Shown here: piece by piece, positions 1 to 64,000 of the stretch
Layout of the letters: the number at the start of each line of letters is the position of its first letter
Position numbering within the stretch: the stretch's first letter is position 1
Origin: Sphingomonadales bacterium
Lineage (GTDB): Bacteria > Pseudomonadota > Alphaproteobacteria > Sphingomonadales > Sphingomonadaceae
DNA: 64,000 nucleotides
Reading direction: 5' to 3'
NCBI GenBank assembly: GCA_006226685.1
Contig: SBGG01000025.1
Location: 1-64,000 of the forward strand
Made by a program: the position numbers and the translations under genes
The notes under the pieces: model-generated
The model's database searches: none
Told to the model about the DNA's origin: nothing
Seen by the model: only the letters and a program-made list of their open reading frames with translations

Positions 1-25
1 GCAAGGATGATCCGGTTCCTGGCGC

Positions 26-1084
26 TTGTGCGACATTCTCGAACAGAGGAGGCAGGACATCGTGGCGGGCGGCATCGATATTATAGCCGCTTTGGGAAGC
101 CGGGAACCGAATGGCCGCTTCCTGATGGGCAATCATCGCATTTTCGAATCCGACGATCTGGATCAGACCCGTGACCATATCGCCCGGACCTATTGTCCGC
201 ACCACCTGTCGATCAGCAATCGTTCGGAGCGTCTCAGCGCCTGGCTCAACCACAAACGCCTGTCGCAAGTGGGCGTCGGGACCATGACCTATGGCGCGGA
301 AGTGGCGATTTCAGGGGTGGAGGATCAGGATTTCCTGCTGCTGATGCTGCCCTTCCGGGGCGCGGCCGACATCGGGCTTGGCAAGCAGTCGGTTCAGTGT
401 TCGCCCGGGAAAGCGGCGGTTGCCAGCACTGTCGAGCTGGACAGGATGCGCTGGTCGCAGGATTGTTCGCAATTCGTGGTGCAGATCAGCGTGCCGGCGA
501 TTGAACGGCACCTGATGCTGATGACAGGGCGGGCGACAAGGGAACCGATTCGGTTCGCGCCGGAAATGGAACTGGTGGCGGACCGGGCGTCCTGGTGGAG
601 CTATGTGTCGCTGTTGCTTGATGAACTGTCGGGCACCGATGGCGGGCAGCGCGCGCGCGCCAGCATTGCCCAACTGGAAGCGCTTTTGATCGTCAAGTTG
701 CTGGAAGCGCAGCCCAGCAATTATCTGGAGGAGCTTCAGCCGCAAAGCTGCCGGATTGCGCCTCAGCATGTGCGCCGGGTCGAACGGTTCATTGCCGACA
801 ATGTGGATCGGTCGATCACGCTGGAGGAACTGGTGGAGGTAAGCGGCGTCAGCGCGCGGGCATTGTTCGACGGTTTTCGTCGGTTCCGCGGGCAATCGCC
901 CATGGCCTATTTGCGGTCGATACGGTTCGACAGGGTGCGGAAGGACTTGCAGCGTGCGGAACCGGGGGAAACGGTGACTAGCATCGCCTGCCGGTGGGGC
1001 TTTTACCAGTTCGGCCGCTTTGCCGGGCAATATCGCCAGATTTACGGCGAATTGCCGTCCGAAACATTGCGGATGAACGGCTGA
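26..1084 (+). CDS. AraC-family transcriptional regulator (AraC-binding-like N-terminal domain plus C-terminal HTH)
   Basis: ORF with C-terminal AraC HTH (ITLEELVEVSGVSARALFDGFRRFRGQSPMAYLRSIRFDRVR...GFYQFGRFAGQYRQIYGELPSETLR); true start may lie upstream of the window. Confidence 0.85.
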   Translation: MCDILEQRRQDIVAGGIDIIAALGSREPNGRFLMGNHRIFESDDLDQTRDHIARTYCPHHLSISNRSERLSAWLNHKRLSQVGVGTMTYGAEVAISGVEDQDFLLLMLPFRGAADIGLGKQSVQCSPGKAAVASTVELDRMRWSQDCSQFVVQISVPAIERHLMLMTGRATREPIRFAPEMELVADRASWWSYVSLLLDELSGTDGGQRARASIAQLEALLIVKLLEAQPSNYLEELQPQSCRIAPQHVRRVERFIADNVDRSITLEELVEVSGVSARALFDGFRRFRGQSPMAYLRSIRFDRVRKDLQRAEPGETVTSIACRWGFYQFGRFAGQYRQIYGELPSETLRMNG

Positions 1085-1172
1085 GGGAAATGTTGGGCTT
1101 TACCGCGTGGCGGCCTTGGTTTCTAAAGGGAGGGGCCGGAAAGGTTGATCCGGTTTTCATGCGGGAACGGGA

Positions 1173-2072
1173 ATGGACCTTCGGCATTTGCGCTATTTTG
1201 TTGCCGTGGCGCAGGAACGCAATTTTTCCCGCGCGGCCGAGCTGCTGAATATCGCCCAGCCGCCGCTCAGCCGCCAGATCCGGCAGCTTGAGGAGGAAGT
1301 CGGCGCGGAACTGTTCGACCGGTCGCTTCGACCGCTGCGCCTCACGCCGGCCGGGCGCCTGCTGTATCAGCATGCGGTTCAGGCAATCGCCGGTTTCGAT
1401 CAGGTACGGACGATGATGACCCGATATACGGCCTCGCCGTCGCGCCATTTCATCATCGGTTTCGTAGGGTCGGTGTTGTACGGTCATTTGCCGCAGGTCC
1501 TGCGCCGGTTCCGTCGTCAGCTTCTCGGTAAGGTGGAGGTTTCGCTGATCGAAATGTCGTCGCACGATCAGGCGGTGGCGTTGCGGGAAGGGCGGATCGA
1601 TGCCGGATTTGGGCGACTACGCGTGGATGACGGGTCGATCCGCCGTATCGTCCTGACCGAGGAGTCTCTGGTGGCGGCCTTGCCGGACGATCATGTGCTG
1701 GCGGCGGCGGAAGGGCCGCTGGAGCTGGCGCGGCTGGCCGAGGAAACGGTCATCCTCTATCCGCGCCCGGCCCGGCCCAGCTATGCCGACCAGATATTAT
1801 CGTTGTTCGAGGATCATGGGCTTGCTCCTGCCTTCCGTCAGGAAGTGCGGGAGCTTCAGACCGCGCTCGGCATGGTTGCGGCAGGGGCGGGCATTTCGAT
1901 CGTGCCCGCATCGGTGCAGAGCCTGCGTCGCCCCGATCTGATCTTTCGCCCGATCGCCGATGCCGATGCGGTATCGCCGATCATCTTCAACTATCGGGCG
2001 AAGGAAAATTCCGAGGAACTGGACCTGCTTACCGGGATCAGCCGGGGCGTGTACGGGACGCCGGATACTTGA
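1173..2072 (+). CDS. LysR-family transcriptional regulator, CatM/BenM-like
   Basis: N-terminal LysR HTH (MDLRHLRYFVAVAQERNFSRAAELLNIAQPPLSRQIRQLEEEVGAELFDR). Confidence 0.88.
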   Translation: MDLRHLRYFVAVAQERNFSRAAELLNIAQPPLSRQIRQLEEEVGAELFDRSLRPLRLTPAGRLLYQHAVQAIAGFDQVRTMMTRYTASPSRHFIIGFVGSVLYGHLPQVLRRFRRQLLGKVEVSLIEMSSHDQAVALREGRIDAGFGRLRVDDGSIRRIVLTEESLVAALPDDHVLAAAEGPLELARLAEETVILYPRPARPSYADQILSLFEDHGLAPAFRQEVRELQTALGMVAAGAGISIVPASVQSLRRPDLIFRPIADADAVSPIIFNYRAKENSEELDLLTGISRGVYGTPDT

Positions 2073-2182
2073 TGCACCGGTTTCGGGGGTAAAATAGGGC
2101 CCCGGACCGTGATTTGATCAATGCAAAATTGCGGCCCGGGGACGAAGCGCCGATCAGGCAGGCCAACCGTGACGATGTGGGA

Positions 2183-3379
2183 TCAGGCCAGCCCCCGCAC
2201 ACACAGGTCGACACCATTTACCAGGTGACGGGCCAGCATTTCTTCATCCTGAAAATGAATGACCGATTTTGCGCCGGATTTAAGCTGCGCTGCCATCAAC
2301 TCATGGGTGAAGCAATCCTCCATCATCGGATCGCGCAAGCCCACCTTGGAATATTCCTGCGCAAAAAGCTGCCCCGCCGTAGAGACGGGGGGATAATAGC
2401 CCTTAATCTCCCAGATGCTGCGGTCGACCGCCACCGGCCAGATGTTGAAGGTGAAGAACAGGCCGTCGAGCAGGCCGACAAAGAAGTTCGGGAAAAGATG
2501 CCAGAAATCGAAGGAGCCGCGGAACTGATACCCCTCGTCGCCCTGATCCGCCTTTGACCCGAACGCCTGCACCGTGCCGGTGCCGAAACGGCTGGCGAGC
2601 GCGGCGGTCGGCGGCGGCGTGAAGCTGTCCGGTGGGGGCGATCCCAGTACGCCGTGCAGGCCGTGCAGCTCGATACCGGCATGGCGATATTGGCGCCCTT
2701 CGACCTTCACCGCGCGGGCGAGCGTCTTTTCGTGCAGATAGGGGAGGTGCCAGCCTTCGAGTTGCGCCTCCTGCAGGGTTTTCCAGTTCACATTCTCATC
2801 GATGCGATAGGAAAAAGCGGGGACATAACCGCTGAAATCATAGCGGTTGATATGCTCTGCCACCGGCGCCAGATACTCTTCCAGCGTCTCCTCCGGTTCC
2901 TTTGCCAGATTGATGAAGATGAACCCGTTCCAGACGCTGCACCATATGGGGGTGAGGCCGTTTTCGGCGGCATCGACACTCGGGAAATTCTCGGCGTCGC
3001 TCACATGCACCAGCTTGCCCTTGGTGTCGTAGACCCAGCCATGGAAGCGGCAGGTCAGGAAGCCCCGGCAATGGCCATGGTCATCCCACGCGACCGGCGC
3101 GGCGCGGTGCGAGCACATATTGTGAAAGGCGCGGATGACACCATCCTTGCCATGGATGATGAGCACGCCGGTATTCGCGACTTGCAGTTGCTGCACGAAA
3201 TAATCGCCGGGTTTCGGCGCCTGCAACACATGGCCGACATTGAGCCATTTGCGGCGGAAAACGGCGGTTTTTTCGCGTTCGAAATAATCCTCGCTGGTAT
3301 AGCGTTCGACCGGGATCGGGTCTGTTCCTTCTTCCGGATAGCGCGCGGTGAACCGGCCGGCGGTTTCTGTTGCACTCAT
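2183..3379 (-). CDS. Rieske aromatic ring-hydroxylating oxygenase alpha subunit (module A)
   Basis: Rieske CSH...CRFH motif and EGWHLPYLH mononuclear-iron motif. Confidence 0.9.
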   Translation of the reverse strand: MSATETAGRFTARYPEEGTDPIPVERYTSEDYFEREKTAVFRRKWLNVGHVLQAPKPGDYFVQQLQVANTGVLIIHGKDGVIRAFHNMCSHRAAPVAWDDHGHCRGFLTCRFHGWVYDTKGKLVHVSDAENFPSVDAAENGLTPIWCSVWNGFIFINLAKEPEETLEEYLAPVAEHINRYDFSGYVPAFSYRIDENVNWKTLQEAQLEGWHLPYLHEKTLARAVKVEGRQYRHAGIELHGLHGVLGSPPPDSFTPPPTAALASRFGTGTVQAFGSKADQGDEGYQFRGSFDFWHLFPNFFVGLLDGLFFTFNIWPVAVDRSIWEIKGYYPPVSTAGQLFAQEYSKVGLRDPMMEDCFTHELMAAQLKSGAKSVIHFQDEEMLARHLVNGVDLCVRGLA

Positions 3380-3744
3380 CTTTTGCTCTCCATGGCCGGA
3401 CCCGCCGATCCCAGCGGCCAGTTATCGTGCACCGGCACGAAGCGGTCGATCGGGAACACATATTTGGGTTGCGGCTCGCCATACATTTCGACGGTGACCG
3501 ATACTTCCGCGAGCGCGAGACAGAGGTGGAGCAGCCGTGTCTGCTGCTCGTCCAGTGCGGTCAGCGGAAACTGATCGAGATAGCTCAGCGCATCGGCGCA
3601 TCGCTGTTGCATGATGTCGTAAAAGGTCTGGCTCTGCTCCATGGTGGCGGACCAGCGTTTGCGGTTGCGCAGATATTCGGTGGGCTGTGCCCAGTCGATC
3701 CATGGTTCGAGATCGGCAAATCCATCCGGTAGCGGTGATGACAT
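3376..3744 (-). CDS. small conserved protein paired with Rieske alpha subunit (module A)
   Basis: 4-bp overlap with the alpha gene; paralogous to ORFs at 6101-6490 and 9740-10093 (LP..F.DL.P...WA.PT....R ; E-M/L-YG ; RFV..H). Confidence 0.75.
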   Translation of the reverse strand: MSSPLPDGFADLEPWIDWAQPTEYLRNRKRWSATMEQSQTFYDIMQQRCADALSYLDQFPLTALDEQQTRLLHLCLALAEVSVTVEMYGEPQPKYVFPIDRFVPVHDNWPLGSAGPAMESKR

Positions 3745-3876
3745 GGGTCCCTCTCAGCAGCAGGAGGAGAATGTCATCGGGAAATGGCAAAACAGCTAGC
3801 CCATGGACGCAGCCGATGCTCTGAAAGCGCGAGATTGAGGGGGAAGGGTTTCGACGCATCGGAGGCGGTATCATTT

Positions 3877-3891
3877 ATACCCGGCGGGTAT
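3877..3891. promoter_or_regulatory. ATAC-N7-GTAT LysR (CatM/BenM-type) operator candidate upstream of Rieske module A
   Basis: Sequence ATACCCGGCGGGTAT. Confidence 0.55.
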
Positions 3892-3898
3892 GGAAATC

Positions 3899-3919
3899 AT
3901 GTCAAAGGGTGTTTGACAT
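3899..3919. promoter_or_regulatory. inverted repeat ATGTCAAA-N5-TTTGACAT, regulator-site candidate
   Basis: Perfect 8-bp arms in the divergent intergenic region; overlapped by palindrome TGACATATGTCA (3914-3925). Confidence 0.4.
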
Positions 3920-4218
3920 ATGTCATGCAAGCATAGCAGCTTACACGATTGTCGCCGGATTCTCTTCTTTCCTTTCGGGGGAAGGGCAAATGGGCCGGCA
4001 GCGCATTCAACGGGTGTCAAGATGGTCGGAAGGATCAGGATGATAGTGTCTCTTCCGCTTCTCAATCCTCACTTGATTGCGGCGGGCGTCTGCGAGATAT
4101 TTGCGAGTCTGGCATCAAGGCACCGCAAATGGGCATGCCGATCATCGGGAGGATCGAACGACATCATATCTGGTATCCGTTTGGGCCTGTGCCCGGCGGA
4201 TGAGGAGGAGGCCAAGTT

Positions 4219-5250
4219 ATGACGACTCAGTGTTCATGGCCCGTGCCCAATATGGATGGGTGGAACGGAAGCGCCATGCCTCTATCGCATTGCCTCAAGC
4301 TGCGTACTACGGATATCGACGCCGTCCATGCGCATATGAGCAGCATGATGTGTCAGCATAAGCTGCATATCGAAGGGGGCGTGCCTCCGATCACATTCCG
4401 GCATCATCAGGCATCGCTGCGGTCTTTGACGTTCAACGCCACCGATTATGGCAATCCCTATGGGCGGGTGGTGGTCGCCATACCGCCGATGGAACAGCTT
4501 TATCTGGTGCAGTTTTCGCTCGCCGGACGCGCACGCATCACCCACGGGGATGACAGCTTCACGCTGGAGCCGGGTGAAATGTGCGTGCTGGGTTCCAACG
4601 CCCGCATCCGTCAGGTGTTCGAGGAAGGGTATAAGCACTTCACCCTGAAGATCCCCAAGAGCGACCTGGAGGGGGTGTTGATGCAGGAGCTCGGCTATCG
4701 TCCGGGCGAACTGAATTTTTCGCCGAAGCCGGTGCGGTTGGAGGGGGCGGCAGCTTCCTTCGCGAACATGGTCCGGACCATTTGCGACGACATCGATCTC
4801 GGGCTTCCGGGCTATAGTCATCCGCGCACCTGCGGGGCGATCGAAGACAGTCTGAAACGTCTGCTGCTCGCCGCTGTGCCGCATAATCACAGCGATCTTT
4901 TCGATGGGTCGGTTTCCGGCCCCGCGCCCTTTTACGTACGGCGCGTGGAGGAATATATCCGCGCCCGCGCCGAGGAGCCGATCAGCCTTGCCGACCTGAT
5001 CGAGGTGTCCGGAGTCAGCGCCCGCTCGTTGCACGCGGGCTTCCGCCGTTTCCGCGACGCGACGCCGATGGGCTATCTCAAAAACCATCGTCTGGCGCTG
5101 GCCCGTACCGCATTGCGGGGCGGGGCGGAGAGCGGGGTTTCCGTCACTAACGTTGCGCTGTCTTGCGGTTTTACGCATCTCAGCAAATTCGCGCGCGATT
5201 ATTTCGAGCGCTATGGTGAGCGGCCTTCGGAGACGCTGCGCGCGGTATAA
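4219..5250 (+). CDS. AraC-family transcriptional regulator
   Basis: C-terminal AraC HTH (ISLADLIEVSGVSARSLHAGFRRFRDATPMGYLKNHRLALARTAL); resembles the ORF at 26-1084; start may be further downstream. Confidence 0.85.
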   Translation: MTTQCSWPVPNMDGWNGSAMPLSHCLKLRTTDIDAVHAHMSSMMCQHKLHIEGGVPPITFRHHQASLRSLTFNATDYGNPYGRVVVAIPPMEQLYLVQFSLAGRARITHGDDSFTLEPGEMCVLGSNARIRQVFEEGYKHFTLKIPKSDLEGVLMQELGYRPGELNFSPKPVRLEGAAASFANMVRTICDDIDLGLPGYSHPRTCGAIEDSLKRLLLAAVPHNHSDLFDGSVSGPAPFYVRRVEEYIRARAEEPISLADLIEVSGVSARSLHAGFRRFRDATPMGYLKNHRLALARTALRGGAESGVSVTNVALSCGFTHLSKFARDYFERYGERPSETLRAV

Positions 5251-5253
5251 AAA

Positions 5254-5280
5254 CGGCAGGCGCCGGTGCCGGGCCTGCCG
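5254..5280. terminator. hairpin between convergent genes
   Basis: CGGCAGGC...GCCTGCCG stem. Confidence 0.5.
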
Positions 5281-5304
5281 CTTATCCGATCATGGAAAGG
5301 GCGG

Positions 5305-5610
5305 TCAGCCGACCAGCATGATCGCGCCGTCTTCCTCTGTCACCTTATAGGTGCGGATGGCGATGGAGCAGGGGGCTCCGGTCGCTTCCCCGGTACGAAT
5401 GTCGAACGTGCCCATATGATAGGGGCAGACGATCTGGCCATTCTCTATCTCGCCGTCGGCAAGCGATGCATCGCCGTGCGAACACAGATCGTCCGTGGCG
5501 AAGACCTCCCCGTCAAGCCGGTAGACGGCCAGAATACGGCCATCGCCCAGATCCACCTGAAACACCTCGCCTTCGGCGACATCACCCGATGCGCATAGCC
5601 GTTCCGTCAT
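5305..5610 (-). CDS. Rieske [2Fe-2S] ferredoxin (module B)
   Basis: MTERLCASGDVAEGEVFQVDL..., CSHGDASLADGEIENGQIVCPYHMGTFD motif; 4-bp overlap with the preceding gene. Confidence 0.88.
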   Translation of the reverse strand: MTERLCASGDVAEGEVFQVDLGDGRILAVYRLDGEVFATDDLCSHGDASLADGEIENGQIVCPYHMGTFDIRTGEATGAPCSIAIRTYKVTEEDGAIMLVG

Positions 5611-6101
5611 ATCTGCGTCCGCTTCTTGAAAAACAGCGGCGGGGCAATGTCCCCTTGTACCCGAATATCCAGCAACACCGTTTGCAATCTCCATCCTTCT
5701 TCCGTCAGGGACACGGTCCCGTCATACCAGCCGCCGAGCCACTGATCCTTCGGGCCATCGTCGGTCTGCATTGTGCACAGTTCCCACAAATACCACTGGC
5801 ATGTCCCGGTCCGGCCATCATCCGACAGGGTGATGACCGGAGCGACCATGAAGTGAATGGACCACAGCACCTTTTCCCGCGCGATGGCGGCAAGACCGGC
5901 GGCAATCGTCTCGCGCCCTTCCAGCGTGCCGAAACCTTCGGCCGACCAGGTCGCATCCGTAGCGAATAACGGCCCCAGGATCGCCGGATCGTTGAGCCGG
6001 TCGGCCCCGAGGGCGTAGCGGGCGACCAGATCGGTGATCGCCGCCCGCGCCTCGATGGCCGCCAGCCTTTGCTCCAGAGTTTTCCCCGCGCCGTCCGCCA
6101 T
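5607..6101 (-). CDS. SnoaL-like / NTF2-fold protein, candidate oxygenase small subunit (module B)
   Basis: AITDLVARYALGADRLNDPAILGPLFATDATW...; embedded in an overlapping Rieske operon. Confidence 0.7.
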   Translation of the reverse strand: MADGAGKTLEQRLAAIEARAAITDLVARYALGADRLNDPAILGPLFATDATWSAEGFGTLEGRETIAAGLAAIAREKVLWSIHFMVAPVITLSDDGRTGTCQWYLWELCTMQTDDGPKDQWLGGWYDGTVSLTEEGWRLQTVLLDIRVQGDIAPPLFFKKRTQI

Positions 6102-6490
6102 CAGGCCGCCGCCATGGGCGACAGGCCCAGCGCGGTATCCTGTGCGCCATGCACGGCGATGAAGCGATCCTCGTCAAAGGCGTAGGGGACGCCGGGAACG
6201 CCGCCATAGAGTTCGATATGAGGGGCGACCTCGGCCAGCGACAGCGTGAGATAGTAGAGTGGGCGCAGCTCCTCCGGCAGAGTACCGAGCGGGTAGGCAT
6301 CCACCAGCGTCAATATCTCCTCGATCCGCGAGAGCACGGCGTCGTAGAAGCTCTTCAGCTCCTCGCGCGAAGAGGTGCGGCGTTTGGTCTGCCGCTCGTC
6401 CGCGCTCGGCAGCGCCCAGCCGATGAAGGGGGCCAGATCGGAGAAATTGTCTGGCAGGGTTGTCGTCGTCATGTCTTTCCTGTCCTTCAT
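6101..6490 (-). CDS. small conserved protein paired with Rieske alpha subunit (module B)
   Basis: Paralogue of 3376-3744 and 9740-10093; overlaps the alpha stop codon. Confidence 0.75.
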   Translation of the reverse strand: MKDRKDMTTTTLPDNFSDLAPFIGWALPSADERQTKRRTSSREELKSFYDAVLSRIEEILTLVDAYPLGTLPEELRPLYYLTLSLAEVAPHIELYGGVPGVPYAFDEDRFIAVHGAQDTALGLSPMAAA

Positions 6491-7683
6491 GCGTTGACGA
6501 ACTGATCGACCACGACCGCGCCGTGACGGATCAGGATTTCATCGTCCTGCAGATGCTGTTCCAGCTTTGCCCGCGACTGCATCGCGCGCTGCGTGTCTTC
6601 CATCGTCGCGGTATCCTCCAGCCAGGCATTGCGCTGCAGGATCATCGCATGCTCGGTCGCCCAGCGCTGGCTGTAGGTTTCCGGCGCCTTCACATAATAG
6701 CGGCCTTCCCACAGGGTCTTGTTATGCGCGATCGGCCAGAACTGGTGGGTGAACCAGATGCCCTCGGAAATGTGGAGCAGGGTGTTCGGGAACAGGACAC
6801 TGAGTTCGAAGGCGAAATCGCTGCGCTTGTCCGGGTTGATCGTCGGCGGCAGCATGGATTCCCCGCGCTGCGACACCAGCGAGGCACCGGCGAGACGGTT
6901 GGCGACGGCGGAAACCGGCGTCGGCTTCGCGTTGAGCGTCAGGCAGACGGCGCAGCTGCGGTGCGGCCCCATCAGCTTCACATTCTGCAGGCCGGTCGAG
7001 AATACGTTCGGGAACGAACCGGCATGGATGGTGTCGACATGATAGGCCTCGGCAAAGGCATCGTGCGCGACTTTCCAATTGCAGTCGAGATAGGTGTAAT
7101 AGGTGAAGCCGTAATTCAGGTCGTCGAACGGATAGCCCGCAAAATGTTCGGCATATTCGCCCAGATATTCGGTCAGGCCGGTTTCCGGTTCGGCCGCGAT
7201 ATTGACGAAGATGAACCCTTCCCAGATATCGCAGGCGATCGGCGTCAGACCGTTATCTTCCTTGTGAAAGCAGTTATAGAAACGCTGTTCGCTCGGCACC
7301 TGTTTCAGCTTGCCTTCGGCGTCATAGACCCAGCCATGGAAACGGCAGGTGACGATGGCGGCCTTGCTGCTGCCATAGGTTTCCTCACCGGTTTCGGTCA
7401 CCACCGTATTGCCGCGATGGGCGCAGGCATTGTGGAAGGCGCGGATCTTGCCATCCTTGCCACGCATGATGATCGCCGAGGTGTCGGCGGCGGCAAGGCG
7501 TTTCACCTTATAATCGCCGGCCTTCGGGATTTCATTGGCCCGCCCGACGCAGAGCCAGACCTTCTTGAAGATCTTCTCCTTTTCCTTCTCATACCATTCG
7601 GGCGAAATATAAGGTTCGGTGGAAATCGGCCCGGAGCCAAGCTCCGGATATGCTTCCATCCAGCGATGCACGGTTTCGGACAT
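6487..7683 (-). CDS. Rieske aromatic ring-hydroxylating oxygenase alpha subunit (module B)
   Basis: CAHRG...CRFHGW Rieske motif; EAYHVDTIH iron-binding motif; start at MSETVHRWMEAYPEL. Confidence 0.9.
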   Translation of the reverse strand: MSETVHRWMEAYPELGSGPISTEPYISPEWYEKEKEKIFKKVWLCVGRANEIPKAGDYKVKRLAAADTSAIIMRGKDGKIRAFHNACAHRGNTVVTETGEETYGSSKAAIVTCRFHGWVYDAEGKLKQVPSEQRFYNCFHKEDNGLTPIACDIWEGFIFVNIAAEPETGLTEYLGEYAEHFAGYPFDDLNYGFTYYTYLDCNWKVAHDAFAEAYHVDTIHAGSFPNVFSTGLQNVKLMGPHRSCAVCLTLNAKPTPVSAVANRLAGASLVSQRGESMLPPTINPDKRSDFAFELSVLFPNTLLHISEGIWFTHQFWPIAHNKTLWEGRYYVKAPETYSQRWATEHAMILQRNAWLEDTATMEDTQRAMQSRAKLEQHLQDDEILIRHGAVVVDQFVNA

Positions 7684-7987
7684 GGTCCACTCCCTGTGAA
7701 AAAATGACGATCCGGTTCCGGTGACGGTGTGACCCTTCCGCAACCAATGGCGTCATCATGGGTGGAGGGGCGCCGAACCGGCTAGCCCGCCCCTGTGGGC
7801 GATAGCCTGCATGCGCATCAAACAGGCCATGCGATTTTGGGCCATATTTCCCGGCCTGCACTTTTTGCACAGTCGGCAGCAGCAACGGGATGGCCCGCGC
7901 GGGATCAGGCTAGAAAAAATGCCGCCGGGCCTCCCTATTCAGGGTCGGCAGCCACCCGGGGTGATGCTGTCGCCGAGGAATTTCATA

Positions 7988-8467
7988 ATGAGTGCCGACC
8001 TTATCATGCGTGTCGCCCGGCTGGAGGCGCACAGGGACATAGAGCGATTGATTGCCGATCTGGGCCATGCCTTTGACAGCGGGCCGTCCGCCGCAGCGCT
8101 GCTCGGCCTGTTCACCGACGACGCGCGGTTCGAGATCGACCGCTATGGCATGCTGACGGGCGCGCAGGCGATTGCCGAGGGGGTGGCGGGCAATGCCGGT
8201 CGCGGTTTCCGCTGGACGCTGCATTATCTGGTGTCGCCCCGCATCGACCTATCGGATGACGCCGCCTCCGCTTCCCTGTCCTTCATGTTGTGGGAAGCGG
8301 CGACATCGGCCAGCGGCCGGGCCTATTGGATCGGCGGCAGCTATGATGCGCGGGCCGTCTCCGGCGCGGATCGCTGGCGCTTTACCCATTTGCGGCTGAA
8401 GGCCGACCTTATTTCCCATTATCCCGAGGGATGGCACGACAAGCCTGATGCACTGGATCAGGCCTGA
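7988..8467 (+). CDS. SnoaL-like / NTF2-fold protein (module C)
   Basis: MSADLIMRVARLEAHRDIERLIADLGHAFDSG...; same fold class and genomic role as 5607-6101. Confidence 0.65.
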   Translation: MSADLIMRVARLEAHRDIERLIADLGHAFDSGPSAAALLGLFTDDARFEIDRYGMLTGAQAIAEGVAGNAGRGFRWTLHYLVSPRIDLSDDAASASLSFMLWEAATSASGRAYWIGGSYDARAVSGADRWRFTHLRLKADLISHYPEGWHDKPDALDQA

Positions 8468-8504
8468 GTTTTGCCAATCTCTCCCCATGCCAGGAGGAGA
8501 TGCC

Positions 8505-9743
8505 ATGCTGAAAGATACTGCACCATTGGATCATATAAGGCGCACTGTGCCGCAGATCCGCGAGGAACTGGGGGTCGCGCCGGTTTCGGTAAAGGCCATT
8601 CGCGATCCGCAGATATACGAACTCGAAAAGGAGCGTATTTTCAGAAAGGTCTGGCTGAAGGTCGCCACCGGATGGGAACTTCCCAATCCGGGCGACTATA
8701 AGGTCAAGGAAATGCCGGTCGCCGATACCTCCATCCTGGTGGTGCGCGGCAAGGACGGGCGTATCCGTGCCTATCACAATGTCTGCACCCATCGCGGCAA
8801 CAAGGTGGTGCCCAATAAGGGGTTTGAGACATTCGGCCGCGCGCGCGCCAATGTCGTGACCTGTCGTTTCCACGGCTGGGTCTTCGGCACGGACGGCGCG
8901 CTCAGGTCCGTGCCGATGGAGGAGGGGTTCGGCCAACTCGACAAGGCCTGTCTCGGCCTGCGCGAGATCGCCTGCGACGAATGGGAAGGCTTCGTCTTCA
9001 TCAATTTCGATCCCGAACCGGCCCAGTCGCTGAAGGACTATCTGGGGGATTTCGCCCGGCTGTTCGGCGGCTATCCCTATCATGAATCGACCACGGCCTT
9101 CCGTTATTCGACGGTGCTCAAATGCAACTGGAAGGTGGCGCTTTACGCCTTTTCGGAGGGCTATCATGTGCCGACCATCCATGCCGGTTCACTGCCTGGC
9201 TTCCGGGGCATTGAACATAGCGATTTCAAGCTGATCGGGCCGCATGCTTCCTCGACCATCTATGGCGCGGGCATGGATGCCGCTCCTTCGACGCAGATGT
9301 TCGCCGGGCTGCTGCACGGCAGTGAGGATCACCGGCCGCGCCCGGATCAGTTGCCCGCCGACATCAACCCGACGCGCCGGGCCGATTTCCAGTTCGAAAT
9401 TCCCAATATCTTCCCCAATCTGCTGATCCATCTGGCGTCGGGATGCGGTTATCCGGGGATGTCCTTCTTCACCCATCAGTTCTGGCCGCTCGATCACGGC
9501 ACGACCCTGTGGGAAGGGATCAACTATTTTCGCCCGGCGAAGAATGCGGCCGAACGCGCGGCGCAGATGCATGTCAACGCGCTGCACCGCAATGCCTGGC
9601 TGGAGGATACCGCGACGATGGAGGATACCTTCACCGGCATCATGTCCGGCGCGATTGATGAGATGCAGCTGATGGATCAGGAATTTCTGATCCGCCATGC
9701 CGCCCTGACCCTTGACGATTATCTTGCCGGGACCCTGCAATGA
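8505..9743 (+). CDS. Rieske aromatic ring-hydroxylating oxygenase alpha subunit (module C)
   Basis: CTHRG...CRFHGW and EGYHVPTIH; RBS AGGAGG upstream of ATG 8505. Confidence 0.9.
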   Translation: MLKDTAPLDHIRRTVPQIREELGVAPVSVKAIRDPQIYELEKERIFRKVWLKVATGWELPNPGDYKVKEMPVADTSILVVRGKDGRIRAYHNVCTHRGNKVVPNKGFETFGRARANVVTCRFHGWVFGTDGALRSVPMEEGFGQLDKACLGLREIACDEWEGFVFINFDPEPAQSLKDYLGDFARLFGGYPYHESTTAFRYSTVLKCNWKVALYAFSEGYHVPTIHAGSLPGFRGIEHSDFKLIGPHASSTIYGAGMDAAPSTQMFAGLLHGSEDHRPRPDQLPADINPTRRADFQFEIPNIFPNLLIHLASGCGYPGMSFFTHQFWPLDHGTTLWEGINYFRPAKNAAERAAQMHVNALHRNAWLEDTATMEDTFTGIMSGAIDEMQLMDQEFLIRHAALTLDDYLAGTLQ

Positions 9744-10093
9744 CCATATTGAATGACCTGATATTGCCCGCCGGTTTCGAGGATCTGGCACCGGTGGCCG
9801 CGCGCTGGGCAAGGCCGACCGAAAATGAACGCAACGCCTTGCGCTTTGAGGCAGGCGCGGCCGATTTCGCTGCCTTTCGTGATGCGATGGCGCCACGTCT
9901 GGAGGCGTTGCTCGATTATCTGAAGGATTGTCCGCCCAACCCGGAAGAACCGGCGCAGCGTAATGCGCTGATGCTGGCCTGCGCTTATGCCGAGGCCGCG
10001 CCGCATCATGAACTTTATGGCGGCAGTGCGGAGGTGCCGTTCAGTTTCGATGCGCGGCGCTTCGTGCCCGATCACGGCAATGATCCACTATAG
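9740..10093 (+). CDS. small conserved protein paired with Rieske alpha subunit (module C)
   Basis: Third paralogue; 4-bp overlap with alpha stop. Confidence 0.75.
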   Translation: MTILNDLILPAGFEDLAPVAARWARPTENERNALRFEAGAADFAAFRDAMAPRLEALLDYLKDCPPNPEEPAQRNALMLACAYAEAAPHHELYGGSAEVPFSFDARRFVPDHGNDPL

Positions 10094-10308
10094 GTCCTGA
10101 CGTTAAGGAAGAGCACCGGTCCGCCCCGAGGAAGGGCGGATCGGACCTTAGGGCGGATCGACATTCCGCCCTGACGGTCTGCAAATGGCAGCTTTCCGCA
10201 CTTCCGATGCTCACGTACCTTTAGTACGCTGCGCTCCGGGGCGCGAAAATCCGCCATTTCCGCCACGTCATCATCTGAATGTCGATCGGCCCTAGGGTCA
10301 GGACCCTA
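10091..10308. repeat. palindromic MITE/REP-like element between convergent genes
   Basis: Outer inverted ends TAGGTCCTGAC / GTCAGGACCCTA; inner inverted GGGCGGATCGACATTC / GAATGTCGATCGGCCC. Confidence 0.55.
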
Positions 10309-11088
10309 ACGGCTCAGGAAGCCGGACACCGCCGTCGCGAAAGCATCGGGCAATTCCACATTGGAGAGATGCGCGGCCTTCAGCATCACCAGTTCCGCGC
10401 CGTCGATCGCCGCGGCAAGCGTTTCGCTGTGCGGGGGCGGGGTGGCCGGATCCTCGCTTCCGCCGATCACCAGCGTCGGCGTGGTGATGAGCGTGACCAT
10501 GCGGCGCATGTCCATGTCGCGGATCGCGGCGCAGCATCCGGCATAGCCCGCAGGGCTGGTCGCTTGCAGCATCGCGCCGATCGGCGCGATGGCGTCGGTT
10601 GCGGTGGCGGCGAATGCGGGCGTGAACCAGCGTTCGACCGACGCCTGCGCCAGCGGGGCCATGCCCTTGTCGAGCACGGCCGTTACCCGCGCGTCCCAGG
10701 CCGATGGCGGTCCCATGAAGCTGGAGGTGTTGGCCAGCACCATCCGGCGCAGACGGGATGCTTCTCTGATGCCGAGCCATTGCCCGGTCATGCCGCCCAG
10801 CGACAGGCCGCAGAAATCGACCTTTTCGATCATGAGCGCATCGAGCAACTCGATCACGTCGCGGCCCAGCCTGTCCATCGAATAGGCCCCGGCCGGGGCA
10901 TCGGACGCGCCATGGCCGCGCTGGTCATAGCGCAGCACGCGGAAATATTGCGTCCACGCCGCCATTTGCGGCGCCCACATGCCCATATCGGTGCCGAGCG
11001 AGTTGGAGAGGAGGAGAACCGGCGCGCCTTCCGGCCCGTCGAAGCGGCAGGCGATGCGGCATCCGTCTCCGGTGGTGATATAGTCCAT
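10306..11088 (-). CDS. pcaD: 3-oxoadipate enol-lactonase
   Basis: alpha/beta hydrolase (SNSLGTDMGMW, GLSLGGMTGQW) in a cat/pca operon. Confidence 0.85.
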   Translation of the reverse strand: MDYITTGDGCRIACRFDGPEGAPVLLLSNSLGTDMGMWAPQMAAWTQYFRVLRYDQRGHGASDAPAGAYSMDRLGRDVIELLDALMIEKVDFCGLSLGGMTGQWLGIREASRLRRMVLANTSSFMGPPSAWDARVTAVLDKGMAPLAQASVERWFTPAFAATATDAIAPIGAMLQATSPAGYAGCCAAIRDMDMRRMVTLITTPTLVIGGSEDPATPPPHSETLAAAIDGAELVMLKAAHLSNVELPDAFATAVSGFLSR

Positions 11089-11093
11089 GATCC

Positions 11094-12296
11094 TCAGACC
11101 CTTTCCACGGCGACCGCTAGCCCCTGACCCACGCCGATGCACAGCATCGCGAGGCCGAGCGTGCCGCCCGATTTTTCAAGCTGATGCACCAGCGTCATCA
11201 GGATGCGAGCGCCCGACATGCCGAGGGGGTGCCCCAGCGCGATCGCGCCGCCATTGGGGTTCACACGCGCATCGTCATCCGCGATACCGAGCCCCCGTAG
11301 AACCGCCAGCCCCTGCGAGGCGAAGGCCTCGTTAAGCTCGATCGCGTCAAAACGGTCGATGGTCAGGCCGAGCCGGGCCATCAGCTTCCGGCTTGCCGGG
11401 ACCGGGCCGATGCCCATGATACGCGGCGGCACGCCCGCACTGGCCATGCCGAGGATGCGCGCGCGCGGGGTGAGGCCATGGCGACCGATCGCCGCTTCAC
11501 TGGCAAGGATCATCGCCGCTGCGCCGTCATTGACGCCCGATGCGTTGCCAGCGGTCACCGTGCCGTTCGGCCGGACAATGGGTTTCAGCTTCGTCAGCGT
11601 TGCGATACTGGTATCGGGGCGGGTGTGTTCGTCGGTATCGACCCGCGTTTCCCGTCCCTTGCGATCGGTGAGGACAACCGGCGTGATTTCCTCCGCGAAA
11701 TAGCCGGAGGCCTGCGCGATTGCTGCCTTTTGCTGGCTGCGCAGCGCGAAACTGTCCTGATCCTCGCGGGAAATGCCGAAGTCGGTCGCGACATTCTCGC
11801 CCGTTTCCGGCATTGAATCGACGCCGTAGAGCGCTTTCATCTTCGGGTTGACGAAGCGCCAGCCAATGGTGGTGTCGTAAACCGCGTTGCTGCGGGAAAA
11901 GGCGCTTTCCGCCTTGGGCATGACGAAGGGCGCGCGGGACATGGATTCGACCCCGCCCGCGATCATCAGGTCGGTATCGCCTGAACGGATGGCGCGGGCC
12001 GCCGTGCCCACCGCGTCGAGTCCCGAAGCGCATAACCGGTTCACGGTCGATCCGCCGACGCTGTCCGGCAGGCCCGCGAGCAGGGCCGCCATCCGCGCGA
12101 CATTGCGATTATCCTCACCCGCCTGATTGGCGCTGCCTAATATCACATCATCAATGGCGGCGGGATCGATGCCGCTGCGCCCGATCAGCGCGCTGATCGG
12201 GATCGCGGCCAGATCGTCGGCGCGGACCGGGGCCAGCGCGCCGCCATAGCGGCCAATGGGAGTGCGCACCGCGTCGCACAGAAACGCCTCGCTCAT
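11094..12296 (-). CDS. pcaF: 3-oxoadipyl-CoA / acetyl-CoA thiolase
   Basis: [21 protein letters not shown]..., [24 protein letters not shown]. Confidence 0.9.
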
Positions 12297-12949
12297 GCCG
12301 TGACCTGTACGGTGCTGATGTCGAGTGGTGCGCCGGTTTTGGCGACGACTTCCTCGATCCCGATGCCGGGTGCGGTTTCGACCAGCGTCAGGCCGCCCTT
12401 CTTCCGGTCGACGGCGATTACGGCGATGTCGGTGATGATGAGGTCGACCACCGCCTTCCCGGTCAGGGGCAGGGTGCACTGCTCCAATATCTTGGATGTC
12501 CCGTTCTTCGAGACATGATCCATCACGACGACGATGCGCTTCACTCCGGCGACAAGGTCCATCGCGCCGCCCATGCCCTTCACCATCTTGCCGGGGATGG
12601 TCCAGTTGGCGAGGTCGCCATTGGCGGCCACCTCCATCGCGCCGAGCACCGCCATGTCGATATGGCCGCCCCGGATCATCGCGAAACTGTCGGCGGACGA
12701 GAAGAAGCTGGAGGTGGGCAGGGCGGTGACGGTCTGCTTGCCCGCATTGATAAGGTCGGGGTCGGCCTCGCCCTCATAGGGGAAGGGGCCGATGCCCAGC
12801 ATCCCGTTCTCGCTCTGCAAAGTCACGGTGATGCCTTCGGGCACATGATTGGCGACCAGGGTCGGTATGCCGATGCCGAGGTTCACATAATAGCCGTCGC
12901 GCAGTTCCTTCGCGGCGCGCGCCGCCATTTCGTCGCGGGTCCAGCTCAT
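12293..12949 (-). CDS. pcaJ: 3-oxoacid CoA-transferase subunit B
   Basis: [35 protein letters not shown]..., SENGMLG. Confidence 0.9.
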
Positions 12950-13659
12950 GCGGAGGCCTCCTCATGCGGGCGGGTGGTCAGCTTTTCGATCCGTTTCTCG
13001 TTGATCGTGGAAAGCACGATGCGATCGACATAGATGCCGGGTGTATGGATGCAGTCCGGGTCGAACGTGCCCTCCGGCACGATTTCCTCGACCTCCACGA
13101 CCGTGACCTTGCCCGCGGTTGCCATATTGGGGTTGAAGTTGCGGGCTGTGCGGCGGAACATCAGGTTCCCGGCCGGATCGGCGCGCCAGGCCTTGATGAT
13201 GGAAAGGTCGGCGCGCAGCCAGCTTTCGCGCACATATTCCTCGCCTTCGAATATCTCGACCGGTTTGCCTTCGGCCACGACCGTGCCGACGCCGGTCTTC
13301 GTGTAGAAGGCGGGTATTCCCGCGCCGCCCGCGCGGATACGCTCGGCCAGTGTCCCCTGCGGGGTCAGTTCCAGTTCCAGTTCCCCGGAGAGATACTGGC
13401 TCTCGAACAACTTATTCTCTCCCACATAGGAAGAGATCATTTTCTTCACCTGCCGGCTTTCCAGCAACATCCAGAGGCCGAAACCATCGGCCCCCGCATT
13501 GTTGGAAATGACGGTCAGGTCTTTTACGCCCGATGCCCGGATTTCGGGGATCAGGCTTTCGGGATTACCCGAAAGCCCGAAACCGCCCGACATGATCGTC
13601 ATGCCGTCGAACAGCAATCCTTCCAGTGCGACCCGGGGGCTGTCATAGATTTTCTGCAT
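12946..13659 (-). CDS. pcaI: 3-oxoacid CoA-transferase subunit A
   Basis: [24 protein letters not shown]...; overlaps pcaJ by 4 bp. Confidence 0.9.
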
Positions 13660-13685
13660 GTCGGGCGTGGGCTCCTTGTGGCTGG

Positions 13686-14576
13686 TCAGGCGGCGGTGCG
13701 GGCGCGTGCCGAGAAATGTTCGTCATCTTCTTCATCCGCTTTCTGCAGGACAAAGTCGAAGGCGATATAGGCGGTATCTCCCTGCCGGTTGGGAACGGGG
13801 AGCAGGCCTTCGCGCGTGCCGAAGGCAAAGTCGTCGGTCGCGAACGGATCGTCGCCGAAGTTGATCTGCGTCGTCAACGTGCGATAGCCCGGTGCTTCGA
13901 CGAAGAAATGGACATGGGCGGGGCGATTGCCATGGCGGCCGACCGCATGCATCAGCTTTTCCGTCGCGCCGCCGGGGGGCACCGCATAGCCGTTCGGCAT
14001 CTTCGAATGGAAGGCGTAGCGGCCATCGTCGCCGATGCGGATGCGGCGGCGGTTGTTGAACGGGGTCTGTTCCCCGGTCGGATCGAAATGCGAATAGAAG
14101 CCCTTGGAATTGGCGTGCCATACATGCAGCAGCGCACCCTTTACCGGTTCGCCGTCCATGCCCGTGATTGCGCCGGACATGTAGAGCGTGTCGGTGTCGT
14201 CGGCGTCGGCGGAGAGGTTGACGTCGCCCTCGACGATCGGCGCACCCTCGACATAGAGCGGGCCTTCGATGGTGCGGGGGGTGCCGCCGCTGCGACCGGC
14301 TTCGGCATCCTTGGCGTCCATGTACAGATCCATGAAATGTTCAAGGCCGATACCGGGCACGATCAGGCCAAATTCGCCAACGCCTTCCTGAAGATATTTG
14401 ACCGCCTGCCAGAACTCGCTTTCACTGACATCATATTTGACGATCACGTTCATCGAGGCTTCGACAAGGTCGCGCAGTATATGTTTCAGGCGGTCATCCC
14501 CGCCTTCGACCGTCATGCCGCTGGCCCGGTCGAGCAGTTGCTGAACGGGGGGGCTCTTTACGAAATCTTGGTTCAT
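13686..14576 (-). CDS. catA: catechol 1,2-dioxygenase (intradiol)
   Basis: Intradiol dioxygenase fold (GPLYVEGAP..., LLHVWHANSKGFYSHFDPTGEQTPFNNRRRI, RPAHVHFFVEAPGY). Confidence 0.93.
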   Translation of the reverse strand: MNQDFVKSPPVQQLLDRASGMTVEGGDDRLKHILRDLVEASMNVIVKYDVSESEFWQAVKYLQEGVGEFGLIVPGIGLEHFMDLYMDAKDAEAGRSGGTPRTIEGPLYVEGAPIVEGDVNLSADADDTDTLYMSGAITGMDGEPVKGALLHVWHANSKGFYSHFDPTGEQTPFNNRRRIRIGDDGRYAFHSKMPNGYAVPPGGATEKLMHAVGRHGNRPAHVHFFVEAPGYRTLTTQINFGDDPFATDDFAFGTREGLLPVPNRQGDTAYIAFDFVLQKADEEDDEHFSARARTAA

Positions 14577-14612
14577 GTGGCTCTCCTGATAAACTTATGT
14601 GGTGCGCGCGCC

Positions 14613-14903
14613 TCAGCTGTCGTCGTCGCGTACCGAGGATGGGTGACGGCACAGCGCCGTCACGCGAATGTCCATGAAGGGATAAAGCGGCAGGCCGGTC
14701 AGAATGTCATGCAGTTCCGCGTTGCTCTCAACGTCGAAGATGCTGATATTGCTGTACTGGCCGACCGTCCGCCAGATGTGGCGCCATTTGCCGGAGCGTT
14801 GCAGGTCCTGCGAATAGGCTTTTTCCGTGGCCTTCAGCGCCTCGAACCGCTCCTTGTCATAATCGAGGGGGACATTCACATCCATTTCGACTTTGAACAA
14901 CAT
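14613..14903 (-). CDS. catC: muconolactone delta-isomerase
   Basis: MLFKVEMDVNVPLDYDKERFEALKATEKAYSQDLQRSGKWRHIWRTVGQYSNISIFDVESNAELHDILTGLPLYPFMDI. Confidence 0.95.
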   Translation of the reverse strand: MLFKVEMDVNVPLDYDKERFEALKATEKAYSQDLQRSGKWRHIWRTVGQYSNISIFDVESNAELHDILTGLPLYPFMDIRVTALCRHPSSVRDDDS

Positions 14904-14917
14904 GGGATCGATACCTT

Positions 14918-16066
14918 TCAGGCGGCAGGAAGGGAGATGGTGGAGCGGCTTGCGTCGCGACGGTGGAACTGAACCCGGTCTTCGTCCAGCGCGATGCCCA
15001 GCCCCGGCCCATCGGGCACGGCGAGCGAGAAATCGGAATAGTCGAGCGGGGTCGCCAATATTTCCTCGGTCAGGAGCAGGGGGCCGAACAGCTCCGTGCC
15101 GAAGGAAAGGGCGGGGAAGGTGGCAAAGACATGGGCCGATGCGATGGTGCCGATCCCGGCCTCCAGCATTGTGCCGCCATAAAGGGCAATACCTGCCGCA
15201 TCGGCAATCGCCTGCACCTGCCGGGCGGCGAACAGGCCGCCCGATTGTTCGATCTTTACTGCAAACACATTGGCCGCGGCCTGGGTGGCATAGTCATAGG
15301 CCGATGCAGGACCGGTCAGTGCTTCGTCGGCCATGATCGGGATGGCGGAGCAGGCGGACAGCCGTGCCATGCCCGCCCGGTTCTGCTTCGTGATCGGTTG
15401 CTCGACAAGATCGCATCCGGCATCGGCCAGCATGGCGACGCCCTGTTTTGCGGTGGGTTCGTCCCATGCCATGTTGACATCGACCCGCACCGATGCCCGA
15501 TCGCCCAGCGCCCGCTTGATCGCGGCGACATGGGCGACGTCATCTTTCAGCGGCCGCTTGCCGATCTTCAGTTTGAAGACATTGTGGCGGCGTTCGGCGA
15601 TCATCCGCTCGGCTTCCTCTATGTCGAGGGCGGTGTTGCCGCTGGCCAGCGTCCACAATACCGGCAGCCGGTCACGTACGCGACCGCCGATCAGCTCGCT
15701 CACCGGCAGTCCGGTCCGCTTGCCCTGCGCATCGAGCAGCGCGGTTTCGACCGCGCATTTGGCGAAATGATTGCCGACGATATGCTGCGACAGCAGCGCC
15801 ATGGCGGCGGCGGGGCGGGTCGCGGTGCAGCTTTTCAGGATCGGCGCGAAATAGGTGTCGATGGCGAGCTTGATGCCTTCCGGGCTTTCCGGCCCATAGG
15901 CGAGGCCGCCGATGGTGGTCGCTTCACCGATGCCGACGATACCATCGGAGCAATATAGGCGGACGAGGCAAACGGCCTGGCTGCGCATGGTCGCCATGGC
16001 GAGAACATGCGGTCGAATCGTGGGAATATCGACCAGAACGGTTTCAATTTGTTCGATTTTGACCAT
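14918..16066 (-). CDS. catB: muconate cycloisomerase
   Basis: MVKIEQIETVLVDIPTIRPHVLAMATM..., enolase-superfamily KLKIGKRP and ADEALTGPASA. Confidence 0.93.
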   Translation of the reverse strand: MVKIEQIETVLVDIPTIRPHVLAMATMRSQAVCLVRLYCSDGIVGIGEATTIGGLAYGPESPEGIKLAIDTYFAPILKSCTATRPAAAMALLSQHIVGNHFAKCAVETALLDAQGKRTGLPVSELIGGRVRDRLPVLWTLASGNTALDIEEAERMIAERRHNVFKLKIGKRPLKDDVAHVAAIKRALGDRASVRVDVNMAWDEPTAKQGVAMLADAGCDLVEQPITKQNRAGMARLSACSAIPIMADEALTGPASAYDYATQAAANVFAVKIEQSGGLFAARQVQAIADAAGIALYGGTMLEAGIGTIASAHVFATFPALSFGTELFGPLLLTEEILATPLDYSDFSLAVPDGPGLGIALDEDRVQFHRRDASRSTISLPAA

Positions 16067-16142
16067 TTCGCATCCTCAGCCTCGTTGAGGAAGGCATAAC
16101 GCTGCGGAAACGGAAACGGAAAGACTGTCTTGATCCTTTGTT

Positions 16143-16157
16143 ATACCATGTAGGTAT
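16143..16157. promoter_or_regulatory. ATAC-N7-GTAT LysR operator candidate upstream of catB
   Basis: TTATACCATGTAGGTATAA; matches the ATAC-N7-GTAT consensus known for CatM/BenM. Confidence 0.65.
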
Positions 16158-16295
16158 AATTATGGTCTGGCCGCTTTCCCATCCGGTCCGTCTCCCGCCA
16201 AAGGGCGCGCGCTTTTTCACTCCGGTCATCCTTCCGACCGGCCGGATCGCAGGAGAGGGGGCGGCCTCTCGCTGCGATGCCGGCCGATCATCGGT

Positions 16296-17078
16296 TCAGA
16301 ATCCGTCTTTCATCAGGCGCAGGGAAGCGAAACATTCGGCCTCCACCCCTTTATTCTCCCGTTGCGCTGCCAGAGGCAGGGAGAGGAACGGATTGGTCCG
16401 GCGTTCCAGCCCGATCGTGCTCGGCACGGTCGGCTTTCCGCGACCATGGTGGAGCCGGATGGCCGCCGCCCGTGCCGACACCTCCTGATCGCCGATGCAG
16501 GCGGCAGCGAAGGCGGCGTTGCCGTCCCCATATTCATGGGCGCAATAGATGCGGGTGTCGTCGGGCAGGGCGACCAGCCGTTCCAGCCCTTTCCATGCCG
16601 TTTCCGCCGTGCCCTCGAACAATCGGCCGCATCCCATTGTGAACAGCGCATCCCCGGTAAAGACCGCGCCCAACCCCGGTACATAATAGCTCAGATGCCC
16701 GGCAGTATGGCCTGCGGTTTCGATCGCCCGGATCGTCAGGCTGCCCAGCAGGATGACGGCGCCGTCGCGGATGGCGATGTCGGTTGTGGGGATCTTGTCG
16801 CGCTCCGCCGCCGGAGCGATAACGCGGGCGCCGGTTACTTCCTTCAGCCAGGCGTTGCCGCCGCAATGATCTTCATGCCAGTGCGTATTGAGGATATAGG
16901 TGAGGTGCCAGCCGCGCTCCTCCAATATCGCCATCAGCGCCGGGGCATCGGGCGTGTCGATGGCGACGGCGCGGCCCATGAGCGGATCCGCCAGCAGATA
17001 CCCGTAATTATTCTGCCGGCACGGAAACTGGACGATCTCGCCATAGGGCGGCTGATCGGGGCGTGTCCCGGCGCTCAT
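16296..17078 (-). CDS. gloB: hydroxyacylglutathione hydrolase (glyoxalase II)
   Basis: Metallo-beta-lactamase fold with THWHEDHCGGN, ETAGHTAGHLSYY, FTGDALFTMGCGRLFEGT, YCAHEY. Confidence 0.9.
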   Translation of the reverse strand: MSAGTRPDQPPYGEIVQFPCRQNNYGYLLADPLMGRAVAIDTPDAPALMAILEERGWHLTYILNTHWHEDHCGGNAWLKEVTGARVIAPAAERDKIPTTDIAIRDGAVILLGSLTIRAIETAGHTAGHLSYYVPGLGAVFTGDALFTMGCGRLFEGTAETAWKGLERLVALPDDTRIYCAHEYGDGNAAFAAACIGDQEVSARAAAIRLHHGRGKPTVPSTIGLERRTNPFLSLPLAAQRENKGVEAECFASLRLMKDGF

Positions 17079-17371
17079 GCCGATGCCCTTGCGTAGACGG
17101 GGTTGTCCTGACCGTGGAGCAGGCCATATTGCAGGGCGATGACCCGCAGGCAGGATGCGAAATTGGGCAGGTCCGCGTCGGACTGGCGCACTTCGTCATG
17201 CAATATGGTGACCAGCCGCCCAAGGCTCTTCCCCTCTGCCTGCGCCATGCGTTCCAATATTTCCCAGAAGCTTTTTTCCAGGCGCACCGACGTCGAATGG
17301 CCGTGGATACGCAATTTGCGCGTGGATGCGTTATAGCTGTCCAGTGATGAGAAACGGAATAATCGACACAT
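17075..17371 (-). CDS. ribbon-helix-helix (RHH_4-like) protein
   Basis: HSTSVRLEKSFWEILERMAQAEGKSLGRLVTILHDE; 4-bp overlap with gloB. Confidence 0.75.
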   Translation of the reverse strand: MCRLFRFSSLDSYNASTRKLRIHGHSTSVRLEKSFWEILERMAQAEGKSLGRLVTILHDEVRQSDADLPNFASCLRVIALQYGLLHGQDNPVYARASA

Positions 17372-17443
17372 GCTCTTCCCCTCCACTCGGGCCGTTGTGC
17401 AGGTTTTTCTGATGCCTCACCGGGCGCCTGCTTCCTTTCGTCA

Positions 17444-17459
17444 ATCAAATTCCGTGCCA
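17444..17459 (-). promoter_or_regulatory. weak sigma54-like promoter upstream of RHH-gloB
   Basis: Minus strand TGGCAC-GGAAT-TTGAT; departs from consensus at -12 (TTGC expected). Confidence 0.35.
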
Positions 17460-17573
17460 GATCATGGGGAGGCCGGAAGATTACCGGATGGGCGGGATCG
17501 TTTCATCCGGTGAAGGCGCAAACAGAGCGCAGGCTGATACAAATCTGTGTCAGCCTGTATCGTGATGATGCAG

Positions 17574-17604
17574 GACGAACCGGGCGGTGACCGCCCGGTT
17601 CGTC
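17574..17604. terminator. perfect 14-bp stem, 3-nt loop, downstream of the metA-like gene
   Basis: GACGAACCGGGCGG-TGA-CCGCCCGGTTCGTC. Confidence 0.6.
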
Positions 17605-17679
17605 AGTTCATGGCCGGAGGGAGAGGGAAGTCATACCTTCCCGGCCATGGTGGACGGAATTGGAAAACATCGGGCGTCG

Positions 17680-18570
17680 TCAGAAAACATAGAGTCCCCG
17701 AAGCAGGAAGCCCACATCCTGACGGAAGCCGCCCTTGACGTTGAACTGATGGTTCAGTTCGCCCATCAACTGAAATTTCGGTGCGACGAATTTGGAGGCG
17801 ACCAGGCGCGCTTCGTCGAAATGGGTTCGTGTGCCGTTGTCTATGCGGTCCAGTTTCTGTTTGCCGCCGCGCATCCCCTGATAACCGACCGACAGCATCA
17901 GCCCGTTGGAAAATTTCCGGTTGAGGAAGCCCTGTACCTGCACCGTTTCCGACTGGGTCAGCCTTTGCACGCCGCCTGCTCCGGCCTTGTCATTGTCGCT
18001 GTAGAAAATGACATCGCCAGTGAGATCGATCGACCAGTCCTTGCCGATGCCTTGCGACAAGGCGATCTGGGGGTCCCAGACAAAGCGGTTGCCGCCCAGA
18101 TTGACCGCATCGTGCCGGTTATATTTGCCCGTCGGCAATGTGGTGTAGAGGGTTACGCCGAAATAGGTTTTCTTTTCGGCATCGTTGATGGGCCAGACGG
18201 CCGCCGCAACGATCGTATCGCCCAGACCGGAACTGGAGTTGAGCTTTGTTCCGCTCACACGGGCATTGTTGATGGAGCCGAACGGCTGAAGCACTTCGAC
18301 AAGGGCGAGCGTATTGCCGATGTTGAAATAATGGGCCAGACGCGCAATGCCCAGCTCCAGCTCCATATTGGTGTCCTTGTCGAGGTCCGGGCCGCTGACA
18401 GGGGAAAGCTTGTCATGGTGCGCATAGATGGCATAGCCCAGCAGCGCCGTTGTCCCGGCGGGGGCCGCCACAAATTCTTCCGGTTCCAGTTCCAGCGCGC
18501 TTGCCGGCCCGGTTACTATGCATGACGCCGCCATGGCGCAGGCCAGAAAAAAACCTCCTCGAAGCATCAT
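17680..18570 (-). CDS. outer-membrane transporter of the Phenol_MetA_deg family
   Basis: Signal peptide, beta-strand-rich sequence, YFGVTLYTTLPTGKYN. Confidence 0.75.
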   Translation of the reverse strand: MMLRGGFFLACAMAASCIVTGPASALELEPEEFVAAPAGTTALLGYAIYAHHDKLSPVSGPDLDKDTNMELELGIARLAHYFNIGNTLALVEVLQPFGSINNARVSGTKLNSSSGLGDTIVAAAVWPINDAEKKTYFGVTLYTTLPTGKYNRHDAVNLGGNRFVWDPQIALSQGIGKDWSIDLTGDVIFYSDNDKAGAGGVQRLTQSETVQVQGFLNRKFSNGLMLSVGYQGMRGGKQKLDRIDNGTRTHFDEARLVASKFVAPKFQLMGELNHQFNVKGGFRQDVGFLLRGLYVF

Positions 18571-18740
18571 AATACTCTCCCATCTTTTTTAAGATTTCGA
18601 ATATTATGATTGTAACTTCGTTGAGTTCACCTTTGTTTTTCCTGTTTATGTCTAATTTTTGCCTTATGTGTTATAATTGAAACAAGGTTACATAATATTA
18701 TGCCGCAATATCTATCTCTAAAATAGAGTGAAGTAACCTG

Positions 18741-20798
18741 TTATGACGTGAAACGACTATTGTTGGAGAAGTTCTGATTTATCTCCATGGCGCTGATTCG
18801 TTTCATGCCATATTGGTTCATCTTCCGATAAAGGGTGCTGCGCGATACCCCCAGCATGGCCGCCGTAACGGACAGGTTCCCGCCGGCCATCCGCATCGCC
18901 CGGTCGATCGCTTTCTGTTCGCCGTCACCTATGGCCGAAAGGCTTTCCTTCTCTTCGACAGCATAGGTTCCGGTGGTGGCGAAGCCCTTTTGTTGTGTGA
19001 TTTCATAGGGAAGCACATCGATATCGGCAATGTCGTCCTGGGCGAAGAGGATGCTGCGTTCGACCACGTTGCGCAATTCCCGAACATTGCCGGGCCATTG
19101 ATAGTCTTCCAGCTTTGCCAGCGCCCGTGGGGTGAATCGCGTGGGCTGGCGGTCGTGGCGATCGGCGATGCGCGGATTGAAATAATCGATCAGGCGAGCG
19201 ATGTCGCCCCGCCTTTGCCGCAACGGCGGCACCTCGACCGCCGTTACGCTGAGGCGGTGATAGAGATCGAGCCGGAACCGTCCCGCCGCCACCTCCTCGC
19301 GCAGATTGCGGTTGGTCATCGCGATGATGCGGACATTGACCCGGCGCGGTGTGCTGTCGCCGACGCGATAGACGACGCCTTCCTCCAGCACGCGCAGCAG
19401 ATAGGGCTGCAACTCAAGGCTGAGTTCGCCGATTTCATCGAGGCAGAGCGTGCCTCCATCCGCCTGTTCGAAGCGGCCGATCCGTCCTTCATTGCTGGCG
19501 CCGGTAAAGGCGCCCCTCACATATCCGAACAACTCACTCGCGATCAGGTCCTTCGATACCGCGCCGCAGTTGAAGGCCACGAAGGGGCCTTTCGACAATG
19601 TGCTTTCGCCATGAATGGCGCGGGCGAACAATTCCTTGCCGACCCCGGATTCCCCTTCGATCAGGACCGGTACGTTGAGTGACGAAACGCGGCGGGCGAG
19701 GGCGATGGCATGGCGGATGCATTCGCTTTCCCCGACGATGCAGTCAAATTGCGACCGTGCCGGATCGGCCTCGTCCTTCGCTGCGGGCCGGGCGACCGGC
19801 GCCGGCCGTGACGAACGCGGCTGACGCGACGGAATGACGAGCAGATGTCCGCCCAGTTCCCCATCCGACATCAACGGCCGGAGCCAGTCGCGCGGCAATC
19901 CGGGAACGATATGGTCCACCGGCCTGCCGTCATCATCCAGCAGCCGCACCCCGCGTTTGAGTTCGGGGAGTCTGGTCGAAAGATGCTCGCTCAACATTCG
20001 CTGGGCCAGTCTGCTCGTATAGACGATCCGTCCCGAGGCATCGACCGCGATCAGGTCGTCGCCGGAATGGCGCTGGCTGTGCTCCAGCCCCATTTCCATC
20101 AGGCGCAGATGCTGGACCTCGACCTGCCGTGCGAGCCGTTGTTCGATTTGGCTGGCGGCGAGGACGGCCAGCGCCAGGATGCGGGCGCTCGACTGTCCCT
20201 TCTTGGCCGAGATGTCGAGCACGCCGACAATGCCGCCGTCGAGAGGATCGTGGATCGGCGCGCCGGCGCAGCTCCAGTTTTTTATTCCTTCGCAATAATG
20301 TTCCCCGGCATGGACCATTACCGGGCGCCCGACCGCCAGCGCGGTGCCGATACCGTTGGTCCCGGCATCTTCCTCCGTCCAGCAGCCGCCCTGCATCAGC
20401 GCGATATCCATCCCCGCATTGACCGTATGACGATCGCCCAGCGTTTCGAGTACCACGCCATGAGGGTCGGTGATCAGCATGAGCGAATTGGTGCCGGCCA
20501 GCACATCGGCAGCCTCGACCAGTGTTGGCGCTGCGGCCTGCAGCAATTGCCGGTTGCGACGGCGTAATTGCCCCTGCAGATCATTGCCCAGTTGCGGAGC
20601 ATATTCGACACTGAGATCGACTTTCGACTGACGGCATCGCCGCCAGGAATCGAACACCACGTCGCGCACCTGTCTGGGTTCGCTGAGGGATCCTGAAACG
20701 AAATCTTCCCATGCGCGGGCGACCGCATGGTCGCGTTCTTCCAGCACCGCCAGAGAGCTTTTTACGACGAGATCATATCCCGTGCCTGCCATCGACAT
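18741..20798 (-). CDS. sigma54-dependent activator (AcoR/MimR-like: GAF, AAA+, Fis-type HTH)
   Basis: [21 protein letters not shown] motif, C-terminal [17 protein letters not shown]. Confidence 0.92.
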
Positions 20799-21027
20799 CC
20801 TCCTCTACGCATCGGCAGATGTTGTACGCGGCACCCGATTCGGAAGATTCTGAGTATCGTTTCTGTTCTTCCAAATCCCGGTGATGCCACGCCGCAAGCC
20901 GGAAACGGCATGCGAAAGCATCGGCCAATCGCCCCCTCTCTTTTTTCGAGCAGATGCGTTTCTGAGTCGAACGCTCTGCCTTACTGTCACAGTATAAGCC
21001 AGCGCGCAGATCGTAGGTAGTATAATG

Positions 21028-23850
<2,823 letters not shown>

Positions 23851-23901
23851 TATTCTACCCGGCTTCGTATCAACCATGCCTGCGAACAGGAAGGGAAAAA
23901 G

Positions 23902-23933
23902 GGGTGCTTCCCGTGCAGGCTCGGGAAGCACCC
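23902..23933 (-). terminator. rho-independent terminator downstream of the GroEL-like gene
   Basis: Minus strand GGGTGCTTCCCG-N8-CGGGAAGCACCC followed by CTTTTT. Confidence 0.8.
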
Positions 23934-23979
23934 ATCGGAGCGGAACAGGCGTGATGGCCCATCGCCGATCCGCGGCCGA

Positions 23980-25617
23980 TCAGGTCCGACCGTAGACCTC
24001 CGCGCCGCCACCGCGAGCAGGCCCGGCGGTCGGATCGAAATCCTCAGGAAGATCGACCACGAGGGAATGAGTGGTCAGGATCAGCTTCGCCACCGAGACT
24101 GCGTTGGCAAGGGCCGCGCAGGTAACGCGGACCGGGTCGATGACCCCGGCCGCGAACATGTCGCCGAACGTTCCGTTGCGCGCATCGAAGCCGATGGCAG
24201 GTTCGGCCGCCGCAACCTGACTCACCACCGAATCGGCATCTTGTCCCGCATTTCCGGCGATGATCGCCAGCGGTTGCTTCACGGATTTCTGGACCAGTTC
24301 GATGCCGGTTCGCATGCCGCCTTCATATTCGGCGGCAAGCGGGGCCAGGCGACTGGACAACTGGGTCAGGGCGGTGCCGCCGCCGGGAACAATGCCCTCG
24401 TCCCGCGCCGCGCGGGTGGCGTTGAGCCCGTCTTCGAGCAACTGGGCGGTGCGCTTCTGCTCGACCGGCGTGGCGCCGCCTGCCAGCAACAGCGCGGTGC
24501 CGCGGGTCAGCTTGGCGAGGCGCTCGGCATATTTGTCGCGCTCGATATTCTGTGGAGCTTCGTCCCACAATTTCTGCACGAGCCTGCGGCGTCCGGCAAT
24601 GGCGGTTTCATCTCCCATCGGCCCCTGAATGACGGTTGCCGATGCCGAAATGCGGGCGTAGACGGCGGCACCCAGATCGTCGAGCGTGGCCTCCTCGATC
24701 CGGCCGCCCAGATCGCGCGCGATCACGCGGGCACCGGTCATGATGCCCAGATCCTCCATCATTGCCTTGCGCCAATGCCCGAATTCGGGGGGATTGATCG
24801 CGACAATGGTGCCGCGTCCCTGCGCCCGCGCCTGCATCATCGCGGCAACCGCCTCCGGGGCGATCTCGTCGGCGACGAGCAGCAACGGACGCCCGCTGGA
24901 TTTCAACTGGTCGAGCAGCGCCAGCACCGCATCGGCGGAGGGGATTTTGTGATCGGTCAGCAGGATTGCCGGTTCGCTCAGTTCGGCGGCAAGGCTCGAC
25001 GCGTCGGTTGCCATATGATGCGAAACGAAGCCGCGATCGAGCACCACGCCTTCATCGACCTCCAGCCGGGTGGGGGTGCCGGGCAGCGCATATTCGACAT
25101 TGATGACGCCTTCCGGCCCCACCCGCTCTACCGCTTCGGCGATCAGTTCGCCGAGCGCTTCATCGGTCGCCGCGACATTGGCGACCATCCGCAACTCGCC
25201 CTGCCGGGCCGGGCGCGCCATCGTCCGCAGCGCCTGGGTCAGTTCCTGACAGGCCCGATCCATGCCTGCGATCACGTCGACCGCCTTGTGCTCGCTCGCG
25301 ACCAGCGGAACGCCGCCCTGCACCAGTGCGTTGGCGAGAGCCGTTGCGGTCGTCGTGCCGTCGCCTGCGATTTCGTTGGTCTGCATCGATACTTCGCGCA
25401 CCACCTGCGCGCCCAGATTTTCGAAACGGCAGGGCAGTTCGATCTCGGCGGCGATGCTCACGCCATCGCGCGATACCAGCGGCGTTCCGATGGGGCGGTC
25501 GATAATCGCATTGGTCCCCTTGGGGCCGAGCGTGCCGACAACCGCCCGCGAAAGCTTGTCCACGCCCCGCGCCAGAGCGGCGCGCGCTTCACCGTCATAC
25601 AACATGATCTTGGCCAT
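23980..25617 (-). CDS. mimG: divergent GroEL-like chaperonin (MimG/PrmG type)
   Basis: 60-kDa chaperonin sequence (VVGTLGPKGTNAII, EIAGDGTTTATALANAL, EGIVPGGGTAL) in a monooxygenase operon. Confidence 0.88.
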   Translation of the reverse strand: MAKIMLYDGEARAALARGVDKLSRAVVGTLGPKGTNAIIDRPIGTPLVSRDGVSIAAEIELPCRFENLGAQVVREVSMQTNEIAGDGTTTATALANALVQGGVPLVASEHKAVDVIAGMDRACQELTQALRTMARPARQGELRMVANVAATDEALGELIAEAVERVGPEGVINVEYALPGTPTRLEVDEGVVLDRGFVSHHMATDASSLAAELSEPAILLTDHKIPSADAVLALLDQLKSSGRPLLLVADEIAPEAVAAMMQARAQGRGTIVAINPPEFGHWRKAMMEDLGIMTGARVIARDLGGRIEEATLDDLGAAVYARISASATVIQGPMGDETAIAGRRRLVQKLWDEAPQNIERDKYAERLAKLTRGTALLLAGGATPVEQKRTAQLLEDGLNATRAARDEGIVPGGGTALTQLSSRLAPLAAEYEGGMRTGIELVQKSVKQPLAIIAGNAGQDADSVVSQVAAAEPAIGFDARNGTFGDMFAAGVIDPVRVTCAALANAVSVAKLILTTHSLVVDLPEDFDPTAGPARGGGAEVYGRT

Positions 25618-25701
25618 CAGTCTTCTCCTAATTGCCTCCGCTGCGGTTCGCGCGGAGGTTCATTGTCTGTCTTTGGGTCTGTGTCTGGAAGCAGTTGGGG
25701 G

Positions 25702-25728
25702 GCCCCGGCCGCATCATGCGACCGGGGC
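25702..25728 (-). other. intercistronic hairpin mimD|mimG
   Basis: GCCCCGG.CGCA-TCA-TGCG.CCGGGGC, no U-tract on the transcribed strand. Confidence 0.45.
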
Positions 25729-25735
25729 GCGCCCG

Positions 25736-26092
25736 TCATTCATATTCGAGCGCTTCGTCCATATCGCCGAAGAGGACGACGGTGTTTTCGTCGATCATCA
25801 CCATGCGGCCATAATGGGTGGAGGTGGAAATCTCGAACAGGTGCGGGGTCATTTCCCGGCCCAGAACTTCGCTGATTTCCTCCATGTCGAAGACGATCTT
25901 GCCTTCGCCGTCGAGCCGGATCATCGCGGGCAGATAGGTGATCTTGATGCCCGGTTTGCCTTGCATGACCTCGGCGATGCAGCGTGCTTCGACGCTGTCG
26001 TTCATGGTCACGCCGCACTGGTGCGAGATCGTCTGTTCCTGCCTGATCTGGTCAAGCGGCTTAAACAGTTCCTGTTCGGATGTAACTGCCAT
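25736..26092 (-). CDS. mimD: MmoB/DmpM-type coupling (effector) protein
   Basis: ARCIAEVMQGKPGIKITYLPAMIRLDGEGKIVFDMEEISEVLGREMTPHLFEISTSTHYGRM. Confidence 0.9.
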   Translation of the reverse strand: MAVTSEQELFKPLDQIRQEQTISHQCGVTMNDSVEARCIAEVMQGKPGIKITYLPAMIRLDGEGKIVFDMEEISEVLGREMTPHLFEISTSTHYGRMVMIDENTVVLFGDMDEALEYE

Positions 26093-26113
26093 GATAGGCG
26101 TCCTTTCTATGGG

Positions 26114-27223
26114 TTATTCGGCGGGTTCGGCGGTTTCGAGATCGGGCATCGGCACCTGGGTAGCGAAAACTCCGATTTCCGACACGATCGCCTGCATCCG
26201 GTTGATCGCGGATGCATAGGCATCGGCGAACTGCGCCGCTTTCACGCGCGGCTGCGACCAGATCGGTTGAAGGTCCATCGCGGCCTGGGTCGCGATCGGC
26301 GAATATTTGTCGAACCAGGCGTGCAGCAACTGGCGATTGGCTTCGCCATGATGTGGATCACGCACCAGCATCGCGAAGAGCTCGACGGTATTGGCGAGGT
26401 TGCGCTCATAATCCGCTTCCGCAGCCGAAATGACGGACGGGGTCGAATAATCATTCTGGGCCGCCGCGACCTGCATGACGAATCCGGAACGGAACATTTC
26501 GCCAACCAGCGGTTCGAACAGCACGTTCACGATGAAATATTGCTCAAGGAAGTCATTGGCGCCGCGCGCGGATTCGATGAGTTCGCGGCTCTTCTGCCAG
26601 ATCGGGTTTTCGAGCCAGCTCGCCTTGCCCGCGTCGGCATCGAACCCTTCGATATCGAGGCCGATTTCGCCCAGATACAGCGTCAGGTCCTGCGCCATGC
26701 GCAGCTTGTAGGAGCTGTTGGTCAGGATCGCGTTATTGACCATCTGTGTATAGCCGTAACGCTGCGCCCGCATCAGGGCCGTGCCCGCGCCATATTCGGC
26801 ATGTTTGAACGCGCCGATATGATCCTGAAGCACCTTCACCCAGGCCTTGTCGAAGCGTTTGGGCGCCCCGGCCTTGCGGGCGTTGTCGATGACATTCTTG
26901 ATCATGCCGCAAATGGTCGACTGACGCTGATAATGGGTGCGTTCCCATTCCTGATCGGGCGCACGATAGAGGTGCCAGTCATGGCTTTTAAGCGCGGTCC
27001 AGTCCTTGGAATAGGTGGGCGTACCGTCGCCGAAGCTGATGATCCAGTCCTGCAGCAAATAACGCGCCGGATCGGGCTGAACGTCTACGGTGACGTCCTC
27101 GTAATGGGTCGCCCGGCGGCCCTTGGGTTCATAATAATTATAGGCGCGGCTGTCCCAGCCCGGGAAAACCTTGGCGCCGGCGGCTGCCGACTTTTCTTCC
27201 ACTGCCAGTGCTTGCGTACTCAT
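26114..27223 (-). CDS. mimC: soluble di-iron monooxygenase hydroxylase beta subunit
   Basis: Ferritin-like small hydroxylase subunit, operonic with alpha, reductase and coupling protein. Confidence 0.9.
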   Translation of the reverse strand: MSTQALAVEEKSAAAGAKVFPGWDSRAYNYYEPKGRRATHYEDVTVDVQPDPARYLLQDWIISFGDGTPTYSKDWTALKSHDWHLYRAPDQEWERTHYQRQSTICGMIKNVIDNARKAGAPKRFDKAWVKVLQDHIGAFKHAEYGAGTALMRAQRYGYTQMVNNAILTNSSYKLRMAQDLTLYLGEIGLDIEGFDADAGKASWLENPIWQKSRELIESARGANDFLEQYFIVNVLFEPLVGEMFRSGFVMQVAAAQNDYSTPSVISAAEADYERNLANTVELFAMLVRDPHHGEANRQLLHAWFDKYSPIATQAAMDLQPIWSQPRVKAAQFADAYASAINRMQAIVSEIGVFATQVPMPDLETAEPAE

Positions 27224-27240
27224 TTCCTGTTCCTCTCCGG

Positions 27241-28299
27241 TTACGAGTTGGTGGCGGGTGTAAATTTATCGAAATACATACGGGTGGAATCGATGCCCGC
27301 GATCTGCATGATCGGGGTGGCGCTATCGATCATCGGCGGCGGGCCGCAGCTATAGGCGTCCGCTTCCTCGATATCGTCCATCTGCAGAATATGGTTGCGA
27401 AGCACCTCATGGATGAAGCCGGTTTCGCCGGTCCATTCCTCGCCTTCTTCCGGGTGAGATAATGCCGGAATGAACTTGAAATCGGGCATCCGGGCTTCGA
27501 ACTCCCTGAACTTGTCGAGTTCGAACAGATCCTTCGCCGTCCGCGCGCCATAGAAAAAGCGCACCGGCCGGGTTTCGCCGCTTTCGGCCTGATCCTGCAG
27601 GATCGACAGCAGCGGGGCCATGCCCGATCCGCCGCCGACCAGGATCATCGGGCCTTCGCGGTTTTCCCGCCGGAAGCAGGAGCCATAAGGCCCCTTGACC
27701 TTGATCTCATCGCCGATCGACGCCTCGCCGATCGCGGTCGAGAAGGCGCCGCCCGGATATTTCTTGATGATGAATTCCAGCCGGTTCGGCTCGCTGGGCG
27801 GGTTGCCCATCGAATAGGACCGGGTGATGTTCGCGCCGACCAAGGTCAGGTCGGCGAACTGGCCGGCCCAGAATTTCATCGGCTCATCCAGATCGATCGC
27901 GATGCGGATGATGTCGTGGGTCAATGCCTCGACATTGGCCAGCTTGCCGGTGAATTCCCTGACCGCGATCGAACGGGACAGTTCTTCCTCGTCGAAGTTG
28001 AGCAATTCGACCTCGATGTCGCTATACACTACGGTACGGCACAACAGCACCTGTCCGCTTTCCCGTTCCGGGTCGGACAAGGCGAAGGTCGAATATTTCA
28101 GCATTTCGACATCCCCTTCGTTGAGGATGCACTTGCAGGCCGAACATTGCCCTTCCTTGCAGCCATGCGGCAGGGCGACCCCTTGCCGGAAGGCTGCGTC
28201 GAGAACGGTCTCGCCTTCCTCGACCTCCATTTCCACGCCCACAGGTTCGAGGCGCACCTTGTGCACCGCCACCTTGGACTTCACCATTTCCTGTCCCAT
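27241..28299 (-). CDS. mimB: monooxygenase NADH reductase (2Fe-2S ferredoxin plus FAD/NAD domains)
   Basis: CKEGQCSACKCILNEGD...C; RSYSMGNPPSEPN; GPYGSCF; LVGGGSGMAPLLSIL. Confidence 0.92.
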   Translation of the reverse strand: MGQEMVKSKVAVHKVRLEPVGVEMEVEEGETVLDAAFRQGVALPHGCKEGQCSACKCILNEGDVEMLKYSTFALSDPERESGQVLLCRTVVYSDIEVELLNFDEEELSRSIAVREFTGKLANVEALTHDIIRIAIDLDEPMKFWAGQFADLTLVGANITRSYSMGNPPSEPNRLEFIIKKYPGGAFSTAIGEASIGDEIKVKGPYGSCFRRENREGPMILVGGGSGMAPLLSILQDQAESGETRPVRFFYGARTAKDLFELDKFREFEARMPDFKFIPALSHPEEGEEWTGETGFIHEVLRNHILQMDDIEEADAYSCGPPPMIDSATPIMQIAGIDSTRMYFDKFTPATNS

Positions 28300-28333
28300 T
28301 TGGACCTCTCCACTTATGTATCGCTTCGGGTTT

Positions 28334-28367
28334 GGACGGAGGGCGATGTGCAGACCGCCCTCCGTCC
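28334..28367 (-). other. intercistronic hairpin mimA|mimB, perfect 12-bp stem
   Basis: GGACGGAGGGCG-N10-CGCCCTCCGTCC. Confidence 0.55.
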
Positions 28368-28382
28368 TTTCCCGGGGCAGGA

Positions 28383-30047
28383 TCAGATTCGACGGATCTT
28401 GAAGCCGTTGCGATATTCTTCGATGTGCGCGGCGCGCGCTTCGGGCTTCAGGTCGCGAAGCGCCTTGAGCGGGCTGCGGATGGTGTGGCCGCGGACATGA
28501 TCGAGCGTCCACATATCCTTCTCTTCGAAGGACATGTGCGGCTGCGCGATCAGCGTCTTGCCGTCCGGACGGACGAAGCCCATGTCGACGATCGCGTCGG
28601 CGACATCCCAGCCGTCATAGACTTCTTCCCACTGGCGGCGGCCGGAGAAGCGGCCCATCGCCGGGGTCGGGCGACCCTGATATTCACCGGCAAAGGCTTC
28701 CTTGTGGGTCCAGCGATCGACTTCGCTGGCATAGGTGAACAGTTCGCCGTCCACTTCGTCCACGCAGAAATCTTCGCGGATGACGCAGGGGACGAGGCTC
28801 GACCAGCAGCGATGCGGGTAGACATATCCCGTGTCGGCGAAGGTGATGATCTCGCTGCCCGGCTTGGACAGTTTCTCGTAATTTTCCCACCAGGCGCCGA
28901 ATTCGTCGTACCAGCCCGGATATTTATGTTCGAACCATTCGAAGTCGCGCTCGGTCTGCGCCTCGATACGCCAGAAATTCGCCCACCAGCCGGCAGAGAA
29001 GAACTGCGCCACCTTGTGCACATAGCCCTTCTTCACAATGGAATCGAAGGCCTCGTGCACGTCGTCATGATGGATTTTGATGCCGTATTTTTCGAGTGGC
29101 AGCATGTAGGTGCGATAATAATCCTCGAAAATCCAGCGGTGCCACAGCTCCGCATAGCTTTCCTTGTTCTTGTCGCGGTTCTTGGTGCCATATTCGATGA
29201 TGGTGCCGATGGCGGCATCGACGATCATGTGGTTCTGCCAGAAGGAGTAGCGAATATCGCGCTCCAGCAGCATATGGTTGTCCGGTTCCTTCAGAATGGA
29301 CATCAGCATCGAGTGGCCGTTGCCGATATGACGGCTTTCGTCCGACTGAACCGAGAGGAACACGGTCGGCAGCGCATAGTCGCCGTTACGCGCGGCCTCC
29401 GACGGCATGGCGACGAACAGCGTGTTGGTGAAGGCGGTTTCTGCCGCAACCTGAAGATAGATGTTCGAAGCGGTAATCGCGTCGCCGGTCAGGAAGGCTT
29501 CGCCGAACTGACGGCCGATGGTGGTCGCATAGCATTTGCCGAACGCCTTCTCGGTGATGTCGAAGCCCGCCGGGTCGATATAATTTTCCATGTACCACTT
29601 TTTCAGGTTCATCTGAATCGTGGAGTGGCGGAATTCGTCAACCATCTGCATGGTGAAACCGGTGCGCAGATGGTCGCCCGGTGCAAGCTGGCCCAGCGTG
29701 GCCATCGATCGCGCGGCGGAAATTTCGGGGAAGGGGATGATCGCCAGGAACAGCTTCATCCATTCGATCCAGCGCGGTTCGACATTGCGGAACATATCGC
29801 CGCGCAGCGCCGCGTCGAGTGCGCCATAAACGCGGTTGTCCTTTTCCTCCTGCATCGGGAAGTAGGAGCGCAGTACCTGCTTCATCGGGTCGCGCGGGGG
29901 CTTGCTGATCTTGTAATCGGTCGGAAAGTGCATCGCGTCCTGAACATAGGACGGTGTCCAGCCCAGATCGGCGATCAGCCTGGTGGCTTCGCTGATGCTG
30001 ATGCCTTTCTGGCTGGTAATCTTGTTGAGTGTTAGCGCCTCGGTCAT
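28383..30047 (-). CDS. mimA: soluble di-iron monooxygenase hydroxylase alpha subunit (MimA/PrmA-like)
   Basis: Di-iron signatures DEFRHSTIQMNLKKWYMENYIDPAGFD and SDESRHIGNGHSM. Confidence 0.93.
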   Translation of the reverse strand: MTEALTLNKITSQKGISISEATRLIADLGWTPSYVQDAMHFPTDYKISKPPRDPMKQVLRSYFPMQEEKDNRVYGALDAALRGDMFRNVEPRWIEWMKLFLAIIPFPEISAARSMATLGQLAPGDHLRTGFTMQMVDEFRHSTIQMNLKKWYMENYIDPAGFDITEKAFGKCYATTIGRQFGEAFLTGDAITASNIYLQVAAETAFTNTLFVAMPSEAARNGDYALPTVFLSVQSDESRHIGNGHSMLMSILKEPDNHMLLERDIRYSFWQNHMIVDAAIGTIIEYGTKNRDKNKESYAELWHRWIFEDYYRTYMLPLEKYGIKIHHDDVHEAFDSIVKKGYVHKVAQFFSAGWWANFWRIEAQTERDFEWFEHKYPGWYDEFGAWWENYEKLSKPGSEIITFADTGYVYPHRCWSSLVPCVIREDFCVDEVDGELFTYASEVDRWTHKEAFAGEYQGRPTPAMGRFSGRRQWEEVYDGWDVADAIVDMGFVRPDGKTLIAQPHMSFEEKDMWTLDHVRGHTIRSPLKALRDLKPEARAAHIEEYRNGFKIRRI

Positions 30048-30150
30048 CTCTTATCTCCCTATAGCCCGGTTGGCGGCCGGGCTTTTTGCAAATGGGTGCA
30101 GCATGATCGGCCTGACCGTCTCCGAAGAGGGAGGAGGGCCGCTATGTCTG

Positions 30151-30180
30151 CTGACGAAGCCGGACCGCCGGGTTCGTCAG
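30151..30180 (-). other. stem-loop at the predicted 5' end of the mim transcript
   Basis: CTGACGAA...TTCGTCAG, immediately downstream of the sigma54 -12 element. Confidence 0.4.
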
Positions 30181-30189
30181 TGAATACAC

Positions 30190-30205
30190 AGCAATCAGCG
30201 TGCCA
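30190..30205 (-). promoter_or_regulatory. sigma54 -24/-12 promoter of the mim operon
   Basis: Minus strand TGGCAC-GCTGA-TTGCT, perfect consensus. Confidence 0.82.
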
Positions 30206-30268
30206 GTTTTCGGGAAGGGGCCGTTTGGAGCCGTTTCGGGCCTGGGCGTCGTAGCGGCCTGCTACGCT

Positions 30269-30336
30269 TTGTCCGGGACAATACACAACAGTGTCACGTC
30301 ATATTGAGACGATGGGACAAATTGGGACAGTGTCGC
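30269..30336. promoter_or_regulatory. shared upstream activating region between divergent sigma54 promoters
   Basis: Palindrome TTGTCCGGGACAA (30269-30281) and tandem GGGACAA...ACAGTGTC(A/G)C copies at 30275-30297 and 30314-30336. Confidence 0.6.
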
Positions 30337-30405
30337 TTGTCGTGCCGGCTGCTCTTGCTGGAAGGCGGTCCCGTTATCCGCGGCTTTCGCTGCATTTTTC
30401 CATTT

Positions 30406-30421
30406 TGGCATGGCGCTTGCT
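30406..30421 (+). promoter_or_regulatory. sigma54 -24/-12 promoter of the cytochrome/glyoxalase/GMC operon
   Basis: TGGCAT-GGCGC-TTGCT. Confidence 0.75.
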
Positions 30422-30483
30422 GGTCTTGTGACAATCGAACGGGGTGAATTGCGCCCGTCGAACCGCAAGAGAGGATAGAGACA

Positions 30484-30942
30484 ATGGCAACCGCCAGACA
30501 ATATCGCTACCGCTGGAAGTCGCTGCGCTTCGGTGTGATGATGATCGCACTGATTACGGTGACGGTCGTCAAAATGGCGCGGGGGGATGCCCAGACACCG
30601 GTTCCGGCCACCACCGCAGCCACCGCCGCGACAACCGCCAATGCCAAATTATTCCTGCAACAATGCGGGGCTTGCCATTCCACCAAGGCGGGGGAGGTGC
30701 GTGTCGGCCCTTCGCTGGCCGGTATCATGGGCAAGGTCGCGGGCAAGCAGCCCGGCTTCACCTATTCCGATGCGCTCAAGCGCAGCTCGATGAAGTGGAA
30801 TGCGGCCACGCTGGATCGCTGGCTGGCAGACAGCTCGGCGGCCGTGAAGGGCAGCATCATGAACTATCGTCAGGCCGATGCCGCCAAGCGCAAGGCGATC
30901 ATCGCCTACATGGCCAGCACGAGCGGTAAATCAGGCAAATAA
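30484..30942 (+). CDS. membrane-anchored/secreted c-type cytochrome
   Basis: N-terminal hydrophobic segment and CGACH haem motif. Confidence 0.88.
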   Translation: MATARQYRYRWKSLRFGVMMIALITVTVVKMARGDAQTPVPATTAATAATTANAKLFLQQCGACHSTKAGEVRVGPSLAGIMGKVAGKQPGFTYSDALKRSSMKWNAATLDRWLADSSAAVKGSIMNYRQADAAKRKAIIAYMASTSGKSGK

Positions 30943-30961
30943 GCAAGCAAGGACAGAATAG

Positions 30962-31357
30962 ATGGCCAAGATCATTCATGCGATGATTCGCGTACTCGAC
31001 GAACAGCGGTCGCTCGATTTCTATCGCACGGCGCTGGGTCTGGAGATTGCGGATCGCTTCCCGTTCGACGGGTTCACGCTCCTCTATCTGCGTAACCCGG
31101 AAAATGATGTCGAGATTGAGCTGACGGTCAATCACGACCGCACCGAACCCTATACCCATGGCGATGGCTATGGCCATGTCGCGGTTGCGGTAGCGGATCT
31201 CGACGCCGAGCATGCCCGGATGGAAGCGGCCGGGCTGGCCCCGCAGCCAATCAAGGAATTTTTCCGCGAAGGCGCGCTGATGGCGCGCTTCTTCTTCGTC
31301 ACCGATCCGGACGGATACAAGATCGAGGTGCTGCAGCGCCACGGCCGGTATCGCTGA
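30962..31357 (+). CDS. gloA: lactoylglutathione lyase (glyoxalase I)
   Basis: MAKIIHAMIRVLDEQRSLDFYRTALGL..., metal-ligand positions H/E/H/E apparent (IHAMIRV, VEIELT, GYGHVAVAV, DPDGYKIEVLQ). Confidence 0.88.
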   Translation: MAKIIHAMIRVLDEQRSLDFYRTALGLEIADRFPFDGFTLLYLRNPENDVEIELTVNHDRTEPYTHGDGYGHVAVAVADLDAEHARMEAAGLAPQPIKEFFREGALMARFFFVTDPDGYKIEVLQRHGRYR

Positions 31358-31414
31358 TCCGATCCCCCGAACAACAAGAGCAAAAGCCGCAAGGCATTTG
31401 AGAGGAGAAACAAG

Positions 31415-31954
31415 ATGAGACTGGTGGAAAAACGGGACTTGCTCAATCGCCGGGCCTTTTTGGGTCGATCGGCGGGCGCCGCCGTGCTGGCGGGCGCCGC
31501 CACGGCCATGGGCGGCAAGGGATTGGCGGCCGTGCCGCTCAAGACGGTGAAGGCGCCCGATGCGCCGGTGCTGATCAGGATGGCGCGCGACCTCTATCCG
31601 CATGATCGCCTGCCCGACACCTATTATGAAACGGCGGTTGCCACGATCGACGCGAAACTGGCGGGCGAACCGGCATCCGGCAAGTTGCTTTCCGAGGGGG
31701 TCGTTGCGCTGAACAAGGCGGCGACCGCGAAGTTCGGCAAGCCCTATCTCGACATTGCGGCCGAAGCGGATCGCGTTGCCGTGCTGAAGGACATTGAGGG
31801 CACGCCCTTCTTCGCCCGGATGCGCAGCGAGATGATTACCGCCTTCTACAACCAGGAAGAGCTGTGGGCGAAGCTGGGCTATGAGGGGTCCTCCGCCGAA
31901 TATGGCGGTTACCTCCACCGTGGTTTTGACGACATCGACTGGCTGCCCGCCTGA
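31415..31954 (+). CDS. gluconate 2-dehydrogenase subunit 3-like TAT-exported protein
   Basis: Twin-arginine signal NRRAFLGRSAGAAVLAGAATAMG; directly upstream of the GMC flavoprotein. Confidence 0.8.
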   Translation: MRLVEKRDLLNRRAFLGRSAGAAVLAGAATAMGGKGLAAVPLKTVKAPDAPVLIRMARDLYPHDRLPDTYYETAVATIDAKLAGEPASGKLLSEGVVALNKAATAKFGKPYLDIAAEADRVAVLKDIEGTPFFARMRSEMITAFYNQEELWAKLGYEGSSAEYGGYLHRGFDDIDWLPA

Positions 31955-31986
31955 ACAGACAGAATCTTGGGAAGAGGAACAGAAAA

Positions 31987-33558
31987 ATGGCTACGAAATT
32001 CGCGCTGAGCGACGACAGTGTCGTTGTCGTCATCGGGTCGGGCGCAGGCGGCGGCACTTTGTCGAACGAACTGGCGCAAAAGGGGATCAAGGTGGTGTGC
32101 CTCGAAGCGGGCGCACGGTATGAGATACCCGATTTCATCAACAATGAATGGGAAAGCTTCGACCAGCTTGCCTGGAAGGACAAGCGTACCACCTCCGGCA
32201 ACTGGCAGGTGGCGAAGGACTTTCCGAACCTGCCCGCATGGATTGTGAAGGCGGTGGGCGGCACCACCACTCACTGGGCAGGCGCGTCGCTGCGGTTTCA
32301 GGAGCATGAATGGAAGGCGCGCAGCACTTATGGCGACATTGCCGGCGCGACTTTGCTCGACTGGCCGATCGATGCCGCCGAAATGGCGCCCTGGTACGCC
32401 CGGGCGGAAAACAAGATGGGAACGACCGGCACCAACGGCATTCCCCGTCTGCCCGGCAACAATAATTATAAGGTGCTGGCGGCGGGCGCCAAGGCGCTGG
32501 GGTATAAGGAGTTCCATACCGGCAACATGTCGATCAACAGCCAGCCGCGCGACGGGCGCGGAAGCTGTCAGCAGATCGGTTTCTGTTTTCAGGGATGCAA
32601 GTCGGGCGCGAAATGGTCGACCCTCTATACCGAAATTCCGAAGGGCGAGGCGACCGGCAATCTGGAGGTGCGCCCGCAATCGCAGGTCATCCGTATCGAG
32701 CATAATGCGGCCGGCAAGGTGTCGGGCGTCGTCTATGCCGACAGCAAGGGCGTGATGCACCGGCAGAAAGCGCGGATGGTGGCGGTCGCGGGCAATTCGA
32801 TCGAAAGCCCCCGGTTGCTGCTCAATTCCGAAAGCACCATGTTCAAGGACGGTCTCGCCAACGGAGCAGGCCATGTCGGCCGCCATTATATGCGGCACAC
32901 GACTGGTTCCGTCTATGCGCAGTTCGACAAGCCCGTGCACATGTATCGCGGCACCACCATGGCCGGCATCGTCCGGGATGAAGCCGTGAACGATACCAGC
33001 CGCGGCTTCGTCGGCGGGTATGAGATGGAAACCATCTCTCTGGGCGTGCCTTTCTCGGCGGCATTCCTCCTGCCGGGCGCATGGGGACGGGATTTCAGTT
33101 CCATGCTCGATGGCTATGATCGTCTGGCCGGCATGTGGCTTGTGGGGGAAGATCTGCCGCAGGCCGACAACCGCGTCACGCTCAACAGCGATGTGAAGGA
33201 CGCGTTCGGCATGCCGGTCGCCAATGTCCATTATGATGACCATCCCAATGACGTGGCGATGCGCGATCACGCCTTTGCGCGGGGTGTGGCGATTTACGAG
33301 GCGGTCGGCGCGAAGCGCACGGTCAAGACGCCGCCCTATCCCTCGACCCATAATATGGGCACCAACCGGATGAGCGCGAAGGCGGAAGACGGCGTCGTCA
33401 ACAAATATGGGCAGACGCACGAAATCAAGAATCTGTTCGTTTCCGACGGCAGCCAGTTCACGACCAGCGCGGCGGAGAATCCGACGCTGACCATCGTGGC
33501 GCTCGCCATTCGTCAGGCCGACCATATCGCCGGTCTGATGGCCAGGGGCGAGATCTGA
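31987..33558 (+). CDS. GMC-family FAD-dependent alcohol dehydrogenase (large subunit)
   Basis: [31 protein letters not shown]-terminal [29 protein letters not shown]. Confidence 0.9.
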
Positions 33559-33623
33559 TTTTCGACCGGCAAAGTGGCCCCGTAACCGGAAAACCGGGGC
33601 GGGGCCGCGAGGAGTATGAAGCG

Positions 33624-34985
33624 ATGGAGAGTGTTGCTGTAGCAGGCAGTGCAACCCAGTCCGGCGATGGAGCGGACCGCGGTTGGCGGCAAAGCCGTGG
33701 CCTTCCCCCACTGGGCGAGATTTTCCGCACCATACCGGTAACCGGGCGGGGAGGACGACGTTTCCTGTCCTTTCTGGGGCCGGGGTATCTGGTCGCGGTC
33801 GGATATATGGATCCGGGCAACTGGGCGACGGATCTCTATGGCGGTTCGGCCTTCGGCTATACGCTACTGTCGGTCATCCTGTTGTCCAACATCATGGCGA
33901 TGCTGTTGCAGCATCTGGCCGTCCGGCTGGGGATTGCGACGGGGCGCGATCTGGCGCAGGCGTGCCGGGACCATTACAGCAAGCCGACCGCCATGGTTCT
34001 GTGGTTGTTGTGCGAGGTCGCCATCTGCGCCTGCGATCTGGCGGAGCTGATCGGTACCGCGATCGCGCTGCAATTGCTGTTCGGCATCCCGCTGGCCTGG
34101 GGCGTGGCGCTGACCGGGTTCGACGTGCTGTTGCTCCTGATGCTGCAGAAAAAGGGCGTCAGGATGCTGGAGGCACTGGTCATCACCCTGCTGGCCAGCA
34201 TCGCCATCTGTTTCGCCATAGAAATCGCTCTGGTCCGGCCCGATTGGAGCGGTGTGGCGGCGGGGTTCGTGCCCCGGGCGGAAATATGGACCAACCCGCT
34301 GATGCTCTATGTCGCCATCGGCATGATCGGGGCGACGGTCATGCCGCATAATCTCTACCTGCATTCGGCGATCGTGCAGAGCCGTTCCTATCAGCAGACC
34401 TTGCCGGGCAAACGGGAGGCCCTGCGGTTCGCAACGGTGGATTCGACCGTCGCGCTGGCGCTGGCGCTGCTCATCAACGCGTCGATCCTGATTTTGGCGG
34501 CAGGGGCCTTCCACGGCAGCGGGAAGGTGGTGATCGAGATCAACGAAGCCTATTGGCTGCTGGCGCCGACGCTCGGAACATCGATCGCCTCGACCGCCTT
34601 TGCGGTTGCGTTGCTTGCATCGGGGCAGAATTCCACGATCACGGCAACGCTGGCCGGGCAGATTGTGATGGAAGGCTTTACCACATGGCGTCTGACCCCG
34701 GCCGTGCGGCGCATGCTGACGCGGGGGCTGGCGCTGGCGCCCGCGCTGTTCGTGACGATTGCCTATGGCGAAAAGGCGACGGCGCAACTACTGGTGCTCA
34801 GTCAGGTGATCCTGTCGGCGCAACTGCCCTTTGCGATCATCCCGCTGGTGAAGTTTACCAGCGACCGGATGAAAATGGGCGAGATGGTGGCCCCGCGCTG
34901 GTTGTCGCTCAGTGCCTGGGGCATCGGGATCGTCATCATCGTCCTGAACCTCAAGCTGGTATGGGATGTCGTGGTGAATGGCTGA
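33624..34985 (+). CDS. Nramp-family divalent metal (Mn/Fe) transporter
   Basis: [11 protein letters not shown] motif, [15 protein letters not shown]. Confidence 0.9.
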
Positions 34986-35128
34986 GGCCGGCGAGGTCGT
35001 GGTCTGGCTGCGGCCGGTCAAAGCCTGTCCTTGCGCGATCGCCTGGCCCGGTCATCGAAAAGGCAGGCTGAGGCGCTGTTTCCGCTGCAATCAGAAGCGG
35101 TGCTCCGGCTGTCGTTCCATGCTGATTT

Positions 35129-35158
35129 CCGGGCGGGGAAATGATGCTCCCCGCCCGG
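35129..35158. terminator. bidirectional terminator-like hairpin between convergent genes
   Basis: CCGGGCGGGGA-N8-TCCCCGCCCGG. Confidence 0.6.
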
Positions 35159-35171
35159 CATCATTCTGATC

Positions 35172-35912
35172 TTATTGTGCCTTTGCCGATTGGCTCAGAA
35201 TTTCGGCGGCGGGTTTGTTGATCGCGTCAACCGTTCCGTCCGTCAGCATGGCTTTGGACAGGGTGGCGGCTTCGGCCTTGATGGCGGGATCCTCGCTGGC
35301 CTGACTGGCGCCGACCAGTGCGGAAAGCAGCATGTTCCGGTTGGCGGCATCGGCTTTTTCGGCAACGCTCTTGCGGGCAAGCTGCACGGCTTCCGTATAA
35401 TAGGGGGCAGCCCCGACCTTGTCCTGCGCGATCAGTTTGACATTGCCGAGCTGGGTCAAAATGCTCGTCAGCACCATGCGGCTTTGCGCATCGGCGGGCT
35501 TTGCCTTCACGACCTGCCGCCAATAGGGGGCGCTTTCCTCATAGAGCGGCGCAATAGCATCCATTTTTTGCAAAGCCGCATTGGCCGCAGCGGCCGCATA
35601 AAGCGCGTTGGCGAGGAAATTGACATAATCGAGATTGGCGGGATCGACCTTCACCGCATCGCGTACCGCCGGCAGAGCGGCTTCATATTTCGCAAGGGCG
35701 GTCATATTGTCGCCGCCCTGCTGGGCCTGCTGGCCCGCATTGAAATCGGCGACGGCCTGATTGAAGGCGGCAATCTGCTCCGGGCTCATGGCCGGGGCGG
35801 ACGGCGCATTCTGGTCCTGATCGGACGTGGAGGCTGGCGGTGAAGCGGCTTCCTGAGCTGTCGCAGGAACTGCGATGGAAAAAACAAGGGCTGTCAGCAG
35901 AGCACGGTGCAT
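35172..35912 (-). CDS. secreted tetratricopeptide-like protein
   Basis: Signal peptide MHRALLTALVFSIAVPATAQ; repeats of A-rich helices. Confidence 0.6.
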   Translation of the reverse strand: MHRALLTALVFSIAVPATAQEAASPPASTSDQDQNAPSAPAMSPEQIAAFNQAVADFNAGQQAQQGGDNMTALAKYEAALPAVRDAVKVDPANLDYVNFLANALYAAAAANAALQKMDAIAPLYEESAPYWRQVVKAKPADAQSRMVLTSILTQLGNVKLIAQDKVGAAPYYTEAVQLARKSVAEKADAANRNMLLSALVGASQASEDPAIKAEAATLSKAMLTDGTVDAINKPAAEILSQSAKAQ

Positions 35913-36137
35913 CTGATCTTTTCTCCGGCTTTGCGGACGCGCGCCGGAAAGATGAAACAGACACACGACCACGGGTTTTTGAGGAATGGCTCGAAAGCCT
36001 TTGGTGAGGCTAACGGTGCTTTCCTGTCGGTCAACCGTTGAAGGACGTGAGGAGAGGGTGTCGGGGCTCGGTTTGTCCCGATTGTTTCCCGGTTCATCCC
36101 CTTTGCGTGAAGGCGGGGCGAAGGCGAAATGGCCGGG

Positions 36138-36626
36138 TCAGCCCGGCCCGGATCGATCGATCGGCCCGCTGTCGAGCAAGGGCGCCGCATCGATATTCTG
36201 GGCGTCGAGAAGTTCGCTCATGCGTTCGAGAGCGGAGAGGATCATCGCCTGCTCCCATGCGGGCAGGACGGCAAAACGCGTCTGGAACTGCGCCTGAAGC
36301 TGATCGGGCGCCGTATCGAGCGCAACCTGCCCGGCCGCGGTGACATGCAGCAGCATCTGGCGTTTGTCCTGCGCGCTGCGCTGGCGGGTGACGAGGCCGG
36401 CCTTCACGAGACGGTCGACGATGCTGGTGACGGTCGGCTGCCCGAACTGAAGCGTAGCGGCAATGACCGAAGGCGTCGTTTCCTCGCGTCGATCGATTTC
36501 CTGCAGGACGAGCAGTTGGGAGGGAGTCAGGCCGGTTGTCGCGGCCAGGTTTTTGCCCACACGATCTGTGGCTCTCAAAATGCGTCGCAGTGCACGTAAG
36601 GCGGGGTTGGCGAGGGAGGTTTGCAT
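36138..36626 (-). CDS. ectR: MarR-family regulator, EctR-like
   Basis: MarR winged helix (QFGQPTVTSIVDRLVKAGLVTRQRSAQDKRQMLLHVT), divergent from ectA. Confidence 0.85.
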   Translation of the reverse strand: MQTSLANPALRALRRILRATDRVGKNLAATTGLTPSQLLVLQEIDRREETTPSVIAATLQFGQPTVTSIVDRLVKAGLVTRQRSAQDKRQMLLHVTAAGQVALDTAPDQLQAQFQTRFAVLPAWEQAMILSALERMSELLDAQNIDAAPLLDSGPIDRSGPG

Positions 36627-36662
36627 CAGGATTTTCTAACCGAATGGGGAATGTCTGCCAAA

Positions 36663-36685
36663 TTCATTATATTTCTATAAATGAA
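36663..36685. promoter_or_regulatory. EctR operator candidate
   Basis: Imperfect palindrome TTCATT-N11-AATGAA in the ectR-ectA intergenic region. Confidence 0.4.
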
Positions 36686-36874
36686 GTAAATTGAGGCCGT
36701 GGCATCGCCCTCCTGATCACCTTCGACCCTCTGTCTGGGGTTGTTAGTTGATATTTTCTGCGGAAATATGTATAGACTCCGCCGACGAGCCGTGGGAGGG
36801 GCTGTTTTCAGTCGTTCTAAAATTATTCATATAACGAAGTATATTTGCTTGCCTTGACGCAGGACCAGTCTTTT

Positions 36875-37405
36875 ATGACCCTTACCAACACCGCGTGCCC
36901 CGATGGTGGCCCGGTGGCATTTCGCTCCCCTCATGCCGAGGACGGTCCCGCCGTCACCGCGCTTATCGCTGAATGTCCGCCGCTCGATTCCAATTCGGCC
37001 TATTGCAATCTGCTGCAATGCACGCATTTCGCCGACAGCTGCATCCTTGCCGAGCGGCAGGGCAAGCTCATCGGCTGGATTTCGGGCTATCGCCTGCCGG
37101 CCGATCCGACCCGCTATTTTCTGTGGCAGGTTGCCGTTGCTGCGGAAGGACGCGGCTCCGGCCTTGCGACGCGGATGCTGGATGCGCTTCTGGCACGTCC
37201 CTCGCTGCACGGCGTGACGCATCTCATTACGACGATAACCCGCGATAATGCGGCGTCATGGCGGCTTTTCAGAGCCTTTGCCGAACGGAGGGGCACGGCC
37301 CTTCGGGAAAGTCTGTGCTTTGACCATGATCGTCATTTCGCGGGACGCCATGCGAGCGAATGGCAGGTGGAAATCGGGCCGCTTTCGGACGGTGCGCTGT
37401 CGTAG
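36875..37405 (+). CDS. ectA: L-2,4-diaminobutyrate acetyltransferase
   Basis: GNAT fold, LDSNSAYCNLLQCTHFADSCILAE, upstream of ectB. Confidence 0.93.
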   Translation: MTLTNTACPDGGPVAFRSPHAEDGPAVTALIAECPPLDSNSAYCNLLQCTHFADSCILAERQGKLIGWISGYRLPADPTRYFLWQVAVAAEGRGSGLATRMLDALLARPSLHGVTHLITTITRDNAASWRLFRAFAERRGTALRESLCFDHDRHFAGRHASEWQVEIGPLSDGALS

Positions 37406-37459
37406 ACCGATAAAAACAAACGAAAAATGCAGGACCATAACAACAGGAGGAACCTCACT

Positions 37460-38782
37460 ATGAGTATGGCCCCTAAACCGTCGGACAAAAGGCCCGACAC
37501 AGCCCTTTATGAACGGCGCGAATCCCGCGTCCGCAGCTATGCGCGCGCAATGCCGCGCGAATTCACCTCGGCCAGCGGCCCCTGGATGCTGGACAGCAAT
37601 GGCGGTCGTTATCTCGATTTTCTCGCCGGTTGCTCGTCGCTCAACTATGGGCATAACCATCCTGGGCTGAAAGCTGCGTTGCTCGACTATATCGAGCATG
37701 ACGGGATCACCCATGGCCTTGATCTTCATACCGAAGCCAAGGCGGCGTTTCTGGGCGCACTGGAAGAGGTGATCCTGCGGCCGCGTGGCCTTGACTATCG
37801 GGCCATGTTTACCGGCCCGACCGGCACCAACGCCGTCGAAGCGGCGATCAAGCTGGCGCGCAAAGTGACCGGACGCGAAATGGTGATTGCCTTCACCAAC
37901 GGCTTCCACGGCATGACACTGGGGGCGCTCGCCTGCACCGGCAATGCCGGTAAGCGTGGTGGCGCGGGCGTGCCGCTCTCCCATGTCGCGCATGAACCCT
38001 ATGACGGCTATTACGGTCCCGATGTCGATACCGCCGAATTGCTGGACCAGCGATTGTCCGATCCGTCCAGCGGTCTTGATGCGCCCGCTGCTATTCTGGT
38101 GGAAACGGTGCAGGGGGAAGGCGGCCTCAATGTGGCGTCGCCCGAATGGCTGCGCAAGATTGCGGTTATCGCGAAAGAGCATGGCGCGCTGCTGATCGTC
38201 GATGATATTCAGGCGGGCTGCGGCCGGACCGGCGGTTTTTTCAGCTTTGAGGATATGGGCTTCACGCCCGATATCGTGACGATGGCGAAATCGCTTTCGG
38301 GCATGGGGTTGCCGCTGGCGCTGACACTTTTCCGCCCGGAATATGATATCTGGGGGCCGGGCGAGCATAACGGCACTTTTCGCGGCAATAATCATGCATT
38401 CGTCACGGCGGCGGCTGCGCTTCGCCGGTTCTGGGCAGACCCCCGTTTTGGTGAGGATGTGCGTCGCAGGGGGGAGTTGCTCCGGCAAAAGCTGGAGGAA
38501 ATCGCCCGGAAGCATGGCCTTTCGACGCGCGGGCGAGGCATGATGCGCGGCCTCGATGTCGGGTCGGGCGAAATCGCCTCGGCGATTACCACCGCCGCAT
38601 TCGCACGCGGCCTCATCATCGAAACCAGCGGCGCCCATGACGAGATCGTCAAGGTGCTCGCTCCACTCACCATCGAAGACGATGTCTTTGCCGGAGGACT
38701 GGATATCCTGGCCACTTGCGTGGACGAGGCCCTGTCTGCCGCCAGCTCGTCCGCCGCCAGCCTCTGCGTCGCCGCTGAATAA
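37460..38782 (+). CDS. ectB: diaminobutyrate-2-oxoglutarate transaminase
   Basis: Class III aminotransferase (ESRVRSYARAMPREF, GPTGTNAVEAAIKLARK, VDDIQAGCGRTG). Confidence 0.94.
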   Translation: MSMAPKPSDKRPDTALYERRESRVRSYARAMPREFTSASGPWMLDSNGGRYLDFLAGCSSLNYGHNHPGLKAALLDYIEHDGITHGLDLHTEAKAAFLGALEEVILRPRGLDYRAMFTGPTGTNAVEAAIKLARKVTGREMVIAFTNGFHGMTLGALACTGNAGKRGGAGVPLSHVAHEPYDGYYGPDVDTAELLDQRLSDPSSGLDAPAAILVETVQGEGGLNVASPEWLRKIAVIAKEHGALLIVDDIQAGCGRTGGFFSFEDMGFTPDIVTMAKSLSGMGLPLALTLFRPEYDIWGPGEHNGTFRGNNHAFVTAAAALRRFWADPRFGEDVRRRGELLRQKLEEIARKHGLSTRGRGMMRGLDVGSGEIASAITTAAFARGLIIETSGAHDEIVKVLAPLTIEDDVFAGGLDILATCVDEALSAASSSAASLCVAAE

Positions 38783-38794
38783 GGGAGAAAAAAC

Positions 38795-39205
38795 ATGCTT
38801 ATCCGTTCGTTACAGGAAACCCGGGCCTCCGATCACAATGTTGTGTCGGAGGGCTGGGAAAGCGCGCGTCTGCTGCTGAAGGATGACGGCATGGGCTTCT
38901 CCATGCATGTTACCACCCTATACGCCGGCGCCGAGTTGAAGATGCATTATCAGAATCATCTGGAGGCGGTGCTGGTGCTGAAGGGCGACGGTACGATCGA
39001 GGATCTGGGCACCGGCGAGACGCACCAGTTGAAGGCCGGGTCCCTCTATGCGCTGAACGAGCATGACCGGCACATCCTGCGTCCGCGAACCGAAATGCTG
39101 ACGGTGTGTGTGTTCAACCCGCCGGTCACCGGTCGGGAGGTGCATGATGAAACCGGGGCCTATCCCGCCGATCCCGAATTGGCAAAGGAAGGCGTGGGGG
39201 CCTGA
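38795..39205 (+). CDS. ectC: L-ectoine synthase
   Basis: [59 protein letters not shown]. Confidence 0.95.
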
Positions 39206-39206
39206 C

Positions 39207-40130
39207 ATGACGGCGGCGGAACTATTGGCCGATCTCTACCCCTCCCGATGCGCGGCTGAACCGGAAAGGCGGCCGCGCCTCGATCCTGTCGTCCACAGGC
39301 CGTGCTATCCCGGCGCGGCGCTGGATGAAGCACAGGTGGCCGCCTTTGAGCGCGATGGTTTTCTCGTGCTCGACGGACTGTTCGATGCAGAAGAAGTGGC
39401 CTTGTTGCAGCGGGAGACGGGACGGTTACTCGGGAATCCGGCTGGGCTGGATACCGAAACGATGATTACCGAACCCGGCGGTAAAGAGGTGCGGTCCATC
39501 TTCGCCATCCATCGCCAGAACAAGGTGATGGAGCGGCTGGCGGCGGACAGCCGCCTTGCCGGCGTTGCGTCCTTCCTGCTGGGCGATGATGTCTATATTC
39601 ACCAGTCGCGCCTCAATTATAAGCCAGGCTTTCACGGCAAGGAATTCTACTGGCATTCCGATTTCGAAACCTGGCATGTCGAGGACGGGATGCCGCGGAT
39701 GCGGGCGCTGTCGATCTCCGTGCTGCTGGCCGAGAATACGCCGAATAACGGTCCGTTGATGCTGATCCCCGGATCGCACAAAAGCTATCTGACCTGCGTC
39801 GGCGAAACGCCTGAGGATCATTACAAGATATCGCTGAAGCGGCAGGATTATGGTGTCCCTGATGAATTGAGCCTTGCCGAACTGGCGCAGGAACATGGCA
39901 TCGTCGCGCCCACCGGAAAGCCGGGGTCGGCGGTGATCTTCGACTGTAACATCATGCACGGGTCAAATGGGAATATTACCCCGTTGCCGCGGTCCAATGC
40001 CTTTTTCGTTTACAATGCGATGGCGAACCGGCTGGAGCAGCCGTTCGGGGTCGAAAAAGCGCGGCCGGATTTCATCGCGGCGCGCGATCCCCGGCCGATT
40101 GCACCTGTGACCGGGCGGCTGTGCGGATAA
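39207..40130 (+). CDS. ectD: ectoine hydroxylase
   Basis: EctD signature FYWHSDFETWHVEDGMPRMRALSISVLL. Confidence 0.95.
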   Translation: MTAAELLADLYPSRCAAEPERRPRLDPVVHRPCYPGAALDEAQVAAFERDGFLVLDGLFDAEEVALLQRETGRLLGNPAGLDTETMITEPGGKEVRSIFAIHRQNKVMERLAADSRLAGVASFLLGDDVYIHQSRLNYKPGFHGKEFYWHSDFETWHVEDGMPRMRALSISVLLAENTPNNGPLMLIPGSHKSYLTCVGETPEDHYKISLKRQDYGVPDELSLAELAQEHGIVAPTGKPGSAVIFDCNIMHGSNGNITPLPRSNAFFVYNAMANRLEQPFGVEKARPDFIAARDPRPIAPVTGRLCG

Positions 40131-40140
40131 TCGTGATCTG

Positions 40141-41550
40141 ATGGCAATAGTCAGCTTTCTGTTCTTCCTTGCGCTGTTTCTCGGCGTCGGGCTGGCGTCC
40201 GCCCGGGCGGCGCGGGGCACCCGGTCGGATTATTATATCGCCAGCCGCTCGGTCGGACCGGTGTCTGCGGGGCTTTCGGCCGTGGCAACGAATAATAGCG
40301 GCTATATGTTCATCGGTGTGATCGGCTATACCTATGCGGTCGGGCTGGCGGCGATATGGCTGATGGTCGGGTGGATCGTGGGGGATTTTCTGGCTTCCCT
40401 CATCGTTCACCGGCGTTTGCGTATTGCGACCGAGCGCACCGGCGAGTCATCCTTCAGCGCGGTTCTGGCCCGCTGGAACGGCGCTGATATGCCCATCTGG
40501 CGCAAGCTTGCGGCAATCATCACCATTATTTTCCTCGGTTCCTATGCCGCCGCGCAAATCGCAGCGGGGGGGAAGGCATTGCATGGCGTACTGGGCTGGG
40601 ACCAGACGACCGGAGCGTGGATCGTTGCCGCGTTGGTGCTTTCCTATTCGATCGCGGGTGGTATTCGCGCCTCCATCTGGACCGATGTCGCGCAGAGCGT
40701 CGTCATGATCGTGGCGATGAGCATTCTTGTCTTTGCCGGGGTGGCGGCGCTGGGCGGAGTCGGCGCAACTATCGCCGCATGGAAGGCCATTCCCGGATTT
40801 TTCGACCTGATGCCGCCGGATCTTGTATTGCCCGGCCTTCCCGGACTGGCGCTCTTCATTATCGGCTGGCTGTTCGCGGGATTGAGTGTGATCGGACAGC
40901 CTCATGTCATGGTCCGTTTCATGGCGCTGGACAGCCCGCGCAGCATGACCGCCGCGCGAGCCTATTATTATGGCTTTTTCACCCTTTTTTACGCGCTGGC
41001 CACCATTGCCGGAATGCTGGCGCGGTTGCTGGTGCCGCAGTTGGGTGAACTGGACCCGGAAATGGCGCTTCCGACCATGGCGGTGCAGCTGCTCTCGCCG
41101 TTGATGGTGGGGGTGATCCTCGCCGGTATCTTCGCGGCGACCATGTCGACGGCGGATTCGCTGGTGCTCAGTTGCTCGGCGGCGGTGACGCATGACCTGA
41201 TGCCGGGCGGGGCCGAGCGTCCGTTGATGTTGAAATTCGCCACCGCGGCGGTGACGGCGCTGGCCCTCTGGATCGCGCTTCATGGCACCAGTTCGGTGTT
41301 CGATCTGGTGATTCTTTCCTGGTCGACGCTCGCTGTCGCTTTCGGGCCGTTGCTTATCCTGCTGGCGCTGGGGCGGTCCGTCACGCAATGGCGGGCTATC
41401 CTGATGATGGCGGGAGCTATTGCCGTTGCCTTGCTGTGGCGCGAGGCAGGATTGCAGAATGCCGTTTATGAAGGCCTGCCGGGGATAGTCGTGGGGCTGC
41501 TGATCGGAACCATCGGCGCCCGCCGCCGGAAAATTCTGCCGCTTAGCTGA
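40141..41550 (+). CDS. sodium:solute symporter (SSS family), candidate (hydroxy)ectoine transporter
   Basis: Multi-TM SSS protein; 10 bp after ectD. Confidence 0.82.
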   Translation: MAIVSFLFFLALFLGVGLASARAARGTRSDYYIASRSVGPVSAGLSAVATNNSGYMFIGVIGYTYAVGLAAIWLMVGWIVGDFLASLIVHRRLRIATERTGESSFSAVLARWNGADMPIWRKLAAIITIIFLGSYAAAQIAAGGKALHGVLGWDQTTGAWIVAALVLSYSIAGGIRASIWTDVAQSVVMIVAMSILVFAGVAALGGVGATIAAWKAIPGFFDLMPPDLVLPGLPGLALFIIGWLFAGLSVIGQPHVMVRFMALDSPRSMTAARAYYYGFFTLFYALATIAGMLARLLVPQLGELDPEMALPTMAVQLLSPLMVGVILAGIFAATMSTADSLVLSCSAAVTHDLMPGGAERPLMLKFATAAVTALALWIALHGTSSVFDLVILSWSTLAVAFGPLLILLALGRSVTQWRAILMMAGAIAVALLWREAGLQNAVYEGLPGIVVGLLIGTIGARRRKILPLS

Positions 41551-41798
41551 CCGAAAAGGTGCATGCTTCCAGGAAAAGAGACAGGTGACGGTGCCGCCAA
41601 GAGAGAGGGCTGATCCCGGCATTCATTCCTGATCATGATAGGGCGCAGGCGAGTCTTTCTGGTCGCAATTCGCCGGCCACCGATACATTTCCATGCTCTT
41701 CCATCCGTGGCCAGAAGCGGTGGAGAGGAAATGCTGCGGTTGAACGGAGTGAAGGCGAGCCCCGGCAATGGTGGGCAGATGGCATCGCGCCAATAAAA

Positions 41799-41843
41799 TG
41801 GTGCCGCAGAAGGGACTCGAACCCCCGACCCCAACATTACGAA
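41799..41843. repeat. distal att copy of the integrative element (45-bp direct repeat of tRNA-Thr 3' end)
   Basis: TGGTGCCGCAGAAGGGACTCGAACCCCCGACCCCAACATTACGAA, identical to 52256-52300. Confidence 0.95.
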
Positions 41844-42054
41844 ATCATGTCTATGATTCAGGAAATTCTATTTAATTCAGTATGATAATGCCAATAGTAA
41901 GTGGTAATTTCTGATTTACCCAGCGACGACCAAAGCGCATGCAAGAAGCTGCTTTCACCGTTTCCTATCGAAAGCACTTTGGTAGGATGCGAGTTCGAAA
42001 AGTGACCTCACGCGGACCTACTCACGCGCGATTTACAACATGGCGATCGAATGA

Positions 42055-43233
42055 TTACTCATCAGGTCCAGCAGGCTTCAAAATTTCGCCAATCCGGTCC
42101 ACCCCCTCCTGATACCAGAACCATTGCCCACCGAGTTGAATAGCCAGGCCTTTGGCGGGTGCCTTTAGATCTTCCGACTTCCAAGCCTGCGTAAACGTGT
42201 GAGAAGTCACATTAGGTATGCCTTGGTCGAGCAGCATTTGGATGGCTTCAGTCATGCGAAATTTGGGACGTTCGACATGCTTGATGGCCACTTCCACATT
42301 GGAGCCTACGGGGCTGAAAGAAACAGCTTGATCAGCCTTTTTTGAATTGTTGCTCACTTTGGGCACGACATAAACACGATAGGCGTAATCTGGATCGTTG
42401 AAATCCGCCGTTGACATGGGCGCTTCGAGTAGTGCGTTCACCGCCGCCACCGACTTCGCAACCGGTGCTTCACCCTTGATCATGTTCGGGGACTGAAGCG
42501 TGAGAGCCTGCAATTGGATTGTGAAAGCGAGGTCGTGAGAGAAGTCAAATTTTGCTCCAAATTTGTCTTTTGCATATTTGAGGAAGTTTAACGCCGTAGC
42601 TTGAAGCTTCGCCTGTACGTCATCATTTATGTCCTCATTCGATCTGTGTTCAACCTCGTTGCGAATTGCGATTATATATCGAAGATTATTTACCTGGCCC
42701 TTCGTCAAATTACATTCTGGCCGTTCAAGGCTGTAGCTTAAATCCCAATGCTTCTCTTTGCCATCGATGAGAATGGGCGTTCCGTCCGGATTTAAGTAAA
42801 CTGGCTTGATCTTGCTTTGGGCAAAACGTGCATGAAGTAGATGGGTCCAAGCGATCACTGCCAAGACGATGAATGTTTCTGACCTCGTGACGATCATGTT
42901 ATTGTTATAAACCATGATGGCGGTTTTCATGATTTCAACCGCTTTGTGGACCTGCGCCGAAATAGGGTCCGTGTCACAAAATCCGAGCTTGTCGGCCAAC
43001 GCAGCTATTTTTGCGTAATCATAAAGAAGTCTATCTATTTCCTTTTCCGACGCGGGTTCCGTATCGACGTACCTCTGCTTGAGGTTTTTACGAATCGATC
43101 CGATTTCTCGATGATTTATGTTGCGATCAAGATAACTGAAAATCGACAAAATCTGCTGATCATTAAATTGTCTATGAACGATCAAACCTTTGATCAGAGA
43201 AATTTCCCTGTCCGACAGGACCAACTTCGCCAT
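42055..43233 (-). CDS. DUF3644-like protein with HEPN-type RNxxxH motif
   Basis: RSETFIVLAVIAWTHLLHARF..., KHWDLSYSLERPECNL, IIAIRNEVEHRSNED. Confidence 0.65.
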   Translation of the reverse strand: MAKLVLSDREISLIKGLIVHRQFNDQQILSIFSYLDRNINHREIGSIRKNLKQRYVDTEPASEKEIDRLLYDYAKIAALADKLGFCDTDPISAQVHKAVEIMKTAIMVYNNNMIVTRSETFIVLAVIAWTHLLHARFAQSKIKPVYLNPDGTPILIDGKEKHWDLSYSLERPECNLTKGQVNNLRYIIAIRNEVEHRSNEDINDDVQAKLQATALNFLKYAKDKFGAKFDFSHDLAFTIQLQALTLQSPNMIKGEAPVAKSVAAVNALLEAPMSTADFNDPDYAYRVYVVPKVSNNSKKADQAVSFSPVGSNVEVAIKHVERPKFRMTEAIQMLLDQGIPNVTSHTFTQAWKSEDLKAPAKGLAIQLGGQWFWYQEGVDRIGEILKPAGPDE

Positions 43234-43344
43234 AACCCTGCCCCCTCATCACGACATTTATACATGCGGTGTTCTGATGGATATTCCCGAAATGATGAAA
43301 TAGGCGATAATCTGCGCCTCTCTGCTCTCTTGTTAGGATAATTG

Positions 43345-44187
43345 ATGGTCATTATACCAGATTTGAAACCTACCCAACGTCTCCATGTTTTCGATCTGGT
43401 TGAGGAGGCCGGGTTCGATGTGACGGACTGGGTAGAAAGCTCGAATGATCCGCGCGGCCCTAAGGCAAATCCGAAATATTGTTATGAGTGGTCATTTATC
43501 CAGTCGGGCAAGCTGGTGATCCTGAACCTGTGGTATTCGGCCATGCGCGAGGAAGGCGGCCTTATCGTGCAGCGCGGCAATTTTCGCGAAGACGCCGAAT
43601 ATCATCGGACAATGACGCGGAAATCGTCTTGGGCCAAGCGTGCACTGCGCTCGGATGATGCGCTTCAGATCGCGTTGCGCGACAACCTACCTGTTCGCGT
43701 AATTATCAACGACGGCAAGCAGCGGAGCCGCGATGACCCTGAGCTGCGTCCGTCAAAGGTTACTGCCCGCGAACTTGATCCTGTGCCGTGGACCATCACC
43801 GGTTACGATTGGAAAACCGGCCAGCATGAACTGACGCGCGGTATCTTTGCACAACCATGCGTCGATCAATTCGACCTGGACCTTGCAGACAAAGCCGAAC
43901 CGCAGCGCACGGAAGTCACTTCGACCCCGTTCATTCGTGATCCAGCCGTGCGGCGGCGCGTACTGCTACGATCGAAAGGCAAGTGCGAATTGTGCGGGCG
44001 TCAAGGCTTCGAGATGGCCAGTGGGGCGCTCTATCTGGAAACCCACCATGTCATTCCGTTGGCGTTGGGCGGCCCGGACAAGGACAGCAACGTGGTGGCC
44101 CTGTGCGCCGACGATCATCGCAGGGCACACTTCGCGTTGGCTCGCGACGAAATCGCCGAACGTCTGAAGACAATTGCCCGCACGTAA
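43345..44187 (+). CDS. HNH endonuclease, McrA-like
   Basis: CELCGRQGF...LETHHVIPLALGGPDKDSNVVALCADDHRRAHF. Confidence 0.85.
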   Translation: MVIIPDLKPTQRLHVFDLVEEAGFDVTDWVESSNDPRGPKANPKYCYEWSFIQSGKLVILNLWYSAMREEGGLIVQRGNFREDAEYHRTMTRKSSWAKRALRSDDALQIALRDNLPVRVIINDGKQRSRDDPELRPSKVTARELDPVPWTITGYDWKTGQHELTRGIFAQPCVDQFDLDLADKAEPQRTEVTSTPFIRDPAVRRRVLLRSKGKCELCGRQGFEMASGALYLETHHVIPLALGGPDKDSNVVALCADDHRRAHFALARDEIAERLKTIART

Positions 44188-44292
44188 CACCGTACTGCCA
44201 TCCCCTCCGATGACAAAAAATAATGGAAGACTCCGGACCCGAGCCCCTGTCCTCCTGAAATCAAGAGAGCAGAGACCCGAGCCCGGAGCTCA

Positions 44293-44475
44293 TTAGTCGT
44301 CGATGGCGGTGGCCTGACCGTAGTCGCGCACCGACTCCCGGTTATACATGACGGTGTGGCACCTCTGACAGTGAACCGTCGATCTGTCCCTGACCGGCAG
44401 GCGCGACCACTTCACCCTATGACGCTGCCCGCACTTGGGACAGGTCATCTCGTGTACGCCTTCCTCAAACGCCAT
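44293..44475 (-). CDS. small zinc-ribbon protein
   Basis: CPKCGQRH...HCQRCH two CxxC pairs; overlaps the integrase stop. Confidence 0.6.
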   Translation of the reverse strand: MAFEEGVHEMTCPKCGQRHRVKWSRLPVRDRSTVHCQRCHTVMYNRESVRDYGQATAIDD

Positions 44476-45640
44476 TGCCCGCGCCTCCCCAATCGACGTT
44501 CAGGTTGGCGGCGCTTTTCTCAACTGCTTTAAGTAATGTATCATTCGCAAGATGAGAATACCGCTGAGACGACTTATAATCCTTGTGGCCGACGAGCTTA
44601 CCTACGGTATATAGATCAACACCGGCCGAAACAGCAGAAGAACAGAACGAGTGCCTTAGATCATGTATTCTTAGATCGGGCATTCCTGCTGCTTTTCGTG
44701 CCGTATCCCAAGCGCGCTTTATGGTGTTGTAGGGCTTCTTCGTCTTGGGATTGGGTATCAGCCATTCGCATTTCTCCCAACGAGGCAGCTTGTCGATGAC
44801 CGTCATCGCCTGGCTCGATAGCGGTACATAGCGGGGCTCCCCGTTCTTCGTCTCGGGGATCAGCCACATGCCGCGTTCGAGATCGATATCCGCCCATTTC
44901 GCCTTGAGTAGTTCCATCTTTCTCGCTCCGGTAAGCAGCAGGAGGGCGACGATGCTGGCAAGCTGGGTGTTGTCGGATTGTGCTGCCTTTTCATGCAGAC
45001 GAGCCGCTTCCTTGGGGGTGAGGAACCGTTCACGCGCATTATTGAATTTCTTGCGCGTCACATGCTTGACCGGATTCACCTCGGTACCGGGAACGCCCCA
45101 GCGATTGCCGAGCTCGAACGATCGGTTGAAGGTCATGCGGATGCGTTCGACGGTAGCAGGAGCAAGTCCCCCGGCCATCTTCTCGGCAAGCCATTTCGAG
45201 ATATCCTGGGTCTTGATTTCGTCGAGACGCATCTTGCCCCAGCGCGGCAGGATATGCAGGCGCAGGATCATTTCAGTCGATGCGTGCGACTTGATATAGG
45301 CCTCGGCATGTTCGAGGTGCTGCTTGGCAAGGTCGGAGTAGAGGCCAATGGCTTTCTTCTCCTTCTTCTCCGCCTGCGGGTTGCCGCCCAGGACGACTTC
45401 CGCTCTCAGTTTCGCCGCCGCCTTTCGAGCCTGTTCAACGGTGATATCTCCAAAGCGCCCTATCTTGTATTGGCGTTGGCGGCCGTTTGCATCGGTGAAG
45501 CGCAGGGCGAAGGTGCCGCCATTGGTCCTCTTTTCATATACGAAGCCGGGTATGTGAATGTCCCAGTGGTCGGTCTTGCGTTTTCCGGGCTCGCATTGAG
45601 CCGTCAAACAATATGCATGGTCGAGCTTTGCCTTTGGCAT
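44465..45640 (-). CDS. int: tyrosine recombinase/integrase (P4-like)
   Basis: DUF4102-like N-terminus; catalytic R..HxxR..H..Y pattern: LTGARKMELL, HDLRHSFCS, VGKLVGHKDYKSSQRYSHL. Confidence 0.93.
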   Translation of the reverse strand: MPKAKLDHAYCLTAQCEPGKRKTDHWDIHIPGFVYEKRTNGGTFALRFTDANGRQRQYKIGRFGDITVEQARKAAAKLRAEVVLGGNPQAEKKEKKAIGLYSDLAKQHLEHAEAYIKSHASTEMILRLHILPRWGKMRLDEIKTQDISKWLAEKMAGGLAPATVERIRMTFNRSFELGNRWGVPGTEVNPVKHVTRKKFNNARERFLTPKEAARLHEKAAQSDNTQLASIVALLLLTGARKMELLKAKWADIDLERGMWLIPETKNGEPRYVPLSSQAMTVIDKLPRWEKCEWLIPNPKTKKPYNTIKRAWDTARKAAGMPDLRIHDLRHSFCSSAVSAGVDLYTVGKLVGHKDYKSSQRYSHLANDTLLKAVEKSAANLNVDWGGAGNGV

Positions 45641-45907
45641 GGCTCTTTCTCCTTTCTAAAGTGATGTTGAGTGTGTGCCGCCAGAGCCGGGTTTGGGCAC
45701 GCAAGGGGTGGGTCCGGCCGCTCGCGGTTTGGTGCGAGACGGGGCTCCAGCGGCTAAGTTTGGATGTGTCGGGCGAGGGAGCGGGAGGTGCCCCCAAGCG
45801 CCCAGTTCGCCAGTTTTGAGTTTGCCCGGCTTCCGGCCCGAACGAGTGGTGATGGCCCGGCGCGGGACGAAAACTGGGTGGGAGACAAAAATCCCGAAAA
45901 CTGAAAA

Positions 45908-47935
45908 CTAGCCGTCAGTCAGCAGGCGATAAACCTGTGCATTGTGGGCCTCGCGCGTGAATGACCAACGATGTTGGGTGGGGTCATCGCCGGTATAGCG
46001 TTCGATCACCTTCATCACCGCGTTTCGACTGACATTGGCCTGTTCCGCCGTGGCGTTACGCAGGGCCATTTTTGTGTTCACGCCCTTGGTGATCTGCTCG
46101 GCAATGACGGCGATGATCTCCGCGTCGGACCGCGTCCGTTCAGCGCGTTTGATGCCATCCACTTCCTCGGGATCGACCTTGCGCACCGAGGATAGGCGTT
46201 GGACGTACGAGATTTTCTCCTCCACTGAATAGGCATAGACGACCGACCGAACGCCGCCGCCTCGGGACTTGTCCTGGGTAAACTCGATCAACTTCTCTCC
46301 GGGATTTTCGGTCGAGGGTAGTTCATCGATGATATAGCCCGCATCGAAGTCATCGAGGATATCGCTCGTACCCGTAGGGATGGACTTGCCATTGTCGCCC
46401 TTGCGCTTGTTGACGTGGGCGAGCGCAAGCACTGTACCACCGGCGGAAACGAACTGGCGAACGACATTGGCGAATGCACTGGCCTGCTGCTTGTTCATCA
46501 GATCGGTGAATTTCTTGAGGGTGTCGATCACGATAAAGAGCCCGCGCGCCGTTCCGCCATGGACCGCTTCGAGCATCAATGTTTCCAGTTTACCGATGCT
46601 GAAGCCGCTATGCCCCGGCACCAGCATATGGACCCCGAATTCATCCAGTAGCCCTAACTTTGTGGCAATTCCCGCGCTATTGTCATCGGCATTGATGATA
46701 TTCACCTTGTCTGGATCGATGCGGCCTTCCTCTATTGCCTGAAACAGCAGATGGAGAACGAGCAGCGTCTTTCCGACATTGTATCTGGCGTACCAGACGG
46801 TGGCCTCACCCTTGAGGCAGACATCACCAAGAAGGGGTGTGGTCGCCTGCGCCATGGCCTCATATTTTGCCGCTTGACCCGAGATACTGAATTTTCTGAA
46901 CGGGTCGGCCTTGGCTTTGGGCTCAGGTGCGGGAACGGGAACAAATTCCGTCTCGCAGGGCTGGAATTTTTCCTCCATGATTGATGCGGTATCGGCCCCG
47001 CCATCACGTGCCATGGCAATCAGAGTGCCGACCGTTATCGGCTTGTCGACCGAACCTCGGAAGGATTTCCACTTGGCTTCGACATCGGCGCGGTCCTTGT
47101 AGCTTTTGCCATTTCGGCTCCAGGCTACCGCGAGTTCCAGTCCCTCATCGCTGCCGCCGGTTTCGTGGTAGACCGCCATCAGGACATGCAGCCAGTCCTC
47201 ATAGCCGCAATCGGGATCGATATGCTCCAGCAATTGCGAGAGCTTGGTAATGTCCGTTGTGGTCTCCGAGGGATCGAATTCCACATCATCGGGGACGGGG
47301 CGTGGGACTGGCCTGCCGTTATGTTGAAATATGGCATCGACAAAGTCCTGCCCAACGGCGTTGAGCTCCTCCAAATTCTTGACGTCCAGGCGATAGAGCG
47401 ACTTGTCCTTGCTTGGCACGAGGCAGATCGAGTTTCTCTCCGCCTTGACATCGATACGCTCCGGATGCTTTTCCGTATCGTGAGAGTCAGGCTTGGCAAA
47501 TGTGCCATCTTTCAGCCAATAGTGGTGATGATAGCCACGTCGCGTTTTGACGATGAACGATGCCTTTACGCCGAACCGCTTTTCGATCTCCGCCAGCGCC
47601 CCTTGAGCCTCCGGCGTATCGGTATCGAGCACAAGCTGATTTTCACCAAGTATGGCTCCGACCTCATGCTCGGGATGTGCCTCCCAGTGTTGCCGGATGG
47701 CTTCCTTTGACACGCCGCCCATCCAGGGTTCGTATTTTGCGGCCGGTCGTTTCTGGCCCGGAACCATGGGTAGGACGACAGATCCGAAGTCTTGCCACCA
47801 GAGCGCGCCTTCAAGGTTCGATTTAAACTCAGGCACATTACGCGGCCGGATGTCATCGATATCCAGATCGCGCAGGCTTATTGGCGCTTTGGGTGGTGGT
47901 GCGGGATTTCCACCCGCATTTGTAACATTATGCAT
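45908..47935 (-). CDS. replication protein: Prim-Pol-like N-terminus, PriCT_2-like region, RecA/DnaB-like AAA ATPase
   Basis: FIVKTRRGYHHHYWLKDG, DYEDWLHVLMAVYHETGGSDEGLELAVAWSRNG-like segment, ATVWYARYNVGKTLLVLHL Walker A, GLFIVIDTLKKF Walker B. Confidence 0.8.
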   Translation of the reverse strand: MHNVTNAGGNPAPPPKAPISLRDLDIDDIRPRNVPEFKSNLEGALWWQDFGSVVLPMVPGQKRPAAKYEPWMGGVSKEAIRQHWEAHPEHEVGAILGENQLVLDTDTPEAQGALAEIEKRFGVKASFIVKTRRGYHHHYWLKDGTFAKPDSHDTEKHPERIDVKAERNSICLVPSKDKSLYRLDVKNLEELNAVGQDFVDAIFQHNGRPVPRPVPDDVEFDPSETTTDITKLSQLLEHIDPDCGYEDWLHVLMAVYHETGGSDEGLELAVAWSRNGKSYKDRADVEAKWKSFRGSVDKPITVGTLIAMARDGGADTASIMEEKFQPCETEFVPVPAPEPKAKADPFRKFSISGQAAKYEAMAQATTPLLGDVCLKGEATVWYARYNVGKTLLVLHLLFQAIEEGRIDPDKVNIINADDNSAGIATKLGLLDEFGVHMLVPGHSGFSIGKLETLMLEAVHGGTARGLFIVIDTLKKFTDLMNKQQASAFANVVRQFVSAGGTVLALAHVNKRKGDNGKSIPTGTSDILDDFDAGYIIDELPSTENPGEKLIEFTQDKSRGGGVRSVVYAYSVEEKISYVQRLSSVRKVDPEEVDGIKRAERTRSDAEIIAVIAEQITKGVNTKMALRNATAEQANVSRNAVMKVIERYTGDDPTQHRWSFTREAHNAQVYRLLTDG

Positions 47936-48476
47936 AATTTCCTCTTGCCGATCGTGGGACCGGACTGAATCGGGTGTAAGAAAAATGGGGACGCCGATTC
48001 TCTCAGCGCCCCCACGGATGGTCTGCGATTGCGGCTCAGGATCTGGGCCGCTCATCGCGTGAAGACGGCGACTCAGTTTCCGCCTTCGATAGTTTTTCAA
48101 GATGTTCGATCAGCGCACGCCAACCAGCAGCGATACGCGAACCGAACGAATTTTCGTTCATCATGGTTGCTTTCAATCAAGGCCGGTCGCCTCCAGCATG
48201 TCAAAGAAGTCCTGGTAGCTGGCGAAGCATGGAAGGCGCTGCCAGCCTGAAAGCCGTTACGATGGAAGAGGAATATGGCCTCGACGCAAGTGTGGCGTGT
48301 TCAGGTGAACAGCGCCCCCAATGCACTTGCTGAGGACTACCCGGCGGTGGTCGTAAACGCCGATTGCCGGATGCAGCTTATCTGGGTTTAGGGTCGATGG
48401 CTTTCAAGCTTTGGTAACAGGCTCACCCGAATTTTTTGCCCGTGGGCAACCTAGACGCACCGGAATGGGTGTAACT

Positions 48477-48746
48477 TTACTCGGTATTGGATGTTGTCCC
48501 TTTTCGATCGGGCCGGTTTGCCAGCGTGATCGCGCCTCCGATCAAAAGGGAAATGATCGAAATGACAGGATATCTTTCCAAAAATTGCACCGCAATGGCG
48601 AGAGCGATGAAACCGAAGGTCTCGCGCGGTCTGTTCAGCATTCCCAGGAAGGCAAGGAAGACAAGCATGACCAGCAGCCCCTTCACTGCCATGCCGATGA
48701 TCCCGAGCCATAGGAGTAGCCATAGGCATCGATCGAAGAGTTTCAT
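48477..48746 (-). CDS. small membrane protein
   Basis: Two or three hydrophobic helices (MKLFDRCLWLLLWLGIIGMAVKGLLVMLVFLAFLGML). Confidence 0.5.
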   Translation of the reverse strand: MKLFDRCLWLLLWLGIIGMAVKGLLVMLVFLAFLGMLNRPRETFGFIALAIAVQFLERYPVISIISLLIGGAITLANRPDRKGTTSNTE

Positions 48747-49024
48747 GTGAGGAGATTCCTTTCGGGCAATAAAAAAGCGCCCCGAAGGACACAAATTTAA
48801 ATAAAATATCCAATTTAACTTGGACAGATTTCATTTTCTATGTCTATTATTGCGAATACATTTGACAGATACTGAGAAATGAAATATAGAGTGGGTCGAG
48901 TTTCGGGGCTTGCGAGAGCTCCGTAGCTGCTGTTGTAGGTTCGATTCCAGCCGTCTTTCTGGCTCCTATCGCCATTTTTCTAGCAGTTGTCGTTGTGGCA
49001 GCGGAAAGGATAAAAGGTGATTTT

Positions 49025-49186
49025 ATGGATGAAAAGAAAGCTAAGAACGCGAAGAATTCTTTGCGTAAAAAGTCGGTAACAAGTAAGTGGTGGAAATTTT
49101 GTCGTAGATTATTTTGTGAAGTTTTACTGATATTCGTAGCGATAGGTTCCAGCATGACGGCAACGGTCGCCGGGCAGTATGCATAG
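49025..49186 (+). CDS. short basic single-TM protein
   Basis: MDEKKAKNAKNSLRKKSVTSKWWKFCRRLFCEVLLIFVAIGSSMTATVAGQYA followed directly by a terminator. Confidence 0.35.
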   Translation: MDEKKAKNAKNSLRKKSVTSKWWKFCRRLFCEVLLIFVAIGSSMTATVAGQYA

Positions 49187-49187
49187 A

Positions 49188-49216
49188 AAGGGAGGCAGTA
49201 ACGTTGCCTCCTTTTT
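49188..49216 (+). terminator. rho-independent terminator
   Basis: GGAGGCA-N7-TGCCTCC followed by TTTTT. Confidence 0.75.
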
Positions 49217-49254
49217 CATTTCTTCTGGCGCAATTGTGGCTGCGAAGCATGACT

Positions 49255-49602
49255 TCATCCATAACGCCGGCAGAGTGCAATTAGGTCTGCATCGATACGG
49301 TCATCATCGGGAATGAAGATCATGACGCCCGAACCGTCATTACAGGTGACATAAACCTGTTCGAACCAGCCGTCAGTGAGCGCGATCCATTCCCAGTTCG
49401 GTGTGAACTCGGATGATGGGAAGCGTTCCCCGTCCACCATGTTCACCAGCGGCGAGAAACCGATTTCGTTGATAATATCCTGCTCAGTATCGCCCGGCGC
49501 GATGACGAGAATGGGGCCGAGATATAATAGGTCCAGCCGCGCATTGGCAGGGTGGTCGGACGGAAGCGCATATGCATCCTCCGGGTTGCGTATGATAAGC
49601 AT
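49255..49602 (-). CDS. hypothetical protein
   Basis: 115-aa ORF with sensible composition; intergenic terminator precedes it on the island. Confidence 0.45.
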   Translation of the reverse strand: MLIIRNPEDAYALPSDHPANARLDLLYLGPILVIAPGDTEQDIINEIGFSPLVNMVDGERFPSSEFTPNWEWIALTDGWFEQVYVTCNDGSGVMIFIPDDDRIDADLIALCRRYG

Positions 49603-49616
49603 GGGTGTTCTCCAAA

Positions 49617-49652
49617 AAGAAAAACCCCCGGCGGTTGGGCCGAGGGCTTTGG
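49617..49652 (-). terminator. rho-independent terminator on the minus strand
   Basis: Minus strand CCCTCGGC-CCAACC-GCCGGGGG-TTTTTCTTTTT. Confidence 0.75.
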
Positions 49653-49683
49653 GATGGTGAGATGTAGTGGGATTAGAGGTGGA

Positions 49684-50691
49684 TCATTCGGGGTTCTCTG
49701 CCGCACAGATGCCTTTGGCTGCGCCCGCCTTGATGGACGCTATTGTTCTGCGATCGTCCGCAATCAGCCGCTTCTCGTCATCGGTGACGCCCTCGCTTTC
49801 GGCCTTGCGTTCAAGGTCAACGACCTCCTCGACCAAGCGACCAAAGGTCTCCCGTGTCTTGCGGCAACTTCTGATATTGAAATCATTCGGAGCCTTACGC
49901 GCAATACGGAACAGTTCATCCCATTCCCTGCGCCTAGCGGTAACGATCTTCTCCTTCTCGATATCCCAGGCGGCCGATAGCTCCAGCGAGTTGGCGTCAT
50001 CGCACGGGGATTCCATGTTGACCACGGTCCAACCGTCTCTACCGCACTTGAGTTCGGCTCGGGCGGGCTCGCCATAGCCACCAAACGAGTTTTTGGCGTT
50101 GTAGGCCACGCACGCCCTGTCTCTTGCCTTGCTGTAGATGATGTCGTTGAACACCGCCGACGCGGGGTCCTTGAGTCTCTCCTTGATGGCCCGTTCGATG
50201 TCTCCTGTGTCGTCACAGGACGTTGACAAAGCCTCTAGCCGTTCCTGGGCTTCCGCTTGTCGATCCTCTTCGGCGCGAAGTCTCTCGGAGTCAGCACGTT
50301 CTCTGGCTTCTTCAGCTTTTCGTTGCGCACGATCCGTCGCTTCCCGTGCTCCTTGCGGTGTTCGTTCATACCAAGCCTGCACATAGCTGCTCGTATCTGT
50401 GGCGTAGACCAGCGAAACCAGCAGGAGGACATATGCGATTGACCGCAAAATCTTCGGCATTGTCCAGAACAGTGGCGGCAGCAGTAAAAGGGCAGCCACT
50501 ATGCTCACACCGATCGAACCAACGATCGGCCCGTAGGTAACACCCGGAACATCAAGGTGTTTAAGTGCGGCAAATGCGCCTACCGCTATCAGCAGTGCGA
50601 CCGCAAAGCCTATCCAATGCAAAATCCGATAGAGTATGAACGGCTTTCTCTTATTGGCCTCCGTGGGAGCGGCGGTTTCTATCTTTTCCAT
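49684..50691 (-). CDS. membrane protein: 3 TM helices, charged coiled coil, C-terminal LKDPASAVFND/YNAKNSFGGYG domain
   Basis: Hydrophobic helices followed by ATDRAQRKAEEARERADSERLRAEEDRQAEAQERLEAL. Confidence 0.6.
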   Translation of the reverse strand: MEKIETAAPTEANKRKPFILYRILHWIGFAVALLIAVGAFAALKHLDVPGVTYGPIVGSIGVSIVAALLLLPPLFWTMPKILRSIAYVLLLVSLVYATDTSSYVQAWYERTPQGAREATDRAQRKAEEARERADSERLRAEEDRQAEAQERLEALSTSCDDTGDIERAIKERLKDPASAVFNDIIYSKARDRACVAYNAKNSFGGYGEPARAELKCGRDGWTVVNMESPCDDANSLELSAAWDIEKEKIVTARRREWDELFRIARKAPNDFNIRSCRKTRETFGRLVEEVVDLERKAESEGVTDDEKRLIADDRRTIASIKAGAAKGICAAENPE

Positions 50692-50693
50692 GA

Positions 50694-51071
50694 TTATTCC
50701 TTTGTGATGTCGGGTTTCTGCCATTTCGCCTCGGCAAAAGCGCGGCAGGCGGTACGGCCGTTGATGATGTTGCGGCCGGTGGAAACACGGATTTGCTGTT
50801 CGTTGATCGGTTCGATTTCGCGACCGCGCAGCTTGGCCTCTTCATAGGCACGGGCGGTCAGGATCGATCGGCACGCAAACAACAGGGCGTCGGCTTCGGG
50901 CATGAACTGGTAACGGGAATAGCGGACATCGACGGTGAAGCCGGTTGCGGTGTCCTGTATGTCGATCTTGGCATTCTTGTCGCTACCAGCCGAAAGGGGA
51001 CGCGAAACGTCAGCGGGAGTGGTGCAGGCGCAAAGCGACGCGACCGCCAACAGGGGCAGAAGATATTTCAT
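50694..51071 (-). CDS. putative lipoprotein
   Basis: Lipobox-like signal MKYLLPLLAVASLCAC; adjacent to the membrane protein above. Confidence 0.6.
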   Translation of the reverse strand: MKYLLPLLAVASLCACTTPADVSRPLSAGSDKNAKIDIQDTATGFTVDVRYSRYQFMPEADALLFACRSILTARAYEEAKLRGREIEPINEQQIRVSTGRNIINGRTACRAFAEAKWQKPDITKE

Positions 51072-51657
51072 AATGCTTCCTTTGATGTGATGCAGGCGCA
51101 CGTGATTGGGCCGATTAAAGCCGAGACGCAGTTGTCCTGTCTGGTGAATGGAATATGTCGCCCCCTGTTGCGGAGCGACGTGTTGGCTTTGACCCTCAGC
51201 CGCCCCTATGTACCTCTCGGGGCAGCGGCCGAAGCCGGATGTTCAGAACCTGACCGTAGGCACAGGCGCATGCACCTTTACCGGCGAACCGGCTGGACAT
51301 ACGTGCATGCCACCCGGCCTCCGAATTTCGGCGACCGAGTTCCTACGAGTTTGAGGTTCTGACGCCCCACCCTGCTCTCACAGGGCACGGCGGTTTTGGC
51401 TTGTTACGGAAGGGTTCGCAAGTGGGGTTTGCGGACCTTCATATAAGATGGCAGATTTCACGCGCTGTCATCAGGCGAAAATTCTATCCAATCGAAGCAA
51501 ATGCTACAGAGAGTGCGTGTTCGGGGGTGTTAATGACTTTCATTGTAGCCAAGAAATTCAATGAACGAATTATCATGCTCGGTGATACCACGATTTCTGA
51601 TGACGATGGTATTCGTCGGGCCGCTTAGGCAGCGGTAATTAAGAAGGGCGTTGCGCA

Positions 51658-52050
51658 ATGATCGAAGTCGTCCAAACTATCCAGACCTCTATCGAGATTG
51701 TTGGCAAGTTACTCGCATTATCGAAGAAGATTGGAGACGCAGATTTTAAAATGCTTATAGCTGACCTGTCCAACGAATTGGGTGATGCCAAGTTGGAAGC
51801 CGCTAATCTGAAAAATGAGCTGGCATCGCTCCGTCAAGAAAACACCGATTTGAAGCAGCGGCTGGAACGACGTGAAAACGACAGGCCGATCTATGCGGAT
51901 GGCGTATACAATTTTGAGGGTGAAGACGGACAATTTTGCACATCTTGCTTCGATACTGGGCAGCGCAAAATTCGTGTACGGCGATTGGCAAACGGTTTCG
52001 AGGTATTCGGCAAATGGGAGTGCCCCTCGTGCAACGCGACTTTCGGTTAG
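51658..52050 (+). CDS. coiled-coil protein with C-terminal zinc-ribbon
   Basis: KLEAANLKNELASLRQENTDLKQRLERREN...CTSCFDTG...WECPSCNATFG. Confidence 0.6.
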   Translation: MIEVVQTIQTSIEIVGKLLALSKKIGDADFKMLIADLSNELGDAKLEAANLKNELASLRQENTDLKQRLERRENDRPIYADGVYNFEGEDGQFCTSCFDTGQRKIRVRRLANGFEVFGKWECPSCNATFG

Positions 52051-52255
52051 TGAATCAAACCCATTATTTCAGCGTAGGCATGCAAAGCTTGTTCTTTGGG
52101 ACCAGCCGCTTACACCCACAATTATGAGGTATAGCGCGGGTCGCGCCTGATTTCCCTATGGATGGGCCATAACCATTGACCCACGCCAGACCCAAAGGCG
52201 AACGCGCTTTCGCCCGTGTCCCGCGCTTTTCCCTGCCAAAAGGTCTTCAGGAAAG

Positions 52256-52331
52256 TGGTGCCGCAGAAGGGACTCGAACCCCCGACCCCAACATTACGAA
52301 TGTCGTGCTCTACCAGCTGAGCTACTGCGGC
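52256..52331 (-). tRNA. tRNA-Thr (anticodon CGT)
   Basis: Full cloverleaf on minus strand GCCGCAGTAGCTCAGCTGGTAGAGCACGACATTCGTAATGTTGGGGTCGGGGGTTCGAGTCCCTTCTGCGGCACCA; loop TTCGTAA. Confidence 0.96.
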
Positions 52332-52563
52332 AAAACGGCCGGTTCCCCGGCCGCTACGGCGCTGCGCATAACAGCACTGGCCGGGGCTGGCAAGCCGGAT
52401 CATTACCCCGGAGAGAGAAGGGGGCATCCTCTTTCCCGCCCCGCAGGAATAAAACAGCATGCAGGTCTATACTGTCCGATATTTTTAGCTAGTGTTAACC
52501 ATAGCTGTGCCAGATTGGGAAGCTGAAGCAGAATATCGCTCGGCATCATGAACAGGTGGGCAG

Positions 52564-54258
52564 ATGGACAGTTTACGCGGTCAGGAAGAAATTGAGGGCA
52601 ATGACGCCGGGGATTCCGGTGCGATCGAGGCACCTCCCGCGATCTCTGCGCAGGAACGCCGCATGCATGTGCGGGCGTATAATTACTGGGTGTCGCTGCT
52701 CGGCAACCGCAGCCTGCCTTCGATCGAGGATCTTAACCCCGAGGATATGGAGGATTTCGCGGCGAACAGTGTGCTGCTCGATTTTTCCATGGGGCTCGAA
52801 AATCCGGCGATCATCTATCTGGGTTCGGCGCTGCGCGAGGAATGCGGTATTGAAGGCAAGATTGAACGCGCCGAGCAGGTTCCGCCCCGTTCCCTGCTGT
52901 CCCGCCTGACCGACCATTATCTGCAGATTATCGCCAATGCCGCTCCGGTCGGGTTCGAAGCTGAATTCACTAATCAGCGCGGCGCCGAAATCATGTATCG
53001 CGGCATATTAATGCCTTTTTCGTCGAACGACGAGACGATCGATTTCATTTACGGCGTGATCAACTGGAAGGAAGTGGCGGACAAGGGCCTGACCGAAGGC
53101 CTTGATGAAGAGATTCGGGCCGCGATGAACCTGTCCCCGGTCGCATCCCGAACCGCGCCGATCTGGGCGGATGGGCCTTCGGCCACAGCCGATTATGAAG
53201 ATGAAGAGGGGGATGCTGGCCATATCGGCATGGGCGCGTCGGAAAAGTCCGCTTTTGAAGAAAGCGATTTTGGTTTCGGGGATGCCGATGAGGATTATGG
53301 CCTTGCGCCGGAAAGCGGCGAAGGCGAGCTTGATCTGTCTGCTTTTCTCGACATGGTCGATACGGATCAGCCGCTGGAACTGGAGCTGGACCAGCGCGTG
53401 CCGGACGCGGGGGAGGCCGTTTCCGACGAACTGGTCGGCGATCTGACCGCTGAAGATGTGCTGGAGGTCGAGGACGGTGTCGGCCCGCAGGACAATATCG
53501 TGCAGGATGGAGATGACGTCCGGGCTCCTGCCATGGAGTTGACGGAACCCGAGGCTGAGCCGGAGCTCGAGCCGATGGAGGCAGGCGTTGCCGCCTTTTC
53601 TTCCGGTCCGGAATTCGATCCTGACGAGATGGGGTCATTCGGACCGCCGGTGATCAAGATTGGCCTTCCGGCGATGCTGGATATGGCCCGGCGCAGCGCG
53701 GCGGAAGCGCGGGATTGCGATGTGCGCGGTCGTTCCGCGCTTTATAGCGCGATCAGCGACGCCTATGATTTCACACTGTCGGCTTCCGAGGCGCCCGAAG
53801 ATTATGAAATGATGCTGGAGGCGGCTGGAATCACGGTGCAGGAACGCAGCCCGATGACTGCCGTCATCAAGCTGGTTTTCGGCGTGGACCATGACAAGAC
53901 CCGCGTCGCCGAATATGCGCTCGCGCTTGATTATGCGGTTGCGCGCAGATTGCCGCGCGGCGGTCTGGCGGATGAGCTGGCCGCGCATGAAGGCGGGCTG
54001 AAGGGGCTGGTGCGCGACATGCGTGCGGCGCGCAAGGCCGGGGGTACGGCTCGTCCTGAGCGCCGGATCGAGCGGGCGGTGAAAAAACTGGGCAAGGCCC
54101 GCGCGCTCGACACCAATGCGCTGCCCTTTGACGAACATGGTCTCGCTGTCGTTGTCGCGCGGCGCGAGGCGGATGGCAGTGTCACGCTGATTGCCGGTGT
54201 CGATCTTTCGGACAAGGCGGCGCAGAAGGTCGCGATCACGGCCAGCGAACTGATCTGA
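52564..54258 (+). CDS. PAS-like domain protein with acidic linker and a C-terminal conserved domain
   Basis: AYNYWVSLLGNRSLPSIEDLNPEDMEDFAANSVLLDFSMGLENPAIIYLGSALREECG resembles PAS_5-type regions. Confidence 0.6.
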   Translation: MDSLRGQEEIEGNDAGDSGAIEAPPAISAQERRMHVRAYNYWVSLLGNRSLPSIEDLNPEDMEDFAANSVLLDFSMGLENPAIIYLGSALREECGIEGKIERAEQVPPRSLLSRLTDHYLQIIANAAPVGFEAEFTNQRGAEIMYRGILMPFSSNDETIDFIYGVINWKEVADKGLTEGLDEEIRAAMNLSPVASRTAPIWADGPSATADYEDEEGDAGHIGMGASEKSAFEESDFGFGDADEDYGLAPESGEGELDLSAFLDMVDTDQPLELELDQRVPDAGEAVSDELVGDLTAEDVLEVEDGVGPQDNIVQDGDDVRAPAMELTEPEAEPELEPMEAGVAAFSSGPEFDPDEMGSFGPPVIKIGLPAMLDMARRSAAEARDCDVRGRSALYSAISDAYDFTLSASEAPEDYEMMLEAAGITVQERSPMTAVIKLVFGVDHDKTRVAEYALALDYAVARRLPRGGLADELAAHEGGLKGLVRDMRAARKAGGTARPERRIERAVKKLGKARALDTNALPFDEHGLAVVVARREADGSVTLIAGVDLSDKAAQKVAITASELI

Positions 54259-54406
54259 ATCCTGCCGGAACGGCGGGCGTTTTTTGCCCGTCGTCCTTTC
54301 TCCCTGCCATTTATCGCAAAGCCGATATTCGCGATGGTTCCCGCAGCGGTGCGTGGCTATAAGAGACCGTAAGAACAGGAAAGCACGGCAAAACGCAGGA
54401 GATTAT

Positions 54407-57400
54407 ATGGCAAGGGAAGACGCGGGAGAGGCGTATCCTGTTTCCGTCGCATTAAAAGAAGCGCTCGCGCGGGGCAACCTGCCGGGAGAAGGAAACGGGT
54501 TCACCGATGAAGAAGCCGCCGCTGCGGCGGAATTTGTCGGTCAGGCCGCCGCGGTTCGCCTGCCGGGAACACCGGCGATAGCGATTGAGAGTGAGGCGCC
54601 GCTTCACCGCAAAAATGGCGGGTGCGGGCGCAGGACCATTCCCGCCGTCAGCGCTCACCCGTTGCGCGTGGCCATTGTCAATGACGACATGCCGTTCCTG
54701 GTGGACAGCATCGCCAATTGTCTGGCCCAGCAGGGGCTGGTGATCCAGCGGCTGATGCATCCGGTGCTGAGCGTCGATCGCGATGCAACGGGCCGGTTGC
54801 TGGCGATATTGCCGCCCGATAGCCCCGGCGCCCGCCGGGAATCGATCATCTATATAGAGGTGGACCGGGCCACGGCCCGGCAGCGTGACGGGCTGGAGGC
54901 GGAAATCGTCGAGACCCTGCTGCATATCCGCTCGGCGGTGGCCGATTGGGGCCGGATGCAGGAGGCGCTGACCGTCGATGCCGACCGGCTGGCGGACGAT
55001 GAGGGTGCGGCATTGCTGCGCTGGCTGCTCGCCCGCAATTTTACCCAGACCGGGTATGAAATGGTCCAGCGTGACGGTAGCCGGGAATCGGCTCTCGGTA
55101 TCTGTGCGATAGAAGGCGATCCACCCCTGCTTGCGCCGGCGAGCGTTGATGCGGCCTTCAGCTGGTTCGAGGAAGGAGGGCGCGCTCCGCTCATCATCAA
55201 GAGCAATCAGGCTTCGCGCGTCCATCGGTTCAGCCTGATCGACCTGTTCATCGTGCCGGTACGCGAGGGCAAGACGATCCGGGCGCTTTCCATTCATGCG
55301 GGTATGTGGACCAGCGCGGCGCTGTCGACTGCGCCCGATAGGGTGCCGGTGCTTCGTTCCGCCCTCTCGGCGCTGATGGAGAAACATGCCTTCGATCCGT
55401 CCGGGCATGCCGGCAAGGCGTTGTTCCATGCGCTGACCCTGTTGCCGCACGACATCGTTATAGGGTTTGACCGCAAGACGCTGGAAAGGCTGGCGCTCAC
55501 CGTCATGTCGCTTTCCGACCGGCCCCGGCCCAAGCTGGTGCTGGCGACGTCTGCGCTCGCGCGGCATCTTTATGTCTTTGTCTGGATCTCGCGCGACGAT
55601 GTTTCGACCGCGCGGCGCATTGCGATACAGGACATGCTGACGGAAGCGGCCGATGCGCCGCTGCTGGCCTGGTCAACCGCGCTGGAGGAAGGAGGGCTGG
55701 CGCTGATGCGCTTTACCCTCGATCTGCGCGCGAGCAGCACGACCCCGGACGAGACCCTGCTCGACGCGCAGGTCAAGCATATGGTGCGCGGCTGGGCGCC
55801 CGCGGTCGAGGCCGGGTTGGCGGATAGCCTCGACGGCCCGCAGGCCGAGGCGCTGACCGACCTCTATGCCGAGAGCTTCCCGCCCAGCTATCGCCTCGGC
55901 GCGGGGCCGGAAGAAGCGGCGGTCGATATCATCGAAATGACGAAGCTTTCCGGCAAGGGCGATCGCGGCGTTCGCTTCTATCGCAATGAGGGCGACAGGC
56001 CGGACGAGTTGCGGCTGAAGCTCTATAGCCAGACGGCCATTGCGCTTTCCGATGCCGTGCCCGCCTTCGAGAATTTCGGTTTCAAGGCGATGGAGGAGAT
56101 CAGCACGCCGCTCAACCGGGGCAAGCTGGGGCATATTCACCGTTTCCTGATGGCGCGTCATGACGGCGGAGACGCGGCGGACCTGATCGAGCGGGCCGAT
56201 ATATTGCAGGGCAGCCTTGCCCGCGTGCTGACCGGTGAGGCGGAGGATGACCGCTTCAACGAACTGATCGTGTCAGTCGGGATCGACCCGGCTTCGGTGG
56301 TGCTGCTGCGGGCGATTTTCCGCTATTTGCGGCAGACGGGCATGCCTTATGCAATGGCAACCTTTGTCGAGACGCTGCGTCGGGAACAGCCGGTGACGCG
56401 TGCGCTGATCGATCTGTTCCATGCATTGCACGATCCGGCATTCGCGGGAGACCGTACAGCGGCGGTCAAAGCGGCGGATGATGCGATCGCCTCGGGTCTG
56501 GTGCAGGTGTCGGCGATCGATGAGGATCGCATTCTGCGCCTGATCCATGCGGTGATCCATGCCTGCCTGCGGACTAATTTCTTCCTTGAAAGCGGCCGGC
56601 TTGCTCTGGCTTTCAAGATCGATAGCGCGAAGGTGCCGGGGCTTCCCGCGCCGCTGCCCTGGCGCGAAATCTGGGTCTACAGCCCGCGTGTGGAAGGTAT
56701 CCATCTGCGGTCCGGTCCGGTTGCGCGTGGCGGCCTGCGCTGGTCCGACCGGCGTGACGATTTTCGGACCGAAATCCTTGGCCTGATGAAGGCGCAGCGG
56801 GTCAAGAATGCGGTGATCGTGCCGACCGGCGCCAAGGGCGGCTTCTATCCCAAGCAGCTTCCCAGCGCCGCGACCGATCGCGATGCCTGGCTGGCCGAAG
56901 GGACGGAAAGCTATCGCATCTTCATCCGTTCGCTGCTGTCGGTTACCGACAATATCGTTGCGGACAGGGTGGTCCATCCCGAGGGGATGGTGATCCGCGA
57001 TGGGGACGATCCTTATTTCGTCGTCGCCGCCGACAAGGGCACCGCGACCTTTTCCGATGTCGCCAACGGCATCGCGCTGGAGCGCGAATTCTGGCTGGGC
57101 GATGCCTTCGCCAGCGGCGGTTCCAACGGCTATGACCATAAGGCGATGGGTATCACCGCGCGCGGGGCGTGGGTTTCGGTTCAGCGTCACTTTGCCGAAA
57201 TGGGCATTGATGTGCAGAAGGACGCGGTGCGCGTCGTCGGTGTCGGCGACATGTCGGGCGATGTGTTCGGCAACGGGATGCTGCTCAGCAAGGCGATCCG
57301 GCTGGTTGCGGCCTTCGATCATCGTCACATCTTCATCGACCCGAACCCGGCCGACCCGGAAAAGAGCTGGGCCGAGCGCGAGCGGTTGTTCAAACTGCCG

Positions 57401-59107
57401 CGATCGAGCTGGGATGAGTATGACCGGAACCTGATTTCGCAGGGCGGCGGCATATTCCCCCGCTCGATGAAGAGCATCCCGCTCAGCCCGGAGATGAAGG
57501 ACTTGCTTGGCCTGGCCGATGATGCGCTGGACCCGCTTTCGCTCATTTCCGCGATATTGAAGGCACCGGCGGACCTGTTGTGGTTCGGCGGCATCGGCAC
57601 CTATGTAAAGGCGGCGGGGCAGAGCAACAGCGCTGTCGGCGATACCACCAATGATGCGCTGCGCGTCAATGCCGAGGATCTGCGCGTCAGGGTGGTGGGC
57701 GAGGGGGCCAATCTGGGCGTGACCCAGGCAGGGCGCATCGCCTTTGCCCTGAACGGCGGACGGATCAATACCGACTTCATCGACAACAGCGCGGGCGTCG
57801 ATTGCTCCGACAATGAGGTCAATATCAAGATCGCGCTCAATCGCGAAATGCGGGAGGGGCGGCTCAGCCTGGAAGATCGCAATGCCTTGCTGGTCGAGAT
57901 GACCGATGCGGTCGCCGATCTGGTGCTGGAGGACAACCGGCTGCAGGCGCTCGGCCTGTCGATCGCGGAACGGGGTGGGGTGGGCGCCTTGCCCAGCTAT
58001 GTACGTCTGATCGAAACATTCGAGGACAGCGGTACGCTCGACCGGCGGGTCGAGGGGCTGGCGCCCAATGACCAGTTGCTGCGCCGTGCGCAGGATGAAC
58101 AGGGGTTGACCCGGCCCGAACTCGCGGTGCTGCTTTCCACCGCGAAGCTGACGTTGCAGGATGCGATCGAGCATGGGCCGCTGGTTGCCGATCCGGGCAT
58201 GGAAGGGGACCTGCTGTCCTCTTTCCCGCCGCAAATGCAGGAGCGGGAGGCCGATGCGATCCAGCAACATCAGTTGCGTGGAGAGATTATCGCAACCGAG
58301 CTTGCCAACCGGATCATCAACCGGCTGGGCCTCATTCATCCGTTCGAACTGGCGGAAGAAGAGGGCTGTTCGCTGGCCGATATGGCGAGTGCCTTCGTGA
58401 TCGCCGATCGCATCTATGATGTGCGGGCGCTATGGACGCAGATCGACGACAGCGACATGCCGGAGGCGGGTCGTCTGGAACTGCTCGGTCTGATCGCGAC
58501 CGCGATGCGGGCTCAGATGGCATCGATCATCCGTGTCCTGCCATCCGGTTTCACGCCGTCCGCAGGGATCGAGAAACTGCTTCCTGGCGTCGCGACGCTC
58601 GCCGCGACCGTGGATAGCCTGTTGACCGAATCCATGTTGAGCCGCGCTGCCGGTCTGGAGGATGAACTCGAGCAACTGGGCGTACCGGGGCATCTGGCGC
58701 AGCGCGTATCGCAACTGTTCAAGATGGACGGCGCGATCGGCATTTCCAGCCTTGGCGGTCGGAATGGCGGCGATATGGTGCGGATTGCGCGGGCCTTTGT
58801 CCGTCTGGGCGAGGCATTCGGTATTGACTGGATTCAGGCCTCGGCGGCGAGGTTGCAGCCCAGCGATCCGTGGGAACGGCAATTGCTGTCCGGTGTTACC
58901 CGCGATGTTCAGCAAATCCGGTTCGAATTACTGGCGCGCATGGGAATGGACGATCCTGTCGGCGAGGTCGAGGCCTGGCTGGAGAAGCAGGCGGCACGTC
59001 TGGTGCGGTTCCGGCATCAGCTCGACCATGCCCGTGCGGCCCCCGCGCCGCATGTCGCGATGATGGCGGAGCTGGCGGCGCAGGTCAGGACGATGATGTT
59101 GCGTTGA
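54407..59107 (+). CDS. large NAD-specific glutamate dehydrogenase
   Basis: ~1566 aa; GPVARGGLRWSDRRDDFRTEILGLMKAQRVKNAVIVPTGAKGGFYPK; start after an AGGAG-like RBS. Confidence 0.95.
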   Translation: MAREDAGEAYPVSVALKEALARGNLPGEGNGFTDEEAAAAAEFVGQAAAVRLPGTPAIAIESEAPLHRKNGGCGRRTIPAVSAHPLRVAIVNDDMPFLVDSIANCLAQQGLVIQRLMHPVLSVDRDATGRLLAILPPDSPGARRESIIYIEVDRATARQRDGLEAEIVETLLHIRSAVADWGRMQEALTVDADRLADDEGAALLRWLLARNFTQTGYEMVQRDGSRESALGICAIEGDPPLLAPASVDAAFSWFEEGGRAPLIIKSNQASRVHRFSLIDLFIVPVREGKTIRALSIHAGMWTSAALSTAPDRVPVLRSALSALMEKHAFDPSGHAGKALFHALTLLPHDIVIGFDRKTLERLALTVMSLSDRPRPKLVLATSALARHLYVFVWISRDDVSTARRIAIQDMLTEAADAPLLAWSTALEEGGLALMRFTLDLRASSTTPDETLLDAQVKHMVRGWAPAVEAGLADSLDGPQAEALTDLYAESFPPSYRLGAGPEEAAVDIIEMTKLSGKGDRGVRFYRNEGDRPDELRLKLYSQTAIALSDAVPAFENFGFKAMEEISTPLNRGKLGHIHRFLMARHDGGDAADLIERADILQGSLARVLTGEAEDDRFNELIVSVGIDPASVVLLRAIFRYLRQTGMPYAMATFVETLRREQPVTRALIDLFHALHDPAFAGDRTAAVKAADDAIASGLVQVSAIDEDRILRLIHAVIHACLRTNFFLESGRLALAFKIDSAKVPGLPAPLPWREIWVYSPRVEGIHLRSGPVARGGLRWSDRRDDFRTEILGLMKAQRVKNAVIVPTGAKGGFYPKQLPSAATDRDAWLAEGTESYRIFIRSLLSVTDNIVADRVVHPEGMVIRDGDDPYFVVAADKGTATFSDVANGIALEREFWLGDAFASGGSNGYDHKAMGITARGAWVSVQRHFAEMGIDVQKDAVRVVGVGDMSGDVFGNGMLLSKAIRLVAAFDHRHIFIDPNPADPEKSWAERERLFKLPRSSWDEYDRNLISQGGGIFPRSMKSIPLSPEMKDLLGLADDALDPLSLISAILKAPADLLWFGGIGTYVKAAGQSNSAVGDTTNDALRVNAEDLRVRVVGEGANLGVTQAGRIAFALNGGRINTDFIDNSAGVDCSDNEVNIKIALNREMREGRLSLEDRNALLVEMTDAVADLVLEDNRLQALGLSIAERGGVGALPSYVRLIETFEDSGTLDRRVEGLAPNDQLLRRAQDEQGLTRPELAVLLSTAKLTLQDAIEHGPLVADPGMEGDLLSSFPPQMQEREADAIQQHQLRGEIIATELANRIINRLGLIHPFELAEEEGCSLADMASAFVIADRIYDVRALWTQIDDSDMPEAGRLELLGLIATAMRAQMASIIRVLPSGFTPSAGIEKLLPGVATLAATVDSLLTESMLSRAAGLEDELEQLGVPGHLAQRVSQLFKMDGAIGISSLGGRNGGDMVRIARAFVRLGEAFGIDWIQASAARLQPSDPWERQLLSGVTRDVQQIRFELLARMGMDDPVGEVEAWLEKQAARLVRFRHQLDHARAAPAPHVAMMAELAAQVRTMMLR

Positions 59108-59276
59108 GCATTTGGGGGCGGGGGCATGTGCCTCCGCCAGCCCCTTGGTCGCTGAAGCTGTGGGGGATAGCCGCGGGTTTCAGCTTATTGTCATATCAGG
59201 GTAATATTTGGGGCCGATCGCGCGTTGGCCTACCGGCGTTGGCGCCGGTGCATTCCGAACCAGCGAGAAGATTTCG

Positions 59277-60695
59277 ATGTCCCCTTCCCTTTTTGCCCTG
59301 ATTTCCACCGCCCTGCTGACGGGTGTGGCTGTCGTAACGCCCGTTCAGGGTCAGACGGAGCCTGACCTCTCCCGCGCCGCCCATGGCGATCTGAGCGCCC
59401 CCGGTGGCGCCCGGCGCATTTCCGGCGATATGACCGCCGCCTATCGTGCGCTGATGCAGGATGGTGAGGTGCGTAATGTCATTTTGTTGATCGGCGACGG
59501 CATGGGTGATTCGGAAATCACCATCGCGCGCAACTATGCCGAGGGCGCAGGTGGTTATTTCAAAGGGATCGATGCGCTGCCGGTGACGGGGCAATATACC
59601 CATTATTCCCTCCACAAGGAGACCGGGAAGCCTGATTATGTGACCGATTCCGCCGCTTCCGCCACGGCCTGGTCGACCGGCGTCAAAAGCTATAACGGGG
59701 CGATCGGCGTCGATCTGTGGGGCAAGCCGCATGACAGCCTGCTCATGCTGGCAAAGCGCGCCGGGCTTGGTACCGGCGATGTGTCCACTGCGGAAATACA
59801 GGATGCGACCCCGGCGGCGCAGATCGCTCATGTCGTCAATCGGGGATGCAAGGGGCCGGAGGAAACCAGCGCCGAATGCCCCGCAAATGCGCTGGAAAAT
59901 GGCGGCGCCGGATCGATTGCCGAGCAGTTGCTCGATACTCGCCCCGATGTTGCGTTGGGCGGCGGCGCGGTCTTTTTCGATCAGAAGGCGAAGGCCGGAA
60001 AGTGGAAGAACAGGCCACTGACGGCACAGGCGAAGGCGCGTGGTTTTGCCATCGTGCGTAATCTGGCCGAACTGGAGGCGGTGACCGGCGCGGATCAGCA
60101 GACGCCGTTGCTCGGCCTGTTCGCCCCCAATAACATGCCGGTTCGCTGGAACGGACCGAGGGCGAGCTATCACGGCAATATCGATCAGCCACCGGTGACC
60201 TGCACGCCCAATGCGGCCCGGACCGCGGATATACCGAAGCTCGCCGATATGACCCGCAAGGCGATTGCGCTGCTGAAGGACAAGCCGAAGGGCTTTTTCC
60301 TTCAGGTTGAGGGCGCGTCGATCGACAAGATGGATCATGCCGCCAATCCCTGCGGTCAGATCGGGGAAACGGTGGACCTGGACGAGGCGGTACAGGTGGC
60401 GCTGGAGTTTGCCCGAGCCGACGGACATACGCTGGTGATCGTTACCGCCGACCATGCTCATGCCAGCCAGATCATCTATCCGAACGCAAAGGCGCCGGGC
60501 CTGACCGAAGCGCTGATGACCAGGGATGGCGCGGTGATGACGGTCAGCTACGGCACCGCCGAGGAAGGGTCGCAGGGGCATAGCGGCACGCAGCTTCGTG
60601 TTGCCGCTTATGGTCCTCGCGCGTTCAACTTCGCCGGTCTGACCGATCAGACGGACATGTTTTATACCATCGCCGATGCGCTGAAGCTGCATTGA
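59277..60695 (+). CDS. phoA: alkaline phosphatase
   Basis: Signal peptide; [47 protein letters not shown]. Confidence 0.93.
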
Positions 60696-60857
60696 ACCGC
60701 ATGACGCGCGTCGGTCCGGCGCGCGTCAGCCAGACGACCGGTGCGAATGCAGGGGCCGGAACGGCAGGAGTGATCCCGGCCCATCCAGCCCGTGATGCAT
60801 CGGCATATCTTCAGGGCGTCGGATTTGATCCCACGCTGAGAAGCAGGAGGTGCTATT

Positions 60858-61169
60858 TCACCCGATATGGCTGTAGCGGGCCCAAAGCCAGCTGCGGATG
60901 GCGCTTGCCAGATTGGCGGGCGGATGGGGCGCCGCATCGTCGCGTGCGGGGGCGGACAGGGAACTGATACGCAATTCATCGATATGGGCGACAAGCCGGT
61001 TGAGCGGAATGTCCTCTTCCTGTGCTGCCCGGCGTAATGCGTCCCAGAATAGCGGCTCAAGGCTGATCGAAGTCTGATGGCCTTCTATGGTGATGCTATG
61101 TTTGACCGGGCCTGCAAAATGAAGGCTGGCGGGCGCCGCAAGGATATCCGGGCGCTCCGCCATACTCAT
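60858..61169 (-). CDS. ribbon-helix-helix (RHH_4-like) protein
   Basis: KHSITIEGHQTSISLEPLFWDALRRAAQEEDIPLNRLVAHIDELR. Confidence 0.75.
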   Translation of the reverse strand: MSMAERPDILAAPASLHFAGPVKHSITIEGHQTSISLEPLFWDALRRAAQEEDIPLNRLVAHIDELRISSLSAPARDDAAPHPPANLASAIRSWLWARYSHIG

Positions 61170-61201
61170 TCGTCCTTTCGTTCCGGGTCCGGTCCGGTGG
61201 A

Positions 61202-61924
61202 TCAATACATATGCTGGCCACCATTGATCGACAGGGTCGATCCGGTGACGAAGCCAGCATCCTCGCCGCACAGGAAGGCGACGCCGCGTGCGATTTCCTC
61301 GGCATGGCCCAGGCGGCCGACCGGAATCTTGGCGACGATCTTTTCCAGCACAGGCGCGGGCACAGCGGCGACCATGTCCGTATCGATATAGCCGGGGGCC
61401 AGCGCGTTCACGGTCACGCCATATTTCGCGCCTTCCTGCGCCAGCGCCTTGGTGAAGCCGTGAATGCCGGACTTGGCGGCGGCATAGTTGACCTGACCAT
61501 ATTGGCCTGCCTGACCGTTGATCGACCCGATATTGACGATGCGGCCCCATTTGCGTTCCCGCATGCCGGGGAAGACAGCCTTGGCCATGTTGAAGCACCC
61601 ACCCAGATTGACGCGAATTACCTCGTTCCAGTCATCGAAGCTCATCTTCTGAAGTATGCCGTCACGGGTGATGCCGGCATTGTTGACCAGTACGTCGACC
61701 GGGCCAAATTTCGCTTCGACTTCGGCGCATCCGTCGAGGCAGGCCTGATGATCGCCAACATCCCATTTATAGGATGCGATCCCGGTGCGGTCGGTAAACT
61801 CCTTGGCTCTCTGTTCGTTTCCGGCATAGTTGGCGACGACCGTCATGCCGAGTTCCTTGAGGGCCAGGCTGATGGCCTCTCCAATACCGCGGGTTCCGCC
61901 GGTGACGATGGCAACTCTGCTCAT
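61202..61924 (-). CDS. phaB: acetoacetyl-CoA reductase
   Basis: SDR: MSRVAIVTGGTRGIGEAISLALKELG...NIGSINGQAGQYGQVNYAAAKSGIHGFTKALAQEGAKYG. Confidence 0.92.
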   Translation of the reverse strand: MSRVAIVTGGTRGIGEAISLALKELGMTVVANYAGNEQRAKEFTDRTGIASYKWDVGDHQACLDGCAEVEAKFGPVDVLVNNAGITRDGILQKMSFDDWNEVIRVNLGGCFNMAKAVFPGMRERKWGRIVNIGSINGQAGQYGQVNYAAAKSGIHGFTKALAQEGAKYGVTVNALAPGYIDTDMVAAVPAPVLEKIVAKIPVGRLGHAEEIARGVAFLCGEDAGFVTGSTLSINGGQHMY

Positions 61925-61955
61925 AATCCCTCTCCTCTTAGAAAAGACAATCGAT

Positions 61956-62984
61956 TCAAACCCAGCCGGACAATTCCCGCCGAAGCATCTGCTCATAGAA
62001 AGGGATAGCCTCGGCATCCGCATTCAAACAAGGAAAATAGTACAGCGTTTCCCCCTTTTTGGAGCGAAAATATTCTGTGCCGCGCAGTGCGATTTCCTCC
62101 AGTGTTTCAAGGCAGTCCGCCGAAAATCCCGGAGCCATTACGGCGACGTGACTAAGCCCGCGCCCGGCCAGTTCGGACAATTTGTCCTCGGTTGACGGCT
62201 CCAGCCATTTGGCCCGTCCAAAGCGGGACTGGAAGCTGATTTCGACAGGCCCGGCGAAGTCATCGCGCAGCGCTTCGCCGAGCAGTCGCGCGGTCTTCAC
62301 GCAGTGGCAATGATAGGGGTCGCCAAGGCGCAGCGTGCGCTCCGGCATGCCGTGAAAGCTGAGCAGAAGGGCTTCGGGCGCCTGCTCCAGTCGGGCGAGG
62401 TGACGACGAGCGCTGGCGGCGAGCGCGGCGATATAGGAGGAGTCGTCATGATAGGAGGGCAGGGTGCGAACCGCCGGTTGCCAGCGCATCGCGCCCAACG
62501 CCGCGAACAGCGCGTCATTGGCGGTCGCTGTCGTCGCGCCGCTATATTGCGGGTAGAGGGGGGCAAAGAGCAGGCGCTCGCAGCCTGCGGCCTTCATCGC
62601 CGTCACCCTGTCCGCGATCGAGCGTGTGCCATAGCGCATCGCCCAGTCGACGAGCACGCCATTTCCACTCAGCCTGTCCGATAGTGCCGCTGCTATGGCT
62701 GCGGTGTGGACGGCCAGAGGGGACCCCTCATCCATCCATATCTGGCGATAGGCATGGGCGGATTTCTTCGGACGAACATTGAGGATGATGCCGCGCAATA
62801 TCGGCTGCCACAGCAGCGGGGGAAGTTCCACGACGCGGCGATCCGACAGAAATTCCTTCAGATAGCGTTTTACCGCTGCCGGTTCGGGTGCATCGGGTGT
62901 GCCCAGATTGGTGATCAGGACACCGGTTCTCGCTGAAGGAAGGGAGGGATGGTCGTCAGGGCGGGCAGGAAGCGAAGCGGTCAT
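61956..62984 (-). CDS. hemH: ferrochelatase
   Basis: GVLITNLGTPDAPEPAAVKRYLKEFLSDRRVVELP...; LLLSFHGMPERTLRLGDPYHCHCVKTARLL. Confidence 0.95.
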   Translation of the reverse strand: MTASLPARPDDHPSLPSARTGVLITNLGTPDAPEPAAVKRYLKEFLSDRRVVELPPLLWQPILRGIILNVRPKKSAHAYRQIWMDEGSPLAVHTAAIAAALSDRLSGNGVLVDWAMRYGTRSIADRVTAMKAAGCERLLFAPLYPQYSGATTATANDALFAALGAMRWQPAVRTLPSYHDDSSYIAALAASARRHLARLEQAPEALLLSFHGMPERTLRLGDPYHCHCVKTARLLGEALRDDFAGPVEISFQSRFGRAKWLEPSTEDKLSELAGRGLSHVAVMAPGFSADCLETLEEIALRGTEYFRSKKGETLYYFPCLNADAEAIPFYEQMLRRELSGWV

Positions 62985-62999
62985 CTGAGGAAAGGACTA

Positions 63000-64000
63000 T
63001 CACGCTGATGTGACAAGGGGAAGGCTGCGGTGGCGTTTTCCTGTCAGCGTGTGCAGGGCCCCCGCCAGAGCGGGCGCAAGAGCGGGTACGCCGATCTGGC
63101 CGACGCCCGCCGGATCATTCTGGCTCTCGACCAGCTCCACCTTCACTTCACCGATATGGGCGAGCAAGGGCAGGCCCATGCGTCCCAATATGGCTCGCGT
63201 CGGCAGCCCGCTTTCATAATCGATCGAGGCTCCCATCGCCGCTGCAAGGCCGAAGATGAGACCGCCCTCTATCTGCTGACGGGCAATGTCGGGATGGGGT
63301 TGCGCGCCGACATCGGCAACCGCGAATATCGATCGGGCGCGAATCTCGCCGCTATCCAGCGTCGCCTCGATCAGTACGGCGATATAGCCGTCATCCATCG
63401 CATGACAGGCAAGGCCCTGACCGCTGCCGGGCAGCCCGCCCTGCCATCCGCCCATGGCCGCGGCCATGGTCAGGCACTGGGCGAGGCGGGGCTGGCGGCT
63501 GAGATGCTGCATGCGGAAGGACAACGGTTCGATCCCCGCTTGTCCGGCCAGTTCGTCCATGAAGCATTCGGTGAAGAAGCAGGTGTAGCTATCCGCATTG
63601 CCGCGCCAGCGTCCGGTCGGCAGGCCGATGTCCGCCGGATAATGATCGATCGCGACATGCGGGATCGCATAGAGCGCGGGCATGCCGGAAACGGCCCGCG
63701 CATCGGCATGGCCGGCGGCGGTGCGCGCGGCCTCCATCGGGTCCGCTCCATGGGCGATGCGGTCCCATGTCTCGGCATCGGCGACCGGCGCGGCGATTTT
63801 CGCCGACAGTCCTTCGATCATGCCGCCGGCGTTGAGCTTTGCGCTCATGCGGGCATGGGCAGGCGGGCGGGGCCGGTCGGTGATGATGTCCTCCGCGCGC
63901 GACCAGAGCAACTGTACCGGCCGCTTTACCTCCCGCGAGATCAGGGCTGCCTGCACGGCTGCGTCATGGTCCATCCTCCGGTCGAAAGATCCCCCGGCCG
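63000..64000 (-). CDS. xanthine dehydrogenase/isoquinoline 1-oxidoreductase-type molybdopterin-binding subunit, partial
   Basis: MDHDAAVQAALISREVKRPVQLLWSRAEDI... and C-terminal GVPALAPALAGALHTLTGKRHRSLPL; reading frame runs into the right edge, so the start is outside the window. Confidence 0.8.
   Translation of the reverse strand, partial: AGGSFDRRMDHDAAVQAALISREVKRPVQLLWSRAEDIITDRPRPPAHARMSAKLNAGGMIEGLSAKIAAPVADAETWDRIAHGADPMEAARTAAGHADARAVSGMPALYAIPHVAIDHYPADIGLPTGRWRGNADSYTCFFTECFMDELAGQAGIEPLSFRMQHLSRQPRLAQCLTMAAAMGGWQGGLPGSGQGLACHAMDDGYIAVLIEATLDSGEIRARSIFAVADVGAQPHPDIARQQIEGGLIFGLAAAMGASIDYESGLPTRAILGRMGLPLLAHIGEVKVELVESQNDPAGVGQIGVPALAPALAGALHTLTGKRHRSLPLVTSA

Follow-up and report, generated by a model that had tools for sequence, protein, structure and literature searches.

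The window, that is, the whole 64-kb stretch of DNA analyzed here, carries two groups of genes that diverge from a gap of 436 bp. Genes on the minus strand follow in the order mimA, mimB, mimC, mimD, a GroEL-like gene, an FAD-oxidase/4Fe-4S gene, a regulator gene, a gene for a MetA-pathway-type protein, and the glyoxalase II gene, and on the plus strand a cytochrome c-glyoxalase-GMC operon begins at the opposite edge of the gap:

16296-17078, minus strand: glyoxalase II (gloB), above the cut-off of TIGR03413
18741-20798, minus strand: MimR-like GAF-AAA-Fis sigma54 activator, with GAF, sigma54-AAA+, and Fis HTH domains and a GAFTGA loop
21028-23931, minus strand: FAD-oxidase/4Fe-4S protein, a probable D-lactate dehydrogenase (presumed substrate)
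23980-25617, minus strand: GroEL-like chaperonin of the mimG type
25736-26092, minus strand: mimD, coupling protein (PF02406; NF045941 below its cut-off)
26114-27223, minus strand: mimC, monooxygenase small subunit
27241-28512, minus strand: mimB, reductase, given as the longest open reading frame, with the true start probably further downstream
28383-30047, minus strand: mimA, monooxygenase large subunit (PF02332), first gene of the minus-strand operon
30484-30942, plus strand: c-type cytochrome (PF00034), first gene of the plus-strand operon
30962-31357, plus strand: glyoxalase I-like protein (gloA), above the cut-off of PF00903
31415-31954, plus strand: gluconate 2-dehydrogenase subunit 3-like protein (PF13618)
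31987-33558, plus strand: GMC oxidoreductase, a probable acetol dehydrogenase (presumed substrate)
33624-34985, plus strand: MntH-type metal transporter, the probable last gene of the operon, which also adjoins the cluster in locus L001

The gene set of both strands fits a route from acetone through acetol, methylglyoxal, lactoylglutathione, and D-lactate to pyruvate, with the exact substrate presumed. Acetone is a substrate of Mim-type enzymes, and an acetol/methylglyoxal route has been proposed for an actinobacterium (PMC7176365); the propane monooxygenase of Methylocella has also been implicated in growth on acetone (PMC7660913). MimA shares 96% identity with proteins from Novosphingobium, a Sphingomonas MAG, and Bradyrhizobium (L001-L005), compared with ∼75-91% for the neighboring mim genes, and it was absent from all others among ∼400 genomes of the same order and ∼400 of the same family. 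This combination of identity and rarity points to horizontal transfer, with MimA under strong constraint. Not far from the mim cluster, a phage-type integrase beside a primase-like protein (44465-48100) marks a mobile element, and a tRNA-Thr gene lies at 52256-52331. Between 36876 and 41550, an acetyltransferase-like frame, a class-III aminotransferase, a small frame, a PhyH-family protein, and a sodium:solute symporter form a probable ectoine/hydroxyectoine cluster.

The gap between mimA and the cytochrome gene holds two outward-facing, near-perfect sigma54 promoters, which flank a core of 200 bp:

30189-30206, minus strand: sigma54 promoter of the mim operon, CTGGCACGCTGATTGCTG (core TGGCACGCTGATTGCT at 30190-30205), weighted consensus score 15.6 of 15.6, predicted start near 30179
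30405-30422, plus strand: sigma54 promoter of the cytochrome c-glyoxalase-GMC operon, TTGGCATGGCGCTTGCTG (core TGGCATGGCGCTTGCT at 30406-30421), weighted consensus score 15.1 of 15.6, predicted start near 30432

Both have GG at -24, GC at -12, and the spacing of TGGCAY-N5-TTGCW. An earlier note on this DNA had placed the two promoters at exactly these core positions, which are the sole matches to the consensus in the window; shuffling the window gave an expectation of 0.17 matches, and two were reached in 1 of 100 shuffles. Across the 109 contigs of the genome (3.57 Mb), which also encodes RpoN, the pattern occurs eight times, compared with three for a reversed control pattern. Three of those eight near-perfect sites are packed within 2.7 kb of contig C64 (4009-6694; L098-L100). 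Two weaker candidates in the window were dismissed, one at 17444 on the minus strand with GA rather than GC at -12, and a near match at 37190 on the plus strand, which falls inside another gene, the acetyltransferase-like frame of the probable ectoine cluster, and is probably meaningless. Ahead of mimR, metA, and gloB in the window, no convincing sigma54 or activator site was found.

The same note had predicted a GAF-AAA-Fis activator with a GAFTGA motif at 18741-20798, and all three domains and an intact loop were indeed found there, which is the combination of AcoR/MimR-type regulators (GAF, a sigma54-interaction AAA+ domain with GAFTGA, and a Fis-type HTH). In the window, as in most relatives, the activator gene belongs to the mim cluster; in the three Bradyrhizobium loci (L003-L005), no regulator of the MimR family was found within the 21 kb fetched. 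The recognition helix, SRSTLYRK, is identical in the regulators of the window, L001, L002, and Azospirillum, which argues that they read the same half-site.

A scan of genome contigs with MimA returned 80 loci. In 11 of them (L001, L002, and L006-L014; Novosphingobium, a Sphingomonas MAG, and nine Azospirillum), the cytochrome-glyoxalase operon diverges from mimA, and both sigma54 promoters are kept in all 11, each scoring at least 14.6. A Pandoraea locus in which no cytochrome gene was found (L034) also has both promoters, the second scoring 14.4. More broadly, a sigma54 site with a score of 14.4 or more occurs in the 600 bp upstream of mimA in 47 of the 80 loci, against a background rate of 3.4e-5 per position, or ∼0.02 per 600 bp. 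The Bradyrhizobium loci combine a near-identical MimA with a sigma54 promoter, and no cytochrome-glyoxalase operon was found in the DNA fetched. The sphingomonad comparison comprises three loci because the order and family genomes above contained no more relatives. A class-wide search added two mim loci, G971, with mim genes and no cytochrome operon within the 19 kb fetched, and G652, which was scanned in a short locus only.

Distances between the two promoters range from 170 to 391 bp among the relatives. The symmetry proposed earlier is approximate, and the proposed separation of roughly 100 bp from the repeat region to each promoter holds, in that the center of the region lies ∼100 bp from each -24 element. 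In one Azospirillum locus (L013), the activator sites are separated from the cytochrome promoter by ∼200 bp of additional sequence, in part an inverted repeat, which amounts to a natural test of the reach of shared sites. In L006-L011, L013, and L014, the stretch from the mim promoter to the first activator site contains a conserved block, TTTTAAAGA.

Activator sites were sought upstream of the mim promoter with an expectation-maximization search that was seeded with the sequences themselves and assumed mirror symmetry but no particular letters. This de novo search yielded TGTc.CAt.aTG.gACA, a palindrome present about twice per locus, and hence a family site in the form of a 17-bp inverted repeat, TGTCYCA-N3-TGRGACA, in 49 non-redundant loci from alpha- and betaproteobacteria. 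Refitting without the window and L001-L005 gave 97 expected sites over the 49 loci. The log-likelihood ratio of the motif fit was 557, compared with at most 266 for shuffled sets, and no sharp motif emerged at widths of 16 and 18. In cross-validation, a motif trained on betaproteobacteria found sites in 28 of 33 loci of the alphaproteobacterial set (0.7 in shuffles), and one trained on the alphaproteobacterial set found them in all 16 betaproteobacterial loci (0.5 in shuffles). The copies are typically two, 30-34 bp apart (mostly ∼33 bp), and stand at a similar distance from the promoter across loci. Judged from sequence, TGTCYCA-N3-TGRGACA is the best candidate for the MimR site.

In Azospirillum, one pair of palindromes lies between the two promoters and stands out as conserved blocks. 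Its distance to the predicted starts is ∼88-122 bp for one promoter and ∼108-142 bp for the other, upstream in both cases, and no further copy was found elsewhere in the scanned loci. In Azospirillum, IHF-like sequences with one mismatch to the consensus overlap the activator site, and no match to that consensus was found in the window region. In two loci where the second operon is not divergent (L046 and L080), that operon is preceded by a separate sigma54 site, and a matching activator site lies further upstream. The cytochrome operon of L018/L019 has no preceding sigma54 or activator site, and in L071 and L020 the sites are in the wrong order.

The full 17-bp palindrome is missing from the window, L001, and L002; the best score in the window region is 5.8, whereas in most other loci the best site scores 12-23. 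A half-site motif trained on other species with the window left out instead picked out a cluster in the core, which sits beside the repeats described earlier:

30269-30281, no strand assigned: palindrome TTGTCCGGGACAA, a possible extra activator contact
30275-30297, plus strand: 23-bp repeat copy 1, GGGACAA-N6-ACAGTGTCAC, 16/23 identical to copy 2
30304-30329, minus strand: three tandem activator half-sites, reading CGTCTCAA, TGTCCCAT, and TGTCCCAA on that strand, the best candidate for a shared activator site
30314-30336, plus strand: 23-bp repeat copy 2, GGGACAA-N6-ACAGTGTCGC, overlapping the half-site cluster

The half-sites at 30304-30311, 30312-30319, and 30322-30329 score 8.7, 11.6, and 10.9 of a possible 11.6. 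The cluster is the only one of three half-sites in the 64 kb, and three were reached in 0.1% of shuffles. The layout of the half-sites differs among the sphingomonad loci.

The earlier note had named the palindrome and the two repeats as the binding elements. These are present as described, yet taken alone they are within chance, since a palindrome arm of 6 was reached in 9.6% of shuffles and the best 23-bp direct repeat (16/23) in 8.3%. It is possible, but improbable, that TTGTCCGGGACAA and the two GGGACAA-N6-ACAGTGTC(A/G)C repeats, whose copies are 39 bp apart, are the true operators in place of the tandem TGTCYCA cluster, with the activator contacting everted half-sites. Everted half-sites of the TGTC type can be read in both 23-bp copies, and L002-L004 have a comparable everted layout at another spacing, but this variation in spacing between loci counts against such operators, as do the shuffles. 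Because copy 2 overlaps the half-site cluster, the everted and tandem readings are not exclusive. The elements proposed earlier were only partly right: the family site is TGTCYCA-N3-TGRGACA, of which the window has half-sites only, most of them tandem, and an array of TGTCYCA half-sites should replace the named repeats. The unusual arrangement of half-sites in the sphingomonad branch is the most interesting point of the locus. One doubtful explanation is that, where relatives with an identical recognition helix read the inverted 17-bp site, the activator of this branch binds tandem or everted half-sites; a ring-forming activator would then be loaded on a half-site array serving two opposite-facing promoters.

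On balance, 30189-30422 is probably a divergent sigma54 control region with a shared enhancer, through which MimR would co-induce both operons. Counting against it are the missing full palindrome in the window, L001, and L002, the differing half-site layouts of the sphingomonad loci, the cytochrome operon of L018/L019 with neither kind of site ahead of it, and L003-L005, where the mim promoter is kept and no MimR-family regulator was found in the 21 kb fetched. Activator sites were found between the promoters as full palindromes in Azospirillum and as a half-site cluster in the window. The comparison gives good support to the proposal that a single array governs both halves of the pathway, namely through the promoter pair in 11 of 11 loci and the single Azospirillum site pair between the promoters, although the elements named for it were only partly right. 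Control of both promoters by one activator is read from the position of the sites. Sigma54-RNA polymerase would wait at both outward-facing promoters, which are recognized by sequence and conservation. The MimR-like activator is probably switched on through its GAF domain by acetone or by a related ketone or alcohol, and it would bind the central TGTCYCA half-sites at 30304-30329 and perhaps reach as far as 30269. As expected for this activator family, DNA looping and ATP hydrolysis would then open both promoters, and the two halves of the pathway would be induced together.

Alternatively, both promoters may be real and share no common array, with the central half-sites serving mainly mim and the cytochrome promoter using another enhancer-binding protein or separate sites. 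The genome encodes several further sigma54 activators, and the Pandoraea locus L034 has separate sites nearer each promoter. Separate control is nonetheless unlikely given the single site pair between conserved promoters in Azospirillum and the mim-type site carried by the second operon in L046 and L080. That the sigma54-like matches arose by chance and the operons use other promoters is highly improbable, for although the reversed pattern also yields its three genome-wide matches and the near match at 37190 is a stray one, the two outward-facing matches share one 436-bp gap and are kept in every other divergent locus, and no sigma70-like promoter was found within 30000-30520.

A shared enhancer driven by a MimR-like activator has parallels in several known systems. 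Mycobacterial MimR is the activator of mimABCD, inducing acetone/propane oxidation, and as in the window its gene is linked to mimABCD and a GroEL-like gene. Mycobacteria are not known to have sigma54, and their mim promoter must then work by another mechanism; the portions of the sources available on mycobacterial mim describe no divergent shared region. The formate-responsive activator FhlA of Escherichia coli contains GAF domains. The hycA/hypA intergenic region of E. coli has outward-facing sigma54 promoters for two related operons under FhlA (PMC8743547, PMC4591121), an arrangement that resembles the window in its promoters, its paired operons, and its GAF-containing activator and differs in the signal, the binding site, and the genes. 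Divergent sigma54 promoters of orp1/orp2 in Desulfovibrio vulgaris are co-activated by DVU2106 from between them (PMC3897727). The window likewise has two divergent predicted sigma54 promoters with candidate activator sites between, but the genes are different, the pathway is unrelated, and the IHF required in D. vulgaris (PMC3897727) has no consensus match in the window region. BmoR of Thauera butanivorans, according to the available part of its description, is a sigma54-dependent activator of butane monooxygenase that responds to alcohols, and so resembles the activator here in serving a soluble diiron alkane monooxygenase (PMC8784404). BmoR serves a Group 3 monooxygenase, and that part of the source describes no divergent shared region (PMC8784404).

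The principle of a shared activator is already known from hyc/hyp and orp, and this region is a further case of a known kind; a search of the open-licence literature found no description of a mimA/cytochrome-glyoxalase control region. For proteobacterial clusters of Mim-type acetone/propane monooxygenases, the comparison offers a concrete and testable rule, sigma54 together with the candidate MimR site TGTCYCA-N3-TGRGACA. The promoter pair could also become a compact two-way acetone-responsive switch. Since the two promoters share DNA that an activator probably binds, the two halves of the pathway are probably turned on together by one sensor protein, and toxic methylglyoxal would then not be produced without the glyoxalase that removes it. 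The region thus suggests one control element that ties production of methylglyoxal to its removal.
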